Assembly (NCBI RefSeq): GCF_014646875.1
Contig: NZ_BMOC01000004.1
Span: 1-64,000, forward strand
Length of the DNA stretch: 64,000 nucleotides
Direction: 5' to 3'
Source: Halobellus salinus
Lineage (GTDB): Archaea; Halobacteriota; Halobacteria; Halobacteriales; Haloferacaceae
The notes under the pieces are model-generated. The model saw nothing but the letters and a program-made list of their open reading frames with translations, was not told where the DNA came from and did not search any database. Each line of letters starts with the position of its first letter. The first letter of the stretch is position 1. This document shows positions 1 through 64,000 of this stretch, piece by piece. A program made the position numbers and the translations under genes.

Positions 1-67
1 TCCGTGGGCGGGTAAGCGATACCCCCAGCGTGAGGAAACCCCGGCGTTCACGCTGGGGAGGATGTCA
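1..67 (+). mobile_element. Right end of an IS1341/IS605-type (TnpB) element
   Basis: Bases 39-58 form a hairpin (CCCC-G-GCGT, loop TC, ACGC-T-GGGG). The arm at 48-58 can instead pair with 23-33 (CCCCAGCGTGA), so two exclusive hairpins are possible. It is followed by GGAGGATGTCA. As I recall, haloarchaeal TnpB-type elements end in a GC hairpin followed by GGGGAGGATGTCA. The tnpB gene itself would lie upstream, outside the window. In TnpB systems such right ends also form the 3' part of the guide (omega/re) RNA. The family call is from memory and was not checked by alignment. Confidence 0.45.
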
Positions 68-268
68 TAGCGACTCTACGTCCTCACTCGTCACCGCTCG
101 GTCGTCCGGCAGCCGGCCAATGCAGCCGTGACACAGGAAGTACTCCCCGCCGTCGTCGAGTTCCAGCGTCATCCCGCCGGAGGAGCCGGACTCGAACGAC
201 CAGAAGTCGCCGATCCCGCCGGCGATCCGGACCGACTCGCCGCAGCCCTCACAGGATTGACTCGTCAT
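65..268 (-). CDS. Small zinc-finger protein (67 aa)
   Basis: A short acidic protein with two CxxC pairs, CEGC near the N-terminus and CHGC about 40 residues later, which together could hold one zinc ion. Between them is a stretch rich in Gly, Ser and acidic residues (SGGMTLELDDGGEYF). Small single-zinc-finger proteins of this size are very common in haloarchaea and most have no assigned function. I chose the ATG at 268 because upstream codons give an uncharacteristic Arg/Pro-rich sequence. Its stop codon overlaps the end of the TnpB-type element, so the element inserted right at its 3' end. Confidence 0.6.
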   Translation of the reverse strand: MTSQSCEGCGESVRIAGGIGDFWSFESGSSGGMTLELDDGGEYFLCHGCIGRLPDDRAVTSEDVESL

Positions 269-381
269 GCCTGTGGTAGGCGGTCGACCGACAAACGTCC
301 TGCGGCGGTCGGCACCGAACGGCCCCGGCTCTCCCGGGAGAACGAGCCACAGACCTATTGCCCCCAACAGGACGTGCCCGT

Positions 382-1218
382 ATGACAGCGGCCGAGGGAG
401 AGCCGTCGGACGCCGGCGAAAATCGCGCGGGCGAGGCGCCGACGACCGTGGCGCCGCCGACCGCGACTGAGGAGACGACCACCACCGACGCCGGGAGCGA
501 ACTCGAACGCACCATCGGGCTCTCCGGCGGGATCACCATCGGCGTGGGCACGATGATCGGGGCGGGGATCTTCGTCTTTCCCGGACTCGCGGCCGGTCGG
601 GCCGGCCCCGCCGCCGCGGGGTCGTTCGCGCTCGGTGCGGTGATCGCGCTCCTCGTTGCTCTACCGGCCTCCGAACTTGCGACCGCCATGCCGAAATCCG
701 GCGGCGGCTACTACTTCATCTCCCGGGGGTTGGGAGCGCTCCCGGGCGCGATCGTCGGGATCAGCATCTGGCTGGGGCTGGTGTTCGCGACCGCGTTTTA
801 CCTCACGCTGCTCATCCTGTGGGACCTGTGTTACCGGATCGGGACGTCGTGGTGGGCCGCGGTCGTCGCGCTGTGGCGGTCGTGGCGCTACCCGTTCGAC
901 GCCGAGACCGTCCGGCACCTCCGGCGGCTCTACCTCCTGATACTGTCGGCTATAGTCGCGTGACGTATTTCGACACCCCGGGGTGTCGAAAATCTTCACG
1001 TAGTTATAGCCGACAGTATGAATCTGGGGTTCGGACTGCTCCTGTTCGCGATGGTACCGTTTCTGCTCGATCGCCCCGTGCTGCTCGTCGCGGTCGGGGG
1101 CCACATCGTCGCGGTCGCGGTCGCGGTCGTGTCGCTGGCGGCGATGGCGACGCTCCGCGTTCGGGAGGCGTCGCCGGAGGGCTCCCTCGGGCGGGACGCC
1201 ACCGAACGGAACCGGTGA
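382..1218 (+). pseudogene. Membrane protein with APC-permease N-terminus, split by a MITE
   Basis: The first part has a Thr-rich cytoplasmic leader of about 48 residues, then a typical APC-superfamily transporter start (helix 1 with [15 protein letters not shown], then [16 protein letters not shown]). After about 145 residues the similarity stops. A different hydrophobic segment follows (from [13 protein letters not shown], with charged [20 protein letters not shown] and two more helices) that I do not recognise. The 78-bp element at 941-1018 introduces a stop at 961-963. Removing it with one 3-bp target copy restores one frame (YLLNLGFG across the join) and a protein of about 250 residues. 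Full APC transporters have 10-12 helices, so even the restored protein would be a short chimera. Confidence 0.6.
941..1018. mobile_element. 78-bp palindromic MITE
   Basis: The whole element is one large imperfect hairpin. Its 14-base ends (TACTGTCGGCTATA and its complement) match perfectly. The inner arms (CGTGACG..TTTCGACACCCC) are nearly perfect and the centre is CCCCGGGG. It is flanked by TGA at 938-940 and 1019-1021, which fits a 3-bp target duplication of TNA type as made by some IS5-family transposases. It has no coding capacity, so it would need a transposase in trans. Confidence 0.7.
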
Positions 1219-1312
1219 GCCCGAGCGGCCGACAACGCGTCGGCCGCGGGAGAGGGCTGGCGCATTCGAGGCTGAAGATCCGTCCGGTCGCGAGCGGCAG
1301 GACCGATCCGAC

Positions 1313-1399
1313 CTACAGGATCAGCGCCGCCCCGTACGCCACCGACGACCCGATCATCAGCACGACGAGGATAATCGCGAGTATCTGCTGTCGGTCCAT
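1313..1399 (-). CDS. 28-residue single-helix membrane protein
   Basis: The reading frame encodes MDRQQILAII followed by a continuous hydrophobic helix and a small-residue tail ending AALIL. A charged N-terminus of five residues and one membrane segment of about 20 residues make it a plausible tiny membrane peptide. It lies head to tail after nmd3 on the same strand, 45 bases beyond the nmd3 stop, so it may be cotranscribed. I believe similar 25-30 residue proteins occur widely in haloarchaea, but could not check that here. Confidence 0.5.
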   Translation of the reverse strand: MDRQQILAIILVVLMIGSSVAYGAALIL

Positions 1400-1444
1400 A
1401 CGGCGCGCTATACGCCCGAGCGGTTCAATTCTTTCGACCGGCGG

Positions 1445-2581
1445 TCACTCGCGCGCGTCGGTGTCCGTTCGGCCGACGGCACCGCCCGGCAGGATTGACA
1501 GCCCAGCCCGACTCGACAACACCGGCACGGAGTCGGCGTCGGGGTCGACGTACGACGGCCGGGCGACCGTCTTCGACTCGTATGTGTCGGGGTCGAGCAC
1601 CTGGATCGCGTACTCGTCTTCGACCGCGACGACGGTGGTGTCGACGGCGTCGTCGGCGGTCCCGAGCCGGCGGGCGTCGGGCGCCTCGCCCTCCTCGAAG
1701 GCGGCCTCGTAGGCGTCGCCGGTGGTCAGTCGGACCCCCTTGAGATTTCCCTGGACGCTCCGGACCAGCACCGGACCGTCGCCGTCGTCGGGATCGATCA
1801 CGTCGCCGGGGCTGAACGCCGGGAGCCGGACTGCGTACGTCACCCGGTAGACCTCGTTGCCGTCGCCGTCCTCGGTCACCAGGGTGGGATACTCCTCGAC
1901 CGCCCCCCCGAGTTCGCTCACGATCCGCTTTGCGACGCCGGCGCCCATCTGGTTGGTGGAGATCTTGATGTCCACGCCGTCGTCGGTGTCGAGGGTCTCG
2001 GTGATGAACGCGTTCCGGTCGCCGGTGGCCTCCCGGTCGGCGATGTACGACTCCGCGATCTCGACCGCGCGGGCCTCCTCCTCCGAGGTCGGGAGCCGCT
2101 CGCTCGCCCGGAGTTGGACGATACTGGAGTAGTAGCCGCCCGCGATCCGCCCGCACCGCTGGCAGGTCTGCTTGGCGATGTGGACCGGCACCGTCACGGC
2201 CTCTTCCCGGTGTGTGCCGCGGACGATCCCGCTGAACGTGCAGTGCATCCGGATGGTGTTTTCGTCGACCTGCTCGGGGTCGACCCCCCACCGGACGTCT
2301 TCGGCCTTGAGGTGGACGCCGAGCGATTCGGTCACCCGGTCGATTGCGACGTCGGTGTAGTCCTCGGCGTCGATATCGACCCACCGGTTGCCCTTGTGGA
2401 CTGCGCCACACCGCGAACACACCCGGACTTCGATTCGCTCCGGGGCATCGACCAGATCGAAATCCTCGAAGTAACACTCATCACACAGCACGGCGTCCCG
2501 TTCGCGGGGCTCGCCCGGGCGCGGCTCCGCGCGGGCAGGGATCGGGTCGCCGCACCGCGGACAGAACGTTCCGGAGCTCAT
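1445..2581 (-). CDS. nmd3: NMD3-family ribosome export/maturation protein
   Basis: The protein has 378 residues. Its N-terminus has the zinc-binding array typical of NMD3: CPRCGDPI at residue 8, CDECYFEDFD around 35, CSRCG around 60 and CQRCG around 138. The downstream part contains the OB- and SH3-like domain segments (ISTNQMGAGVAKRI, TLVTEDGDG, VYRVTYAVRLPAF, GDVIDPDD). In eukaryotes NMD3 adapts the 60S subunit for export. The archaeal form, which lacks the export region, is thought to act in 50S subunit maturation or quality control. The ATG at 2581 puts the first zinc motif eight residues in. The upstream ATG at 2629 would add a basic non-conserved stretch. Confidence 0.88.
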   Translation of the reverse strand: MSSGTFCPRCGDPIPARAEPRPGEPRERDAVLCDECYFEDFDLVDAPERIEVRVCSRCGAVHKGNRWVDIDAEDYTDVAIDRVTESLGVHLKAEDVRWGVDPEQVDENTIRMHCTFSGIVRGTHREEAVTVPVHIAKQTCQRCGRIAGGYYSSIVQLRASERLPTSEEEARAVEIAESYIADREATGDRNAFITETLDTDDGVDIKISTNQMGAGVAKRIVSELGGAVEEYPTLVTEDGDGNEVYRVTYAVRLPAFSPGDVIDPDDGDGPVLVRSVQGNLKGVRLTTGDAYEAAFEEGEAPDARRLGTADDAVDTTVVAVEDEYAIQVLDPDTYESKTVARPSYVDPDADSVPVLSSRAGLSILPGGAVGRTDTDARE

Positions 2582-2688
2582 TGACGACTGTAGGCGGCAG
2601 GGGCGGTTAAGCGCGACGAAGCGCCGCACGCCAGCCGTGCCGCGCCGACGCCAACACCGTTTATACGTCGCGACCCGTAACTCCGAGT

Positions 2689-3555
2689 ATGGAGTGGAAA
2701 TCCGACTGGGGACTCAGAGGCCGGATGGTCCTCACAATGTTCCTGCTTTTCGCCCTCTATCTCGTCTTCGTGGGGGTGCTCGTACAGACCAACTCGGCGG
2801 TGTTCCTGCCGCTTATGGGCGTGTTCGTACTGGTACAGTTCTTTTTCAGTGACCGGATCGCGCTCTACAGTATGGGCGCGAAGGAGGTCTCAGCCGAGGA
2901 GCGCCCCGAGCTTCACGCGACGGTGTCGCGGCTCAGCCAGCAGGCCGACCTCCCGAAGCCCGCGGTTGCGGTCGCGGACTCTCGCGTCCCGAACGCGTTC
3001 GCAGCCGGGCGGTCGCAGAAGAGCGCCACGGTGTGTGTGACCACCGAACTCCTCCGCACGCTTGACCGCGACGAACTGGAGGGCGTGATCGCGCACGAAC
3101 TCGCCCACGTCAAGAACCGCGACGTGATGGTGATGACCATCGCGTCGTTCCTCTCGACGGTGGCGTTTATGATCGTTCGCATGGGATTTTGGTTCGGCGG
3201 CGGCCGGGACCGGCAGGGCGGCGGCGTCATCGCCGCGATCGTGGCGTCGCTGGTCGTGTGGATCGTGTCGTTCTTCCTGATCCGGGCACTCTCGCGGTAC
3301 CGGGAGTTCGCTGCGGATCGTGGCGGGGCGCTCATTACGGGCCGGCCCTCCGCGCTCGCGTCGGCGCTTTTGAAGATCGACGGCCGGATGGACCGGGTCC
3401 CACAGGATGATCTTCGGGAGCAATCGGAGATGAACGCGTTCTTTATTCTCCCGGCGAAGGGCGGCACCCTCACCAAGCTGTTCAGCACTCACCCCTCGAC
3501 CGAGAACCGCGTCGACCGGCTGCGGGAGCTGGAACGCGACATGGAGACGCGGTGA
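2689..3555 (+). CDS. htpX: HtpX-like membrane zinc metalloprotease (M48)
   Basis: A 288-residue M48 peptidase. Two membrane helices lie near the N-terminus (about residues 14-55). The zinc motif HELAHVKNRD follows near 139, then two more hydrophobic segments around 150-205 and the third zinc ligand in FAADRGGALI. The C-terminal STHPSTENRVDRL is a family hallmark. HtpX degrades misfolded membrane proteins on the cytosolic side. A TATA-like TTTATAC at 2660-2666 is about 27 bases before the ATG, so the transcript is probably leaderless. The stop overlaps the next gene's possible GTG start, and the pair (htpX plus PspAB) recurs in haloarchaea. Confidence 0.92.
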   Translation: MEWKSDWGLRGRMVLTMFLLFALYLVFVGVLVQTNSAVFLPLMGVFVLVQFFFSDRIALYSMGAKEVSAEERPELHATVSRLSQQADLPKPAVAVADSRVPNAFAAGRSQKSATVCVTTELLRTLDRDELEGVIAHELAHVKNRDVMVMTIASFLSTVAFMIVRMGFWFGGGRDRQGGGVIAAIVASLVVWIVSFFLIRALSRYREFAADRGGALITGRPSALASALLKIDGRMDRVPQDDLREQSEMNAFFILPAKGGTLTKLFSTHPSTENRVDRLRELERDMETR

Positions 3556-3563
3556 GGGAGCCG

Positions 3564-4169
3564 ATGGGCCTGTTCGACACGATCCGCGCGGCTTTGGGCA
3601 CCAGCGCCGAGGCGGACGCGACCCGCGACGCCGACCCCGAGGATCTCTTCGGGATGAGCACCGCATACGTCACAATGGAGGCCGACCTCGACTACGAGTC
3701 GGTCGACACCGCGGCGCTGTGCTTCTCGGGGGTCGACAGCACTGATTTCGCGGAGACCGTCGACGATGTTGCGGCTATCTTGGGCGCCGGTGAGGAGGAG
3801 ACCGGAACCGAGTTTCAGGTGCGAGAGGACAGCCACGGGTGGGAGTGGGTGGTGCTCCGCGACGACGACCCCGAAGACCTCGTCACCTCGATCCACTTCG
3901 CGGCCGACGAGTTCGGCGAACGGGGGTACGGCTCCCGGCTCTTGGTTGCGGTGTTCGGGTTCGAGTCCGGCGGCAACCGCGCCTACTGGATCTACTCGTT
4001 CCGCCGCGGGGCGTACTACCCCTTCGCGCCCCGGCGCGGGAACGAGCGGGCAAACGACGTGGAGTTCAAACTCCAGTCGGTGCTTGACGGCGAACTCGAC
4101 GTCGAGGACGACGAGTCCTACTGGTACCCGATGTGGCCCGACACCGCCGGCGGCCACCCCTGGGAGTGA
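3564..4169 (+). CDS. pspAB: PspA-associated protein PspAB
   Basis: An acidic soluble protein of 201 residues that starts MGLFDTIRAALG and contains AYVTMEADLDYESVDTAAL, SIHFAADEFGERGYGSRLL and a Tyr-rich YWIYSFRRGAYYPFAP segment. These are typical of the small protein encoded after htpX in haloarchaea, named PspAB for its association with the PspA membrane-stress response. A GTG at 3552 overlaps the htpX stop, but ATG 3564 gives the conserved MGLFD start. It is translationally close to htpX and probably in the same operon. The biochemical role is not established. Confidence 0.75.
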   Translation: MGLFDTIRAALGTSAEADATRDADPEDLFGMSTAYVTMEADLDYESVDTAALCFSGVDSTDFAETVDDVAAILGAGEEETGTEFQVREDSHGWEWVVLRDDDPEDLVTSIHFAADEFGERGYGSRLLVAVFGFESGGNRAYWIYSFRRGAYYPFAPRRGNERANDVEFKLQSVLDGELDVEDDESYWYPMWPDTAGGHPWE

Positions 4170-4304
4170 GTGCGGGGGCGCGAGCGGCCTCTCGCGGGCG
4201 GAGCGAACGGTCGTGTTCCGCTGCGGGTGGAACGTGGGACCCGGGAGTTCTCCGGTAGCCTCTGCCAGCGATCGCCCGCTTCGCCTGGGAACTGTGGAGC
4301 AACA

Positions 4305-4713
4305 GCGGACACCGAAATATTCAGCTCTCTCGTATACTTGTCATAGTTACCTACTGATCGTATTCATTATATATTCGGTGTCGAACGGATGTGACCCACC
4401 GCTCACAACCGAGTTCACAAGCCTGGTCTACACCCGGACGCGGGCCGAAGCACGGACCGCCGTCCGGTTGATGAGACCGTGATGCAACTCACCAACGAGC
4501 GGCACCAACTGTAGCCGTGGCGACCGAAAACGAACGAACTGTCCCACACAACTGCTTGTGACAACAGGACGACCGTCACTGCCAACTCGTTCTTCGGCGA
4601 ACCACGCGGGGGCGATGACAGTGTGTCTCTCGCCGGTGGCGCGAAACCACTACGTACCGCCTGCCGTCACCGACTCCGGCTTCAGATGCGAACGCTATCG
4701 TCGCCGGAACGGA
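4305..4713 (+). pseudogene. Decayed IS6-type transposase fragment
   Basis: This stretch can be aligned by eye with the intact transposase gene at 35923-36558. Shared blocks include GACACCGA, ATATTCGGTGTC, CACAACCGAGTTCACAAG, GATGAGACCGTGATGCAACT and TTCAGATGCGAACGCTATCG. It starts about 80 bases into the gene, carries several stops and frameshifts, and ends about 140 bases short of the true end. The surrounding sequence from 4170 to 4965 contains no other gene I can support. Confidence 0.65.
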
Positions 4714-4965
4714 TTAAATATGCTTGTTATTACATACCACCGGAATAGTTTGTTTTCTGATTGCTTTTGTACGTCGACGCGGGCAGTACAAACGAGCGTT
4801 CGAACTCTTCGCTTTCGCACGGCATCACCCCACCGCAACAGCACTCCGGGATCCGACGCCCCGAGTGTCAGACACCGTTCCCACGATCTAGAACCGAACC
4901 ACCTCTCAGTTCATACCCACAGATGCAGTACGCGAAGTTGGGTCACACGAAAAGACCGAATCCAC

Positions 4966-5295
4966 TCAGTAGTCGTGGATCGGATCGCTGTCGTCGGTAA
5001 CCGCTTCGATATAGCCGATCTTGTCGTAGGCGATCCACTCTTCGACATATTTCCATTCGCCGTCGACCCGCTGAATGAGGCAGTTCGCGATACCCAAGTT
5101 GTCTTCCATCGTTTTGCCCGTCGGCGGGCCGTGCTCTGTCGGTCCGGTGTTCTCTGCAGTGATGGTACGCACCATCGAGGTGTAGTACCCGTCTTCGGGG
5201 GTGCCCTCCCAGAGGATCTTCTCAATGTTCATCTCTGTCTCGGGAAACGCGTTCAACCGAGCCAGCGTGTCCTCGACGAGCCCGTACTCCGGGAA
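4966..5295 (-). pseudogene. Ester-cyclase (SnoaL-like) C-terminal fragment
   Basis: The frame reads FPEYGLVEDTLARLNAFPE, then EKILWEGTPEDGYYTSMVRT and ends EWIAYDKIGYIEAVT. This pattern resembles the C-terminal half of small SnoaL-like or ester-cyclase proteins of the NTF2 fold. It is preceded by an in-frame stop at 5296-5298 and has only TTG as a start. Full members have about 130-150 residues and this has about 109, so I read it as a 5'-truncated relic. A short real gene starting at the TTG (96 residues) is the alternative. Confidence 0.45.
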
Positions 5296-5417
5296 TCAGG
5301 TGGTGACACCGACGGCGACGATGAGCCGGACCGCTAAGTCGACGAGTGGCGCCACAGTCTCGTTGCCGACCCCGAGACCCCGGCGTCGGCGTCGGCGTTG
5401 ACCGCGGACGTCGACGG

Positions 5418-5735
5418 CGTCGATCTCGGCGGTCCGTGACGACGTCGACGCGCTCGAGACCCGGTGGTCGCCCCCCGGTGAGGATCCGGCTCGCGCGGCG
5501 GTCGTCCACCGGGAGATCGAACGCGGACCGCGCGGAACTCCTGACCGACGCGCTCCTCACCGGGGTCGCCGGCACCATCGGGTGGATCGACGACCGATTC
5601 GACCGGGGTTCCGGAAGCGTCCGTATCGACTCGGGCGAAGCCGACGCGACGCGGTACGTCACCGTCGCATCGCTCCGCCGTGCGCTTCCGGACACGGCCG
5701 CCGAGGCGAACGGAGTGCTCCGGTCGTCGGAGTGA
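5418..5735 (+). pseudogene. Frameshifted relic of an unidentified haloarchaeal gene
   Basis: Two frames with normal haloarchaeal composition abut. One reads SAVRDDVDALETRW and PGEDPARAAVVHREIER up to about 5530. The other reads RAELLTDALLTGVAGTIGWIDD through to ALPDTAAEANGVLRSSE and a stop at 5735. Joining them needs one frameshift near 5520-5535. I do not recognise the family. It lies in the graveyard between pspAB and radA. The rest of 5296-5890 holds no gene I can support apart from the radA promoter. Confidence 0.35.
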
Positions 5736-5890
5736 CGCCCCGCAGCAGCGGGTGGATCCGGGCCGTCGTGTCTGTTCGTGTTTGAACCCTCGTCGGCCCG
5801 TTGCTGATCCGCTGCTGCCGTCCCGCGGTTTCACTTTCACCCTGCTGTTAACGAGGGTTTATGTACGGATGGGACCCAAGGTTGCATACG

Positions 5891-6922
5891 ATGCCACAAG
5901 ACGACCTAGAGAGCCTTCCCGGCGTCGGCCCAGCAACAGCGGACAAACTCACCGGCGCGGGGTTCGAGAGCTACCAGTCGATTGCGGTCGCGAGCCCGGG
6001 CGAGATGTCGAACACCGCCGACGTGGGTGAGTCGACCGCTGCGGACATCATCAACGCCGCCCGCGACGCCGCCGACATCGGTGGATTCGAAACCGGGTCC
6101 ACGGTCTTAGAACGCCGCGAGGAGATCGGCAAACTCTCGTGGCTGATCCCCGAGGTCGACGACCTGTTGGGCGGCGGAATCGAGACGCAGTCGATCACCG
6201 AGGTCTACGGCGAGTTCGGGGCGGGAAAGTCACAGGTCACCCACCAGATGGCGGTCAACGTCCAGCTCCCGCCGGAGTACGGCGGCCTCGGCGGCGGCTG
6301 CATCTTCATTGACTCCGAAGACACGTTCCGTCCCGAACGGATCGACGACATGATCCGCGGGCTCGATGACGAGATCATCGAGGAGATGCTCCAGCGCCGC
6401 GAGATCGAGGGCACACCTGGCGACGACGAAACGATGGGCGCGCTGCTCGACAGCTTCCTCGAACACATCCACGTCGCGAAGGCGTTCAACTCCAACCACC
6501 AGATCCTGCTGGCCGAGAAGGCCAAAGAACTCGCCCAGGAAAACGAGGACGCGGAGTATCCGATTCGGCTGCTCTGCGTGGACTCGCTCACCGCTCACTT
6601 CCGCGCGGAGTACGTCGGTCGTGGGGAACTCGCCGAGCGCCAGCAGAAACTCAACAAACACCTCCACGACCTGATGCGGATTGGTGACCTCTACAACACC
6701 TCGGTTCTGGTGACCAACCAAGTTGCCTCTAACCCCGACTCGTATTTCGGCGACCCCACCCAGCCGATCGGCGGCAACATCCTCGGTCACACCTCCACGT
6801 TCCGGATGTACCTCCGGAAATCGAAGGGCAACAAGCGGATCGTCCGGCTGGTCGACGCCCCCAACCTCGCGGACGGCGAGGCCGTGATGCGAGTGCAGGA
6901 CGAGGGACTGAAGCCGGAGTAA
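5891..6922 (+). CDS. radA: DNA repair and recombination protein RadA
   Basis: The archaeal RecA/Rad51 recombinase of 343 residues, which forms filaments on single-stranded DNA and drives strand exchange. The N-terminal helix-hairpin-helix domain ([15 protein letters not shown]) is followed by the polymerisation linker, Walker [10 protein letters not shown] near residue 107, [12 protein letters not shown], Walker [15 protein letters not shown], and the L2/C-terminal [20 protein letters not shown]. No intein is present. The ATG at 5891 was chosen over the in-frame ATG at 5861 because RadA proteins begin just before LESLPGVGP, and the TATA-like TTTATG near 5857 then sits about 30 bases upstream. 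Confidence 0.96.
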
Positions 6923-6927
6923 CCCAC

Positions 6928-6962
6928 GTTTTTTATTTCGTCGGGTGCGCCTGCGGCGCACC
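6928..6962 (+). terminator. Probable radA terminator
   Basis: A T-rich tract (GTTTTTTATTTC) six bases after the radA stop is followed by a perfect 8-bp inverted repeat, GGTGCGCC-TGC-GGCGCACC. In haloarchaea T-runs are the main termination signal. The hairpin may add to it or may be a separate small repeat. Confidence 0.45.
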
Positions 6963-7069
6963 ACCCCTTGCAAAAAGCCGGATCAACAACCGCCGCCGAC
7001 GAACGGCCGGAGGCCGTGGGTCGGCGTGACCCGATCGCTCCGCTCGCGGACGCTCGGTCGTGTTAAGTT

Positions 7070-7726
7070 AAGCACGATTCCACCAGGCGGCGTGGGCTTG
7101 CAGCCACGTTTCCGCGGTCGGTGGATCAACGTGGCTGAAACAGTTTGAAAACAAAAAGGTCCGTCGTTCTACTTCTCTAAAGATATGTTCAACAAATTTC
7201 TGAAGCCGTGTTGTTCGACGCGGTAGCTGTAGTTTTCGCGGCGGAGACCACCGATCAGATCGTCTGCGTCATCGATAAGAAACAAAGCGTCCTCGACATC
7301 GTGTTTCTCAGCCAGTTCAGTGAGAAATTCTCGTGCGATCGGAATCGTATACGTCGGAAACAGCCGCGAGTGACGGATTCTGTTCGTCTGCGAATCGACG
7401 GCAGCGTACAGCTAGTGCTGCTCGTCGTCGATCCGGATCGATTTTTGATCGACTGCAACGCGATCCGGGTTCTCACCGTCGGTTGGCTGTAGATCGGCTT
7501 TCTGTGCCCAATTGTGAACAGCCACACGACTTCGATTGACACCAAAATTCCCAAGAAGAGTAACTGTATTCAAAAGTGATAGTTCAGCAAGATGGTGGCG
7601 AATACTCTTTCCAATGACCTCGCGGGGTGTCCGCTCTCGCTCCACAAAGTCCAAGTCAATCCACTCAGTAGACTCGGTGAGGTGGGCGATTTCTGGCATA
7701 GACACTAGAACATCGCTCTGTCTCAT
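7070..7726 (-). pseudogene. Dead IS6-type transposase (amber stop, frameshift)
   Basis: The same family as the intact copy at 35923. The 5' half is open (TESTEWIDLDFVERERTPRE, FGVNRSRVAVHNWAQKADLQ, DRVAVDQKSIRIDDEQH). A TAG at about 7412-7414 then replaces the Trp codon seen in the intact copy (KQYWLYIAVD there). Beyond it the frame continues with LYAAVDSQTNRI, REFLTELAEKHDVEDALFLI and RVEQHGFRN, then shifts, with recognisable family sequence to about 7070. The likely original start is the ATG at 7699, or 7726. It marks the left edge of the catabolic island. Confidence 0.75.
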
Positions 7727-7762
7727 TCTTAATTTAATACCGCGCGGCGGCCCGTCCGTACA

Positions 7763-7770
7763 TTTATATA
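7763..7770 (+). promoter_or_regulatory. TATA box of dehydratase A
   Basis: TTTATATA is centred 27 bases before the GTG at 7793, which predicts a leaderless transcript and supports GTG as the start. An ATTGTGT half-site overlaps the start region (see the operator at 26223). Confidence 0.6.
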
Positions 7771-7792
7771 ATAGTTATTGGGTGGTACTATT

Positions 7793-8968
7793 GTGTCACC
7801 CGAAATCACTCGCATTGAGAGTAGAGAATTCACATATCAATTGTCAGATGTTGGAACGGACCACAACGGGTTCAATTTGGTGTACGCCCCCGGCGAGACA
7901 ACAACACGGAAACTGTTCGGTGTACAGGTCTTCACCGATACAGGTATTACAGGAGAGTATGTAGGCGGGAACTCCCCCGGCGCTGCACAAATCAATATGT
8001 TCGCGGACTACCTGCTCGGAAAGGATCCGCTAGCGAGAGAGAAGCACTGGTCGGAGATCAAACGCGCACTCCGGAAGTACGACCGGATGGGGATCGGGCC
8101 GATCGACATCGCGCTGTGGGACTTCGCCGGCAAATATTACGACGCGCCCATCCACGAACTCCTCGGCACCTACCGAACGCGGCTGCCCGCTTACGCATCG
8201 ACCTACCACGGGGACGACGCTGGGGGACTGGATTCCCCCGCGGCGTTCGCCGAGTTCGCCGAGACGTGTCGTGATCTCGGCTACGGCGGTTTCAAAATAC
8301 ACGGCTGGGGCGGCGACGATAGTGCCCGGGACTTGGACCGCGAGATCGAAGCAGTTCACGCGGTTGGGGAGGCCGTCGGTGACGAGATGGACCTAATGCA
8401 CGATCCGGCGTGCGAACTGGAAACCTTCGCCGATGCGCTGACCCTCGGACGGGCGCTCGACGAGGAGGACTTCCTTTGGTACGAGGACCCCTACCGGGAT
8501 GCGGGGACATCCCAGCACGCCCACCGGAAGTTGGGACAGCACCTCGACACCCCGCTGTTGCAGACGGAGCACGTCCGGGGGCTGGAAATGACAAGCGACT
8601 TTATCGCGAACGAGGCGACGGACTTCGTGCGCGCTGATCCGGAGTACGATGCCGGAATCACGGGCGCTATGAAGATTGCGCGGATGGCCGAGGGGTTCGG
8701 GCTAGACGTCGAGTACCACGCTCCAGGCCCGGCGCAGCGCCATTGTATCGCGGCGACGCGCAACACGAACTACTACGAGATGGCGCTCGTCCATCCGGAC
8801 TGCGGGAACACCACACCGCCGATCTACGACGGCGATTACGACGACCAACTCGAGAGCGTCGACGAGGACGGGATGCTCCACGTTCCGGACGGCCCCGGAC
8901 TCGGCGTCGAGTACGACTGGGACTACATCGAGGCGAACCAGACGGGGAGTATCCACGTGTACGAGTAG
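7793..8968 (+). CDS. Enolase-superfamily acid-sugar dehydratase (A)
   Basis: A 391-residue member of the mandelate racemase/muconate lactonising group, which removes water from sugar acids to give 2-keto-3-deoxy acids. The N-terminal capping domain is followed by the barrel with a Lys-x-His pair (FKIHGW), metal ligands in MHDPACE, WYEDPYRD and LLQTEHVRG, and the late His-containing EYHAPGPAQRH. The GTG start matches the start of its paralogue at 27919 (VSPEITRIES against MAPEITKIES), whereas the TTG at 7778 would add five residues. The two proteins are alike over their whole length. Exact substrate unknown; candidates are C5-C6 aldonates. Confidence 0.85.
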   Translation: MSPEITRIESREFTYQLSDVGTDHNGFNLVYAPGETTTRKLFGVQVFTDTGITGEYVGGNSPGAAQINMFADYLLGKDPLAREKHWSEIKRALRKYDRMGIGPIDIALWDFAGKYYDAPIHELLGTYRTRLPAYASTYHGDDAGGLDSPAAFAEFAETCRDLGYGGFKIHGWGGDDSARDLDREIEAVHAVGEAVGDEMDLMHDPACELETFADALTLGRALDEEDFLWYEDPYRDAGTSQHAHRKLGQHLDTPLLQTEHVRGLEMTSDFIANEATDFVRADPEYDAGITGAMKIARMAEGFGLDVEYHAPGPAQRHCIAATRNTNYYEMALVHPDCGNTTPPIYDGDYDDQLESVDEDGMLHVPDGPGLGVEYDWDYIEANQTGSIHVYE

Positions 8969-9067
8969 CAACGGACTCGTCTGGCACGGGACCCGACCAC
9001 TCCATCGAATGGAACCGACCGTCCGGTGAATGGAAAGGGTTGAGTGGGAGCCGCCGCGATGAGAGGT

Positions 9068-10513
9068 ATGCCATCGATTCAGAACTATATCGACGGCGAG
9101 TGGACGGACTCGGAGTCAGGCGACACGTTCGAGACTGTCAATCCGGCAGCCCCGAGTGAGGTCGTCGCCGCCTATCAAGAGTCGACGGCGAGTGACGCGG
9201 ACGCTGCGGTCGCGGCCGCAGCCGACGCGGAAACGGGATGGGCGTCGGTTCCGGCACCGGAACGCGGTGCGATATTAAAAGCCGCGGGCGACGTTCTCGC
9301 CGAGCGGAAATCGGAGTTGACATCCCAGCTGACCCGAGAGGAGGGAAAGACGCACGCCGAAGCCGGCGGTGAAGTTCAGCGCGCGGTCGACATCTTCCAC
9401 TACTACGCACAGAAGGCCCGTGACCTCGGTGGCACGGTGAAGTCCTCCTCCGGTCGCCGGACCAATCTTTATACACGAGAGGAGCCCGTCGGTGTGACGG
9501 CGCTCATCACACCGTGGAACTACCCGATCGCCATCCCGGCGTGGAAGATCGCGCCCGCGCTCGCTGCCGGAAACGTGGTTACGATCAAGCCAGCCAGTCT
9601 CGCCCCTGGTCCTGCCGTGTCCATCGTCGAGGCTCTCGACGAAGCCGGCATTCCCGACGGTGCGATCAATCTCGTAACCGGTCCGGGGAAGACCGTCGGG
9701 AACGCTGTGATCGGGCACGGCCGCGTCGACGCCGTCTCGTTCACCGGAAGCAGTGCTGTAGGGCACCAGGTGTATGATCTGGCGACGGACGACAGCAAAC
9801 GGGTTCAGACGGAGATGGGCGGAAAGAATCCGACCATCGTCGCTGACTCCGCAGATGTTGAGGAGGCTGCGGACATCGTCGCTAGCGGGGCGTTCGGTGT
9901 GACCGGGCAGGCGTGCACCGCGGGATCGCGAGCGATCGTCTACGAGGACGTGTACGACGAGTTCGTCGATGCAATCGTCGACCGAGCAACGGCGATTGAG
10001 GTCGGTCCGGGCGACGAGTACGATATGGGACCGCAAGTGAGCGAAGACGAACTCGAAAGCACGCTCGGGTACATCGACGTCGCCAAGGAGGAAGGCGCGA
10101 CGCTCGCGGCCGGGGGGTCGGCGCCCGACGGCGGCCGGTTCGGCGACGGCTACTTCGTCGAACCGACGGTCTTCAGCGACGTCAGTGTGGATCACCGCCT
10201 CGCTCAGGAGGAGGTTTTCGGTCCCGTCCTCGCGGTGCTCGAAGTCGACGGGTTCGAGGACGCCATCGACGTCGCGAACAACGTCAATTACGGCCTCTCC
10301 GCCAGCATTCTTACCCACGATCACACCGAGGCAAACTGCTTCGTTGAGGAGACCGAGGCCGGCGTGGCCAAGATCAACGAGAAGACGACCGGGCTTGAAT
10401 TGCACGTTCCCTTCGGCGGGTTCAAAAGCTCCTCCTCGGAGACGTGGCGTGAACAGGGCGACGCCGGGTTGGACTTCTACACGATCGAAAAGACGGTTTA
10501 TGAGAACTTCTGA
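9068..10513 (+). CDS. NAD(P)-dependent aldehyde dehydrogenase
   Basis: A complete ALDH of about 481 residues. It has PWNYPIAIPAWKIAPALAAG, nucleotide-binding FTGSSAVG, the general base in EMGGKNP, the catalytic cysteine in GQACTAGSR and the C-terminal EEVFGPVLAV and PFGGFKSSS motifs. It resembles 2,5-dioxovalerate (alpha-ketoglutarate semialdehyde) dehydrogenases of haloarchaeal pentose oxidation. Placed after dehydratase A and in the same island as an FAH-family dehydratase, it could complete a Weimberg-type route to 2-oxoglutarate (inference). The ATG at 9068 gives the family start MPSIQNYIDGEW. An in-frame ATG at 9059 is possible. Confidence 0.9.
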   Translation: MPSIQNYIDGEWTDSESGDTFETVNPAAPSEVVAAYQESTASDADAAVAAAADAETGWASVPAPERGAILKAAGDVLAERKSELTSQLTREEGKTHAEAGGEVQRAVDIFHYYAQKARDLGGTVKSSSGRRTNLYTREEPVGVTALITPWNYPIAIPAWKIAPALAAGNVVTIKPASLAPGPAVSIVEALDEAGIPDGAINLVTGPGKTVGNAVIGHGRVDAVSFTGSSAVGHQVYDLATDDSKRVQTEMGGKNPTIVADSADVEEAADIVASGAFGVTGQACTAGSRAIVYEDVYDEFVDAIVDRATAIEVGPGDEYDMGPQVSEDELESTLGYIDVAKEEGATLAAGGSAPDGGRFGDGYFVEPTVFSDVSVDHRLAQEEVFGPVLAVLEVDGFEDAIDVANNVNYGLSASILTHDHTEANCFVEETEAGVAKINEKTTGLELHVPFGGFKSSSSETWREQGDAGLDFYTIEKTVYENF

Positions 10514-10518
10514 CGAAC

Positions 10519-11220
10519 TCAGAGGAACGCGAACGCCCGGACCGACGAGCCGCTGGTGTCCTGGAAGTTCAGCGGGGGATAAAAGAAGTAAGCCCGTCGC
10601 GTCGCGGCGTCGCCGCGCACCGCATCGAGATTTCGCAGTTCCTCGATCGGAATGACGTCGTTCTCGAGCAGCGGGAGATGCGAGTCCGCTGGGTGAACGT
10701 CCGTGCTCGGGCCGTGTCCCGGGACCTCGCCGTACCACCCGCCGACACTCGGCGTGTCGATCCCGATTGCCTTGGCGCCACGGTCAGCAAGATACTCGGA
10801 CGCCTCGCCCGAAAGGTGCGGGAACTCGAACATCCACTCGTCGGTGGTTCCGTAGTACTGATCCCAGCCGGTGTTGAGCATCACGACGTCACCCGACTGA
10901 ATGTCGTCTCCGTACCTATCGATGTCGTCGACATCGATTGCAGCGGAGTTCCCGACGTCTGTCATATCTAGGACGATGCCCTCACCCATAAATTTCGAGA
11001 TAGGGAACTCGTCTAGCGTCCGCCCCTCGGGGATGAAGTGCCGCGGCGAATCGATGTGAGTCGCCGTGTGCGTCCGCATAGTCACTTTTTCCATCGTGAA
11101 ACCGTCCCGCGCCGCCAACGATTCGTGTTTCAGGTCGATCGGCGGGAAGGATGGCCACACCGGAATGTCATTGTCGATCGGGTTGCACAGGTCGATAATC
11201 TCGTCGGGACTGTCGAACAT
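10519..11220 (-). CDS. Cyclase-family metal-dependent hydrolase
   Basis: A protein of 233 residues of the bacterial kynurenine-formamidase/cyclase fold. The metal site signature HTATHIDSPRHFIPEG is present, as are SGDVVMLNTGWDQYYG, AIGIDTPSVGG and the late Asp/His-rich DVHPADSHLPLL. Such enzymes hydrolyse amides or ring-opened and lactone-like substrates. In a sugar-acid cluster a lactonase role is conceivable but unproven. The start is the ATG at 11220. A TATA box (TTAATATAA, about 11240-11248) sits about 25 bases upstream, and the TTG further up lies inside that promoter. It is convergent with the ALDH gene, five bases apart. Confidence 0.75.
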   Translation of the reverse strand: MFDSPDEIIDLCNPIDNDIPVWPSFPPIDLKHESLAARDGFTMEKVTMRTHTATHIDSPRHFIPEGRTLDEFPISKFMGEGIVLDMTDVGNSAAIDVDDIDRYGDDIQSGDVVMLNTGWDQYYGTTDEWMFEFPHLSGEASEYLADRGAKAIGIDTPSVGGWYGEVPGHGPSTDVHPADSHLPLLENDVIPIEELRNLDAVRGDAATRRAYFFYPPLNFQDTSGSSVRAFAFL

Positions 11221-11319
11221 ACGATCGGATGTCAATGCGTGATTATATTAATTTTTGCTCTCAGATTTGTATACGTCGGCCTGAAGTGTGGACACGCAGC
11301 GTGAGTCGTGGCGAGATAC

Positions 11320-12333
11320 TCAGTCCTTACGCAGTCCGAATGCATCGAGCGTCGCCTGTTCGGTCTCGATGAACTCAGAGGATTCGTAACCCTCTCTGAG
11401 ACTCGAAAGGCGCTCGTAGCCCGATGCCTGTTCGTCGGCCCACTCGTCGGCGAACTCGCCCGAGTCGATCGCCGCCAAACGTTCGCGCATAAACTCGCGG
11501 ATCGGCTCGCGGTCGAATTCGCTCAGTCCGAGGAGCTGACCGTACTGGCTGGTTTGAGAGTGGAGATCCATCTGGGAGACGATCCCCTGAGTTGCACACT
11601 TCTCGAAGATGTGTGCCATCTCCCGGGAGAGGTACGACTCGAGCAGCGTCACCGCCGGGGGTACCCCGGCTTCGGTCTCGACCTCGAACCGGGCCAGCAG
11701 TGCGGAGGCGAAGACTGGAAAGAGACCCTGTTCGCTCATAAGGTCTGTGCGGGTTTCAGTCTCGAACTCGGTCTCAACGACGCCGGACCGAGTGGCTCCG
11801 ACAGCGTGTGCGACCGCAAGCGCGCGGGACTGTGCCGCTCCTGACGCATCCTGCTCGACGGCAAGCAGCGCCGGTGCTCCCCGACCGTCCTCGTAGAGTT
11901 CGCGCACCACCGTACCGATCATCCGCGGTGCGACGAGCACCACGTCGATGCCGTCGGCGGGATCGATCCGCTCGTACGTCACGTTGTACCCCGATGCGAA
12001 GACGAGTGTGTCGCCGGCCTCCAAATTGGGACCGATGTCACGCTGGTAGATCTCAGGTTGTACTTCGTCGGGGATCAGTAGGAGCACCACGTCGGCTCGT
12101 GCCGTCGCGTCAGCGATCGAATACACCTCGAACCCGTCCGCAGTTGCCTGTTCGTGGGACCCGTCCTCGCGGTTGCCCACGATGACATCGACGCCGGAAT
12201 CGCACATATTCCTGGCCTGTGCTCGCCCTTGGTTCCCGTATCCGACGACGGCGACGATCTTCTCGTCGAGGGGACCCAGGGTGGCGTCGGTCTCGTGATA
12301 GATTAGCGTCTCGATGGCGTCAGGTGCGGGCAT
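11320..12333 (-). CDS. KARI-like (IlvC family) oxidoreductase, altered active site
   Basis: 337 residues with the layout of class I ketol-acid reductoisomerase: an N-terminal Rossmann domain (VAVVGYGNQGRAQARN), LLIPDEVQPEIY, then the knotted helical domain with metal ligands in ETDLMSEQGLF, LSREMAHIFEK and SQTSQYG. Two active-site positions differ from the family as I remember it. The APKGPG loop carrying the catalytic lysine reads APRMIG, and the YEGGI glutamate region reads ATQGI. True IlvC makes branched-chain amino acids; this copy sits in a catabolic island, so it probably reduces or isomerises another hydroxy-keto acid (inference). Upstream of the ATG at 12333 are AT-rich bases (ATTATAATA). 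Confidence 0.8.
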   Translation of the reverse strand: MPAPDAIETLIYHETDATLGPLDEKIVAVVGYGNQGRAQARNMCDSGVDVIVGNREDGSHEQATADGFEVYSIADATARADVVLLLIPDEVQPEIYQRDIGPNLEAGDTLVFASGYNVTYERIDPADGIDVVLVAPRMIGTVVRELYEDGRGAPALLAVEQDASGAAQSRALAVAHAVGATRSGVVETEFETETRTDLMSEQGLFPVFASALLARFEVETEAGVPPAVTLLESYLSREMAHIFEKCATQGIVSQMDLHSQTSQYGQLLGLSEFDREPIREFMRERLAAIDSGEFADEWADEQASGYERLSSLREGYESSEFIETEQATLDAFGLRKD

Positions 12334-13164
12334 ATCAACTGCAACGGCAGGGGTTATTATAATATCCAGGGGTGGCTGGTCCCGCTGGACCGGTCACCGG
12401 TATCGATCCGTCACTCCGAGATCCCGTACACGTCGCGACCCCAGCCGTGCGCTGCCTGATCGTACACCGGTTCGTCCCGGTTGAGATCGTTGATGACGGA
12501 GAGATCCTCTTCGGGGAGGTCCCAGTTCCAGGCTGTGAGATTCGTCTCGATGTGTGCGGGGGAGGTGGACTTGGGCAGCACCACCGTATCACGAGCGATG
12601 GCCCACCGAAGGATCACCTCCGTCGACGAGCGTCCGTGAGCGTCTGCGATCTCCCGAATCGTGGGATTCTCGAAGATGTCCGTCCGACCGAGCGGTGCGG
12701 CGGCCTCAACGACAGTATCGGACTGGCGACAGTACTCCCGCACCTCGGGTTGCTGATACAACGGGTGGAGTTCGATCTGGTTGACAGCGATCGGAACCTC
12801 GCTGATGTACTTTGTGCAGGACAACTGATAGGCCGAGAAATTCGAGACACCAGCGTTGTCCACGAGTCCACGGTCGCATAGTGTCTTCATCGCAGTCAGG
12901 ATTTCCCGCAGCGAAATCGCCGGATTCGGCCAATGGGTCAGGTATAGGTCGAGGTAGTCGGTATCGAGTCGACCCAGCGACCGCTCGCAGGCTCGGACCA
13001 CACTCTTGTAATCGAGGTTCTTCGGCAACACCTTCGACGTGAGGAAAATATTCGAGCGGTCGTACTCGGCGAGGACGTCACCGATCTCAGTTTCATTTTT
13101 ATTGCTCTATTGAAAATGGAAGACAGCGGGAGGATTATTCCGTAACGGTTTGAGGAAATGAGGT

Positions 13165-14010
13165 CGAGAAGGCGATTATGTGAGTCGCTTTGCTTGACCT
13201 CGTTGAGACAGCACTACGCTACGTGTAGCCAAACAAGCGTTGGGGAAGCGAGCGGGCAAGCCCGACTCGGGCGGGCTTGCCCGCGAGGCTCACATCGTCG
13301 CGCACTGTATTCGTAAGGGAGGAGGGTACAGCTACGCCGAACTCGTCGATCGGATCAGCCTTATGCCGGAAGTCTGCGACCGCCTCGGAGTCCACCCGGA
13401 CGCACCGCCTGATCCATCTACGTTCTACCACTCGTTCGACCGTTACGCGATGTACATCTGGCGGGCGTTGCTGCGCATTTCCGCGCAGCAACACCCGCAA
13501 TCAGGCTGCGTTGCCCTCGACAGCACGTTTTTCGAACGCGAGCAAGCGTCACAACACTACCTCCAGCGATGTGGGCGAAGCGTCAAAAGGGTCAAAGTGA
13601 CGACGCTGACCGATACAGAGTCGTTAGCGGTACTTGACGTACACTGCTGTATCGAGCGTGAGCACGATACGAAGGCTGGCCCGCGGGTCGTCCGCCGGAA
13701 CGCGGACGACCTGCGGGCCGTGGCTGCTGACAACGGGTTCCAGGACTGGAACAGCGAGTACGAGATTGCTGCATTAGGAATCGAGTACCTCGTTCATTAC
13801 CGCGGCTCGTCGATGATGGCAACCGCGAATAACGCTCTCATCCGGTCGAAGGGCTACACACAGCGGTGTATGTCAGAAACGTCCTACTCGACGGTCAAGC
13901 GAACCCAGGACTCCGCCCTGCGTTCGCGGTTCTGGTACCGCCAGTTCCGCGAGATCGTTCTCCTGTTCGCGCTCAACAACATCAGTACCTCACAAAGCAT
14001 CGTCAGCTAA
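13165..14010 (+). pseudogene. Decayed IS5-family transposase nested in the ISH3 element
   Basis: The main frame (from about 13240) reads AHIVAHCIRKGGGYSYAELV, RISLMPEVCDRLGV, GCVALDSTFFEREQASQHY, then DVHCCIEREHD and the catalytic-domain end SETSYSTVKR..FWYRQFREIVLLFALNNI, typical of haloarchaeal IS5 transposases. The N-terminus lies in another frame (VALLDLVETALRYV, an in-frame TAG, PNKRWG), so at least one stop and one frameshift separate it. The region around DWNSEYEIAALG also looks a few residues short. A C-terminal fragment of a related gene is at 36563-36710. Confidence 0.65.
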
Positions 14011-14156
14011 CCTGACTTGAGTCACCTGTTCTGTCGAAATGAACCGTCAGTAGCGATTGATCGACGCTGTTCGAAGCCGGAGCTGTCGCTGTCGGCGGCG
14101 CTCAGCCGCCGACGCGACAGCGTTGCCACTCACGAGAGGGCGTACTCGGCCAGTGA

Positions 14157-15071
14157 CTACCGGTGGAACCGGTCGTCTGGTGGTCGATTTGCGGGGACGG
14201 CCCGACGCACCGCGAGGGCCGTCCACGCAGCCTGTCGGACCATATTGACGAATTCCTTGTACGGCCACCACCAGAGGCGACGCCCGCCACGGCGGGGCGT
14301 CGCCACATATTCGTAGTGGAGATACCGCCACGCGTTCTGTAACAACAAACTCACCACAACGAACAGCAGTCTCACCGTCGCATCTCGTGTCGTTGTCGTC
14401 GCTATCGCTTGCTCGGACAAGCGATAGCTCGACTCGATACCGAACCGTTTCGCGTAGTGGTATCGAGCGTCGCGTGGTCTCTCGATGAACGGCGCGTCAG
14501 CGGCGTAGCCGTGACGCACCACACCGTGGTCGTCATACTTCCCGTTCAGGTACGTACAATCGATGTAGACGGGAAACTCGACGGTCCAGCTGTGACCGTC
14601 GAGTTTCCCTGTCAGATCATGCTGAATGACACGACTCCACCCTTCCGAGAGCTCTTGCTGAATCGTCTTCCCCCACCGGATGATCGGGATTACGTACGCG
14701 TAGTTATGCGCTTGAAGCAGCGCGAGGCACTTGCTGTCGTAGAATCCACGATCAAGATAGACGGCCTTGACCTCGGTGTCAAGGCCGTCAAGGACACCGA
14801 AGAACTCAGCGAGGACGCTGCTGGTGGTGTCGCCGTCTTCGAGACGGCGCACCGCCAGCGTGTAGCGTTTGTTCTTCACACGCGCGTAGAGTGTGGCGTA
14901 GGCGTGGAACGCGGTGGTTCCACGCTTGGCTTCCGAGTGATAGAGGCTCTGTATGTCGTCTTCATCACCGTGGTAGGGCCGCAGGTGGAGGTCTGGATTG
15001 ACGAGGAAATTAAGAAGTTGGTCTTCGTGGAGTTCACTGTCTGCTTGCTGCTTGTGTTTGGTCACATTCAC
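14157..15071 (-). pseudogene. ISH3-family transposase with internal deletion
   Basis: The 304-codon frame begins MNVTKHKQQADSELHEDQLL, then jumps after NFLVN directly to PDLHLRPYHGDED. Compared with the related transposase at 36711-38078, which has about 145 residues before its equivalent NPYHGSPDED, roughly 110 residues of the N-terminal domain are missing, in frame. The rest is good: AVYLDRGFYDSKCLALL, the helical RYHYAKRFGIESSYRLSEQ with the conserved Glu, and the C-terminus ending PANRPPDDRFHR. It encodes the mobility function of the surrounding element but is probably inactive. Confidence 0.65.
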
Positions 15072-15429
15072 AGCAAGCAGACGTTCTAACTAACCGGCTT
15101 TGTGAGGTACTGAACATCAAGAAGCTCTCCAAGACACTATGATCCGACTCCCGTACCGCATTTTCAATAGAGCAATTTTTATATCCTTCTGCCGTGTCGA
15201 TGTGGGAGTATCCCGACTCAAGTGCCGCCCGAACTGATGATTTGACCGTCTCACCGGAGAGGTTCCACGTCCCAAAATCGATCATCGGAATATCGTCACC
15301 GCCCGGTAGGGTTCTTATTAGGGCTGAGCCCATAGATCAATGGATCGCCTCAATGTAATAAATTACTTGGGTGTGTCGTGTGGGCTTCCCGCGCAACGGA
15401 TTATATTATTTTGTTGTCTGGGAGCTAAT

Positions 15430-16186
15430 ATGGCTGACATCAGAGTGCTGTTTATCGGGGTAGTCGTGGCAAACAATATGATTTCACGTGAGGGGGTTCG
15501 ATATGTTCTCCAATGCGGAGTACACAGAAGCCGGAGATTATCTCCAAGCGGCTTTAGAGACCGACGGTATCGAAACAACATATCAACTATGCCACGTTGC
15601 GGCCTCGGAGTTCCCGGAGTCGCGCGAGGCGTTGGAATCCTACGATGTCGTAATACTCAGTGACATCGGATACAACACGATCGTGATCCCGCCGGAGACA
15701 TTCAGCGAAGGGACCCGCCGAGCGAACAGGCTCCAGATACTGGACGAATTCGTACGCGAGGGTGGCTGATCCCTAATGGTGGGCGGGTATCTCTCGTTCC
15801 AGGGCATCAACGGCCGCGCGAACTACGCCGGAACGGCCGTTGAGGGGATACTCCCGAATACGATGGAAAGAGGGGACGACCGGGTTGAGCGACCCGACGG
15901 GGCCTACCCGGAGGTTGTCGTCGCAGACCACCCCGTCGTCTCGGAGATCGACGACGGCTGGCCGGACTTCCTCGGGTACAACCGGTTCGAGGTGGACGGC
16001 GACGCGGAGGAAGTTGTCCGGATCGACGAGGACCCCCTGTTGGCCGTCGGAACGCACGGCGACGGGCGGTCGGCAGCGTTCGCCAGCGACTGTGCGCCGC
16101 ACTGGGGACCGATGGAGTTCGTCGAGTGGGACGGTTATCGGCGGCTGTGGGCGGACACGGTCACGTGGCTGGCCGGCGACCGCTGA
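15430..16186 (+). pseudogene. Glutamine-amidotransferase-like protein, broken
   Basis: Start MADIRVLFIG, then a one-base shift (GGGGTAGTCG where GGG-GAG-TCG is expected). The continuing frame reads SWQTI-stop-FHVRGFDMFSNAEYTEAGDYL, YDVVILSDIGYNTI and DEFVREGG. A TGA at 15767-15769 then interrupts, and the frame resumes MVGGYLSFQGINGRANYAGT..PVLG-like..DCAPHWGPMEFVEWDGY. This is the pattern of the GATase1-like/DUF1355 family of about 250 residues. Two stops and one frameshift make it a pseudogene, in keeping with decay in this part of the island. An AT-rich promoter (TTATATTATT near 15402) is still visible. Confidence 0.75.
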
Positions 16187-16237
16187 CGACCTGACTCGCT
16201 TTTCGTAAGCTGCGGGCCCTCCACGTCTTTGTCGGCC

Positions 16238-17101
16238 TCAGACGCCGGTAACGGGGTTGCGCAGGGTCCCAATGTTCTCGATATCAATGACGGCCGTGTC
16301 ATCCGGCTGGAGCGAGAACTCATCGTCAGGGACAATCGAGGTGCCGGTGAGCAGCACCGTCAGTTCCGGAACCGCGTTGTGACGGGTGAGGTAGGAGACT
16401 AGTTCCTCACAGCTTCGCACCATTTCCGCCGTCGTGGTCCGTCCCTCGAACACGACCGTCTCGTCGCGGTAGATGGTGAGCGACATATCAAGATTATGAG
16501 GATCGTCGATGTCGGTCGTGACACACGGACCCAGCGAACAGCATCGATCGTAGATTTTTGCTTGCGGGAGGTACAACGGATTGGCACCCTCGATAGATCG
16601 GCTGGAGACGTCGTTTCCGATCGTGTAGCCGATGATATCCCCCCGGTAGAGGACGACCCCGAGTTCCGGTTCTGGGACGTTCCACTCGGAGTCGCCTCGG
16701 ACGCCGATGGCCTGTCCGGGGCCGATGGTCCTGTCCGGAGTCGACTTGAGAAAGAGCTCCGGTCGGTCGGCGTCGTAGACGTCGACGTAGATCTCGGGCA
16801 TCCCACTCTCTTCGGTTCGGGCTTCCTCGCTGATCTGATACGTGACACCCGCAGCCCACACCTCCTCGGCGACGAGGGGGACGATAGCCTCGCTTTCGAC
16901 TTGTTGCAACGGGAGCGTCTCGGCCGTTTCGAGGAGCGGTTGCGCAACCTCGTCGAGCGTCCGGTCCATTACGTGTGCGGCCTCGGCCAACGCCCCGAAC
17001 GAATCCACACCCGGCTTTGCAAACGTGAGATCGTACGCCGAGCCGTCCGCCACCGCGAGGAGTCGCGTGCCGCCGTCCAATCGCCGCTGGTAATACCGCA
17101 T
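16238..17101 (-). CDS. FAH-family dehydratase/hydrolase (1)
   Basis: 287 residues starting MRYYQRRLDGGTRLLAV, a start typical of haloarchaeal 2-keto-3-deoxy-pentonate dehydratases of the fumarylacetoacetate hydrolase fold. Metal-site and fold motifs include AAGVTYQISEEAR, PEIYVDVYDADRPELFLKS, GDSEWNVPEPELGVVLYRG, GYTIGNDVSSRSIEG and KIYDRCCSLGPCV. Likely reaction: 2-keto-3-deoxy acid to a 2,5-dioxo acid, feeding the ALDH gene (inference from family and neighbours). The ATG at 17101 fits the conserved start. In-frame upstream sequence to 17197 looks non-coding. Confidence 0.8.
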   Translation of the reverse strand: MRYYQRRLDGGTRLLAVADGSAYDLTFAKPGVDSFGALAEAAHVMDRTLDEVAQPLLETAETLPLQQVESEAIVPLVAEEVWAAGVTYQISEEARTEESGMPEIYVDVYDADRPELFLKSTPDRTIGPGQAIGVRGDSEWNVPEPELGVVLYRGDIIGYTIGNDVSSRSIEGANPLYLPQAKIYDRCCSLGPCVTTDIDDPHNLDMSLTIYRDETVVFEGRTTTAEMVRSCEELVSYLTRHNAVPELTVLLTGTSIVPDDEFSLQPDDTAVIDIENIGTLRNPVTGV

Positions 17102-17391
17102 ACCATCTGTGAACGTGAGACCGGATATGAAACTTGCTGTTGTCAGATCGACTAACCACTCTTCGGGAGCATACAGACACGGAGATATCCTATGCAAAAG
17201 AGAGCGACGAGCTGGGTATAGCTCCCCTTCACGTGGACGAAAACATTAGGTACGAATCCTGGGAACAATAGTGTATGCCAGTCAATCGCCCGTTCTCTGG
17301 GCCTCGTCCGTTGGACGGCTCACGACCGACTAGTGGGGGTTCGCGTTGATCGATTCAACCGTCGCCTCGACGAACAGGAGTCGGACGTAAA

Positions 17392-18639
17392 ATGCCGGCG
17401 CTCGGGATCATCGCCGACGACCTCACTGGAGCGATGGACACAGCCAACGAGGTCGCAGGGTATGGCTACGAAACACTTGTGCTTGCGGTGCCCGACGCGT
17501 CGCCGCCAGACGCGTCGGTCGTCGCAGTCAACACCGAAAGCCGATACGCGACGCCGGCTGAAGCGGCGGAAGCGGTCCGGCGTGGCGTCGGCGCGGTCGC
17601 CGCCTCGATGGTGTACAAGAAGATCGACTCGACGCTCCGGGGCAACGTCGGCTCTGAGGTTGCAGCCGCGTTGCGAGCCGCGGAAGCCGAACTCGCCGTC
17701 GTCGCGCCGGCGTTCCCCGCCACCGACCGGGAAACGTGGGACGGGGTCCACACGGTCGACGGGACGCCCGTAGCCGAGACGGAGTTTGGTGCGGATCAGA
17801 ACGGGCCAGCTTCGTCTGCAGTGGACGACCTCTTCGCAGCGCAGGAGTTCCCGGTCGAGCGACTCGACGGAGCGGACGTCTCCGGCGGCGTAGACCGGGT
17901 AGCAGCGTGCTTCAGCGCCGCCGTCGAGCGGCACGACCAGCCGCCGATCGTCGTCTGCGACGCGCGGACCGGAACACACCTGGATACCATCGCTACGGCC
18001 GGGGCCCGGTTCGACACCCTGTTCGTCGGCAGCGGTGGGCTTGCCGCCCACATTCGTGTGAACGCGCCTGCGAACTCCGCTGGAGAAGTCCCACAGCCGG
18101 GGCCCGGAACGCCACTCGCCGCCGTCGGGAGCGTCAGCGACACCACGTTAGCGCAGCTTGGCCGCGTCCCGGACGCACACCTGTTCCACCTCGATCCACT
18201 GGAGCTGTTGGAGGGGACGCCCGACGCCGGGGCCGACGTGGCCGGCCGATTGGATCGTAGCGTTCCGACAGTGCTCACCGCGGCTTCGGACCGCGCCACC
18301 GTTGAGGATACCATCGCGGCCGGCTGTGATCGTGGGCTCTCGGATACGGAGGTCGGCGGCCGAATTTCGACGGGACTGGCCGACGTCGCAGCCGAGGCCT
18401 GCCGGATCACGCGGCCGTCCGGACTCCTCTTGAGTGGTGGAGACGTGGCTGTGGCGGGGCTCCGCGCACTCGACGCGACGACAGTCTCGCTGACCGGGGC
18501 GACGGTCGCTACCGGGGTCCCTGTGGGCCGGCTAGTCGATGGCGTCGTGGCCGACACGATGGTGATCACCAAGGCCGGTGGATTCGGCGAAGAAACAACT
18601 ATAATTAATTGTCTCGACATACTGGATGGTGAACGATGA
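17392..18639 (+). CDS. Four-carbon acid sugar kinase family protein (DUF1537)
   Basis: 415 residues. The N-terminal domain begins LGIIADDLTGAMDTANEVA, the hallmark of OtnK/DtnK-type kinases that phosphorylate threonate or erythronate. The nucleotide-binding C-terminal domain has PSGLLLSGGDVAVAGL and DTMVITKAGGFGEE. Its stop overlaps the ATG of the PdxA2-type gene by four bases, so the pair is translationally coupled, the same pairing as in bacterial D-threonate catabolism. A 24-codon open frame at 17275-17349 upstream may be chance. An AACAATAGTGT motif near 17264 resembles the putative operator half-site elsewhere in the island. Confidence 0.85.
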   Translation: MPALGIIADDLTGAMDTANEVAGYGYETLVLAVPDASPPDASVVAVNTESRYATPAEAAEAVRRGVGAVAASMVYKKIDSTLRGNVGSEVAAALRAAEAELAVVAPAFPATDRETWDGVHTVDGTPVAETEFGADQNGPASSAVDDLFAAQEFPVERLDGADVSGGVDRVAACFSAAVERHDQPPIVVCDARTGTHLDTIATAGARFDTLFVGSGGLAAHIRVNAPANSAGEVPQPGPGTPLAAVGSVSDTTLAQLGRVPDAHLFHLDPLELLEGTPDAGADVAGRLDRSVPTVLTAASDRATVEDTIAAGCDRGLSDTEVGGRISTGLADVAAEACRITRPSGLLLSGGDVAVAGLRALDATTVSLTGATVATGVPVGRLVDGVVADTMVITKAGGFGEETTIINCLDILDGER

Positions 18640-19643
18640 CTGACTCACAGCCGATCATCGGCGTGACGATGGGTGATCCTGCGGGTATCGGCCCCGAAGT
18701 GATCGTGAAAGCGTACCGACGGTTCCTTGACTCCGGCCGACCAATCGTGATCGGCGACGGGGACGTACTCGCCGCCGCGACCGAAGTCTGTGAGTCAGAC
18801 CTCAGGGTGAAGCGGGTGGAAACCGTGACCGATGCACGGTTCGGTTCCGGCGCGATTCCCGTCGTCGACCTCGACAATGTCGGGAGGCTCGTCCGTGGAG
18901 AAGTCCGCGAGGAGTACGGGAACGCGAGCCTGGAGTACATCGAGCGGGCGATCGAGCTGGCACAGGCAGGAGAGATTAACGGGATCACGACCGCCCCGAT
19001 CAACAAGCAAGCCACGAAACTCGCAGGGAGCACCTACGCCGGTCACACCGGGATGCTTGCCGACAGAACCGATACGAGCGAGTACGCGATGATGCTCATC
19101 GAGTCCGAGCTGCGCGTGACACACGTGAGTACACACGTCCCGCTGGTCGAGGCGTGTCAGCAGGTCACGACATCGAGCGTCCTGAGCACGATCCGACTGA
19201 CTGCTGATGCGCTTGCGGATCTCGGTGACCAGGATCCGACCGTGGGGGTTGCCGGACTGAATCCCCACGCTAGCGACGGTGGGCTGTTAGGAGACACGGA
19301 AGCGACCGAAATCGAGCCGGCTGTTGAACAGGCGCGAGAGGCGGGGATCGATGCGGTCGGTCCGGAGTCACCGGACACGGTGTACGTCCGCGCGGCCCAG
19401 GGCGAGTTCGACTGCGTGGTGTCGATGTACCACGATCAGGGACACATTCCGATCAAGATGCTGGGATTCAATAGCGGGCAGGCCGTCTCCGGTGTCAACG
19501 TAACTATCGGACTGCCGATCATCCGCACCAGCGTCGACCACGGGACCGCCTTCGACATCGCGGGAGAGGGACTCGCTTCCGAACAGAGCCTCCTCGACGC
19601 GTTCGACGTGGCTGTAGAGATGGCTCACGCCAGGACTACCTGA
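18636..19643 (+). CDS. pdxA2: PdxA2-type 4-phospho-acid dehydrogenase
   Basis: 335 residues of the PdxA family. The zinc-binding histidines are visible in HVSTHVPL, LNPHASDGG and VSMYHDQGHIP. Other family marks are GVTMGDPAGIGPEVIVKAY, TTAPINKQATK, AGHTGML and GLPIIRTSVDHGTAFDIAG. True PdxA makes vitamin B6. Paired with a DUF1537 kinase the PdxA2 branch oxidises and decarboxylates 4-phospho-threonate or -erythronate to dihydroxyacetone phosphate. The four-base overlap with the kinase supports that role. Confidence 0.87.
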   Translation: MTDSQPIIGVTMGDPAGIGPEVIVKAYRRFLDSGRPIVIGDGDVLAAATEVCESDLRVKRVETVTDARFGSGAIPVVDLDNVGRLVRGEVREEYGNASLEYIERAIELAQAGEINGITTAPINKQATKLAGSTYAGHTGMLADRTDTSEYAMMLIESELRVTHVSTHVPLVEACQQVTTSSVLSTIRLTADALADLGDQDPTVGVAGLNPHASDGGLLGDTEATEIEPAVEQAREAGIDAVGPESPDTVYVRAAQGEFDCVVSMYHDQGHIPIKMLGFNSGQAVSGVNVTIGLPIIRTSVDHGTAFDIAGEGLASEQSLLDAFDVAVEMAHARTT

Positions 19644-19938
19644 GTAGCGACGCCGTTATATAATAAAGAACACTGCCGAAGCGAGTCACATAGACAACGA
19701 GCGGCCGATGTACTCGTAGTAGCGGGGTCAGTGCTCGTCTCGGGCTACCGTTCCGGTCCTGGCTGTCTCGTGCGTGGTCGGGTGTAAGTGGGTCCTGACA
19801 GGTGGCCTCCCCGATACTTTGCCGGTCCTGATATAACAAGCGTACACGTGGTATTTTAGCTCGGACTTGAGGCCGGTGGGGTTACCGCGTCGTGGCTGCG
19901 GGCCGATGTGTGTACTTGTTCTGTGTGAACGAACTTGC
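19644..19938. other. Gene-free stretch between pdxA2 and the IclR gene
   Basis: The two flanking genes converge here. The sequence holds a short AT-rich patch just after the pdxA2 stop (TTATATAATAAAG, a possible T-poor terminator) and otherwise nothing I can support on either strand. Confidence 0.5.
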
Positions 19939-20700
19939 TCAGGAGTGGACGCTGTTCAGTTCAATCACGTTCGCGGCGCTGACGACCTTGTCCGGGACCG
20001 TCTGTTCCAGCCGGTCGCCCTTCAACCGGTTCGTTGGCGCGGAGACGCTGATCGCTCCCAGCACCTCCCCGTCCTGTCTGATCGGGGCCGACACACACCG
20101 AAGCCCCTCCAGCCGTTCCTCATCGTCGATGGCGTAGCCTCGTTCACGCGTCGCTGCCAGTTCCTCCCGCAGTGCCTCGGAGTCGGCGTACGAGTGTTCA
20201 GTTGCGGCCGGTAACGGCCCATCTTCGATGATCCGGTTGACTCGGTCGTCGTGCATATACGCTAGCATCGACTTCCCCAGGGCGGTGGTGTTCATCGCCG
20301 CGCGCTCACCGGCGTGGATGTCCAAGTGGACCGACTGCGCACCCCTGGAGCGGTAGAGATAGACGCACTGGCCGTGTTCCTCGGCAGCGATGTTGACCAG
20401 TTCTCCGGTTTCTTCGGCCAACGCGTCGACCTCGGGTTTCCCCATCCGGTAGAGTGTCATCTTGTTGCGACGATACCCGCCCATCTCGAGGAACCGAAGC
20501 CCGATGGAGTAGCCCTCCTCGCCCTTGACAACGTAATCGTGCTCTTCGAGCGTACTCAAATGATTGTGGACGACGCTTTTCGAGGTGTCGAGCCGTTCGG
20601 CCAACTCCGTGACGCCCGCCCAATTGAGCTGCTTGAGCGCCGCGATGATCTCAAGCGTGCGGGCGGTGGCTTTCACCGGATGTTTGGCTTCGTCTCCCAT
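19939..20700 (-). CDS. IclR-family transcription regulator
   Basis: 253 residues. An N-terminal winged helix (ARTLEIIAALKQLNWAGVTE, AERLDTSKSVVHNHLSTLEE) is followed by the IclR effector domain (RFLEMGGYRR, YLYRSRGAQSVHLDIHAGER, NTTALGKSMLAYM, RGYAIDDEERLEGLRCVSAPI, GAISVSAPTNRLKGDRLE). It is divergent from the class II aldolase gene and central in the island, so it is the obvious local regulator. In haloarchaeal sugar pathways IclR-type proteins act as activators or repressors of catabolic operons. The ATG at 20700 is preceded by a palindrome (20734-20748) and AT-rich promoter sequence, suggesting autoregulation. Confidence 0.88.
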   Translation of the reverse strand: MGDEAKHPVKATARTLEIIAALKQLNWAGVTELAERLDTSKSVVHNHLSTLEEHDYVVKGEEGYSIGLRFLEMGGYRRNKMTLYRMGKPEVDALAEETGELVNIAAEEHGQCVYLYRSRGAQSVHLDIHAGERAAMNTTALGKSMLAYMHDDRVNRIIEDGPLPAATEHSYADSEALREELAATRERGYAIDDEERLEGLRCVSAPIRQDGEVLGAISVSAPTNRLKGDRLEQTVPDKVVSAANVIELNSVHS

Positions 20701-20733
20701 ACCTATTGTGTATGATTGTACGTGTAAATAATT

Positions 20734-20748
20734 TTCTATCATATAGAA
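20734..20748. promoter_or_regulatory. Palindrome TTCTAT-CAT-ATAGAA before the IclR gene
   Basis: A perfect 6-bp inverted repeat with 3-bp spacer, 34 bases upstream of the regulator start and next to its AT-rich promoter. It is a candidate autoregulatory operator. No binding evidence exists in the sequence itself. Confidence 0.4.
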
Positions 20749-20894
20749 CAAAATTGTGTGGCTTACGATACGTGATCCAACGGCTGAAGAGACGTATTTC
20801 GGGATTTAAATTCGTTATTTTATGTTTAGCCACAAAGAACACTATCGCAGACGTTGGGAGCGCAACACCCAAACGGAATCTCACTCGTTGGATC

Positions 20895-20909
20895 GTATCG
20901 GACCGATAC
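20895..20909. promoter_or_regulatory. Palindrome GTATCGG-A-CCGATAC before the class II aldolase
   Basis: Perfect 7-bp arms around a single base, 31 bases before the ATG at 20940 and abutting the weak TATA-like CATATT. The position fits an operator or activator site. It also forms part of a longer inverted repeat with 20767-20785 (CGATACGTGATCCAACG against CGTTGGATCGTATCG). Confidence 0.4.
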
Positions 20910-20939
20910 TCATATTCCGACTGGCTCTGAGGTGCGTGT

Positions 20940-21578
20940 ATGACCGAGGCCGACAGGAAAACGGTCAGCAGAATCGGCAAACAGCTGCTCAAGGAAGGAC
21001 TGACGCGGGCGACTGGCGGCAATGTCAGTACCCGCACCGCCGACGAAACAGTCGCCATCAGTCCGTCCGGTATCCCGTATCCGGAGATCGAGCGCCAAGA
21101 CGTTCCGGTGGTAACGATGGAGGGAGAGCAGGTGTCCGGGTCGGATCCGCCGTCGAGCGAAACCCCGATGCACACAGCGATTTACGAGAACCGGCCCGAG
21201 GTTGGTGGCATCGTACACAGCCACTCCCCGTACGCGAGCACCTTCGCCGTACTCGACGAACCAATAGAAGGAACACACTATTTGATTGCACAGGCCGGCA
21301 CGGAGATTCCTGTCGCCGGCTACGCCCCGCCCGGGTCGGAGGATTTAGGACGCCTCGCGGCTGAGACACTCGGAACCGACTACGATGCGTGTCTGTTACG
21401 CAATCACGGCGTTGTCGCGGTCGGTGAGACGCTCCCGGCGGCACTCGAAGTCGCGATCGTCGTCGAATATGTGGCCCGGATTCACTACCAGGCGCTGAAC
21501 ATCGGGAATCCCGAACCGATGGCCGAGTCGGATCTGACGGAGCTTCGGGACATATTCGACGAGTACGGCCGGCATTGA
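20940..21578 (+). CDS. Class II (zinc) aldolase/decarboxylase
   Basis: 212 residues, the size of L-fuculose-1-phosphate aldolase. Substrate loop TGGNVSTR, SPSGIPYPEIE, the catalytic Glu in SSETPMH, zinc ligands in HSHSPYAS and RNHGVVAVGE. The same family includes OtnC-type decarboxylases that act on 3-oxo-4-phospho-acids. The FGGY kinases in the island favour a ketose-1-phosphate aldolase, the DUF1537 kinase favours a decarboxylase, and the sequence does not decide. The start codon follows a palindromic site and the gene is divergent from the IclR regulator. Confidence 0.83.
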   Translation: MTEADRKTVSRIGKQLLKEGLTRATGGNVSTRTADETVAISPSGIPYPEIERQDVPVVTMEGEQVSGSDPPSSETPMHTAIYENRPEVGGIVHSHSPYASTFAVLDEPIEGTHYLIAQAGTEIPVAGYAPPGSEDLGRLAAETLGTDYDACLLRNHGVVAVGETLPAALEVAIVVEYVARIHYQALNIGNPEPMAESDLTELRDIFDEYGRH

Positions 21579-21603
21579 GCCGCCGCGGTGGCGGGTGAGT
21601 CCG

Positions 21604-22707
21604 TCAGTTCAGCCGTTCCGCCTCTTCGTTGACCCCGTCGAACAGGTGGAGGTTGTCGGGGTCGAACACCAGATGACCTTCCATTCCCTCGGTGAGTGCC
21701 CCCGAGTCGACTTCTGCCGTCACGTCCTGGCCCTCGGGGGTTGTACACCGGACAATGTCTTCGGTCCCGATCTTCTCCACGACGTTGACCCTGGCGGGAA
21801 CGGAGAATCCGTCCTCGGGTTCGGTCTCCGCCCAACTCAGCCGCTGTGGACGAATGCAGACCGCCAGCCGCGTTTCGGTCGCTCGCCGCAGCGGTTCGGC
21901 CACCTCCCCCAAGAGCTCGAAGACGAGTTCCCCCGAGTTGAGGACGGCTGTGTCACCGTTCCACGAGAGACCACAGTCGAAGCGGTTGATCTGTGGCGAC
22001 CCGATGAACATCGCGACGAAAAGCGTCCGCGGTCGGCTGAACACCTCGTCGGGATTCCCGAACTGGACCACGTCCCCCTGGTTCATCACCACGAGATCGT
22101 CGCCCATCGTCATCGCCTCCTCCTGATCGTGCGTGACGTGGATCATCGTCACCCCGAACTCCTGTTGGAGCTGAACCACTTCTGCGCGGAGTTGGCGTTT
22201 GAGGAGTTCGTCGAGGTCGCTGAACGGCTCGTCCATCAGGAACACTTCGGGGCGGCGGACGAGCGCACGAGCCAGGGCAACGCGCTGCTGTTGGCCGCCA
22301 GAGAGGTCGGTGATTTTCTTGTCGATGAATCTGTCGCAGTCCGTGACTTCCGCCGCCTCTTGGACCGCCTCCTCGATCTCCGCCTCGCTGTACCCCTTTT
22401 CAGCCCGGAGCGGGAACGCCACGTTCTCCCGGCCGGTCATGTGAGGATACAGCGCCAGGTCCTGAAACACCATCGAGATGTCCCGTTCCTGTGGCGGTCG
22501 GTCCGTGATGTCCACGCCGTCGAAGGAGATCGACCCCTCGGTCGGGGTTTCGAGACCCGCGACCGAGCGTAACGTCGTCGTCTTCCCGCACCCCGACGGG
22601 CCGACGAGAACAGTCAGGTTCCCGTCCTCGATGTCCAGAGAGATGTCGTTCGTCGCGACGATCGAGCCGTATCGTTTGGTCAGGTTGTCGATTTCTACTC
22701 TCGCCAT
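21604..22707 (-). CDS. Sugar ABC transporter ATPase (MalK/UgpC type)
   Basis: 367 residues. Walker A GPSGCGKTT, Q-loop SMVFQDLALYPHMT, signature LSGGQQQRVALARAL, Walker B VFLMDEPFSDLD, H-loop MIHVTHDQEEAMTM and a C-terminal TOBE/OB regulatory domain (CIRPQRLSWAE, VNVVEKIG). These are typical of CUT1-type carbohydrate importers. It is the last gene of a four-gene operon (binding protein, two permeases, ATPase), two bases after the second permease. Confidence 0.92.
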   Translation of the reverse strand: MARVEIDNLTKRYGSIVATNDISLDIEDGNLTVLVGPSGCGKTTTLRSVAGLETPTEGSISFDGVDITDRPPQERDISMVFQDLALYPHMTGRENVAFPLRAEKGYSEAEIEEAVQEAAEVTDCDRFIDKKITDLSGGQQQRVALARALVRRPEVFLMDEPFSDLDELLKRQLRAEVVQLQQEFGVTMIHVTHDQEEAMTMGDDLVVMNQGDVVQFGNPDEVFSRPRTLFVAMFIGSPQINRFDCGLSWNGDTAVLNSGELVFELLGEVAEPLRRATETRLAVCIRPQRLSWAETEPEDGFSVPARVNVVEKIGTEDIVRCTTPEGQDVTAEVDSGALTEGMEGHLVFDPDNLHLFDGVNEEAERLN

Positions 22708-22709
22708 CG

Positions 22710-23546
22710 TTAGATGTCCGTCATGCCGAGGGTCATTCCTTCAATGATGTTGTCCCGGAACGCGATCAGGATCAGCGTCGGTGGCGTCGCCACCACCGCC
22801 GCCATCGCCATAATGTTGTTCCACTGGATCTGGTTCGATTCGATGAGCGTCGGAATGATCGTCGTGTACGTTGAGGTGTTGTTCCCGGTGATGATCCACG
22901 CGAAGAGGAACTCGTTCCACGCGAACACCCAGGCGAGCATCATCGTCGCCACCAGTCCCGGTCGGACCAGCGGGAAGATCACTTTCCGGAACGCCTGGAA
23001 CCGGGAGTAGCCGTCGACGAACGCTGCCTCCTCGAACGAAATCGGGATCTTGTCGAAGAAGTCCCGCATCAGCCACGTCGTCAGCGGGAGGTTAAACGTC
23101 AGATACAGCAGTATCAGTCCGATCAGGGTGTCCTGCAGCCCGAGTTGACCGTAAATAAAGAAGATTGGCAGAACCACGGCCACCGGTGGGAACATCCGGG
23201 TCGAGAGCAGCCAGAACGACACGTGGCCGCCGGGGTCGACCCAGCTGAACCGGGAGAAGGCGTACCCGGCGAGCGCCCCTAGGATTACCGAGAGGATGGT
23301 CGTGCCGCTGGCGATAATGAGGCTGTTGAGGATCGCGTCGATCGCTCGGGAATTCGAGAGCACCCAAACGAACGCGTCGAGCTGGAACCCTTTGGGGTAC
23401 AGCGTCGGTGGGAACGTCCCGATCTGACTCAGCGGTTTGAACGCCGTGTTCAGCGTCCAGTAGATGGGGAACGCCACGAATAGCGTGTACACGACGAGAA
23501 GCCCCCGCCCCGCCCATTTGAACCGGTTCGTTCGTGCGGTGCTCAT
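22710..23546 (-). CDS. Sugar ABC transporter permease (MalG type)
   Basis: 278 residues with six predicted membrane helices. The first lies at about residues 12-33 (LLVVYTLFVAFPIYWTLNTA). The cytoplasmic EAA loop reads EEAAFVDGYSRFQAFRKVIFP, the contact site for the ATPase. The ATG at 23546 overlaps the stop of the upstream permease by four bases (ATGA), giving translational coupling. Further in-frame upstream sequence belongs to the other gene in another frame. Confidence 0.9.
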   Translation of the reverse strand: MSTARTNRFKWAGRGLLVVYTLFVAFPIYWTLNTAFKPLSQIGTFPPTLYPKGFQLDAFVWVLSNSRAIDAILNSLIIASGTTILSVILGALAGYAFSRFSWVDPGGHVSFWLLSTRMFPPVAVVLPIFFIYGQLGLQDTLIGLILLYLTFNLPLTTWLMRDFFDKIPISFEEAAFVDGYSRFQAFRKVIFPLVRPGLVATMMLAWVFAWNEFLFAWIITGNNTSTYTTIIPTLIESNQIQWNNIMAMAAVVATPPTLILIAFRDNIIEGMTLGMTDI

Positions 23547-24478
23547 ACGGATCCCTCCGTGTTCATGAACCGCCAGAACAGTAACATCGTGAGGATCGAG
23601 CCGAGCCCGATTACCCAGGTGAGTGCCGCCGCGCGGCCGATGTTGAACTCGCTGAATCCGACGATGTACGTATAGAAGGTCGGCAGCTCGGTCTGTGTCC
23701 CCGGGCCGCCACGGGTTATAATGAACAGCTTGTCGAAGAATTTGTACGCGTCCATGAACCGGAGAATGAACGCAATCGCGATCAGGGTCTGCAACTGCGG
23801 CAACGTGATCCGTCGGAACTGCATCCACCGCGAGGCGCCGTTGACCTGAGCAGCTTCGTACATCGAATCGGGGATGCTTGCACGGCCACCGTAGATGATC
23901 AACAGGGGGAGTCCGACCCACTGCCACGTGTCGGCGATCATCAGCGCTGTCAACCCCAGCCACCGCGACTGGAGCCACGGAAGGCCACTGTTGCCGACCA
24001 TTCCGAGGATGCCGTTGACAGCCCCGCCGCCTGGGAGGAGTAGGAGCTGCCAGATGCGACCCGCGACGAGCGGCGCGATCATCATCGGCACCGCAAACAG
24101 CGTGAGCAACCCGATCCGGACGCTCCGTCGTTCGACGTAATTGTACAGGGCAAGCGCCAGGGCTGTCCCGAGCAGCACCTGGACTGTGACGCCGACGCCG
24201 CCGTAGTACACGAAGTTAATCGCCGAATCCCAGAACCGGCCCTCGGTGAACAGCCACGCGAAGTTCCCAATCCCGTTGAATGTCGGTTCCTGATAGGTGA
24301 TCGAAGAGGGGGTCCACCGGTTGAAGCTCAGCCACAGCGACCACAGCATCGGGCCGATGGTGACCAGAAACACCGTCACCAAGGCCGGGCCGACCAGCAG
24401 CAACGGCGTGAGCTTCTCCCGACGGATCGGAATATTAACCGCGATACGTTCTTGCAGCGAGTCTCGAGTTGTGCTCAT
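23543..24478 (-). CDS. Sugar ABC transporter permease (MalF type)
   Basis: 311 residues: a short basic N-terminus, a first helix around TPLLLVGPALVTVFLVTIGP, five more helices, and the EAA loop YEAAQVNGASRWMQFRRITLP. It pairs with the MalG-type gene to form the channel. The ATG at 24478 starts MSTTRDSLQE. The in-frame ATG at 24511 lies in the 66-base gap after the binding-protein gene, where a TATA-like TTTATTGG also occurs, so a secondary promoter is possible. Confidence 0.9.
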   Translation of the reverse strand: MSTTRDSLQERIAVNIPIRREKLTPLLLVGPALVTVFLVTIGPMLWSLWLSFNRWTPSSITYQEPTFNGIGNFAWLFTEGRFWDSAINFVYYGGVGVTVQVLLGTALALALYNYVERRSVRIGLLTLFAVPMMIAPLVAGRIWQLLLLPGGGAVNGILGMVGNSGLPWLQSRWLGLTALMIADTWQWVGLPLLIIYGGRASIPDSMYEAAQVNGASRWMQFRRITLPQLQTLIAIAFILRFMDAYKFFDKLFIITRGGPGTQTELPTFYTYIVGFSEFNIGRAAALTWVIGLGSILTMLLFWRFMNTEGSV

Positions 24479-24544
24479 ATGAATCAGCTTGTTTGCTACC
24501 AATAAACACATCGAATAAGAAGTTTGCGCTGTGACGCGCGTCCC

Positions 24545-26206
24545 TCAGACGTAGTCGAGATCGCGGGCCGTCTCGAGGAAGTTCAGATACTGCTCGCGCT
24601 GCGACTCCCGGCCGAGCTCTTCGACCGTCGTCCGCCACTCCTCCGCCGCGTTATCCAGGGCTTCCTGCGGCGACTCCTCACCGGTGAGGGCCCGCTGGAT
24701 GTGGATCGAGAGGGCGTTGGTGTACTGGGTCGCACCCGGCCACTGCGGCTGTGGGAATCCGTTTTCCATATTCGTCTGCCCAGCTTGGATGTGCTGCAGC
24801 GCCTGTTCCTGTGCGCTGATCCCGCCGACGTAGTCGGTGTCGGGTGAGAAGATCGGCGGATTGTCCGGGAACCCTTCGCCAGTCCCCCGGAGCGGATTGG
24901 ACTGGGTGTAGAACTGCGCGGCCTCCTCAGTGTAGTGGTTCTCGTTCGACGGGTCGAGCCCGGTGAACGGGTCGGCAGTCGCCTGGCTCAATACAGGGTC
25001 GCGGGCCAACCGGAGGATTGCGTAGAAGGCGGCGTCCTTCCGTTCCTGCGGGAGACTCGCCGGGATCGAATATAACCGGTTGTACAGCATCATCGCGTTC
25101 CGGCGAATGCTCCCGTCGTCCTGCTCCCACCCGGGGACGGCCGCCGACCGCTGATCTCCCACGACCGGGAAGTCGCCACGGGCGGTGAACTCCGAGAGGT
25201 CGATCCACCACACCGACATCACGACGTTGCCCTGCTGCCACTGATTGACCGTTTCGGCGATGCCGAACTGGGCCGACCCTTCCGGGGCGTAGTCGATCGT
25301 TTCGACCATATTCTCGAGGGCTTCGACGGCCCCGTCGGAGTTGATCTGTGGCTCCATCTCCTCGTCAAAGTAGATAACGCCCTTCGACGCCGCACGGTCC
25401 ATCCACCACCCGAAATTGAACGGTCGAGCACCGTACACCTGCGTCCCATAGACGCCGTCCTCGGTGTTCTCGGTGAAGTACTCGGCCACCTGGTTGAACT
25501 CGGGCCACGTCTGCGGCACCCGGAGTTCCTGTCCGTACTGGGCCTCGTACTCCTCTTGATGGGTCTCGTCTTGGAAGTACGAGGGCCGGTAGAACAGGTT
25601 GTGGATGTCGCCGTCGATCGGCAGCGCGACGGTGTCGCCGTCGAACTCCATATAGAACCGCTTGTAGGGTTCGATGATGCTGTCGAGGTACTCCTGCGTT
25701 CCTTCGTACTGTGCCAGATAATCGTCAAGTGGCTCGAAGAGCCCGCGGGCTTGGAAGTCACCCAGGTACAGCGGGATGTTCAGAACGATGTCGTAGGGAA
25801 CGTCGCCGGAGATCAGATCGGAATTCAGCGACGAATAGTAGTTGTCTGCCGGGAGCGTCTGCCCGCTGTTGAACGTGATATTCGTCTCCTCCTCGATGAG
25901 CGGCCCGAACATCGCATACAGCGGACCGGCCGAGTTGTCCGTCGTCCACCGGAGTTCGACCTCCTCGAACGTCTCGGGGTCCTCAATTGGGAACGGCCGT
26001 GTCTCCGTATCGCCGCCGCCACCATCCCCACCGTCGTCACCACCGTCGCCGCTGTCGTCACCACCGCCGCCGCTGTCGCCGGTGTTACACCCCGCCAATC
26101 CGGCCATCCCGGCGCCTAACCCGCCGCCGAAATACTTCATCACCTGGCGCCGGTTCATACCGAACGGTAACTCCCCTTCAAGAGTATTGCCATCAAAGTC
26201 TGGCAT
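24545..26206 (-). CDS. Sugar ABC transporter substrate-binding lipoprotein
   Basis: 553 residues. The N-terminus has a twin-arginine signal (MNRRQVMKYFGGGLGAGMAG) ending in the lipobox LAGC, then a Gly/Asp linker of about 30 residues typical of haloarchaeal lipoproteins. The mature part looks like a CUT1 family solute-binding protein (VELRWTTDNSAGPLYAMFGP, LPIDGDIHNLFYRPSYF, GVYGTQVYGARPFNFGWWMD, QGNVVMSVWWIDLSEF). The TATA box overlapping the palindrome at 26223-26244 is 27 bases before the ATG at 26206, which supports this start over ATG 26158. Ligand unknown, presumably the sugar or sugar acid that the island degrades. Confidence 0.88.
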   Translation of the reverse strand: MPDFDGNTLEGELPFGMNRRQVMKYFGGGLGAGMAGLAGCNTGDSGGGGDDSGDGGDDGGDGGGGDTETRPFPIEDPETFEEVELRWTTDNSAGPLYAMFGPLIEEETNITFNSGQTLPADNYYSSLNSDLISGDVPYDIVLNIPLYLGDFQARGLFEPLDDYLAQYEGTQEYLDSIIEPYKRFYMEFDGDTVALPIDGDIHNLFYRPSYFQDETHQEEYEAQYGQELRVPQTWPEFNQVAEYFTENTEDGVYGTQVYGARPFNFGWWMDRAASKGVIYFDEEMEPQINSDGAVEALENMVETIDYAPEGSAQFGIAETVNQWQQGNVVMSVWWIDLSEFTARGDFPVVGDQRSAAVPGWEQDDGSIRRNAMMLYNRLYSIPASLPQERKDAAFYAILRLARDPVLSQATADPFTGLDPSNENHYTEEAAQFYTQSNPLRGTGEGFPDNPPIFSPDTDYVGGISAQEQALQHIQAGQTNMENGFPQPQWPGATQYTNALSIHIQRALTGEESPQEALDNAAEEWRTTVEELGRESQREQYLNFLETARDLDYV

Positions 26207-26222
26207 AGGCTGGTAGTGCAGA

Positions 26223-26244
26223 CCACAATATAAAAATATTGTGG
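26223..26244. promoter_or_regulatory. 22-bp palindromic operator over the transporter TATA box
   Basis: CCACAATAT-AAAA-ATATTGTGG, with perfect 9-bp arms, directly covers the TATA box of the importer operon. A regulator bound here would block TBP. The half-site ATTGTG(T/G) recurs near the starts of dehydratase A (about 7790) and the IclR gene (20705, 20754). A related AACAATAGTGT is upstream of the DUF1537 kinase (about 17264). Confidence 0.55.
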
Positions 26245-26389
26245 GAATCTCGATGATCTTTCGGGCACAATGCCGGCCAGTGAATCGGGTGACACAGTCT
26301 CGGCTGGAACCGAAGTGTGTTTAGAGCCGTCCAGGGAGTCGGGCGGATAAATACGGACGAGCAGGTCAACCGGTTCTCTGTGCTGGGGG

Positions 26390-27838
26390 TCAGTCGTCGC
26401 CGATTGTCCGATCGCACAGGCCGCGCATCCGGTCACGCGCGGCCTCCGCCGACACGTCAGTAGGCGGTTTGTACTCCCTCAGCGGCAAGCCCTCGGCAAC
26501 TAATCGACGACCCGCGGTAAGGTTGGAGACCGTCCCGGCTGCGACGGCTTGTAGCAGGATGTTCCCGACCGCAGTTGCGTCCGCCGCCCCGGCGTAGACC
26601 GGCAGGTCGACGGCAGCCGCGAGGTGGTGGCAGAACAGGTCGTTGCGGACGCCGCCACCGCCGAGATAGAGTCGGTCGATCGACGTCCCCGCGGCCGTGG
26701 TGAGGTCCGCAAGTTGGAGTGCCGCCTTCGTTGCGAGGCTGCGGACGATCACCCGGACGACGGCCCCGCGGGTTTCTGGAGCCGGTTGGTCGGTTTGGCG
26801 GCAGTACCGTCGGATGCGGTCCGGCATCGCGCCCTCGATCCCGAACAGCGGGTCGTCGGGGTTCACCACCGCGTCGGTCGTCGCCTCGGCCGCCGCCGCG
26901 AGCAACGTATCGTAATCGGGTCGGTCCCCGTCGGCAGCCCAGTGTTCGCGGCACTCTTCGAGCAGAAAGAAGCCGTTGATGTTCGAGAGGAACCGAACCG
27001 TGTCGTTGGCGCCGAGTTCGTTCGAGGCCCCGATTTCGAAGGCTTCCCGGGTCAGGACGGGGGAATCCAGTTCGAGTCCGACGATGAACCACGTTCCTGT
27101 CGAGAGGAACGCCGAACCGTCGTCGAGCGGTAAGCCGGCGACCGCGGAGGCCGTGTCGTGGCTGGCAGGCAGGACGATGTCGACGTCCGCGGTGGCCAAG
27201 GTTCCGATGGTCGTTCCGGCGGGTTTGAGGTCGGGCAGCGGCTCAGTCGGCAGTCCGAGCCGATCGAGGAGCTGTCGATCCCACTCTCGGGTTTGTGGGT
27301 CCAGCATCTGCGTGGTCGACGCGATCGTGGGCTCACCGGTCAACCGGGCGCCCAGTTGGGTGGCGATCAGTTGCGGCATCATCACGAGTCGGTCCGCTTG
27401 TGCGAGGAGGTCGGGCTGTTCGGTCGCGAGATGGTGATACTGCCAGAGCGTGTTCGGGAGATTCCAGTGGTTGATCCCGGTTCGGCGGAACAACTCGAAC
27501 CGGCTCACCGCTTCGGTGATCTCGCCGATCGTCGCGTCGAGCTTCGGGTCGCGGTACGAGTACGGATCTGCGAGCGGCTCACCGTCGGCGAGGAGCCCGA
27601 AGTCAACGCCCCAAGTGTCGACTGCGATGGTGTCGACATCACGGGAGTCAAGAACGGTGTCGATCTCCTGACGGAGGTTTTCGAGCAACCGATCGAGATC
27701 CCACACGTAGCGGCCGCCCCGCTCAACGGGACGGTTCTCGAACCGACCGACTGGGTCGATAGTGATCCCGCCGTCGTTGACGGTCCCGATGTACACTTTG
27801 CCTCCGCTGGCCCCCAGGTCGACGGCAAGGTGCGACAT
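26390..27838 (-). CDS. FGGY-family carbohydrate kinase (1)
   Basis: 482 residues resembling rhamnulokinase and related kinases. The N-terminal phosphate loop is AVDLGASGGKVYIG, followed by VDTWGVDFGLLADG, YSYRDPK, SHDTASAVAGLPL, FLSTGTWFIVGLEL and the FGGY-like adenosine site LYLGGGGVRND. It would phosphorylate a ketose or related polyol. The ATG at 27838 gives MSHLAVDLGASG. The gene is divergent from dehydratase B with only 80 bases between them. A second kinase of similar sequence lies at 30808. Confidence 0.88.
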   Translation of the reverse strand: MSHLAVDLGASGGKVYIGTVNDGGITIDPVGRFENRPVERGGRYVWDLDRLLENLRQEIDTVLDSRDVDTIAVDTWGVDFGLLADGEPLADPYSYRDPKLDATIGEITEAVSRFELFRRTGINHWNLPNTLWQYHHLATEQPDLLAQADRLVMMPQLIATQLGARLTGEPTIASTTQMLDPQTREWDRQLLDRLGLPTEPLPDLKPAGTTIGTLATADVDIVLPASHDTASAVAGLPLDDGSAFLSTGTWFIVGLELDSPVLTREAFEIGASNELGANDTVRFLSNINGFFLLEECREHWAADGDRPDYDTLLAAAAEATTDAVVNPDDPLFGIEGAMPDRIRRYCRQTDQPAPETRGAVVRVIVRSLATKAALQLADLTTAAGTSIDRLYLGGGGVRNDLFCHHLAAAVDLPVYAGAADATAVGNILLQAVAAGTVSNLTAGRRLVAEGLPLREYKPPTDVSAEAARDRMRGLCDRTIGDD

Positions 27839-27889
27839 ACCGGGTGGATGCCGCGCCAACTGATCAAAGTTCGCCCCTATCGGCCAAGA

Positions 27890-27897
27890 TTTATATT
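27890..27897 (+). promoter_or_regulatory. TATA box of dehydratase B
   Basis: TTTATATT centred 26 bases before the ATG at 27919, predicting a leaderless transcript and supporting that start. Confidence 0.6.
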
Positions 27898-27918
27898 CTT
27901 CGTCCGGGATATGCCGCT

Positions 27919-29091
27919 ATGGCGCCCGAGATAACGAAGATCGAGAGCACTGAGTTTTCGTTTCCGATCGAGGATGTCGGATACAGCCCGAACGGTTTCT
28001 GTCTCGTCTACGAACCCGGGACGACGACGTGTCGGAAACTGTTCGCGATCAAGATCCACACGGACACCGGCATCGCCGGTGAGTACGTGGGCGGGAACTC
28101 GCCGGGGGCGGCCCAAATCAATATGTTTGCGAACTACCTCGTTGGCAAGAACCCCCTGCACCGGGAGAAGCACTGGTCGGAGATCAAGCGTGCACTCCGG
28201 AAGTACGATCGAATGGGGATGGGCCCCATCGACATCGCGCTGTGGGACTTCGCCGGCAAATACCACGACGCCCCCATCCACGAACTGCTGGGCACCTACC
28301 GAAAACGCTTGCCTGCGTACGCGTCCACGTACGAAGCCGATCTGAACGGGGGGCTAGACTCGCCGGAGGCGTTCGCAGACTTTGCAGAGGAATGTTACGA
28401 ACGTGGCTACGACGGGTTCAAACTCCACGTCTGGGAGAGCGACGAGTGGGGCGACATTGACCGGGAGGTCGAAACCGTCCACGCCGTCGGCGACCGCGTC
28501 GGCGACGAAATGGATCTGATGCTGGACCCGGCCTGCCAGTACGAGACGTGGGCCGACGCACTGCGCGTCGGCAAAGCGTGTGACGCGCACGACTTCTTCT
28601 GGTACGAGGATCCCTACCGCGACGCCGGAACATCACAGCATGGTCACCGCCGCCTGAAGGACAATATGGACACGCCGATCCTCCAGACCGAACACGTCCG
28701 GGGGCTGGAACTCCACACGGACTTCATCGCGAACGAGGCGACGGATTTCGTCCGTGCCGACCCCGAGTATGACGCGGGGATCACGGGCGCGACGAAGCTC
28801 GCGCACGTCGCAGAGGGGTTCGGTCTCGACGTCGAATACCACGCACCCGGTCCCGCACAGCGGCATCTGATGGCGGCGACCCGGAACTCCAACTACTACG
28901 AACTCGCGTTAGTGCACCCGAACGCACGCAACCCGATCCCGCCGGTGTACAAGGGCGACTACAACGATCAGATCGACGCTATCGACGACGAGGGAACAGT
29001 ACCCGTCCCCGACGATCCGGGGCTCGGTGTCGACTACGACTGGGAGTTCATCGAGGAGAATGCAACTGGAAGCGTCCACGTCTACGAGTGA
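27919..29091 (+). CDS. Enolase-superfamily acid-sugar dehydratase (B)
   Basis: 390 residues, a close paralogue of dehydratase A. Both share GEYVGGNSPGAAQINMF, HWSEIKRALRKYDRMG and IDIALWDFAGKY. Metal ligands lie in MLDPACQ, WYEDPYRD and LQTEHVRG, and the late His in EYHAPGPAQRH. The second-strand pair reads KLHVW here and KIHGW in A, so the catalytic Lys-x-His is kept while a neighbouring residue changed. Two copies may act on two epimeric or C5/C6 acids. It lies between a kinase and two SDR genes. Confidence 0.86.
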   Translation: MAPEITKIESTEFSFPIEDVGYSPNGFCLVYEPGTTTCRKLFAIKIHTDTGIAGEYVGGNSPGAAQINMFANYLVGKNPLHREKHWSEIKRALRKYDRMGMGPIDIALWDFAGKYHDAPIHELLGTYRKRLPAYASTYEADLNGGLDSPEAFADFAEECYERGYDGFKLHVWESDEWGDIDREVETVHAVGDRVGDEMDLMLDPACQYETWADALRVGKACDAHDFFWYEDPYRDAGTSQHGHRRLKDNMDTPILQTEHVRGLELHTDFIANEATDFVRADPEYDAGITGATKLAHVAEGFGLDVEYHAPGPAQRHLMAATRNSNYYELALVHPNARNPIPPVYKGDYNDQIDAIDDEGTVPVPDDPGLGVDYDWEFIEENATGSVHVYE

Positions 29092-29129
29092 GGACCGACG
29101 TTCCGAACGCTGGGTCCGTCAGCTGTCGA

Positions 29130-29912
29130 TCAGAACACCTGCCAGCCGCCGTCCACGAAGAGCAGTTCCCCGGTGACGTAGCTGGCTTGTTCGCTCGCTA
29201 GATAGAGGTACGCAGGCCCGACATCTTCGGGCGTACCGGCCCGCCCAAGCGGGACTCGCTTGACGAGTTCGTCGTTCGCTGCTTTCTGTGTCGCTTCCTC
29301 GGACCACCCTTCGTCTAGTTCGGTCGCTATCTGACCCGGTGCGACGGCGTTGACACGGATACCCGTCTCGGCAAGTTCCAGCGCCGCCCCGCGAGTGATC
29401 ATCCTGACTGCTCCTTTCGTGGAGTCGTACTGGACCTGCTCGAACTGAGCGTAGTGTGAACTGATCGACGCGGTGTTGATGATCGCTCCTGGGTCCTCGC
29501 GCTTGAGCATATCGTTGGCGGCGACCTGAGTCCCGAAATAGATCCCCTTGGCGTTGACGCTGTGGATTCGCTCAAACTCCTCGGGCTCCAGATCGAGAAT
29601 CGACCCGCCGATGAACATCCCGGCGTTGTTCACCATCACGTCGAGGCCGCCGTAATCGTGGGCTGCTTCGACGAGCGCGGCGATATCGTCGCGGTCGCTC
29701 ACGTCCGTCTCGACGAACTCGGCCGTGCCGCCGTCTTCTTCGATAGCTTCGTGTGTCGGAGTGCCCCCGTTCTTCGGCTCCTCGCGAAGGTCGGCGACTA
29801 ATACCGTCGCGCCCGCGCCGCCAAACTGCTGTGCTACCTCGCGGCCGATTCCCGAGGCACCCCCGGTTACGATGACAGTGTCGTCGGTGAACTGTGGGTT
29901 CAGTTGGCCCAT
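29130..29912 (-). CDS. SDR-family dehydrogenase (1)
   Basis: 260 residues, a classical short-chain dehydrogenase. Cofactor motif TGGASGIG, an Asp after the second strand (LVADL) that favours NAD, NNAG, the catalytic Ser in TASISS, Tyr/Lys in YDSTKGA and the C-terminal YVTGELLFVDGGWQ. Likely oxidises a sugar to its lactone or a 2-keto-3-deoxy acid at the hydroxyl. It converges with dehydratase B and is divergent from the second SDR across a 115-base promoter region. Confidence 0.88.
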   Translation of the reverse strand: MGQLNPQFTDDTVIVTGGASGIGREVAQQFGGAGATVLVADLREEPKNGGTPTHEAIEEDGGTAEFVETDVSDRDDIAALVEAAHDYGGLDVMVNNAGMFIGGSILDLEPEEFERIHSVNAKGIYFGTQVAANDMLKREDPGAIINTASISSHYAQFEQVQYDSTKGAVRMITRGAALELAETGIRVNAVAPGQIATELDEGWSEEATQKAANDELVKRVPLGRAGTPEDVGPAYLYLASEQASYVTGELLFVDGGWQVF

Positions 29913-29933
29913 AGCACAGAATACTAGCAGTCC

Positions 29934-30005
29934 GGTTTATAATTTGTTCCACAAGCGGCGGTATCGACGCCGGCGTAGCCATCACCTCCCCCAAAAGTTT
30001 ATACT
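29934..30005. promoter_or_regulatory. Divergent promoters of the two SDR genes
   Basis: A TATA box (TTATAA on the minus strand, about 29937-29942) lies 27 bases before the start at 29912. TTTATACT at 29998-30005 lies 27 bases before the start at 30028. Both transcripts should be leaderless. Confidence 0.55.
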
Positions 30006-30027
30006 GAATACTGAAGTGTCGGAGCGT

Positions 30028-30807
30028 ATGAGTTGGGAGTCCGAGGACTGGCAGTACGACCCGGAATCGATGTTCGATCTGTCTGGGCGGCGGGCTATCG
30101 TCACCGGGGCTGGTTCCGGGCTCGGGCGGGCGATCGCACTCGGCCTTGATGCACGTGGAGCGACGGTTGTCGTCGCGGACATCGACGGTGACGCTGCCTG
30201 GGAGGTTGCGGACGTCTGTACGAATGGCGTCGCGATGGAAGTTGACGTCACCGACGAATCGTCGCTGCGTTCCCTCCGTGACCGGGTGCGTCGCGACCAC
30301 AGGGAGTATCAGATCCTCTGTAACGTACCCGGCATAAACACCCGCAAGCCCGTGTTCGACCTCTCGTTCGAGGAGTGGCGGGAGATCATCCAGTTGAATC
30401 TGAACGGGATGTTCAAAGCGGTCAAAATACTTGCCGAACCGATCGTCGACGCCGGCGACGGATCGGTGATCAATATGGCCTCCGTCCGCGGGATCGACGG
30501 CGGCGCCAACCAGTCAGCCTACTCCGCGAGCAAAAGCGGCGTGATCCAACTCACCAAAGTGCTGGCTGCGGAGTGGGCACCGGATGTCCGCGTCAACGCT
30601 CTTGCGCCAGGGTACATCAAAACGCCGCTGGTCCGCGAGGCGATGAGCGACCAGGAGTGGTACGAGCGAATGCGTGAGGGGCATCTCCTCAATCGGTTCG
30701 GAGAACCCGAAGAGGTCGCCGGCGCGGCCGTCTTCTTGGCCTCCGATGCCGCGTCGTTCGTCACAGGATCGATTCTCACCGTGGACGGCGGGTGGACTGC
30801 CCACTGA
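30028..30807 (+). CDS. SDR-family dehydrogenase (2)
   Basis: 259 residues. It begins MSWESEDWQYDPESMFDLSG, then TGAGSGLG, VVADIDGD, a changed NNAG motif (CNVPGIN), MASVRG with the catalytic Ser, YSASKSG and the C-terminal FVTGSILTVDGGWT. The leading 17-residue extension before the first strand is a little longer than usual. With the FAH-type gene at 34999, such an SDR could be the 2-keto-3-deoxy-acid dehydrogenase of a diketo-hydrolase route (known for L-rhamnose in Haloferax), but the substrate is not proven. Its stop codon abuts the stop of the convergent kinase gene. Confidence 0.88.
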   Translation: MSWESEDWQYDPESMFDLSGRRAIVTGAGSGLGRAIALGLDARGATVVVADIDGDAAWEVADVCTNGVAMEVDVTDESSLRSLRDRVRRDHREYQILCNVPGINTRKPVFDLSFEEWREIIQLNLNGMFKAVKILAEPIVDAGDGSVINMASVRGIDGGANQSAYSASKSGVIQLTKVLAAEWAPDVRVNALAPGYIKTPLVREAMSDQEWYERMREGHLLNRFGEPEEVAGAAVFLASDAASFVTGSILTVDGGWTAH

Positions 30808-32250
30808 TTACCTGTCGAGGATCCGGACCCGCTCCCGGAGCGCCGCCCACGTCGACTCGTTTTGTGGTTCGTACGTCGTGAGAGAGAACCGATCCGTGAC
30901 CAGTTGTCGCCCCGTCTCGAAGTCGGGTATCTCACCGCCCGAACGGAGCTGATACAGGATGTTGCCGAGCGCAGTCGCCTCCGTCGGACCGGCTTTCACT
31001 GGCTTACCGACCGCCGACGCGAACATCGAACAGAACAGTTCGTTCCGCACGCCGCCGCCGCCTAGGTGGACCCGGTCGACCGTCTCGTTTGCGAGATCCG
31101 TGAGCTGATCGATCACGATCGCAGATCCGACTGCGAGGCTGACTAGCAAACACCGCGTCATTTCAAACTCGTCTTCAGGTGGCTCCTGATCGGTCCGTTT
31201 ACAGTAGTCTCGGACTCGTTCCGCGACGTCGCCCTCGAACTGTGCTTCCACGAATATGTCGTCGCGGATGTCGACGATCGGGCCGTCAACCGGAAGTTCG
31301 GCGACCCGCTTCAAGAGCAGCTCGTACTCGTGGGGCGCGTCGGTCTCCCGCCACCGGTCGCGGCAGTGCTCCAGCAGGCTGAACCCGGGCAGGTTCCGCA
31401 TAAACCGGACTGTCCCCTCAACGCCGACTTCGTTCGAGCCGCCGGCGTCGAACGCCTCATCGGTCACGGTCGGTTCCGGAAGCTCCAAGCCGGGGATGAA
31501 CCACGACCCCGTACAGAGGAAGACGTTGTTTTCTGCCGTGAGCGGGAGTGCACCCACCGCGGAGGCGGTGTCGTGGCTCGCTGGCAGCACAATGTCCGGC
31601 TCCCCCGCGACGCCGGTGACCGATCCTACGGTAGTCCCCGGCGCTACTGGGTCTTGCAGGAGGTCCCGCGGAAACTCAATGGCCTTGATCAGATCATCCG
31701 CCCAGTCTCGCGTACGGATGTCGAGCAGGCGCAGGGTCATCGCGTACGAGGTTTCCGTTGCGGCTTCGCCCCCGAGCTGGTGGCTGAGTAACCCCGGAAG
31801 TGGCACGAGGGTATCGGCATCCACAAAGGTGTCGGGGGCCTCCTGGAGTTGATAGTACAGCGGCCCCGGCGGACCATTGTACCCGGTCAAGTGGAACGAT
31901 TCCCGCGCCGAACACCGGTCAGTGACTGCATCCGTCGCGGTCCACAGCGACGGGTCGCGGTAGAAATACGGGTTTCGGAGGAGTTCGCCGTCGGCGAGCA
32001 GCCCGAAATCGAGGGCGGTCGCGTCGATCCCGACGGAGGCGACGGTGTCATACCCGTCGGCGGCACGCTCGATCTCTTCGCGCAACTGGTCGGTCAGCGT
32101 CTCGACGTCCCAGACGTGCCGGCCGTCCTGCCACCTGGTGCCGTTGTCCATCCGAGCGATCTGCTCGAAGTGTAGTTCGGCGTCGGCCAAACCCCCAGCG
32201 TACACCTTGACACCACTACTACCTACGTCGATCGCCAGCCGATGCGCCAT
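30808..32250 (-). CDS. FGGY-family carbohydrate kinase (2)
   Basis: 480 residues. LAIDVGSSGVKVYAGG, VGIDATALDFGLLADG, YFYRDPSLW, SHDTASAVGALPL, LCTGSWFIPGLELP and VHLGGGGVRNELF are shared in pattern with kinase 1. They look like old paralogues, with more divergence in the lid region. The ATG at 32250 gives MAHRLAIDVGSSG. The substrate is unknown. Keeping two kinases next to two dehydratases suggests that the island serves more than one sugar, or both a phosphorylating and an oxidative route. Confidence 0.87.
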   Translation of the reverse strand: MAHRLAIDVGSSGVKVYAGGLADAELHFEQIARMDNGTRWQDGRHVWDVETLTDQLREEIERAADGYDTVASVGIDATALDFGLLADGELLRNPYFYRDPSLWTATDAVTDRCSARESFHLTGYNGPPGPLYYQLQEAPDTFVDADTLVPLPGLLSHQLGGEAATETSYAMTLRLLDIRTRDWADDLIKAIEFPRDLLQDPVAPGTTVGSVTGVAGEPDIVLPASHDTASAVGALPLTAENNVFLCTGSWFIPGLELPEPTVTDEAFDAGGSNEVGVEGTVRFMRNLPGFSLLEHCRDRWRETDAPHEYELLLKRVAELPVDGPIVDIRDDIFVEAQFEGDVAERVRDYCKRTDQEPPEDEFEMTRCLLVSLAVGSAIVIDQLTDLANETVDRVHLGGGGVRNELFCSMFASAVGKPVKAGPTEATALGNILYQLRSGGEIPDFETGRQLVTDRFSLTTYEPQNESTWAALRERVRILDR

Positions 32251-32415
32251 ACAGTCACGTAGTACGAGCCACATAAAAAATCTTCAGGGCTACGGGTCGC
32301 CAGATTCTCTGTAATGAGACCTCCTCGGTACAGATTATGATCGTTGATCGGCTGCGGCGACCGCGACCACAACCTCTCCCGTCAGAGGGATCCAATCTGT
32401 TCCGACCCCGACGCC

Positions 32416-33111
32416 TCAGAGGTCCTCGAACGCCTCGGCGATCGACCGGAGTCTGGCCTCCGGGTCGCCGGCGAGGGAGATGGCCGACGCCGCGCCGGCC
32501 GCGTCGGCGCCCTGTTCGAAGGCTCGACGAACATCGTCCACCGTCGAGATGCCGCCCCCAACTAATACCGCCGTCCGGGAGTTGACGTCGTTGATAGTCC
32601 GAACAAACTCCCGGACTCGGTCCGGATGCGTCTGCGTAATCGCCCTGTCGGTCGAGATATCTGATGGTTTCTCGAACACAAGGGAATCGGGATCGAACGC
32701 CGCTACTGCGCGCCCCATCTCGACGCTGTCGACGCAGACGATCGAGTCCATCCCGACCTGCTTACATCGTTCAATTTTCCGTTCGATCGATGAAAGCGTA
32801 TCGCGTGCTTCCGCGTGATTGATGACAGCACCGAGGGCTCCTGCCGCTTCGATCGTCTCCGGCAGGATCTTTCCGATTCCCCGCCCCGCCTCGACCCCAT
32901 CGACTATCGGGGTCGTCACGGCGAGGTCGGTTTCAGTCGCGATCCGCCGGAGGTCCGGGAGTTGCGGAGTGAACACGAACGTCGCGTCAGCCTCGTCCTG
33001 CACGCGTTCGACGATCCGAGCGAACCTGAGGCCCTCGTCGCCGCCAGTCCCTGGGTAGATCTTGCAGTTCACCTGGAAATGTGGGTACGGGACTGCGTGA
33101 TCGTCCGTCAT
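32416..33111 (-). CDS. Triosephosphate-isomerase-like protein
   Basis: 231 residues with the archaeal TIM pattern: NCKIYPG with the phosphate-contacting Asn and Lys, the electrophilic His in AVINHAEARD, the base Glu in LVFEKPSDI, and the phosphate loop VGGGIST. The catalytic loop after Glu (KPSDISTDRAIT) differs from ordinary TpiA. Its start overlaps the aldolase stop by four bases. TIM homologues elsewhere isomerise tetrulose phosphates (EryH/LerI type), so it may act on another sugar phosphate. A plain triosephosphate isomerase is the alternative. Confidence 0.8.
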   Translation of the reverse strand: MTDDHAVPYPHFQVNCKIYPGTGGDEGLRFARIVERVQDEADATFVFTPQLPDLRRIATETDLAVTTPIVDGVEAGRGIGKILPETIEAAGALGAVINHAEARDTLSSIERKIERCKQVGMDSIVCVDSVEMGRAVAAFDPDSLVFEKPSDISTDRAITQTHPDRVREFVRTINDVNSRTAVLVGGGISTVDDVRRAFEQGADAAGAASAISLAGDPEARLRSIAEAFEDL

Positions 33112-33887
33112 ACACCCTCCAACGCAGCAGCCGCCTCATCGACGCTGGCCCCATCGTGGATAATTCGTCGGAACGCAGTGACCACGGCTTCGGGGTCTTC
33201 TCGCTGCCATACGTTACGACCGAACATCACGCCTAGGCCTCCAGCGTCGCGGGCACCTGCCACCATCTCCAGAACCTCCCAGTCGCTCTCGACGGCGGGC
33301 CCGCCAGCGATGTACACCGGGACTGGTGCGTTCTCGACCATCTGGGTGAACTCCTCCGCCCCCGGATACGGGGTCTTGAGAACGTCAGCCCCCAGTTCGA
33401 AAGCGATGCGGGCGGCGTCGGCGAGCATCTCGCCGTTAAATTCGTCATCGATCTCCTGGCCCCACAACATCGGTTCCACGACGAGCGGCAAGTTGACTTT
33501 GTTACAGACTTCGGCGGCGTCAGCAACAAAATCTAGATTGTCTGAGAGCACTGCTGGATCCGACCGCCCGTAGACGAGTGCCATCTTCGCTGCGTCGGCG
33601 CCAACCCCGACGGCGGTCTCCGGCGAGAACACTTGTGTGTGGATTTCGTTGCCGTCGTCTCCGCCAGGGATCGTCGAGTTGTGGAGCAGATCGAGCGTCG
33701 CGATCCGATGGACGTCGTAGTCGTCGACCAGCGACTGGAACCGTTGGAGGAACGGCACCCCAGCGAGCAATCCGTCGACGTTCGCTTCAAGGAGTGTTCG
33801 GAGGGTCGCTTCGCGGTCGGCGAAATCGTCGTAGCTTCCCCAGTGAAGTCCGTGGTCGATCGCGACGACGACGGCATCCTCATTCAT
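33108..33887 (-). CDS. DhnA/FbaB-type class I aldolase
   Basis: 259 residues beginning MNEDAVVVAIDHGLHWG. Class I aldolases of the DhnA family show AIDHG near the start, the Schiff-base lysine on the sixth strand (here ELGADVLKTPYPG) and the phosphate site (VYIAGGPAVE, GLGVMFGRNVWQ), all present. It probably cleaves or forms a keto-sugar phosphate. It is translationally coupled to the TIM-like gene (ATGA overlap), suggesting sequential steps. The ATG at 33887 was chosen. An upstream in-frame extension to 33971 is Arg/Ser-rich and unlikely. Confidence 0.83.
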   Translation of the reverse strand: MNEDAVVVAIDHGLHWGSYDDFADREATLRTLLEANVDGLLAGVPFLQRFQSLVDDYDVHRIATLDLLHNSTIPGGDDGNEIHTQVFSPETAVGVGADAAKMALVYGRSDPAVLSDNLDFVADAAEVCNKVNLPLVVEPMLWGQEIDDEFNGEMLADAARIAFELGADVLKTPYPGAEEFTQMVENAPVPVYIAGGPAVESDWEVLEMVAGARDAGGLGVMFGRNVWQREDPEAVVTAFRRIIHDGASVDEAAAALEGV

Positions 33888-33925
33888 CACTAGATGCCTC
33901 CGTTGGGAAGAGAGCGGATTGGGGG

Positions 33926-34351
33926 TCAATCGAGAACAACGACATCCACCTCCCGAGTGCGTGGACCGCACAGTTCGAAGAACATAATCTCCTCCCAGGT
34001 GCCGAGATCGAGTTCCCCGTCCTGCAAGAGAGTGAGAACTGGCCGCTTGATCATCGCCGACAGTAGATGTGCGTGGGCGTTGGGTTGTTCGCCGCGGTTG
34101 ATGTGGTCGGTGTCGTGGTAGTACCCATCGTCCGGCGGAGCGAGTTCCATAAATCGACGTTTCATATCGAACAGGAGCTTCTCCTCGAACTCATTGGTCG
34201 ATAGTGCCGCTGACGTGTGCGGTGTCGATACCCACGCGAGGCCGTCGTCGACTTCCATCTCCTCGATCGCGGCGGTGACCTCTGGCGAGACGTTCTGGAT
34301 ATCAAACCGGTCGGCCGTCTCGATCGAGAACGTTTTTTGACGGATGCGCAT
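33926..34351 (-). CDS. YjbQ/UPF0047 family protein
   Basis: 141 residues. STPHTSAALSTNEFE, HINRGEQPNAHAHLLSAMI and the C-terminal GTWEEIMFFELCGPRTREV are the conserved blocks, with several His that can hold a metal. The family shows weak thiamine-phosphate synthase activity in some bacteria. Its real role is open. It lies 38 bases upstream of the aldolase/TIM pair on the same strand, so it probably belongs to that operon. In that setting a role with a sugar phosphate seems as likely as thiamine. Confidence 0.82.
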   Translation of the reverse strand: MRIRQKTFSIETADRFDIQNVSPEVTAAIEEMEVDDGLAWVSTPHTSAALSTNEFEEKLLFDMKRRFMELAPPDDGYYHDTDHINRGEQPNAHAHLLSAMIKRPVLTLLQDGELDLGTWEEIMFFELCGPRTREVDVVVLD

Positions 34352-34443
34352 ACGAGTGGATGCTTGATTCGATACTTATAGTTATTGTAAAATTTGAAAC
34401 AAATCTCGGAATGTTTTTTATTTTGGATCGCCAGACGCTTCGT

Positions 34444-34947
34444 ATGTCCGAGGGAGAACAGCCCTATCCGCGGACGATGGGGCACATCGGGTTGGCGGTC
34501 AGCGATATCGACGAGGCCTTCGAGTGGTATCAAGAAATCTTGGGGCTCACCCCCGTGATGGAGCCGGATACTGTCGAGGCGGGGGTTGGGCACTTTGGCA
34601 AGCTGGCTCAGGACGCCGTCGGCCAGGATTTCGGCGAAATGAAGATCGCACATATGGCGACGGGTAACCACGTCGGCCTCGAGTTGTTTGAGTTCGAGGG
34701 CGTCGGGCAGAATGATCCTGATCCGACGAGCCCGGGGCTCTCGCATCTGTGCTTGCAGGATCCGAACGTCCAAGCGACGGCCGATCGTATCGTAGAGCAC
34801 GGTGGAGAGCAGCTCAGCTCGAAGGTGTGGAACATCTTCCCCGATACGCCCGACTACCAGATGTGTTACTGTGCGGACCCGTGGGGAAACATTGTCGAGT
34901 TGCACTCCCGCGGCTACGAGCATATGCACTGCAATATGGAGTACTGA
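34444..34947 (+). CDS. VOC-superfamily protein (glyoxalase/dioxygenase fold)
   Basis: 167 residues with the paired beta-alpha-beta-beta-beta modules: MGHIGLAVSDIDEAFEWYQE with the first metal His, VGLELFEFEG with Glu, GLSHLCLQDP with the second His, and DPWGNIVELHS with the second Glu. All four metal ligands are intact. The family includes lactoylglutathione lyase, epimerases and extradiol enzymes. The neighbouring FAH-family gene on the same strand suggests action on a sugar-acid or keto intermediate. The T-rich TTTTTTATTTTGG at about 34411-34423 sits near 27 bases before the ATG. Confidence 0.82.
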   Translation: MSEGEQPYPRTMGHIGLAVSDIDEAFEWYQEILGLTPVMEPDTVEAGVGHFGKLAQDAVGQDFGEMKIAHMATGNHVGLELFEFEGVGQNDPDPTSPGLSHLCLQDPNVQATADRIVEHGGEQLSSKVWNIFPDTPDYQMCYCADPWGNIVELHSRGYEHMHCNMEY

Positions 34948-34998
34948 TCTTCAGCTCGAAGGAGAAACAATAATCACGCACCCACGAATTTGTCTGGT

Positions 34999-35841
34999 AT
35001 GCGGCTAGGACGATTTCAGGCAGCAGGCGAGCAGCGCATCGGAGTCTTCGAAGACGGCAAAGTAAGGGACATCAGCGGTGGGGTGGAGGGGTTCACCGAT
35101 GCCTTATGTCGGCCAGACGCCGTCGACGATGTCGGCGGGCGGAGCTTTGATATCGAGGAAATCAGACATTTCCCGCCTACAACGGACCGAAATACGATAT
35201 TCTGTGCCGGGCTGAACTACGAGGCCCACGCCGAGGAAAGCGATATCGACGTGCCGGAGTGGCCGCTGATCTTTATGAAACCGCCGCGGGCAGTGGTGGG
35301 CCACGAAGCACCGATTTCGTATCACACAGAGGTCACGGAGGCAATCGATTATGAGGCGGAACTCGCGGCCGTTATCGGAACTCCAGGGCGTCATCTCGCG
35401 GCCGATGAGGCACTCGATTATGTTGCCGGGTATACAATCTTCAACGACACGACGGCGCGGGATCTCCAGTTCGGGCTACGGGTCGGCGACGATGAGATGC
35501 TCGATTGGTTCTCCGGGAAGACAATGCAGGCGACCACCCCGATGGGGCCGTACGTGGTGGTGGACGAGATTGACGATCCTCAGGATTTGGCGATTAAATC
35601 CCGCGTTGATGGGGAAACAATGCAGGACGATACTACTGAAATGATGGTTCGGTCGGTTGCTGAGCTCGTTTCTTTTGTCTCATCTCGGGTACGGTTGGAG
35701 CCGGGAGACGTGATCGCAACGGGAACGCCGGAAGGTGTTGGTGCATTTCAGGACATCATATTAGATGAGGGCCAAACGGTTGAGGTCGACATCGAGGGAA
35801 TCGGGACGCTCCGGAACCGGGTGGAGGCGGTTTCGAAATAG
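34999..35841 (+). CDS. FAH-family hydrolase (2)
   Basis: 280 residues starting MRLGRFQAAGEQRIGVFEDG. It contains FCAGLNYEAHAEE, PLIFMKPPRAVVG, IDYEAELAAVIG (metal Glu residues), GYTIFNDTTARDLQ, WFSGKTMQATTPMGP and VIATGTPEGVGAF. It belongs to the acylpyruvase/2,4-diketo-3-deoxy-acid hydrolase branch, distinct from FAH 1. In the Haloferax L-rhamnose diketo-hydrolase pathway such an enzyme cleaves 2,4-diketo-3-deoxyrhamnonate to pyruvate and lactate, and that is my best guess here. It is the last intact island gene before the IS6 copy, and its codon use is slightly more AT-rich than its neighbours. Confidence 0.85.
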   Translation: MRLGRFQAAGEQRIGVFEDGKVRDISGGVEGFTDALCRPDAVDDVGGRSFDIEEIRHFPPTTDRNTIFCAGLNYEAHAEESDIDVPEWPLIFMKPPRAVVGHEAPISYHTEVTEAIDYEAELAAVIGTPGRHLAADEALDYVAGYTIFNDTTARDLQFGLRVGDDEMLDWFSGKTMQATTPMGPYVVVDEIDDPQDLAIKSRVDGETMQDDTTEMMVRSVAELVSFVSSRVRLEPGDVIATGTPEGVGAFQDIILDEGQTVEVDIEGIGTLRNRVEAVSK

Positions 35842-35873
35842 CGTCACTTTTTTACGGGTGGTTCTCGCAGGCG

Positions 35874-36562
35874 GTGTTCAGATAAGGACGAAGAGTGAGG
35901 CGGTTCGTTTTTTGAGTGATCTATGACCGAAAACGACCGCCTCAACGGCTGTTTGAACGAGATTGAGTTAGAGTTTGTGGAGCGAGAGGCGACACCGAGA
36001 TTACTGATGAAACTCGGTATTCAGCTCCATCTTGCTAGCCTATCACTTTCAAATACTATTTTTGTTCTTGAAATATTTGGTGTCAGTCGAGCTCGATCCA
36101 CCGTTCACAATTGGGTTCACAAGGCAGATCTACAGCCCGAATCTGGTCGGAATCCGGATCACGTTGCGGTGGATGAGACTGTGATCCAACTGAATAGTAA
36201 GCAGTACTGGCTGTATATTGCTGTCGATCCTGAGACAAACGAATTACTACATAGAACACTTGAACCGACGACAAACAAGGTAATTGCTCACAGATTCTTT
36301 GCTGAACTCCGCGAGAAACACGATGTTGACGGCGCGATGTTGCTCATCGATGGCTCGCACTCACTGAAAAACGCCTGTCGCCGCCACAGCCTCGATTTCA
36401 GATATGAACGCTATGGAAATCGGAACAGCGTCGAACGTATCTTTCGAGAAATAAAACGAAGAACTACCAGTTCTTCAAACTGTTTCAGCAACGCCGAAGC
36501 AGACACCGCCGACGATTGGCTTCGATCCTCCGCCTTCGCATGGAATCAGCTTATCTGAACAC
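35874..36562 (+). mobile_element. Intact IS6-type insertion sequence
   Basis: 689 bp with matching ends GTGTTCAGATAAG at 35874-35886 and its complement at 36550-36562. It holds one transposase whose stop lies inside the right repeat. No clear target duplication is visible. The right end lies inside an IS5-type transposase fragment, and the left end is 33 bases after the FAH gene. It is the right boundary of the catabolic island. Confidence 0.78.
35923..36558 (+). CDS. IS6-family transposase
   Basis: 211 residues of the DDE type. Helix-turn-helix GVSRARSTVHNWVHKADLQ, first Asp in VAVDETVIQL, second in MLLIDGSHSLK, Glu in VERIFREIKRRT. Apparently intact and so potentially active. Degraded relatives are at 4305-4713 and 7070-7726. 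This family makes simple cointegrates and can mobilise DNA between two copies. Confidence 0.86.
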   Translation: MTENDRLNGCLNEIELEFVEREATPRLLMKLGIQLHLASLSLSNTIFVLEIFGVSRARSTVHNWVHKADLQPESGRNPDHVAVDETVIQLNSKQYWLYIAVDPETNELLHRTLEPTTNKVIAHRFFAELREKHDVDGAMLLIDGSHSLKNACRRHSLDFRYERYGNRNSVERIFREIKRRTTSSSNCFSNAEADTADDWLRSSAFAWNQLI

Positions 36563-36710
36563 TACCGCGCTTGGCTGTTGAGTACGACGTTTCGGCTATC
36601 CAGCGCTGTGAGTAGCTCTTTGCCCGGTTGAGTGTATTATTCAGAGCTGCCTTCGGTGATGATCCACGATAGTGAACGAGGTACTCAACGTCATATGCGG
36701 CAATCTCGTG
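36563..36710 (-). pseudogene. C-terminal fragment of an IS5-type transposase
   Basis: HEIAAYDVEYLVHYRGSS, then NTLNRAKSYSQRWIAETSYS and TAKRGS matches the C-terminal domain of the transposase at 13165-14010. It is cut at 36562 by the IS6 end and fused upstream to ISH3 sequence, so it is a nested relic. Confidence 0.65.
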
Positions 36711-38078
36711 CTCAGTATCGGTACTTCCCAACCGAGGAATCGGAAGCCGAGCTGAGTCGGTGTGAGTCGTTCGAACTCGGAGCGGCAGGTTACTGAACTG
36801 AAGCATCAGTCTCGGAGAAGCGGAAACTGTGACAAGAGCGGCTCGTTCAGATGGCCCCCGTGGAGTGCTGTTGCTGACGAGTCGCTGGCCCGAGGCGTGC
36901 GCGTCAGGCACGCCAACGCCGTTCATCTCGATCTCCCACTGTCGGGCTAACTCTGCTTCTAGTTCGTGACGAATCCAGTCACAACACATTGAGAACGTGA
37001 ACTGCTCGGGCAGGTCGCGCCCGCCCCGTCGTGGGCGGGCGACGACCGTCCATCGCAGCACCAACCACAGATTCTCCAGCAAGAAGCTGACGATCACGAA
37101 CGCAAACCTGACGAGTGGATCCTGTGTTGTCGTTGTTGCTCGCACTTGGCGAAACAGCCGGTAACTCGTCTCTATTGCCGAGCGTTTCCGATAACGGCGT
37201 TCGATCTGTGTGGGCGTGCGATCTCCGAGATCGCACGCCACGTACCCCCGGACGACCTCACCGTGCTTTCCTCAATCACCATCCTGATACGAGACAGAGA
37301 CCGCGAGCGGGAATTGGAGTTCCCGCTCGCTGTCCTTGTACATACGGTAGGTGCTCATATACGAGCAGTGCGTATCGAGTTTGTCCTTCATTCGCTCACC
37401 CTTCTCCGTGACAGGGATCACTGTTGTCGCTAGGTCGCGTGCGCGACGAATTACCCGTTCGTTGTAGAAGCCGCGGTCAGCGAGCAAGAGGTCAACGTCG
37501 AAGGGATAGGTGCCGACGCGGTCGAGGACGCGCTCAACCGCGTCGGCTTCCTTCTCGTCGCTGCGGACGTAGGTGAGCGCCAGCGTCACCGGCTTTCCGT
37601 TTGACACGACGTACGCGGTACAGTAGCGGTGGCAAGTCGTGGTCCCGTCGGTTGGGTTGGTTGTGCAGAGTTCACTAGCATCCTCATCAGGAGAGCCGTG
37701 GTAGGGGTTATCGACGAAGTCGATGGAGACGATTCTCGACCCTGACCGGTCGAGAATCGTCAGAGCGAGGTGACGAAAGAGAATGCTGGCAGCCATTTCG
37801 AGGTGGTCACGCTGAAGAGTATGCAACCAGTTGAGAACAGTGTCGTCGCAGGGTGTGTCGTCCGTCTGGGAAGTCACGTCCCAGACGGACGACTGATTGA
37901 CGCTGGCCAGTGTAACGATAGGCCAAATGTCATCGGAATCGAGGGGCGAGCCCTCGATTCCTTCCAGTGGGAGCTGTCCAATTATGTCAGCCGCTACTTC
38001 TTTGACATCCGCCGCCGAAAGAGCACCGTCTGGTTCGGGTAGTTCAAGCACACTTACCGAATCAGACATCTTCCTCAA
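36711..38078 (-). pseudogene. ISH3-family transposase with an internal TGA
   Basis: The first 268 codons (MSDSVSVLELPEPDGALSAA, SIDFVDNPYHGSPDED, LLLADRGFYNERVI, PVTEKGERM) end at a TGA at 37272-37274. The same frame then continues GKHGEVVRGYVACDLGDRTP, RSAIETSYRLFRQVRATTTT with the catalytic Glu, and ARPRRGGRDLPEQF. Only this one stop, probably from CGA, disables the body. Downstream the frame runs into foreign sequence (from about 36880) before the IS5 fragment. It is a different subgroup from the ISH3-type gene at 14157. Confidence 0.72.
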
Positions 38079-38186
38079 TCAGACCGACGCTTTAGCTCCG
38101 TCTCTCACGTCAGTTGGGAAGTACCGGATATGCGCGACCACAGGGAACGCGCCAAGGATTTGAGCGTCACGTTATAACCTCCGACA

Positions 38187-39662
38187 ATGGTTCAACGGCG
38201 GGCGGGCAACGAGATCACGCTGCTGGATTCGTCGATCCGGACCGCGGGAGGAGCCGTGGTTTCAACACCGCTGTACGTTCTCAGTGGCGTTGTTTACGCG
38301 GTCGTGACGTCGCCGGCCGCTACGGGAACGTTCTTTTTTATTTCAATCGTGGCAGCGCTCGTGCTCCGGCCGGTGCGGGGGATCAGCCAGACGCTTCAGA
38401 AGGTCGGGAGCGAGCCCGACGAGCGTGTCGGCGTTTACCTTGGGTTGGCCATCCTGTTCGCGGTGGGCTATCTCGGTGCCGGCGGCGCGGTGGCAACCCT
38501 CCTAACCGGGAGCCTCACGCGCCGAACCGTCTTTACTGCGGATCTGCTCGCCCCCGCAGGGGTGTACGCTGCGTCGCTCTCGCTCTCGATGGTCGTCCTG
38601 AGCCTACTTGGCGCAATCGGGTATCCGAGCGCTCAGACCTGGCTCGGCGGTACACAAACCGGTGTGCGGCTGGCGGCGATTCTGCTGCTGGACTCGTTTG
38701 TGACCTCGGCGACCGAACTCCTCTTGATAAGTGCCGGGGTCCGGGTCGCGCTGTTCTTGCCGGTCGCCGTGTACCTCGGTGTGGTTCCGCGGCTCCCCGG
38801 CCGTCGTGAGCTCGAACGGGCTTGGGAGTTCGCCAGATGGAGCATTCCGGACCAGGTGCTCGACCGCTTCTCGTACAATATGCCCGTGTTGGTGCTCGGC
38901 GTCGTCGCCACGCCAACGGCAGTCGGTGTCTACGAGGCTGCGGATCGCTTTGCGGACTTCGGGGCGACCGTCTCCTGGCGGCTCTCGTCGCCGCTTCTCA
39001 CGAAGGTCAGCGGCGACGCCGCGGCAGGGAACAACTACGCTGCCTACCTCGATGGGGCGATCACAGGTGGAACGGGAGTAACGTTCGTCGTGTTCGGGTA
39101 CCTCATCGGTGCACACGACGTTGTGGCCCAGATTGCCTTCGCCAACGCACAGACAGCGTTCTCGACGACGGTGCTCGTCGTCGGCGGGGTCAACGTTCTT
39201 CGGGGGTTCTGGACGCTCACCTCTCACGCGATGGAGGGACTCGGCAAGCCGAGCGTGAGCTTCCGGACGAAGTTGTACGGCCTCGTATTCAGTGTGCCCG
39301 TACCAACGCTCCTCGGTGCGGAGTACGGTGCGATCGCGGGGGCAGCCGGCTACGGCGTTATGAACCTCGTGATCTTCGGGTACGTCTGTTACTACGCCCG
39401 CGACATATTCGGATACATCCCCGTTGATACGGTCACCGCAGCACACCTGACCGCCGGTGGTGTGGTTGCATCCCTCCTCGCTATCGGTGTCGTCTCTGTC
39501 GGAACTCCAACGTCACTGTCACCGTCCGCGGTGGCTGCCCTCGCCGCCATCGTCTGTCTCTTCGGATTCGCGGGGACACTCCTGTTACTGTCGTCGCCAA
39601 CCCGTGTGGTCGCACGCCGGGTGGTAGAGTTGTCCCGCGGGACGCTGCGCGGGGTGGCCTGA
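38187..39662 (+). CDS. Polysaccharide flippase-like membrane protein
   Basis: 491 residues with about 14 hydrophobic segments, consistent with the Wzx/MOP-type flippase family that moves lipid-linked sugars across the membrane. Typical segments are LLDSSIRTAGGAVVSTPLYV, WEFARWSIPDQVLDRFSYNM, GVYEAADRFADFGATVSWRL and SHAMEGLGKPSVSFRTKLYG. No other glycan genes are next to it: insertion-sequence debris lies upstream, and a relic origin downstream. It may be left over from, or moved out of, a glycan locus. TTATAACC at about 38172 is close to the ATG. Confidence 0.8.
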   Translation: MVQRRAGNEITLLDSSIRTAGGAVVSTPLYVLSGVVYAVVTSPAATGTFFFISIVAALVLRPVRGISQTLQKVGSEPDERVGVYLGLAILFAVGYLGAGGAVATLLTGSLTRRTVFTADLLAPAGVYAASLSLSMVVLSLLGAIGYPSAQTWLGGTQTGVRLAAILLLDSFVTSATELLLISAGVRVALFLPVAVYLGVVPRLPGRRELERAWEFARWSIPDQVLDRFSYNMPVLVLGVVATPTAVGVYEAADRFADFGATVSWRLSSPLLTKVSGDAAAGNNYAAYLDGAITGGTGVTFVVFGYLIGAHDVVAQIAFANAQTAFSTTVLVVGGVNVLRGFWTLTSHAMEGLGKPSVSFRTKLYGLVFSVPVPTLLGAEYGAIAGAAGYGVMNLVIFGYVCYYARDIFGYIPVDTVTAAHLTAGGVVASLLAIGVVSVGTPTSLSPSAVAALAAIVCLFGFAGTLLLLSSPTRVVARRVVELSRGTLRGVA

Positions 39663-39683
39663 CTAACCCATCGGGTAGTGACG

Positions 39684-39857
39684 GACACGCCACGTTTCCG
39701 CTGAAAAACTGTCACGAATTCCATTCGAAGACTATGGTGCCGAAGCAACGAGCAGACCCTGACGGGGATACGGGGGACACACCGTGTTTCCGGTGCATCG
39801 AGAACAACCCTGCTCCGGAAGCGAAATAGAAATCAACACACCTCGTTTCCGGTGAAC
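39684..39857. other. Three ORB-like repeats of a relic replication origin
   Basis: In the same orientation, the core GTTTCC(G/C)(G)(T)G occurs at 39694-39703, 39785-39794 and 39845-39854, each preceded by an ACACxxC block (GACACGCCAC, ACACACCGT, AACACACCTC). On the complementary strand they read like TTCACCGGAAACGAGGTGTG, which resembles haloarchaeal origin recognition boxes bound by Orc1/Cdc6. The 324-bp gap 39663-39986 contains no gene. The neighbouring fragment at 39987 is itself orc1/cdc6-like, which strengthens the call. Confidence 0.6.
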
Positions 39858-39986
39858 TAGTCCCGGTCAGTCCGACAGCGTCGCCGGTTCGACGTCAGCC
39901 TCCAAGACATTCTGAATCACCTCAGGATCCTCAAGCAGTTTGTGTTTCGTGTATGGGCCTTCTGCGCTCCCACCACTATACCGGGT

Positions 39987-40253
39987 TTATTCGATGACGT
40001 CGAGAAACGCGTGTTCTTTCAGCAGGTCACGAACACGGCGCAGCGACAGTGAGTCTGTAGCTTCCTGCCGACAGATCTGCTCGTGAATATCGTATATCGG
40101 TGTCGTGCGGAACCCATCGTCGGCAACTGTGGTGTCGTTTAGCGAAAGGAGCGTCAGCGCTTGGAGCACGTACCGGGGGTGTGGTGTCGAACCACGAATG
40201 AGCTCACGGAAGCGATCCGTTTCAGGTCGTTCCCGTGCTTGAATCAGCCGCGA
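39987..40253 (-). pseudogene. C-terminal fragment of an Orc1/Cdc6 replication initiator
   Basis: 88 codons end in a stop: RLIQARERPETDRFRELIRG, TPHPRYVLQALTLLSL, RTTPIYDIHEQICRQEATDS and LRRVRDLLKEHAFLDVIE. The pattern (a linker helix, then a winged helix with LSLRRVRDLL) fits the C-terminal domain of Orc1/Cdc6 proteins. The AAA+ ATPase part is absent. Upstream, in-frame sequence to 40348 is Arg-rich and not recognisable. The C-terminus is also short, since most family members continue about 25 residues further. The gene is broken on both sides. Confidence 0.6.
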
Positions 40254-40348
40254 GCGAGGCCGCAGGCCGAGCGGGTTCTTTTCGCTCCAGCTCTTTGCGG
40301 GGAGGCGGTCGCGCGAAGCGCGACCCGACGAAGTAACAAGATGGGTGT

Positions 40349-40765
40349 TCAGCCCTCGGTCGTCGTCCGGTCGATCGCTTCGCCCTGATGCATCGCAGCA
40401 CCGTCCTGTGTGACCTGTCGGGCCAAGACGGCGCACTTGATCCGCATCGGGGAGATGTCGACGCCGAGCATTTCGGTGATGTCGTCGGTGTCCATCGCTT
40501 CGAGTTCCGGCAGCGTCGTTCCCGGCAATCGCTCGGAGAGCATACTCGCCGACGCCTGGCTGATCGCACACCCGTCGCCAGTAAAGCTGACGTACTCGAT
40601 GGTCTCGCCGTCGTCCTCGAGGCTGACGTTCACGGTAATCGTATCGCCACACGAGGGGTTTTCGCCGCTGTGTGAGAAGTCCGGATCCGACATCTTCCCC
40701 TTGTTCCGCGGGTTCTTGTAGTGATCCAGGATCTGCTGCCGATACATATCCGAGCCCATTCCCAT
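40349..40765 (-). CDS. sufU: SufU/IscU-type iron-sulfur scaffold protein
   Basis: 138 residues. It starts with MYRQQILDHYKNPRNKG and has the three conserved cysteines in ENPSCGDT, GDGCAISQASASM and RIKCAVLA, with the Asp next to the first cysteine. Fe-S clusters or sulfur are assembled on these cysteines before transfer to target proteins. Start alternatives MGMGSDMYRQ (40765) or the internal methionines are all close. No cysteine desulfurase gene is adjacent in this window. Confidence 0.9.
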   Translation of the reverse strand: MGMGSDMYRQQILDHYKNPRNKGKMSDPDFSHSGENPSCGDTITVNVSLEDDGETIEYVSFTGDGCAISQASASMLSERLPGTTLPELEAMDTDDITEMLGVDISPMRIKCAVLARQVTQDGAAMHQGEAIDRTTTEG

Positions 40766-41025
40766 AGTTAGCTAAACTACGGTACTCCGTTGCAAAAGCG
40801 TTCCGCCGCGGGTGGGCGTAACCGCGTCGCCAGCGGCGCCGACCCGCGGCCGGCGTGGCTTGAGCTGTCACGGCCGACGACGACCACGCTGAGCGTCTGC
40901 GCGACTGTCTCGGTCAGGACTCGGACGGCTCTGATACTCTCCCCCGACTGACACGCGAGGCCCTCACCTCGGAAGTTCCGTAAGATACCAGCAAAATTAT
41001 AGTTGGCGGCTGCGTGATGTTGTGT

Positions 41026-41238
41026 ATGGGGTACACAACCGGAGAACGTGCCGCAGAGCTGATCAACGGGGTACTACAGGAAACGGACGACGACGAGCAG
41101 CGGTTCAAACTCCGGACAGCCCTCCAGTTGCTCGACATGATCCAGGAACAGCACGAGGTGGCCGGCCAGGCGCTCGCGGACAGCGAGTTGGACGAAGGCA
41201 CGCGGGAGAACCTTCGAGGACTGGGTTACCTGGAGTGA
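41026..41238 (+). CDS. Small acidic haloarchaeal protein (70 aa)
   Basis: The protein starts MGYTTGERAAELINGVLQE and is almost wholly helical, with many Glu/Asp/Gln residues (LLDMIQEQHEVAGQALADS), ending NLRGLGYLE. Its size and composition fit a conserved hypothetical protein. I do not recognise a family. The AT-rich CAAAATTATAG at about 40991-41001 lies 27-30 bases upstream and could be its TATA box. The adjoining stretch 40766-40991 shows nothing else. Confidence 0.55.
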   Translation: MGYTTGERAAELINGVLQETDDDEQRFKLRTALQLLDMIQEQHEVAGQALADSELDEGTRENLRGLGYLE

Positions 41239-41330
41239 CCGCCTCGGGGGGTTGTCCGACCGCTGTCCGACCAGACAGGCTGTCGTCGGAGGAACGAATC
41301 GTTTTTGTGCGCGCTGGCGGATATTCCAGT

Positions 41331-41528
41331 ATGGCGATCAAACCCAAATACGTCAAGCAGCTCGGAAAGGTGCTGCTCGAAACGTATCCGGAGGCGTTCA
41401 ACACGGACTTTGAGACCAACAAAGAGAGTGTCGCGACGCTCACGAACGTGGACTCGAAGGGCGTGCGCAACCGGATTGCGGGCTACATCACCCGGAAGAA
41501 CAGCGGCGGCGGCGAGCCCGCCGCGTAG
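41331..41528 (+). CDS. rps17e: 30S ribosomal protein S17e
   Basis: 65 residues: MAIKPKYVKQLGKVLLETYP, then FNTDFETNKESVATLTNVDS and VRNRIAGYITRK. This is the compact archaeal S17e, a small-subunit protein shared with eukaryotes. The start ATG is the only sensible one. The Gly/Glu/Pro tail is an acidic haloarchaeal extension. Confidence 0.93.
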   Translation: MAIKPKYVKQLGKVLLETYPEAFNTDFETNKESVATLTNVDSKGVRNRIAGYITRKNSGGGEPAA

Positions 41529-41589
41529 TCGGAGGTTCTTGTACCCGGTGTCGACACCGCCCCGGTGAGCGGTAGCTGTCGGGTCCGAC

Positions 41590-41865
41590 TCAGAACCGGT
41601 CTACGCGCCCCGCGGCCGTCCACTTGTCCGTCGGCGCGCCGGTGGGCACCCGGCGGATCCGTCGGGCGCCGGCCGACGCCACCCGCCCGGCGAATCCCCA
41701 CTTCTCGCCGTCCCACGTCGGCTCCGACCTCCGAGCCGCTGCGGCGGCCGCGACGGCCCGCTCGGTGTCGCTCACGTGTGCCGCAATCGCCGCCGCGATC
41801 GCCGCGGCCTCCCCGTCGTCGGCGTTGTCGGGGATCGACAGCCGGTCCGTGAACTCCTCCGGCAT
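41590..41865 (-). CDS. Small subunit-like protein of the acyl-CoA carboxylase (PccX-like)
   Basis: 91 residues: an acidic start ([20 protein letters not shown]), an Ala-rich helix ([20 protein letters not shown]) and a basic, Trp-containing end ([30 protein letters not shown]). In haloarchaea a small protein with this layout is encoded after pccB, and in Haloferax mediterranei such a third subunit (PccX) is needed for propionyl-CoA carboxylase. It follows pccB by three bases on the same strand. The name is by position and composition, not by a firm alignment. Confidence 0.65.
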
Positions 41866-41868
41866 GGC

Positions 41869-43413
41869 TCAGATCGGGAGGTTCCCGTGTTTCTTCTCGG
41901 GAAGCGACTGGCGCTTCGACCGGAGCATCTCCAGGTCGGAGACCAGCCGTGCCCGGGTCTCCGTCGGCTCGATCACGGCGTCGATAAACCCCCTGTCAGC
42001 GGCAGTGTAGGGGTTTGCGAACTCCTCGCGGTACTCCGCGATGAGCTCCTCGCGGCGGGCCTCGGGGTCCTCGGCGGCCGCGAGCTCCTCATCGTAGAGG
42101 ATGTTGACCGCGCCTTTCGGCCCCATCACCGCGATCTCGGCGGTGGGCCACGCGTAGTTGACGTCGGCGCCGAGGTGTTTCGACGCCATCACGTCGTAGG
42201 CGCCCCCGTACGCTTTCCGCGTGATAACCGTCAAAAGCGGTACTGTGGCTTCGGAGTAGGCGTACAGCAGCTTCGCGCCGTGGCGGATGATCCCGCCGTG
42301 CTCCTGATCGGTGCCGGGGAGAAAGCCGGGCACGTCGACGAAGGTCACGATCGGGACGTTGAACGCGTCGCAGACGCGGACGAACCGCGAGGACTTTTCG
42401 GCGGCCTCGATGTCGAGCGTGCCGGCGTTGACCCGGGGTTGGTTGGCGACCACCCCGACGGAGTGGCCGTCGAGCCGGGCGAACCCCACGAGGACGTTCT
42501 TCGCGAACTCCGCGTGCACCTCGAAGAACGAGTCGGAGTCCAAGACCCCCTCGAAGACGTCGCGCATGTCGTACGGTTTCCGGGGTTGGTCGGGGACGAC
42601 AGTGTTCAGCGACTCGTCGGCGCGGTCGGGGTCGTCCCACGGTTCGACGCGCGGGGGATCCTCGACGTTGTTCGGCGGGAGGTACGACAGCAGCCGTCGG
42701 ATGTCGTCCAAGGCCGCCTCCTCGGAGTCGCACGCGAACTGTGCGGCGCCGGAGGTGGCGGCGTGGGTGATCGCGCCGCCGAGTTCCTCGAAGCTCACCT
42801 CCTCGCCCGTGACGGTCTCGATCACGTCGGGCCCGGTGATGAACATGTGGCTCGAATCCTTCACCATGAAGGTGAAATCCGTCAGCGCGGGCGAGTAGAC
42901 CGCGCCGCCGGCACACGGCCCCATGATCGCCGATATCTGCGGGATCACGCCCGACGCCTCGGTGTTGCGCCGGAAGATCTCGCCGAACCCGCCGAGCGAC
43001 TGGACGCCCTCCTGGATCCGGGCGCCCGCGGAGTCGTTGAGTCCGACGATCGGCGCGCCGACCTCCACCGCAGTGTCCATCACCTTCGCGATCTTCTCGG
43101 CGAACACCTCCCCGAGCGACCCGCCGAAGACGGTGAAGTCGTGGGCGAACACAAACGTCTTCCGCCCGTCGACCTCGCCGTAGCCCGCAACGACGCCGTC
43201 ACCCGGAAGCTGTTTTTCCTCCATCCCGAAGTTGTGGTTGCGGTGGGTCCGGAGCTGGTCGAACTCGTAGAACGTCCCGTCGTCGAGGAAGTAGTCGATG
43301 CGCTCGCGGGCGGTCATCTTGTCCCTGTCGTGTTGGGCGTCGATGCGCTCTTGCCCACCGCCCTTGAGCGCGCGCTCCCGTTTCTCCCACAACTCCTCGA
43401 TCCGGTCCTCCAT
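41869..43413 (-). CDS. pccB: Propionyl/acetyl-CoA carboxylase carboxyltransferase (beta) subunit
   Basis: 514 residues of the biotin-dependent carboxyltransferase family. [20 protein letters not shown], the acyl-CoA site [40 protein letters not shown], the biotin site [20 protein letters not shown] and [11 protein letters not shown] are all intact. It carboxylates propionyl- or acetyl-CoA with CO2 carried on biotin. In haloarchaea it also supports PHA and methylaspartate-cycle metabolism. The biotin carboxylase/carrier chain (PccA) is not in this window. The ATG at 43413 begins [15 protein letters not shown]. Confidence 0.9.
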
Positions 43414-43482
43414 CGTCACGTCGGACCACCTCCACTCATTGTCGTGGACGTGCCGACGGGGGGACAAAGCGTTTCCGCAATC

Positions 43483-43502
43483 CGACGAACTCGAGTTCGT
43501 CG
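43483..43502. promoter_or_regulatory. 20-bp perfect palindrome upstream of pccB
   Basis: CGACGAACTCGAGTTCGTCG, a perfect dyad with no spacer, 70 bases upstream of the pccB start. It could be an operator or a short hairpin. The rest of 43414-43865 has no gene that I can support; only this palindrome and the 27-bp repeats. Confidence 0.4.
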
Positions 43503-43607
43503 AACGTCGATATCCGGTCGGTCTCGTGTGTCCGGAGCCCGGTGACGACGCCGAGGGTGCCGCTTGGGTTCGGTGCCTTCGCCTCCGGTTCGGTCCCGCC
43601 GCGGACG

Positions 43608-43688
43608 CCGACCAACAGTACGGTCCGGGGCACACCGACCGACAGTACGGTCCGGGGCACACCGACCAACAGTACGGTCCGGGGGACA
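43608..43688. repeat. Three tandem 27-bp repeats
   Basis: The unit is CCGACCAACAGTACGGTCC plus GGGGCACA, repeated exactly three times with two substitutions. It lies in the gap between pccB and the oxidoreductase gene. No open frame through it has the normal haloarchaeal composition. Confidence 0.75.
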
Positions 43689-43865
43689 CTGAGAGAACGC
43701 GGTGCCGTCGTTGGCCGCGGGACCCCCCGGGCCCGCCGGATGGTCTGCTCCCGAGACCGACCGCAGACCCGCGGCCGTGAGGCCGGCCCCCGCCCGCGTC
43801 GGCTCTGTCTCCCGGTGTCTCACGCCGGGTCGACCGGCCCATCAGTTCGAGGTCGCTCGACGACG

Positions 43866-44822
43866 CTACGGCGTCAGCACCAACTTCCCGAGGAAGCTGT
43901 CTTCTAGCACCGCGCGCTGGGCCTCGTCAGCCTGGTCAAGCCCATAGGTCTCGTGGACGACCGGCTCGACCTCGCCGCGGGCAGCGAGGTCCGCGACGCC
44001 GCCGAGGACTGCGCCGAGGTCCCCGGCGTTGAACAGCGACATAAACTGGTACTGCACTTCCTTGCCCTTCGTGACGCCGATGTTTTCGAACCCGCCCTCA
44101 GCGGTGTCGTTGCCGATGCCGATCACACGCCCGCCCGTGTTCACCACGTCCGCGTTCAGTTGGAGGTACTGGTCCATGTGGAGGTCGACGACGACATCCG
44201 GCGGGGCGGTCTCAGCGATGGCGTCCGCGAGGTCGTCGCGGGCGTAGTCGAACGTCCGCTCGACGCCGAGGTCGGCGAGTGCGTCGGCGTCGTCGGGGGA
44301 GGCGGTGGCGGAGACGTGGGCGCCCATCGTCTCCGCGAGTTGGACGGCGACGTGGCCCACGCCGCCGGCACCGCCGTGAACCAGGACGTTCTCGGCGGGG
44401 TCGACGTCGGCGTGGTGAACCAGCGCCTGCCACGCGGTGCCGCCGACGGTGCCGAGCGCCGCGCCCGCCTCGAAGGAGACCGACTCGGGGAGGTGTGCGA
44501 GGGTGTCGGCGGGCGCGGCGACGGCCTCGGCGTAGGTTCCGGGGCGCCCGTTCCCGAGGCCGGTGCCAAGGACGCGGTCGCCGACCAGGAAGTCCTCGAC
44601 ACCCTCGCCGGTGTCGGCGATGACGCCCGCGAGGTCGCCGCCCCCGATGAACGGCAAGTGTGGGACGGGGTAGGCACCCTCCCGGAAGTAGGTGTCGACG
44701 GGGTTCACGCCCACGGCCTCGATGTCGACAATGACCTCGCCGTGGTCGGGGTCGGGCCGCTCGACCTCGTCGACTTGCAGTACCTCGGGACCGCCGTGCT
44801 CGTGGAATCTGACTGCGCGCAT
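43866..44822 (-). CDS. NADPH:quinone reductase-like MDR protein
   Basis: 318 residues of the zinc-free medium-chain dehydrogenase group. It starts [20 protein letters not shown], then [32 protein letters not shown]-type substrate loop, and the Rossmann glycine motif [16 protein letters not shown]. It probably reduces quinones or alpha,beta-unsaturated carbonyls with NADPH. There are no zinc-binding Cys/His sets. A TATA box (TCTTTTATAC on the minus strand) lies about 29 bases upstream of ATG 44822. It is divergent from the E1 alpha gene. Confidence 0.85.
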
Positions 44823-44847
44823 CGGCCGACGGTTCGGGCCAGTGTCG

Positions 44848-44900
44848 TATAAAAGACGGCGACAGCAGCACGAGGTGTGGAGAACAATCATCATTAAATA
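44848..44900. promoter_or_regulatory. Divergent promoters of the oxidoreductase and E1 alpha genes
   Basis: GTATAAAAGA at 44848-44857 (minus-strand TATA for the gene starting at 44822) and TTAAATA at 44894-44900 (for the start at 44925). Both are 25-29 bases before their start codons. Confidence 0.55.
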
Positions 44901-44924
44901 TCTGGTATCGGTAGTACGCGACGT

Positions 44925-45965
44925 ATGGTAACACCCAGCGAACTGAAGCAGATGTACCTCGACATGGCGACCGCACGCCACTACGAGGAGCGGTTACAGG
45001 AGGAGTATCTGGAGGGCAAACAGCCGGCGTTCGACATCTCCGCCGGGCCGATCCCGGGCGAGCTCCACCTCGCGGCGGGCCACGAAGCCGCGGGGGCCGG
45101 CGTGTGTCAGCACCTCCGCGACGACGACACCGTGACCGCGCCGCACCGCCCGCACCACGTCGCGATCGCGAAAGGCGTCGACCTCAAGCGCATGACCGCC
45201 GAGATCTTCGGTCGGGAGACCGGACTCGGAAAGGGGAAGGGCGGCCACATGCACCTGTTCGACCCCGAGGTCAGCTTCGCGTGCAGCGGGATCATCGCTG
45301 AGGGGTGTCCGCCGGCGGTGGGCGCCGGCCTCGCCGCGAAAAAGCGCAACACCGACAGCGTCGCGGTGGCGTACCTCGGGGAGGGCGCCATCGACCAGGG
45401 CGCGTTCCTCGAGTCGCTCAACTTCGCCGCGGTCCAGGATCTCCCCGTCGTGTTCGTGATCGAGGACAACGACTGGGCGATCAGTATGCCCAAAGACCGG
45501 GTGACAGACGTCGAGAACGGTTCGGACCGCGCCGGCGGGTTCGACATGCCCGGCCGTCGGGTCGACGTCGACGACGCGGTCGCAGTCTACGACGCCGCCC
45601 GCGAGGCCGTCGGCCGCGCCCGCGACCGCAACGGGCCGACGCTGCTCGAGATCCAGGTTCACCGCCGGATGGGCCACTTCATGGGCGACCCCGAGACCTA
45701 CCGCCCAGAGGAGGACCAAGACGCCGCAGCGGGTCGGGATTCGATCGAGCGGCTCGTAGAGGACCTCCGCGCCGCCGGCGTCGACGACGCCGAGGTCGAC
45801 GACCTCCGGGCGCAGGCCGAAGCCCGCGTCGAGGAGGCCATCCAGTGGGCCAAAGACCAACCGGAGCCGGATCCGGCGGCCGCCCACGACGACATGTGGA
45901 TCAACCCGGGGAGCGGCGTGACCGACACGGAACCCGACTTCGACCTCGCGGGGGGTGACGACTGA
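44925..45965 (+). CDS. 2-oxoacid dehydrogenase E1 component, alpha subunit
   Basis: 346 residues with the thiamine diphosphate fold: GELHLAAGHEAAGAGVCQHL, APHRPHHVAIAKG, GLGKGKGGHMHLFD, SGIIAEGCPPAVGAGLA, and the TPP-binding GEGAIDQGAFLESLNFAAVQ through IEDNDWAIS. The C-terminal half has the phosphorylation-loop-like region with HRRMGHFMGDPETYR. It is close to acetoin or branched-chain 2-oxoacid dehydrogenases. Haloarchaea do not use such complexes for pyruvate (they use ferredoxin enzymes), so the substrate is unknown. Its stop overlaps the E1 beta ATG by one base. Confidence 0.9.
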   Translation: MVTPSELKQMYLDMATARHYEERLQEEYLEGKQPAFDISAGPIPGELHLAAGHEAAGAGVCQHLRDDDTVTAPHRPHHVAIAKGVDLKRMTAEIFGRETGLGKGKGGHMHLFDPEVSFACSGIIAEGCPPAVGAGLAAKKRNTDSVAVAYLGEGAIDQGAFLESLNFAAVQDLPVVFVIEDNDWAISMPKDRVTDVENGSDRAGGFDMPGRRVDVDDAVAVYDAAREAVGRARDRNGPTLLEIQVHRRMGHFMGDPETYRPEEDQDAAAGRDSIERLVEDLRAAGVDDAEVDDLRAQAEARVEEAIQWAKDQPEPDPAAAHDDMWINPGSGVTDTEPDFDLAGGDD

Positions 45966-46975
45966 TGGCCGAGCAGATCGACCGCGAGCTGACGATGAGT
46001 CGGGCGATGGTCGAAGCCATCGCGACGGAGATGCGCGAGAACGACGAGGTGTTCTACATGGGCGAAGACGTCGCCGACTACGGCGGCATCTTCGACTCCA
46101 CGGAGGGGCTCCGCGAGGAGTTCGGCTACGATCGCGTCATGGACGTGCCGATCAGCGAGACGGCGTACTTGGGCGCGGCGGTCGGCGCGGCCCAGGAGGG
46201 GATGCGGCCCATCGCGGAACTGATGTTCGTCGACTTCTTCGGCGTCGCGATGGACCAGATCTACAACCAGATGGCCAAGAACACGTACATGAGCGGGGCG
46301 AACGTGTCGGTGCCGATGGTCCTGACCGCCGCGGTCGGCGGCACCTACAACGACGCCGCCCAGCACTCCCAGACCCTCTACGGCACGTTCGCCCACGTGC
46401 CGGGCATGAAGGTCGTTGTCCCCTCGACCGCCTACGAGGCCAAGGGGCTGATGCACAACGCCATCCGTGACGACGACCCCGTGGCGTACATGTTCCACAA
46501 GCGGCTGATGGGGATCGGGTGGCTCCCCGCGCCCGACGGGCCGAAAACGCCCGTCCCGGAGGAGGAGTACACCATCCCGTTCGGCAGCGCCGACGTGAAG
46601 CGGGAGGGCGACGACGCCACGATCGTCACCCTCGGCCTCCACGTCCACCGGGCGCTCGACGCCGCGGAGTCGCTGGCCGACGACGGGATCGACGCCGAGG
46701 TGGTCGACCTCCGGTCGCTCGTCCCGCTGGACACCGACACCATCGTCGCGTCCATCGAGAAGACCGGCAACCTCGTGGTCGTCGACGAGGACTACCGCTC
46801 GTACGGTGTCACCGGCGAGATCGTCGCGAGCGTCGCCGACGAGGCGCTCGGCGCGCTCGAATCCGTCGAGCGGGTTGCGCTCCCGGACGTGCCGATCCCG
46901 TACGCCCGCCCGCTGGAGAACGAGGTCATCCCCGACGCGGGCGACATCGAGAACGCCGTGAAGCGGACCCAGTGA
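45965..46975 (+). CDS. 2-oxoacid dehydrogenase E1 component, beta subunit
   Basis: 336 residues: the transketolase-like pyrimidine-binding domain (MSRAMVEAIATEMRENDEVF, MGEDVADYGGIFDSTEGL, DVPISETAYLGAAVGAAQEG, RPIAELMFVDFFGVAMDQI) and the C-terminal domain (DAEVVDLRSLVPLDTDTIVA, VVVDEDYRSYGVTGEI). It forms the alpha2beta2 E1 with the preceding gene. The start overlaps the alpha stop by one base. The lipoyl and E2 genes follow. Confidence 0.92.
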   Translation: MAEQIDRELTMSRAMVEAIATEMRENDEVFYMGEDVADYGGIFDSTEGLREEFGYDRVMDVPISETAYLGAAVGAAQEGMRPIAELMFVDFFGVAMDQIYNQMAKNTYMSGANVSVPMVLTAAVGGTYNDAAQHSQTLYGTFAHVPGMKVVVPSTAYEAKGLMHNAIRDDDPVAYMFHKRLMGIGWLPAPDGPKTPVPEEEYTIPFGSADVKREGDDATIVTLGLHVHRALDAAESLADDGIDAEVVDLRSLVPLDTDTIVASIEKTGNLVVVDEDYRSYGVTGEIVASVADEALGALESVERVALPDVPIPYARPLENEVIPDAGDIENAVKRTQ

Positions 46976-47011
46976 GATGCGCGGGGACACCGAGTGCGGG
47001 AGCCGGGTGCG

Positions 47012-47278
47012 ATGACGGACGGGACCGACCGCGCCGCGGTGACGCTCGCGGAGTGGCCCGACGACGCCGACGCCGACGAGGGCGTGGTGGTGAACTGGTT
47101 CGCCCGCGAGGGCGCCCACGTCGACGCCGACGCCAGCCTGTGTGAGGTACAGATCGAGAAGGTCAGCGTCGACGTGCTCGCGCCCGTCGCCGGGACGCTC
47201 ACGGAGGTCGTCGCGGCCGAGGACGCCGAGTTCGCCCGCGGGGACACCCTCGCGTGGATCTCCCCCGATGCCGGGTGA
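47012..47278 (+). CDS. Free-standing lipoyl-domain protein
   Basis: 88 residues, only a lipoyl/biotinyl domain. VTLAEWPDDADADEGVVVNW starts the sandwich, and the modified lysine lies in VQIEKVSVDV at a beta turn, followed by LAPVAGTLTEVVAAED and RGDTLAWI. In ordinary E2 proteins this domain is the N-terminal arm; here it is its own gene. GTG 46994 is possible, but ATG 47012 is chosen. It overlaps the E2 core by 11 bases, so the two should be made together. Confidence 0.86.
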   Translation: MTDGTDRAAVTLAEWPDDADADEGVVVNWFAREGAHVDADASLCEVQIEKVSVDVLAPVAGTLTEVVAAEDAEFARGDTLAWISPDAG

Positions 47279-48203
47279 CGACCCCGCCGAACGGACGGTC
47301 GCAAGCGAGCGGTCGCTGAGCCCGATGCGGCGGACGATCGCCTCGCGGCTCCAGGAGAGCTACCGGGAGGCGGTCCACGTCACCGTGAGCCGCGAGGTCT
47401 CGGCGACGGCCGCACTCGCCGCGTCGGACGTCGAGCTGGACGGCGACGGCTCCGTCTCGCCCTCGGTGACCGACGTCCTCCTCCGTGCGCTGTCGGATTC
47501 GCTGGCCGACCACCCGTCGTTCAACGCGACCTTCGAGGACGGAACGCATCGAATCTACGAGCAGCACAACATCGGTGTCGCGGTCGACATCGACGAGGGG
47601 CTGGTGACGCCGGTGCTCGAAGACGTCGGCTCGAAGTCGCTCGCCGAGATCACGCGGGAGCGCCGCCGACTGACCGACCGGGTGCGGGCGGGCGAGTACT
47701 CCATGAGCACGTTCGAGAACGGGACGTTCACCGTCTCGAACCTGGGGCCGCTTGGGAGCGACTTCTTCACGCCCGTTATCAACCCGCCGGAGGTGGCGAT
47801 CCTGGGCGTCAACCGAATCAGGGAGGCGGTCGTGCCCGCGACGGCGGCCGAGGGGCGCGACGCCGGAAACGGTGCGAGCGGCGACGGAGGCCCCGCAGGC
47901 GACGCCGGAAACGGTGCGGGCGGCGACGGAGACCCCGCAGGCGACGCCGGAAACGGTGCGGGCGGCGACGGAGGCCCCGCAGGCGACGCCGGAAACGGTG
48001 CGAGCGGCGACGGAGGCCCCGCAGGCGACGCCGGAAACGGTGCGGGCGGCGACGGAGGCCCCGCCGACGGACGCTTCACGACCGACAAGCGCATGACGCT
48101 CGACCTGAGCTTCGACCACCGGGTGGTTGACGGCGCCGACGCGGCCCGGTTCTTGGGGACGCTTGCGGACCACCTGAACGACGCCGACGCGTACGTGGGG
48201 TGA
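47268..48203 (+). CDS. E2 acyltransferase catalytic core with inserted Gly/Asp repeats
   Basis: 311 residues. There is no lipoyl domain and no clear E1/E3-binding domain: from residue 19 the chain begins directly with RSLSPMRRTIASRLQESYRE. Then comes NIGVAVDIDEGLVTPVLEDV, MSTFENGTFTVSNLGPLGSD, PPEVAILGVNRIRE and, near the end, the active-site LDLSFDHRVVDGADAARFLG. Between the last two lies a 70-residue insert of five 14-residue repeats, DAGNGA(S/G)GDG(G/D)PAG (see 47859-48068). In known E2 cores this is a loop of about a dozen residues. It would carry out acyl transfer from the separate lipoyl protein to CoA. Confidence 0.87.
   Translation: MPGDDPAERTVASERSLSPMRRTIASRLQESYREAVHVTVSREVSATAALAASDVELDGDGSVSPSVTDVLLRALSDSLADHPSFNATFEDGTHRIYEQHNIGVAVDIDEGLVTPVLEDVGSKSLAEITRERRRLTDRVRAGEYSMSTFENGTFTVSNLGPLGSDFFTPVINPPEVAILGVNRIREAVVPATAAEGRDAGNGASGDGGPAGDAGNGAGGDGDPAGDAGNGAGGDGGPAGDAGNGASGDGGPAGDAGNGAGGDGGPADGRFTTDKRMTLDLSFDHRVVDGADAARFLGTLADHLNDADAYVG
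47859..48068 (+). repeat. Five 42-bp tandem repeats in the E2 gene
   Basis: The unit GACGCCGGAAACGGTGCG plus GGCGGCGACGGAGGCCCCGCAGGC is repeated five times with only a few substitutions. It is in frame, encodes a disordered, Gly/Asp-rich loop, and sits just before the DHRVVDG active-site strand. The low divergence between units suggests recent expansion. Confidence 0.9.
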
Positions 48204-48206
48204 TCC

Positions 48207-48866
48207 GTGGCGGGCGATACGCACGCACGGCTCCTCGAGCGCGCGTCGACGGGGACGCCCGCGCTGGCGGTGTGGCGGCCGGGTCGGCAGCTCCGGTTCG
48301 GCTACCGCGACACCCGGCAGTCGGGGTACCGGGCCGCACGAACCCGGGCGCGGGAGGCGGGGTTCAAGCCCGTCGAGCGGCGCGTGGGCGGGCGCGCGGT
48401 CGCCACGACCGCGACGACGGCGCTCTTCGCGGTCGCGGAGCCCGTCGACGCCGACGACGCCCGGTCGGGGATCGGCGCGCGGTACGATCGGGCGGTGGCG
48501 GCGGTGCAGCGGGCGCTCGACGATCTCGGTATCGATGCCACCCGGGGCGAACCCGAGGCGGCGTACTGTCCCGGTGACCACAGCCTCCGGGCCGACGCCA
48601 AGCTCGCGGGGCTCGCACAGCGGGTGACCGCCTCCGGCGCGCTGGTCTCCGGCGTACTCCCCGTCGCCGACCGCGACGAACTCGCCGACGTGCTCGCGGC
48701 CGTGTACGACCGTCTCGACTACCCGTTCGATCCGGCGAGCGTCGGGACGGTCGCCGACGCCGGCGGCGACGACCGGTTCGATCGGGTCGCGGGGGCGCTC
48801 ACGGACCGGCTCTCCGGGGTGCCGGAGACGTCCGACGAGTCGGTCGAGGTGCTTTGGCCGGAGTAA
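48207..48866 (+). CDS. Lipoate-protein ligase-like protein
   Basis: 219 residues. The region SGYRAARTRAREAGFKPVER followed by RVGGRAVATTATTALFAVAE matches the lipoyl-ligase/biotinyl-ligase fold, where a Gly-rich loop grips the lipoyl-AMP. CPGDHSLRADAKLAGLAQRV is the equivalent of the conserved lysine segment (the Lys in ADAKLAG). Being four bases after the E2 core, it probably loads the free lipoyl protein (inference). The GTG start is the only nearby option. It is shorter than LplA and lacks the accessory C-terminal domain. Confidence 0.8.
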   Translation: MAGDTHARLLERASTGTPALAVWRPGRQLRFGYRDTRQSGYRAARTRAREAGFKPVERRVGGRAVATTATTALFAVAEPVDADDARSGIGARYDRAVAAVQRALDDLGIDATRGEPEAAYCPGDHSLRADAKLAGLAQRVTASGALVSGVLPVADRDELADVLAAVYDRLDYPFDPASVGTVADAGGDDRFDRVAGALTDRLSGVPETSDESVEVLWPE

Positions 48867-48934
48867 ACGGAGGGGTGATGAGGGAGCACTCGACCGTCCC
48901 CAAAAGCAACGTATTGCCGGACGAATCTCCGAAT

Positions 48935-49195
48935 ATGTGGAAGCCGACACGGATCTCCGAGCATGGACGAGTCACTATTCCGAAAGAATTCCGCGATACG
49001 TACGACATCTCGGCCGGTGACGAAATCGTCTGGATGGACACCGACGACGGTATCCTTGCGACGAAGCGCACTCACACCGGCGGGCGCGGGATGCTCGTTC
49101 CGGACGATGCGACAGAGACAGAGCGTGAAGCGGTCGCGGCTGAACTGAAGCAGCGGCTCGATCGTCGACGCGATTCCAACTACAAAGACGGGTAA
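48935..49195 (+). CDS. AbrB/SpoVT-type DNA-binding protein
   Basis: 86 residues. [20 protein letters not shown] is the swapped-hairpin AbrB/MazE-like fold, with [20 protein letters not shown] completing it. The C-terminal half is an acidic helix ([20 protein letters not shown]). In haloarchaea these act as repressors or antitoxin-like proteins; no toxin gene lies next to it. ATG 48935 is chosen. Upstream in-frame starts at 48878 or 48854 would add a tail that is not family-like. Confidence 0.75.
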
Positions 49196-49258
49196 TCCAT
49201 CGGCGGCCGAGACCGATACCGGCGGGATTTATGCGGCCACCCGACCCTGGCTCGGACG

Positions 49259-50401
49259 ATGCGCTTACACGAGTATCAGGCGAAGGAGGTCTTCGCCGAC
49301 GCCGGGGTGCCGGTGCCCGACTCCCGACTCGCGACCACCGTCGAGGAGGTCCTCGATGCGGTCGGGGAGATCGGTTTCCCGGCGGCGATCAAGGCACAGG
49401 TGCACGTCGGCGGCCGCGGGAAGGCCGGCGGGATCAAGATCGCGACCGACGAGGCCGAGGCCCGGCAGTACGCCGAGGAGATCCTCGGAATGGACCTGAA
49501 AGGGTACGAGGTCGGGAAGGTCTTGGTCGAGGCCGGCGTCGACTTCGAGAACGAACTCTACGTGGGGATCACGATGGACCGCGGCGAGGGCGAACCCGTC
49601 GCGATGGTCTCGACCGAAGGTGGCGTCGACATCGAGTCGGTCGCCGAGGAGACGCCCGAGCGGATCGCCCGCGAACACATCGACCCCGCGTTCGGCCTCC
49701 ACCCGTATCAGGCCCGGAAAGCCGTCTACGGCGCGGGCATCCCCCGCGACGTGGCGGGCGACGTGGCGTCGATCCTCTCGACGCTGTACGACCTCTACGA
49801 GTCGAAGGATGCGTCGGAGATCGAGATCAACCCCGTCATGATCACCGCGGATCGGGCGGTCGTCGCCGCGGACGGCGTGATGAACACCGACGAGGACGCG
49901 CTGTTCCGCCAGCCCGACCTCGCGGAGATGGAAGACGAGGCCGCAGGCGACGAGTTGGAGGCGAAAGCCAACGAGTACGGCTTCGACTACGTCCGACTCG
50001 ACGGCAACGTCGGCATCATCGGCAACGGCGCGGGACTGGTGATGACGACGCTCGACCTCGTGGACCATTACGGAGGAGCGCCCGCGAACTTCCTCGACAT
50101 CGGCGGTGGCGCGAAGGCCGAACGCGTCGCGAACGCCCTCGACATGGTGTTTGCCGACGAGAACGTCGACAGCGTGGTGTTCAACATCTTCGGCGGAATC
50201 ACCCGGGGCGACGAGGTCGCGAAGGGGATCAACGAGGCCTTAGCACAGTTCGACGAGATCCCCAAGCGGGTGGTGGTCCGGCTCGCGGGCACCAACGCCG
50301 AGGCGGGGATGGAGATCCTGAACACCGACCTGGTCGACGTCGAGGCGACGCTCGGCGACGCGGTCCAGCGGGCGGTTGCGAACGCGGAGGACGCACAATG
50401 A
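49259..50401 (+). CDS. sucC: Succinyl-CoA ligase, beta subunit
   Basis: 380 residues. [20 protein letters not shown] begins the ATP-grasp fold, with [30 protein letters not shown] and [17 protein letters not shown] in the CoA-interacting domain. It makes ATP or GTP from succinyl-CoA in the citric acid cycle. A TATA box (GATTTATGC) lies about 27 bases upstream, and the stop overlaps sucD by four bases. Confidence 0.95.
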
Positions 50402-51267
50402 GCATTTTCGTCGACAGCGACACGCGCGTAGTGGTACAGGGCATCACCGGTGGCGAGGGCAACTTCCACACCGAACAGATGATCGACTACGGCACCAACG
50501 TTGTCGCGGGCGCGGTGCCCGGGAAGGGCGGCCAGGAAGTGTCGGGCGTTCCGGTGTACGACACCGTCGACGGGGCCGTGGAGGCGGAGGACGCCGACGC
50601 CTCGGTGGTCTTCGTGCCGCCGGCGTTCGCGGGCGATGCGGTCTTCGAGGCGCTGGATACGGGTCTGGATCTCGTCGTCGCGATCACGGAGGGCATCCCA
50701 ACCCAGGACATGGCGAAGGTAGACAAGCGGCTTTCCGAGGTCGATACGAGGCTGATCGGCCCGAACTGCCCCGGGATCATCACGCCCGGCGAGGCGAAAC
50801 TCGGGATCCTCCCGGGCAACATCTTCGAGTCCGGAAACGTCGGGTTGGTTTCGCGATCCGGGACGCTGACCTACCAGGTCGTCTCGAATCTCACTGAGAA
50901 GGGGATCGGCCAGACCACCGCGATCGGGATCGGCGGCGACCCCATCATCGGGACTTCGTTCGTCGACGCGCTGGCGGCGTTCGAGGCCGACGTCGACACC
51001 CACGCCGTGGTGATGTGCGGCGAGATCGGCGGCGAGGACGAGGAACGCGCCGCGCGGTACATCGCGGCGAACATGGACACGCCCGTCGCGGGGTTTATCG
51101 CGGGGCGGACCGCGCCGCCGGGCAAGCGCATGGGCCACGCGGGCGCCATCGTGTCGGGGTCGGGCACCGGAACCGCGGAGTCGAAGATCACCGCGCTCAA
51201 CGACGCGGGCGTCCCCGTCGGCGACACGCCGGGTGAGGTCGCCGACCACGTCGCGGAGTTCCTCTGA
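50398..51267 (+). CDS. sucD: Succinyl-CoA ligase, alpha subunit
   Basis: 289 residues. [20 protein letters not shown] begins the CoA-binding Rossmann domain, then [40 protein letters not shown] and the phosphohistidine loop [17 protein letters not shown], where the His carries the phosphate. The ATG overlaps the sucC stop (ATGA), so the pair is coupled. Confidence 0.95.
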
Positions 51268-51342
51268 GTCGCCGCCCCGACCGACGCCGCGGTCCGACAC
51301 CGGTCGGAACCGTCATCACCGTCGAACCCGAATTTCGTGCCG

Positions 51343-52422
51343 ATGACTCCGCCGTCGACCACCAGACGCGCGTTCCTCGGGAGCGTCGCAGCCGGCGGTA
51401 TCGCGGGGACTGCGGGGTGTCTGGGCACCCTCGGGTTCAGCCGGCAGTCCGCGTGGCGCGACCCGCCGCTGGTCGAGGACCGCCCGAACGCGGTGTACGT
51501 GCCCGCCGTGACCGAGGGGATGGGGATGTACGGCCGGACGACCGCGGGTCGGTACGGCGTGGCGCTCACGTACTCGTATCCCCACCGCTTCTGGACGCTG
51601 TCGGGGCGCGAGACCGCGAAGACGGTGGTCGAGGCCGACGACGACGTCCACCTGATGGTGTCGCTGTGGGACACCGAGACCGAGCGGGTGCTCCCGCTGG
51701 ACTCCGGGGTGACGATCGAAATCCGGAACAGTGGGGGAGTCGTCACCCAGGAGGTGGCGTACCCGATGCTTTCGCAGACCATGGGGCTGCACTACGGGTC
51801 GAACTACGTCCTCGACGGCGAAGGCGAGTACGAGGCCCGGGTGCAGGTCGGCGGCGTGTCGCTCCGGCGGACCGGCGCGTACGCGGGGGCGTTCGAGTCG
51901 CCCGCGACCGCAACCTTGGCGTTCGCGTTCGACACCGACGACCTCCACGCGGTGTCGATCTCGCGTCCGGAGAGCGCGGGCGAGCGCGGCGCGGTCGCGC
52001 CGATGGAGATGGACGGCGTGCCGGTCGGCCGGGCGCTCGCTGTGGAGTCGCTGCCGGGGCGCCATCTCGGAAGTGAGAACGCGGGCGACGCGGTCTTCGA
52101 GGTGTTCGTCGTCGATTCCGGGGACGGGCGCTTCGGCGACGACCCCTACCTCTACGCCTCCGCGCGGACGCCCCACAATGGGATCATTATTCCGATGATG
52201 GGCCTGGAGGGGGTGGTGCGCCGCGACGGCGAGGTCGCGTGGGAATCGACGTTGCAGAGCGGGTTGGATCCCGACCTGGGGTATCATTACGGCGCGTCGG
52301 TGCCGGGCGTGCGCGAGGGCGACGAGGTGACGATCACGACGACGGTGCCACCGCAGGTGGCGCGCCACGACGGCTACGAGACGGCGTTCTTGGAGATAGG
52401 CGACGTATCTGTTCGGGTGTGA
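51343..52422 (+). CDS. Tat-exported lipoprotein with P19/Tp34-like domain
   Basis: 359 residues. The leader TTRRAFLGSVAAGGIAGTAG ends in the lipobox (TAGC) and has a twin arginine, so it should be exported folded and lipid-anchored. The mature part contains VPAVTEGMGMYG, DVHLMVSLWDTETERVLPLD and YPMLSQTMGLHYGSNYVLDG. The last resembles the metal-binding Met/His pattern of P19/Tp34 iron-transport proteins. A second such half follows (HNGIIIPMMGLEG, GYHYGASVPGVREG). This points to two repeated beta domains binding Fe or Cu. I assign the fold but not the metal. GTG 51337 is an alternative start. Confidence 0.7.
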   Translation: MTPPSTTRRAFLGSVAAGGIAGTAGCLGTLGFSRQSAWRDPPLVEDRPNAVYVPAVTEGMGMYGRTTAGRYGVALTYSYPHRFWTLSGRETAKTVVEADDDVHLMVSLWDTETERVLPLDSGVTIEIRNSGGVVTQEVAYPMLSQTMGLHYGSNYVLDGEGEYEARVQVGGVSLRRTGAYAGAFESPATATLAFAFDTDDLHAVSISRPESAGERGAVAPMEMDGVPVGRALAVESLPGRHLGSENAGDAVFEVFVVDSGDGRFGDDPYLYASARTPHNGIIIPMMGLEGVVRRDGEVAWESTLQSGLDPDLGYHYGASVPGVREGDEVTITTTVPPQVARHDGYETAFLEIGDVSVRV

Positions 52423-52500
52423 GTGGTCGTCCAGGAGACGGGTTTGAGTTACGAGTTGCTGTCGGTCGTGACCAGATCGGACACCCCGAATAGGAGCACG

Positions 52501-52701
52501 TCATTTTGTCCTGCTTTCCGGGGCAACTGCCCCAACCGCTCGGTCGGTCGCGTCTTCGACGCTGAAATCGCGGTCGAACTCGGCCGCGTCGTCCGCGAAC
52601 TCGGTCAGCGAGTGCCCGCCGACGAGTCGTTCGAGCGCTTCCCCGAGCGTCTCGTCCGGCTTTTTCTCCGACTCTATGTGAGCGTACAGGTCCTCGCTCA
52701 C
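52501..52701 (-). CDS. Antitoxin-like ribbon-helix-helix protein
   Basis: 66 residues starting with GTG: SEDLYAHIESEKKPDETLGE, then ALERLVGGHSLTEFAD. This is the pattern of haloarchaeal VapB-type antitoxins, which usually start about five residues earlier with a beta strand (here KQIRV upstream, in frame, but without an ATG). The usual PIN-domain toxin partner is not next to it. It may be an orphan antitoxin or have lost its start. Confidence 0.6.
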   Translation of the reverse strand: MSEDLYAHIESEKKPDETLGEALERLVGGHSLTEFADDAAEFDRDFSVEDATDRAVGAVAPESRTK

Positions 52702-52785
52702 GCGGATCTGTTTGGTTCCCAGACACGTTCGCCGACAGCGTTGACAGACAAGAATGGTGCCGCCGGCTGAGCCGCTACCGATTCG

Positions 52786-55700
52786 CTACGCCGCGCGCGC
52801 CGCGTCGCCGGCGACCGCCGGCTCACGCAGCGACTGCGTCTCGCTACCCGAGCCGTCCGCACTCGTCGAGTCGCCCGACCCGCCGTCGGTCGACCCGTCG
52901 CCGCCGGACCCGCCGCCGATCGTCAGCTCCTCCTCGTTGCGGTCGAGTTCGACGCCGATCTCGCCGTCCCCGTCGCCGTTGACCTCGCCTTCGGGCACCG
53001 AGAGGTTCGCCCGGTAGGAGACGATCGACCCGTTGTTTCCGAGCGTCGCGGGCGTCGACACCGTGTACGGGCCGGTCGCGCGAACGCTCACGTTCGTGTA
53101 CCCGTTGTCGGGGCCGTAGTCGTCGTAGCCGGTGGTCGCGTACGGCAGCGTCATCTCGAAGTTGCCGTTGGCGTCGGTGTCGGCGCGCTGGGTGTAGGTG
53201 AACGTGGAGTTGGTGTTCGGGATCCGGAGTTCGGTGCTCGCGGTGACTGTCGTATTAGCGGGGGCGCCGCTGCCCTCGACGGTCGCGCCGGGCACCCGCT
53301 CGAAGGTCTTCACCCACGCGGGATCGGCGGGCACCGTCGCCTGCGGGTTCGCGCCCGCGATCTGTGCCTCACGCCCGACCGTCCGGAGAATCCGGTTGCT
53401 GGCGGAAGTGTCGCTCACCTGGACCAGCCGGTAGTGTTCCAGCGCCTCGACGCGCTCGCTCGGGAAGGAGCCGAGCCCGCCGACCTGGGCCGTCCCATCC
53501 TCCTCGACGTACTCGCGGGCTGCACTCATATTGTTGAACGTCCGGACGAAGGCCTCGCCGCGGGGATTCGAGTCGATCGTGACGGCCTCTCCGGATCCCG
53601 TCTCGACCTGGCGGGGCTCCCAGTCGACCACGATGGGCGAGGGCGACCGGGCGCTGCCGTGGTAGTAGTAGAGTTTCGTCATCGTGCTGTTGTAGAACCG
53701 CTGCGTGCGGAGCGTCGTGCCCACGAAGCGACCCTGATTCTGGTAGTCGAAGCGGTACAGCGTCCGGAGGAAGTCGGAGCGGGAGACGTTCTCCTCGGCG
53801 TCGTAGAACACCGTGGGCGCGCCGAACTTCGAGCCCGGCGTGGCCATCTGCCAGTCGACCATCACGTAGCGCGTCTGGTTGCCCTCGGTGCTCTGGGAAG
53901 TGAGCACGTCTTCGGATTGGGTCTCGTTGGGCGCGAGCAGGAAGTTCGCGGCCGTGTCGGCGCCCTGCTGGAACGGGTTGGCGTTGGGGATCCGCTCGCC
54001 GCGGAGGGTGATCCAGTGGCCGTAGTCCCACCACGACATCACGCCGTAGGCTCCGTCCGGGTACTCGAAGTCGTCGGTGTACTCGTACGTCCCGTAGTAG
54101 TCCATCTGATCGGCGTTGCCCGCGCCGCCGAGGTTCCCCTCTTCGGGGGTGTTCTCCTGCATCCATCCGAGTGGTCCGTCCCAGACCGTGACCGACCCGG
54201 GGCCGGTTTGTTCGGCGGCGTCCCACGCCGTCTGCGTAGTCGTGTTGCCGACGGAGATCGGGACGAAAAGCACCGGACCCAAAATCAGGAGGATGGCCGC
54301 GACGACAGCCAGCGCTTGGTAGCCGTCGATGTCCGAGACGGCCTCGATGTCGGGGATGCCGAGGTACTTCGAGTTGACGAGCTGGCCGACCAGGTAGGCG
54401 TTCATTACGGCGACACCGGGCGCGAGGTAGTAGTTGAACCGCACCTGGGTGAACGCCGCAGAGGTGATGAACGCGATCCAGACGAGCACGAAGAGTTTCT
54501 CGGGGTCGTAATCGGCCTGCAAGATCCCGCCGAGGATGAGTGCGGTGACGATCGTGAGGCTGACGAGCGACGATTCAGCGCCGAGTGCGCTTCCGAGGCC
54601 GTCCGGGATTGCGGGGACGAGGAAGATCAGCGCGACGACGCCGAGCGCGCCGACGAAGTACCCGAATTTTCGGGTATCACCGCTCTTGATCAGCGGCTTC
54701 GCCGCGAGCCAGATGGACGCGAGGAGCCCCGAAAAGAACGTGAACCCGTATTCGCTGACAATGCGTCCGGAAGCGGTAAGTCCCCGCTGTTGGAGGATCC
54801 CTGGATCCAGGAACGGCTGGGCTTCGCCGATGGTTCGGGTGCCCGCAGTGGCGCTGAATCCGACAGTATTGAGAAAGTTGGATATGATTCCGCCGAACAC
54901 ACCGGGGAGGGCGATCGAGAAGAGCCCCAGCGAGACCGCGACGAGACCGGCCACGGCGACGGGGTAGCCGTTCCGTTCAAGATCCTGTGACTCCCAAACC
55001 CGGGCGAGCCACGCGAGGAGGACGGCACCGCCACCGACGGCGAGCGGAAGCAACACTTGGAGAAGCGTGAATCCGGTGACTCCGAACCCAGGTTCGGAGA
55101 TCCGGGCGGCCATCAGCACCGCGGCGATCGGCATCGACACCGCAGCGACGAACGCGATGTGTTCGGGGGAGTCGTCCCGCACGAAGGACGCCACCATCTG
55201 GACGAGGAAGTACACCCCCGTGATCCCGACGAGGAGGATTCCCGGTGGCCACACCCACATATAGAGCGCGATCGCCGCCCCCGCCAGCGCGGACCACTTC
55301 AGCGGGTCGCGGAGGGCGTCGATATCACGATCAGCGACCAACTCCCAGACTGGGCGTTCCCGGTCGGCCACGGTGAGCGCGATCATCGTCGCGAGAACGG
55401 CGATCAGCATGAACAGCGGTTCGGCGACGTTGTGGTCGGCGAATCCGACGAGTCCGCGTCGGAGGAACGTGCCGGGGAGAAGCATCAGGACGACCGCAGC
55501 AAAGATTCCGCCGAGGCGGCCGCCGAGACGCTTGCCGACGGCGTAGGTAGGCAGGGCGACCAAGGCGCCGAACACCGCTGGGGCGACGAGGAGGGTTTTC
55601 GCGATCAGTTCCTGGGAGGGGTCGCCTAGGCCGACGACGAGCGCCGCGGTGGCGATCAGTTGGTCGTAGAGCGTCCCGAACTGACCCGCAAGGTTCCCGT

Positions 55701-55950
55701 ATGGGAATCCGGTCCACGGATCGTACGGCATCGTTCCCGGCCAGTTTTGGATGGTGTAATTTACCTGTCTGAGATGGTACCACGCGTCGTTACCCGATAG
55801 GTACACCTCGCCGTCACGAAGGAATGTGTCGTACGCCTGGAGGCGGATCCAGAGCATTGCCACGACGACTGCAGGGAGGGCGGCTTTCGGGTAGTGGGTA
55901 CGGAGGATGTCCACGACGGAAGGCGAACGCTCTTCCTGCGACTCACTCAT
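52786..55950 (-). CDS. aglB: Oligosaccharyltransferase AglB
   Basis: 1054 residues, the STT3-type enzyme that transfers a lipid-linked glycan to Asn in secreted proteins such as the S-layer glycoprotein. The N-terminal half has about 13 membrane helices (from residue 24), with YLSGNDAWYHLRQVNYTIQN as the first external loop holding the DxD-like motif. The soluble C-terminal domain contains the hallmark WWDYGHWITLRGER and EDVLTSQSTEGNQTRYVMVD. The tail is a Ser/Thr/Gly/Asp-rich linker typical of haloarchaeal AglB. ATG 55950 is chosen over the GTG at 55956. The glycan genes that follow are divergent. Confidence 0.95.
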   Translation of the reverse strand: MSESQEERSPSVVDILRTHYPKAALPAVVVAMLWIRLQAYDTFLRDGEVYLSGNDAWYHLRQVNYTIQNWPGTMPYDPWTGFPYGNLAGQFGTLYDQLIATAALVVGLGDPSQELIAKTLLVAPAVFGALVALPTYAVGKRLGGRLGGIFAAVVLMLLPGTFLRRGLVGFADHNVAEPLFMLIAVLATMIALTVADRERPVWELVADRDIDALRDPLKWSALAGAAIALYMWVWPPGILLVGITGVYFLVQMVASFVRDDSPEHIAFVAAVSMPIAAVLMAARISEPGFGVTGFTLLQVLLPLAVGGGAVLLAWLARVWESQDLERNGYPVAVAGLVAVSLGLFSIALPGVFGGIISNFLNTVGFSATAGTRTIGEAQPFLDPGILQQRGLTASGRIVSEYGFTFFSGLLASIWLAAKPLIKSGDTRKFGYFVGALGVVALIFLVPAIPDGLGSALGAESSLVSLTIVTALILGGILQADYDPEKLFVLVWIAFITSAAFTQVRFNYYLAPGVAVMNAYLVGQLVNSKYLGIPDIEAVSDIDGYQALAVVAAILLILGPVLFVPISVGNTTTQTAWDAAEQTGPGSVTVWDGPLGWMQENTPEEGNLGGAGNADQMDYYGTYEYTDDFEYPDGAYGVMSWWDYGHWITLRGERIPNANPFQQGADTAANFLLAPNETQSEDVLTSQSTEGNQTRYVMVDWQMATPGSKFGAPTVFYDAEENVSRSDFLRTLYRFDYQNQGRFVGTTLRTQRFYNSTMTKLYYYHGSARSPSPIVVDWEPRQVETGSGEAVTIDSNPRGEAFVRTFNNMSAAREYVEEDGTAQVGGLGSFPSERVEALEHYRLVQVSDTSASNRILRTVGREAQIAGANPQATVPADPAWVKTFERVPGATVEGSGAPANTTVTASTELRIPNTNSTFTYTQRADTDANGNFEMTLPYATTGYDDYGPDNGYTNVSVRATGPYTVSTPATLGNNGSIVSYRANLSVPEGEVNGDGDGEIGVELDRNEEELTIGGGSGGDGSTDGGSGDSTSADGSGSETQSLREPAVAGDAARAA

Positions 55951-56048
55951 TGTCACGAACGACTGGGATTACTTTCATAAGCCTTGTGATGCGCTATTTC
56001 GGGGACTACGGAGTAATCACCGTCCTTCGAGTGTGTGATAGGCGCTCG

Positions 56049-56079
56049 TTCGTAACATCGCTCGTTAGATTGTTACGAA
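56049..56079. promoter_or_regulatory. Inverted repeat TTCGTAACA-N13-TGTTACGAA
   Basis: Perfect 9-bp arms with a 13-base spacer lie in the gap between the aglB start and the end of the nucleotidyltransferase gene, about 100 bases upstream of aglB. It could be an operator for aglB or a hairpin terminator for the gene on its left. The rest of 55951-56240 shows no gene. Confidence 0.4.
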
Positions 56080-56240
56080 GTCTGACCCAGCGATTCCAGG
56101 CAGTCGGTAGTTTGGACATCGACTACGAAAAACAAAATACGATCCAACCACGGGACTGAAAGTGATCTTCTGCCTCTACCTACTTGATTCTGTGTCACCT
56201 TCGGAGTCTCACCCTTCCCCACTCCGCTTGTTCGGTCACA

Positions 56241-56951
56241 CTACTCTGCCAGCCGCTCCGCAGCCCGGTCTCGGTCTTCAGGGTATCCGACATCAATCCG
56301 CCACCCATCGAGACGGATCGCATCGACAGTGCGCCCCGATTTGATCAGCAGGTCGATGGCGTCGGGTAGTTCGTACTCACCTCTGTCAGAGGGTTGAACA
56401 AGGTGACAGGCGTGGAATATTGCGGGGCTGAACGTGTAAAATCCGGTCATCACGAGGTTACTCGGTGGATCATCGGGCTTCTCGATAACCTCGACGACCT
56501 CGCCGTAGTCGTTCGTGTCCAAGACGCCGTACCGCGACGCCTCGCCGTAGGGGACTTCTTCGACGAGGAACGCGGCGTCCGTTCGCTCTTCCCGCTGACG
56601 GCGCGTAACGGCGTCTAGGTTCCCGCAAAAGACGTTGTCGCCCAGCATAAGCATAAAATCGTCGTCGACGTGCGGTTCAGCTTGGAGGATCGCGTGGGCG
56701 AGACCCAGTTGCTCACGCTGGTGTGTGTACGTTATCGGCACGTCTCGATAGGCGTCACCGTACCGCTCGATGATCTGTTCCTTCAGATATCCAACGACGA
56801 CAACCAACTCCTCGGCACCGATGTCGACGAGCGAATCGAACGCGTACTCGATCAACGGTTTGTCGTCTACCTCGACGAGCACCTTCGGCTTGTCGTCGGT
56901 GAGTGGACGAAGCCGCGTTCCTTTCCCAGCAGCGAGGATGACTGCCTTCAT
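56241..56951 (-). CDS. aglF: Glucose-1-phosphate nucleotidyltransferase (AglF-like)
   Basis: 236 residues. MKAVILAAGKGTRLRPLTDD is the NTP-binding signature; then KPKVLVEVDDKPLIEYAFDS, LGDNVFCGNLDAV with the metal Asp, and EVIEKPDDPPSNLVMTGFYT. Such enzymes make UDP- or dTDP-glucose for glycan assembly. AglF in Haloferax has this size and position near aglB. The upstream ATG 57092 would add a non-family segment, so 56951 is used. It is divergent from the GT4 gene. Confidence 0.83.
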   Translation of the reverse strand: MKAVILAAGKGTRLRPLTDDKPKVLVEVDDKPLIEYAFDSLVDIGAEELVVVVGYLKEQIIERYGDAYRDVPITYTHQREQLGLAHAILQAEPHVDDDFMLMLGDNVFCGNLDAVTRRQREERTDAAFLVEEVPYGEASRYGVLDTNDYGEVVEVIEKPDDPPSNLVMTGFYTFSPAIFHACHLVQPSDRGEYELPDAIDLLIKSGRTVDAIRLDGWRIDVGYPEDRDRAAERLAE

Positions 56952-57061
56952 ACTCGGGAGGGACACCAGCGTGTCAAATAGTTTCCGTCCTACTGAGCAC
57001 CGTTCGGTACTGGACAAGAGCATAAGCAGACAATAGCGATGATCGAGTCCTTCGAGTAGTG

Positions 57062-57071
57062 TATTATAAAT
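57062..57071 (+). promoter_or_regulatory. TATA box of the GT4 operon
   Basis: TATTATAAAT is centred about 29 bases before the ATG at 57096, predicting a leaderless operon that runs through the epimerases. Confidence 0.6.
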
Positions 57072-57095
57072 GCGAGACCGATCATCGCTCACACA

Positions 57096-58199
57096 ATGAC
57101 CGATCCGGACCGTGACGTGGTACTACTCGGTGACTACGATTACGACTATCCACGGGAGAAGTTACTCAGGCGGGGGTTCGAGACAGCGGGAGCAACAGTT
57201 CACGAGTGCCGGTTCAGCGAAACTTCACGGTTCATCGGAGTCTGGAAACTGCTCCTGCTCCCACTGTTCTACGTCCGCATCGTCCGCCGGATGAACGAGA
57301 TCGATGGATCGGGTGTGGAAATCGACGCCATCGTCCTGACGAAATTCAATCCGCTGCTTATTCCGATTGCGACGTACTACGCCCGGCGCTTCGAGTGTCC
57401 GCTCGTCTACGATCTGTTCGTCTCGTTGTATCGAACCGCCGAAATGCGGGATATCAACCCGGTTATCATCCGAGCGGTCGCTGCCCTCGAGCGGATGGTA
57501 CTTCGGTTACCCGACTACCACCTCGTCGGTACCAACCAGTTCATCGATCTCTACAGCGATATGTACGGGATCCCGAGCGACCGGTTCGTGCGGTTGCCTC
57601 CCGGTGCGGACGGCGACTGGTTCTATCCGCGGGAAGGGATCGAGAAGCGGGAGCCGTTCACTATGTTGTACTGGGGAAACTTCCTTCCACACCACGGTGT
57701 CGGGACCATACTCGGCGCAGCAACCGAGCTCCGAGACAAGCCCTACGAGTTCGTCTTCCTCGGGAGCGGTCCCGAAACGGAGCGGTACCAGCGGATGGCC
57801 GACGAACTCGCGCTGCCGAACGTCCGGTTCGAGGGGTTCGTCCCGCGTGAGGAACAGCAGGAGTGGATCGCGTCGTCGCACGTCTGTCTGGGGATCTTTG
57901 CCGACGACCCTCGGTCACTTGCAAGTGTCACAAACAAAGTGAGTGAAGCCGTCGCGTCGAAGAAGGCGGTCATCACCGAGGAGTCGCCGGCGATCGACGA
58001 GTGGTTCGAACACGGTGAGAGCATCTACACCGTGCCGCCGGAGGATCCGGTGGGACTAGCGGACGCGATCGAGACCCTCGCAACGGAGCGAGAGCTGATC
58101 GAACGGCTCGAACCGGGCGGGTACGAGGTGTATCAACGGGAATTCGACGTGGATACGATCGGCGAGATCCTGTCCAGTCGGCTGTTCACCGACGAGTAA
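57096..58199 (+). CDS. GT4-family glycosyltransferase
   Basis: 367 residues with a GT-B fold. The N-terminal half begins VVLLGDYDYDYPREKLLRRG. The C-terminal half has LYWGNFLPHHGVGTILGAA, FLGSGPETERYQRMADEL, GFVPREEQQEWIASSHVCLG and the nucleotide-sugar-binding SVTNKVSEAVASKKAVITEE, where the NK..E pattern corresponds to the usual E-x7-E motif. It adds a sugar to the lipid-linked glycan or surface polymer. Operon of four or five genes follows. Confidence 0.87.
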   Translation: MTDPDRDVVLLGDYDYDYPREKLLRRGFETAGATVHECRFSETSRFIGVWKLLLLPLFYVRIVRRMNEIDGSGVEIDAIVLTKFNPLLIPIATYYARRFECPLVYDLFVSLYRTAEMRDINPVIIRAVAALERMVLRLPDYHLVGTNQFIDLYSDMYGIPSDRFVRLPPGADGDWFYPREGIEKREPFTMLYWGNFLPHHGVGTILGAATELRDKPYEFVFLGSGPETERYQRMADELALPNVRFEGFVPREEQQEWIASSHVCLGIFADDPRSLASVTNKVSEAVASKKAVITEESPAIDEWFEHGESIYTVPPEDPVGLADAIETLATERELIERLEPGGYEVYQREFDVDTIGEILSSRLFTDE

Positions 58200-58248
58200 C
58201 CCGTTCGCGAGTCGGAGAATATATTACACGTAGCCGACGAGTCACTGT

Positions 58249-59271
58249 ATGGAACTTGCGGATTCAACCGTGCTGGTCACTGGCGGTGCCGGCTTCATCG
58301 GCAGCCACCTCGTCGACCGTCTCGTCGAGGAGGGATGTGATGTGGTTGTCGCGGACGACTTCTCTAGGGGCAGTCTCGAACACCTCGAACACGTGGCCGA
58401 CGAGATCGATCTGGTCCCGGCAGATCTCACGACCCGGGAAGGGTGTATCCGTGCGACCGAGGGCGTCGATTATGTCTTCCACCTCGCCGCGAGAGTCGGT
58501 GGGATCCACTACATCCAGCGGGAGAACGTCGGCGGGCTGACGCCGAGCGTGCTGATGAACCAGCATATGCTCGAAGCCTCCCGGATCAACGGCGTCGACC
58601 GCTTCCTCTTCGCTTCCAGTGCCTGTATCTACCGGCAGCAACACGATGACCTCAACCGGTTTACCGAGGACCAGGCCATCCCCGCCGACCCGCACAGCAC
58701 GTACGGGTGGGCCAAGGTACTCGGTGAGGTGGCCTGTCAGGCATACCACCAGGACTGTGACCTCGACTGTGCGATGGTTCGGATCTTCAACGCGTACGGG
58801 CCACGCGAGAACCTGGACCTCGAAAGTGCCCACGTCATCCCGTCGTTCATCCGAAAGGCGATCGAGTATCCGGAGCGGGAGTTCGAGATGTTCGGCGACG
58901 GGTCACAAGAACGGGGGTTTATTTACGTGACCGACCTCGTCGAAGGGATGATCCGCGCACTCGAACGGAAGGCGGACGGTGAGCCGATCAACCTCGGGAA
59001 CGGCGAAGAGGTCGTGAGCATCAAGGAGCTGGCGGAGTTGGTGACCGAGATCAGCGGCAAGGACATCGAGATCCAGCACGATATGGACGCACCCGAAGGG
59101 ACGTACAAGTACGCCGCGGACACGACAAAGATGGAAGCCGCGTTGGACTGGGCGCCTGAAGTGAGCCTCACCGAAGGATTGGCCGAGACGTACGCGTGGG
59201 CCGCCGAGGAACTCGGTGCCGAGGACGAACTCGACGCCGACGTAGTCAGGGCTGACGGGGGTGCACGATGA
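58249..59271 (+). CDS. NAD-dependent sugar epimerase/dehydratase (1)
   Basis: 340 residues of the extended SDR family. Glycine motif VTGGAGFIGSHL, Asp at DDFSRGSLEHL, catalytic triad Ser (SSACIY) with Tyr/Lys in YGWAKVLGE, and substrate loop RIFNAYGPRENLD. It is closest in pattern to GDP-mannose 3,5-epimerase/UDP-glucose 4-epimerase-type enzymes; the product is not certain. It overlaps the next gene by four bases (ATGA). Confidence 0.86.
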   Translation: MELADSTVLVTGGAGFIGSHLVDRLVEEGCDVVVADDFSRGSLEHLEHVADEIDLVPADLTTREGCIRATEGVDYVFHLAARVGGIHYIQRENVGGLTPSVLMNQHMLEASRINGVDRFLFASSACIYRQQHDDLNRFTEDQAIPADPHSTYGWAKVLGEVACQAYHQDCDLDCAMVRIFNAYGPRENLDLESAHVIPSFIRKAIEYPEREFEMFGDGSQERGFIYVTDLVEGMIRALERKADGEPINLGNGEEVVSIKELAELVTEISGKDIEIQHDMDAPEGTYKYAADTTKMEAALDWAPEVSLTEGLAETYAWAAEELGAEDELDADVVRADGGAR

Positions 59272-60290
59272 GCGCCGGCTTCGAGGGCGACACGGTTCTC
59301 GTCACCGGCGGTGCCTCTTTTATTGGAAGTCACCTCGCCGAGCAACTGGTGGCTCGCGGTGCCGACGTACGCGTCGCCGACGACCTCTCCAGCGGTGAGA
59401 CGAACAATCTCGCGGCGGTCGAAGACGATGTCGAAGTCTACGAAGGGAACCTCAAACACTGGGATTTCGCGGACGAGGCGACCGAGGGTATCGATCGGCT
59501 GTTCCACCTCGCGGCCGACCACGGCGGGCGGGGCTACATCTCGAACTACCCCGCCAACTGCGCGACCAATATGGCCTTGGACAACATCGTCTTCGAGACA
59601 GCTGTCCAGAACGGTGTCGAGAAGATCACCTTCGCCTCCAGCGCCTGCACGTACCCGACCGACATCCAGCAGGAACGGCAGCGTCTCCAGGAGGATATGG
59701 TCAGCTTCGAGGAGCGTGGTGGCGCCTACGCCGACGAGTCCTACGGGTGGGCGAAGCTGATGGGGGAGTTGTCCCTGCAGTCGTTCCACGAACAGTACGG
59801 CGTCGACGCGAGTTCGGTTCGGATATTCACTGCGTACGGCCCCCGGGAGAACGAGACCCACGCCATCATCGCGCTGATCGCGAAGGCCTACGCCGGACAG
59901 GAACCGTTCCAGATCTGGGGCGACGGCGAGCAGACCCGGAACTTCACGTACGTCGACGACATCGTCAGCGCGCTGCTGTTGGCGAACGAGAACGTGACCG
60001 ACGCGACGCCGGTCAATGCGGGGATTTCGGAGTATATTTCTATTAATGAGGTCGTGGAGGCGATCTTCGAATATATGGGGAAGGACCTGCCCGAGATGGA
60101 CTATATGACCGACAAGCCGGTCGGGGTGCGGCATCGCGCGGCAGATACGTCGCGGGCAGAGAAGTTGCTCGGGTGGGAACCCGAATATACGTTGGAGGAC
60201 GGGCTTGCGGAGACGATCGACTGGTACACGGAGCATCGGGACCCGGAGTACGTCCGAGAGAATCTGGAGACGCTGTTGCACGAACGGTAA
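59268..60290 (+). CDS. NAD-dependent sugar epimerase/dehydratase (2)
   Basis: 340 residues, the same family: VTGGASFIGSHLAEQL, DDLSSGETNNLAAV, HLAADHGGRGYISNY, SSACTYPTD, YGWAKLMGELSLQ and RIFTAYGPRENETH. Similar in length to gene 1 but clearly divergent. The Ser-Tyr-Lys triad is intact. Two epimerases in a row suggest a glycan with a modified hexose or hexuronic acid. Confidence 0.86.
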   Translation: MSAGFEGDTVLVTGGASFIGSHLAEQLVARGADVRVADDLSSGETNNLAAVEDDVEVYEGNLKHWDFADEATEGIDRLFHLAADHGGRGYISNYPANCATNMALDNIVFETAVQNGVEKITFASSACTYPTDIQQERQRLQEDMVSFEERGGAYADESYGWAKLMGELSLQSFHEQYGVDASSVRIFTAYGPRENETHAIIALIAKAYAGQEPFQIWGDGEQTRNFTYVDDIVSALLLANENVTDATPVNAGISEYISINEVVEAIFEYMGKDLPEMDYMTDKPVGVRHRAADTSRAEKLLGWEPEYTLEDGLAETIDWYTEHRDPEYVRENLETLLHER

Positions 60291-60296
60291 GCGAGT

Positions 60297-61262
60297 ATGG
60301 GCGGCATCAGTGTCACGGACTGGCTTTCGGAATCAGTCGACCGGATTCAGCAGAAAGGCACCCGTGGATTGCTTCAGAGCGCCTACTACGCCTATTCCGG
60401 GGCGCTATTGTCGGTGGCAACGCGGTACCCCATAGGTACGAACGTCTTCGAACGCGATTGGGATCTACTGGTCGTCCTCGACGCCTGCCGTGTCGATGCG
60501 CTTCAGGAGGTAGCCGACGAGTACGACTTCCTCCCCGAGGTCGACTCAATCTGGTCGGTCGGCAGCACGTCCATCGAGTGGATGGCACTCACGTTCCGAG
60601 AACGGTACGCCGCCGAGATCGCTCGGACGGCGTACGTCAACGGTAACGCCCAGTTCGACAAGGTGTTTCGGGAGCGTCGAACACCGCCACACATCGCCGC
60701 CGCACCCGTCGGCCCGTCGATGGACGCCTACGGTGTCGTCACGCCCGACGACTTCGGCCACGTCGACAACGTCTACGAGTACGGCTACGACGACGACCAC
60801 GGGGTTGTGCTACCGCGGACGATGACTGACCGCGCTATCGCCGTCGGACGGGAGCGGAACCCGGAGCGGTGTATTGTCCACTATATGCAGCCCCACGCCC
60901 CGTATATCGGTGCTGATGGATCGCCAAATCATGTATTCGACGACCTCAGGAGCGGATCGCTCTCCCACGAGGAAGCGTGGGAAGCGTACATCGACACGTT
61001 GCGTGCGGTCTTGGATGAGGTTGAAGTACTGTTGGAGAACTACGACGTCAATAAGGTTGCTATCACGGCCGATCACGGCGAAGGGTTCGGCGAATGGACG
61101 TTCTACTCGCACAACATCGGCTGTCCACACCCAGCGGTCCGCCGGGTACCGTGGGTAGAGACGACGGCTGAGGATGGGGGAACCTTCGAGACGAGTATTG
61201 AACGTGTCGACGGTGTAAGTACAGACGTGGAGAATCAATTAGCACAGCTCGGCTACCGATAA
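60297..61262 (+). CDS. Alkaline-phosphatase-superfamily protein (1)
   Basis: 321 residues. WDLLVVLDACRVDALQEVAD carries the first metal Asp, and VAITADHGEGFGEW the later metal Asp-His. HNIGCPHPAVRRVPWVE completes the metal set. In haloarchaea such proteins are frequent in surface-glycan loci, where they may transfer sulfate, phosphate or phosphoethanolamine-type groups. It has no signal peptide that I can see. It is six bases after epimerase 2. Confidence 0.75.
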   Translation: MGGISVTDWLSESVDRIQQKGTRGLLQSAYYAYSGALLSVATRYPIGTNVFERDWDLLVVLDACRVDALQEVADEYDFLPEVDSIWSVGSTSIEWMALTFRERYAAEIARTAYVNGNAQFDKVFRERRTPPHIAAAPVGPSMDAYGVVTPDDFGHVDNVYEYGYDDDHGVVLPRTMTDRAIAVGRERNPERCIVHYMQPHAPYIGADGSPNHVFDDLRSGSLSHEEAWEAYIDTLRAVLDEVEVLLENYDVNKVAITADHGEGFGEWTFYSHNIGCPHPAVRRVPWVETTAEDGGTFETSIERVDGVSTDVENQLAQLGYR

Positions 61263-61374
61263 GTACCGACTGTAGGATTCCGTCGACCGCTGCATATACG
61301 AACCGCTGGAGGGAAAGGAGTGACCGGACAAACCGTGCGTTTAATATTTCGCTCCCGAGAGCGCTAACACGGAG

Positions 61375-62760
61375 ATGGAGCAGGCACCGAACGTTCTATT
61401 GATCGTACTCGATGCGACCCGGAAAGATCATCTCTCGTGTTATGGCTACGATCGTCCCACAACTCCAACAATCGACAGTATCGCCGCAGATGGGACCCGT
61501 TTCGAGCAGGCAATCGCCACATCGGCCTGGACACCACCTACCCACGCTTCGATGTTCACCGGGTGTTACCCGTCGCGACACGGTGTGTTCAATTCACAAC
61601 TCTCGTTGACCTACGACGGGCCGACGATCGCCGAACTGCTGTCGGAGAACGGATACAGGACGCTCGGGTTTAGTAACTCCTATCATACCAGTACGGAGCG
61701 GAACTTCCATCGTGGATTTGACTACTATCACGATGTATTCGAGCTTCCCCGGTTTCTTGGGAAAATGTACGATCCAAGCCTCGATTTCCTTCGGTTTCTT
61801 CCCAACTACTTCCTGAAGAACTACGATATCTCTGATCTACAGCTGCGGAGGTTGAAGACACAGCTCACACAAACCGAGGAACCGTTCTTCGGGTTCATCA
61901 ATCTTAACGCGGCGCACTCACCGTACGATCCGCCGTCCAAATTCAGGAAGCAATTCGAGGCGTACTTCGACCAATGGGACACCGTGGATAAGGAAACTGC
62001 TAAACATATCGCCACAGGAAATGGTCGTGACTATACATTAGGTGATAACAAAGTAACTGAAACGGAGTGGAACCTCGTCAAATGCTGGTACGACGGTGAG
62101 ATCAGGTACACGGATTATCTACTGTCCAAGTTCATCGATTTCTTCAAAAACGAGGGTCTATATGACGATACGCTGCTGATCGTGGCCGCTGATCACGGAG
62201 AACACTTCGGGGAACACAACCTGGTCTACCACGCGTATTCCCTGTTCGAGGAGCTGGTGAACGTGCCGCTGATCGTCAAGTGGCCCGACGGCCACCACGG
62301 CCATAATCGGGCGCTTCCAAGCGAGATCTCGAATAACCTCGTCTCGTTGACAGATATCGCCCCGACGATCTGTGAGTGGGCCGGCATAGAGACTCCCTCC
62401 GGAATGCAGGGTCGGGACCTCACGATAGGATCAGGCCGGGACGCCGTATTTGCGGAGTACGATCGGCCACAGCCACCGAAACGGGATCAGATGCTTGAGA
62501 CATATAATGGCTTCGAAGAGTACGATAGAGGGCTACAGGCAATCCGAACTACCGAGTATAAGCTTATTCGGACGACAACGGGCGAGGAGACACTCTACCG
62601 AATCCAAAACGGAGACGAAACAGCCGTCGAGAATGAAAAGGTACAGCACCAGCTCTCTCAACGGATGAATGAAAGGCTTGACGAGATTCCGGACGGTGAA
62701 CACGACGAGGATCTTGATGACCACGTTAAGGACCATCTAGAAAAAATGGGATATATATAA
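61375..62760 (+). CDS. Sulfatase-like protein (2)
   Basis: 461 residues. It has VLLIVLDATRKDHLSCYGYD, TSAWTPPTHASMFTGCYPSR with a Thr where classical sulfatases have the formylglycine Cys/Ser, VAADHGEHFGEHNLVYHAYS as the metal cluster, and VPLIVKWPDGHHG and LTDIAPTICEWAGI. Without the Cys/Ser it is likely a phosphotransferase or phosphohydrolase rather than a true sulfatase. It follows a 112-base gap and ends in an AT-rich tail (62761-62790). Confidence 0.8.
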   Translation: MEQAPNVLLIVLDATRKDHLSCYGYDRPTTPTIDSIAADGTRFEQAIATSAWTPPTHASMFTGCYPSRHGVFNSQLSLTYDGPTIAELLSENGYRTLGFSNSYHTSTERNFHRGFDYYHDVFELPRFLGKMYDPSLDFLRFLPNYFLKNYDISDLQLRRLKTQLTQTEEPFFGFINLNAAHSPYDPPSKFRKQFEAYFDQWDTVDKETAKHIATGNGRDYTLGDNKVTETEWNLVKCWYDGEIRYTDYLLSKFIDFFKNEGLYDDTLLIVAADHGEHFGEHNLVYHAYSLFEELVNVPLIVKWPDGHHGHNRALPSEISNNLVSLTDIAPTICEWAGIETPSGMQGRDLTIGSGRDAVFAEYDRPQPPKRDQMLETYNGFEEYDRGLQAIRTTEYKLIRTTTGEETLYRIQNGDETAVENEKVQHQLSQRMNERLDEIPDGEHDEDLDDHVKDHLEKMGYI

Positions 62761-62920
62761 TTATATTTCATATAAAAAGTTGGTTATTTACCCCATTGAT
62801 GATCAAGAGCGCTTATTATCCAGTGAAAGGGATGGAAAGTAACGTGCGGCATTTGTCGGAGAGTCCCACCACAGCGGTGGTAAAAGCACTAATGAGATCC
62901 GTTCGGGGAGTTGGATCATA

Positions 62921-64000
62921 GTGGGATCGCTTCGTCTCGGCCAGACCTCCGTCGTATATTTTGTTTCCAAGTTACTCGCATCTGCCCTCGGGTTTATCGC
63001 AACGATATACGTCGCTCGGCTGCTCGGTTCGGGAGCGCTCGGAATCTACTCCGTGGCAACGGCTGTCGTCTCTTGGCTCGTGCTGTTCGGGACGATGGGA
63101 GTCACCAGCGGTATGACGAAACGGGTCAGTGAGCGCGACGAGTCAAGTGCGTACGCAATCGCTGGCGTCAGTATCGTATCGGTGTTCGCCGTCGGCTTAG
63201 CTACAGCTATTCTGTTGTTTCGCGGAGAAGTCAACGATTACATTGGGTTTTCGGCGGCAGTCTTTATTGCGGCTATGGTGGTCGTCACGCTTGCACAAAG
63301 TACAGTTATGTCACTACTCAACGGTCGGAAGCTTGTCCATATCGCAGGCGTATTCTCTCCGGTCAAAACAGGGAGCCGAGCGGGATCCCAGATCGTCGCG
63401 CTCTCTCTGGGACTAGGGATCGTCGGCCTGTTCGGCGGCTACATCATCGGGTATGTCGTCGTTGTACTTGGGGGATTTTACGTCCTCATACGTAGCTTCG
63501 ACGAGATTACGATGCCGCGAGCCCGCCACTTCCGGGGTATACTCTCGTTCGCGAAATACGCTTGGCTCGGGGGACTTCGATCAAAGGCTTTTAATTGGGT
63601 GGACATCGCCCTACTCGGGTTCTTTGTCTCAAACGCATTCATCGGATACTACACCGCCGCGTGGAACATCGCGCAGTTCCTAGTCGTCTTCGGGACCGCG
63701 ATCAGTCGGACGCTGTTCCCCGAGATGAGCGAGAGTGCAGTCGCTGACGACTCGGAAGCTGTCTCGGACCTGCTAAACACGGCGCTGTCGTTTGCGGGGC
63801 TCATTATGATTCCGGGTCTCGTTGGCGGGACGCTGATTGGCGAGCAACTGCTCCGGATATACGGCCCGGACTTCACGCAGGCCGGGTTGGTACTGTCTGT
63901 GTTGATTTTCGCCACACTATTGCAATCATATCAAAAACAGTTTACAACGACGCTTAACGCACTTGACCGGCCCGATATTGCATTTAAGATCAATTTAGTG
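62921..64000 (+). CDS. Flippase (Wzx/AglR-like), partial at window edge
   Basis: A GTG start directly after a TAG (62918-62920) opens a frame of 360 codons running off the window end. LGQTSVVYFVSKLLASALGF, then IYVARLLGSGALGIYSVATA and AAWNIAQFLVVFGTAISRTL show many hydrophobic helices, as in MOP-superfamily polysaccharide flippases. With aglB and glycosyltransferase genes nearby it may move the lipid-linked glycan across the membrane. The C-terminus is not seen. Confidence 0.78.
   Translation, partial: MGSLRLGQTSVVYFVSKLLASALGFIATIYVARLLGSGALGIYSVATAVVSWLVLFGTMGVTSGMTKRVSERDESSAYAIAGVSIVSVFAVGLATAILLFRGEVNDYIGFSAAVFIAAMVVVTLAQSTVMSLLNGRKLVHIAGVFSPVKTGSRAGSQIVALSLGLGIVGLFGGYIIGYVVVVLGGFYVLIRSFDEITMPRARHFRGILSFAKYAWLGGLRSKAFNWVDIALLGFFVSNAFIGYYTAAWNIAQFLVVFGTAISRTLFPEMSESAVADDSEAVSDLLNTALSFAGLIMIPGLVGGTLIGEQLLRIYGPDFTQAGLVLSVLIFATLLQSYQKQFTTTLNALDRPDIAFKINLV

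Follow-up and report, generated by a model that had tools for sequence, protein, structure and literature searches.

In textbook 2-oxoacid dehydrogenases, the E2 core carries both the lipoyl arm and the docking domain on which the complex relies. The actinobacterial protein OdhA contains an E2o core fused to E1o and uses lipoyl groups presented in trans by AceF (PMC10415282), LbpA is a free-standing lipoyl carrier (PMC6067878), and a comparative study has recorded single-domain lipoyl proteins in archaea (PMC3904984). Archaeal Borg proteins carry in-frame tandem repeats that generate disordered regions (PMC9879509). In our literature search, made without the older Haloferax volcanii operon papers, an E2 core that lacks the peripheral-subunit-binding domain (PSBD) and is paired with a free lipoyl protein was not directly described.

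We analysed a 64,000-nucleotide stretch of the Halobellus salinus genome (the window; contig NZ_BMOC01000004.1, positions 1 to 64,000) that contains a 2-oxoacid dehydrogenase operon with all genes on the plus strand, running from E1 alpha through E1 beta, a lipoyl protein and an E2 core to a lipoate-ligase-like gene (Table 1). Pyruvate-type models are the best scorers for both E1 subunits: E1 beta exceeds the cut-off of NF006667, a PDH E1 beta subfamily model, and the top NCBIfam match of E1 alpha is PDH E1 alpha, at a score under that model's cut-off. The original prediction, which placed a free-standing lipoyl domain and a catalytic core without a PSBD at 47012-48203, had the end points right and is borne out on both parts of the layout. 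Pfam detects no domain beyond Biotin_lipoyl in the 88-residue lipoyl protein. The likely E2 start, the ATG at 47268, opens a frame of 311 residues, different from that of the lipoyl gene, and the two genes share 11 nt at the end of the lipoyl gene; lipoyl domain and E2 core are separate chains, unlike those of canonical multidomain E2 proteins. The E-K-V motif of the lipoyl protein (E49, K50, V51) is invariant in the eight sequences compared, and K50, in the lipoyl hairpin, is presumed to be the lipoyl lysine.

Table 1. Features of the 2-oxoacid dehydrogenase operon in the Halobellus salinus window.
Feature	Position	Strand	Evidence and remarks
E1 alpha subunit, 2-oxoacid dehydrogenase, 346 aa	44925..45965	+	Pfam E1_dh E 2e-67; operon's first gene
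E1 beta subunit, 336 aa	45965..46975	+	Transket_pyr + Transketolase_C
Lipoyl-domain protein, free-standing, 88 aa	47012..47278	+	Biotin_lipoyl E 2e-12
E2 acyltransferase catalytic core, 311 aa	47268..48203	+	2-oxoacid_dh E 7e-62; without lipoyl domain, without PSBD
Five tandem 42-bp units inside E2 core	47857..48064	+	TRF 42 bp x 5.0, 96% match
Lipoate-ligase/octanoyltransferase-like protein, 219 aa	48207..48866	+	LplA-B_cat E 7e-10

The E2 core matches PF00198 at 209 bits (cut-off 23) in two stretches that flank an insert, and the protein has no match to E3_binding (PSBD, PF02817). Residues D283, H284, D288 and G289 of the DHRVVDG motif are invariant across 39 E2 sequences. An AlphaFold2 model of a single subunit, built from 39 natural sequences, has a mean pLDDT of 83, with values above 90 across most of the core; Foldseek aligns it to solved E2 cores with E values of 1e-22 to 1e-18 and TM-scores (by target) mostly of 0.75-0.90, which points to an E2 core fold. 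We considered whether another E2 or lipoyl domain might do the work and rejected this, since the genome, rated 99% complete, holds only one E2 core. A search for the PSBD (PF02817) across the whole genome gave no match, and the positive control was detected in Haloferax volcanii. One other Biotin_lipoyl protein is present, a biotin-carboxylase-type fusion; GcvH is encoded by a separate gene, and the E3-like gene is solitary and lies on a different contig. The genome also has a lipoate-synthase match and two ligase-like genes.

The ligase-like protein encoded directly after the E2 core may modify the operon's lipoyl protein. A 71% identical gene occupies the same location in the relative G006 (L004, L122, L152), and most other relatives have none there. 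By eye, the product carries RRVGGRAVATT at the position of the RRxSGGG-type motif of lipoate ligases, and it retains the lysine of DAKLAGLAQ; a divergent octanoyl/lipoyl transferase is one possible identity. Further downstream (window 48926-49195), between the operon and succinyl-CoA synthetase, lies a MazE/AbrB-type antitoxin-like gene, for which we identified no toxin partner here; by eye, the relative G004 (L005) has a PIN-like ORF at a roughly equivalent site.

Comparison of haloarchaeal sequences indicates that the split between lipoyl and core genes is an old, ordinary layout in this group. The same gene pair, with short loops and cores 61-82% identical (best segment), is found in the same-genus genomes G002-G006, and the four-gene order E1a-E1b-lipoyl-core recurs in Halomicroarcula rubra (L040), Halostagnicola sp. 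A-GB9-2 (L041) and Halobaculum gomorrense (L043). We sampled 391 Halobacteria genomes and took the 30 loci with the best E2 matches and the 30 with the best lipoyl matches. Of the E2 loci, 28 (the Halobellus salinus locus counted) have a free lipoyl gene upstream of a PSBD-less core; of the lipoyl loci, 19 adjoin the core. A split core with a neighbouring free lipoyl gene and no such insert is present in at least 27 haloarchaeal genomes besides this one, and in 32 other genomes of the sample the E2-core match falls within an open frame of at most 350 codons, which leaves no room for a full-length E2. We also considered that the split might be a sequencing frameshift of a fused E2; this was rejected, as it recurs in many genomes, some of which have clean intergenic gaps.

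The free lipoyl protein is distributed more broadly than the split core, with matches above 75 bits in about 130 genomes of the same sample; at 11 of the 30 top-ranking lipoyl loci, E1 genes are present with no core next to them. E1-lipoyl operons without a neighbouring E2 core were seen at L127-L132, L136-L138, L140 and L142. In the same-genus genomes G007, G009 and G011, the lipoyl locus has no core and a full-length E2 is encoded elsewhere. Among full-length haloarchaeal E2 proteins, L010, L012-L017, L044 and L046-L049 have an OsmC-like domain fused C-terminal to the core (for L010, Pfam OsmC E 3e-15), and several show, by eye, two E3-binding-like stretches in tandem. A relative from another family, G056, has a fragmentary split-type E2 core with an internal stop (G056:C1:1275146-1275493), which suggests that the system is occasionally lost.

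The array inside the core (TRF score 395) is the strongest in the window and well beyond chance. It encodes five in-frame copies of the 14-residue unit DAGNGA[S/G]GDG[G/D]PA[G/D], which read, in order, DAGNGASGDGGPAG, DAGNGAGGDGDPAG, DAGNGAGGDGGPAG, DAGNGASGDGGPAG and DAGNGAGGDGGPAD; TRF and translation thus agree on the predicted five Gly/Asp repeats in the loop preceding the DHRVVDG strand. Four codons differ among the units, and in three of them the change swaps one of Gly, Ser and Asp for another; so few differences do not suffice to exclude selection on unit composition. Among 149 haloarchaeal E2 matches, the net insertion (span minus model coverage) is +75 aa in Halobellus salinus, followed by +15 and +14. 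Judged by the other haloarchaeal E2 cores searched, in none of which 42-bp repeats were found, the repeats are private to the Halobellus salinus genome. The corresponding loop in the split cores of relatives is about 8-12 aa long, as in the close relatives' PNENSEHGVGTEK and PDGDGGVAVETR; in Halobaculum gomorrense it has been lengthened independently by a Gly/Asp-rich stretch, RAGGGDGAGDASGTDAGESG (+14 net), which indicates that the loop tolerates growth. The statement that no such E2 had been described therefore stands for the repeats, within the searches made, and falls for the split, which is common in Halobacteria. Relatives with neither feature would have spoken against the original prediction; those examined retain the split and lack the repeats.

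A genome-wide search found no repeat DNA elsewhere that could have served as a source. Tandem arrays scoring at least 100 number 18 in 400 kb of the Halobellus salinus genome (4.5 per 100 kb) and 19 in 400 kb of the relative G004 (4.75 per 100 kb), and several of the Halobellus salinus arrays have units of 24-54 bp at 97-99% identity. The E2 array is the top scorer among those seen in the 400-kb sample, yet belongs to the same population. With similar arrays this common (4-5 per 100 kb), the simplest account of the E2 array is replication slippage into a hairpin that tolerates it. Another strong array in the window (43608-43689; 27 bp x 3.0, 94%) is apparently intergenic, between a propionyl-CoA-carboxylase-like gene and a divergent quinone-oxidoreductase-like gene. 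Our preferred reading, to which we assign a probability of about 0.75, is that this is a working E1a-E1b-lipoyl-E2 core operon in which the repeats are a recent, near-neutral, in-frame tandem duplication at a tolerant hairpin tip. Taken alone, the repeat insert is probably ordinary slippage.

At about 70 aa the insert is long; it is also Gly/Asp-rich and, as predicted, flexible and spacer-like, with pLDDT below 50 at residues 199-221 and 223-258 of the AlphaFold2 model. In these respects it resembles interdomain linkers, and it might act as a functional tether, an arm of the E2 trimer that takes over from the missing linker and PSBD by capturing the lipoyl protein, E1 or E3; with no second E2 and no PSBD match genome-wide, any docking would need another element. 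We think such a role unlikely. Both ends of the insert are anchored in the core, so it is a closed loop rather than an arm carrying a terminal domain, and its repeats are composed of G, D, A, N, S and P alone, with no recognisable binding element. Moreover, the persistence of repeat-free split cores in at least 27 other genomes means that a tether is unneeded, and on this point the proposed replacement of the missing linker by the insert is not supported. We would give no better odds to a broader version, in which the only E2 operates with no subunit-binding domain anywhere in the cell, a diffusing lipoyl protein shuttles between E1, E2 and E3 as unattached enzymes, and the repeat loop has come to keep partners close to the E2 trimer.

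Nor does the model of one subunit support the position first proposed for the insert, at the active site. In the model, it bridges strands 177-190 and 270-283 and so forms the tip of a long beta-hairpin; the catalytic His284 follows directly after the second strand, whose other end carries the insert, some 14 residues away. Fourteen extended-strand residues at about 3.3 angstrom each give an estimated length, not taken from coordinates, of about 45 angstrom, which places the loop well away from the catalytic histidine of its own subunit. In E2 enzymes, active sites lie between subunits, and a single-subunit model leaves room for the loop to come near the active site of a neighbouring subunit in the trimer.

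A somewhat less probable alternative is halophilic adaptation, with the insert serving as an acidic, hydrated spacer that increases solubility in high salt. Each 14-residue unit has two to three Asp residues and lacks basic ones, and the same loop of the Halobaculum gomorrense E2 bears a shorter Gly/Asp-rich extension. However, the insert is absent from close relatives that are presumably as halophilic, and only about 1 in 7 of its residues is acidic. An ordinary haloarchaeal protein is at least as acidic as this, so that the insert adds length and not charge density.

We consider it very unlikely that the E2 gene is decaying and that its repeats expand because the complex is dispensable. Haloarchaea also use ferredoxin oxidoreductases for 2-oxoacids, and the G056 fragment offers an example of a degraded core. 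Against this, the reading frames of the operon are open, the catalytic residues are intact and this is the genome's only E2; pairwise dN/dS values against three relatives are 0.153/0.642, 0.144/0.503 and 0.339/1.014 (about 0.24-0.33), and the E2 core is under purifying selection. An assembly artefact is hardly credible: although the array (208 bp of near-identical units) was read from a single draft assembly of 54 contigs, representing one strain of the species, its units are not all identical, its frame is maintained throughout and its flanks match relatives on both sides, so that the uncertain part is the copy number rather than the existence of the array.

Under the preferred reading of a working operon with a near-neutral duplication, the lipoyl protein would be lipoylated at K50 and act as a separate, diffusing subunit that takes an acyl group at E1, passes it on to the E2 core and returns to the oxidised state through an E3 whose gene lies elsewhere, a mobile carrier in the manner of GcvH. 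The E2 core has a normal fold and a normal catalytic motif. The 42-bp unit would have been duplicated in tandem and in frame, recently in the Halobellus salinus lineage and presumably by slippage, leaving a disordered, mildly acidic tassel predicted to hang away from the catalytic histidine. Such repeats are most likely neutral or nearly so, and since other split cores work without them, they are not what makes the split viable. In many haloarchaeal operons, both the lipoyl arm and the docking domain are untied from the E2 core, and because a docking domain is undetectable in Halobellus salinus, this organism provides a clean test of whether tethering is necessary. The insert itself is a natural experiment on the tolerance of an E2 core and a possible strain marker.

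The closest counterparts of this locus are the haloarchaeal split operons (L040, L043, L041), in which the genes follow the same order, the lipoyl and core genes overlap or lie side by side, and the cores likewise lack a lipoyl domain and PSBD (about 59-82% identity over the core); unlike Halobellus salinus, none has the 42-bp repeats. Canonical lipoyl-PSBD-core E2 proteins, including the full-length haloarchaeal ones, share the catalytic core and the DHRxxDG motif, and differ in carrying the lipoyl domain on the same chain, whereas Halobellus salinus encodes that domain as its own protein and lacks a detectable PSBD genome-wide. As in OdhA, the E2 core of Halobellus salinus has no lipoyl domain and would depend on an acyl carrier in trans; by contrast, OdhA is fused to E1 and its donor is E2p, whereas the donor here would be a single-domain protein. 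GcvH, LbpA and the archaeal single-domain lipoyl proteins likewise consist of one lipoyl domain as an independent protein, and the Halobellus salinus protein differs from these in being encoded alongside the E1 and E2 core of a 2-oxoacid dehydrogenase. Finally, the repeats resemble those of Borg proteins as in-frame tandem units that yield a disordered stretch, but they are imperfect, lie on a chromosomal-scale haloarchaeal contig and form part of a cytoplasmic enzyme.
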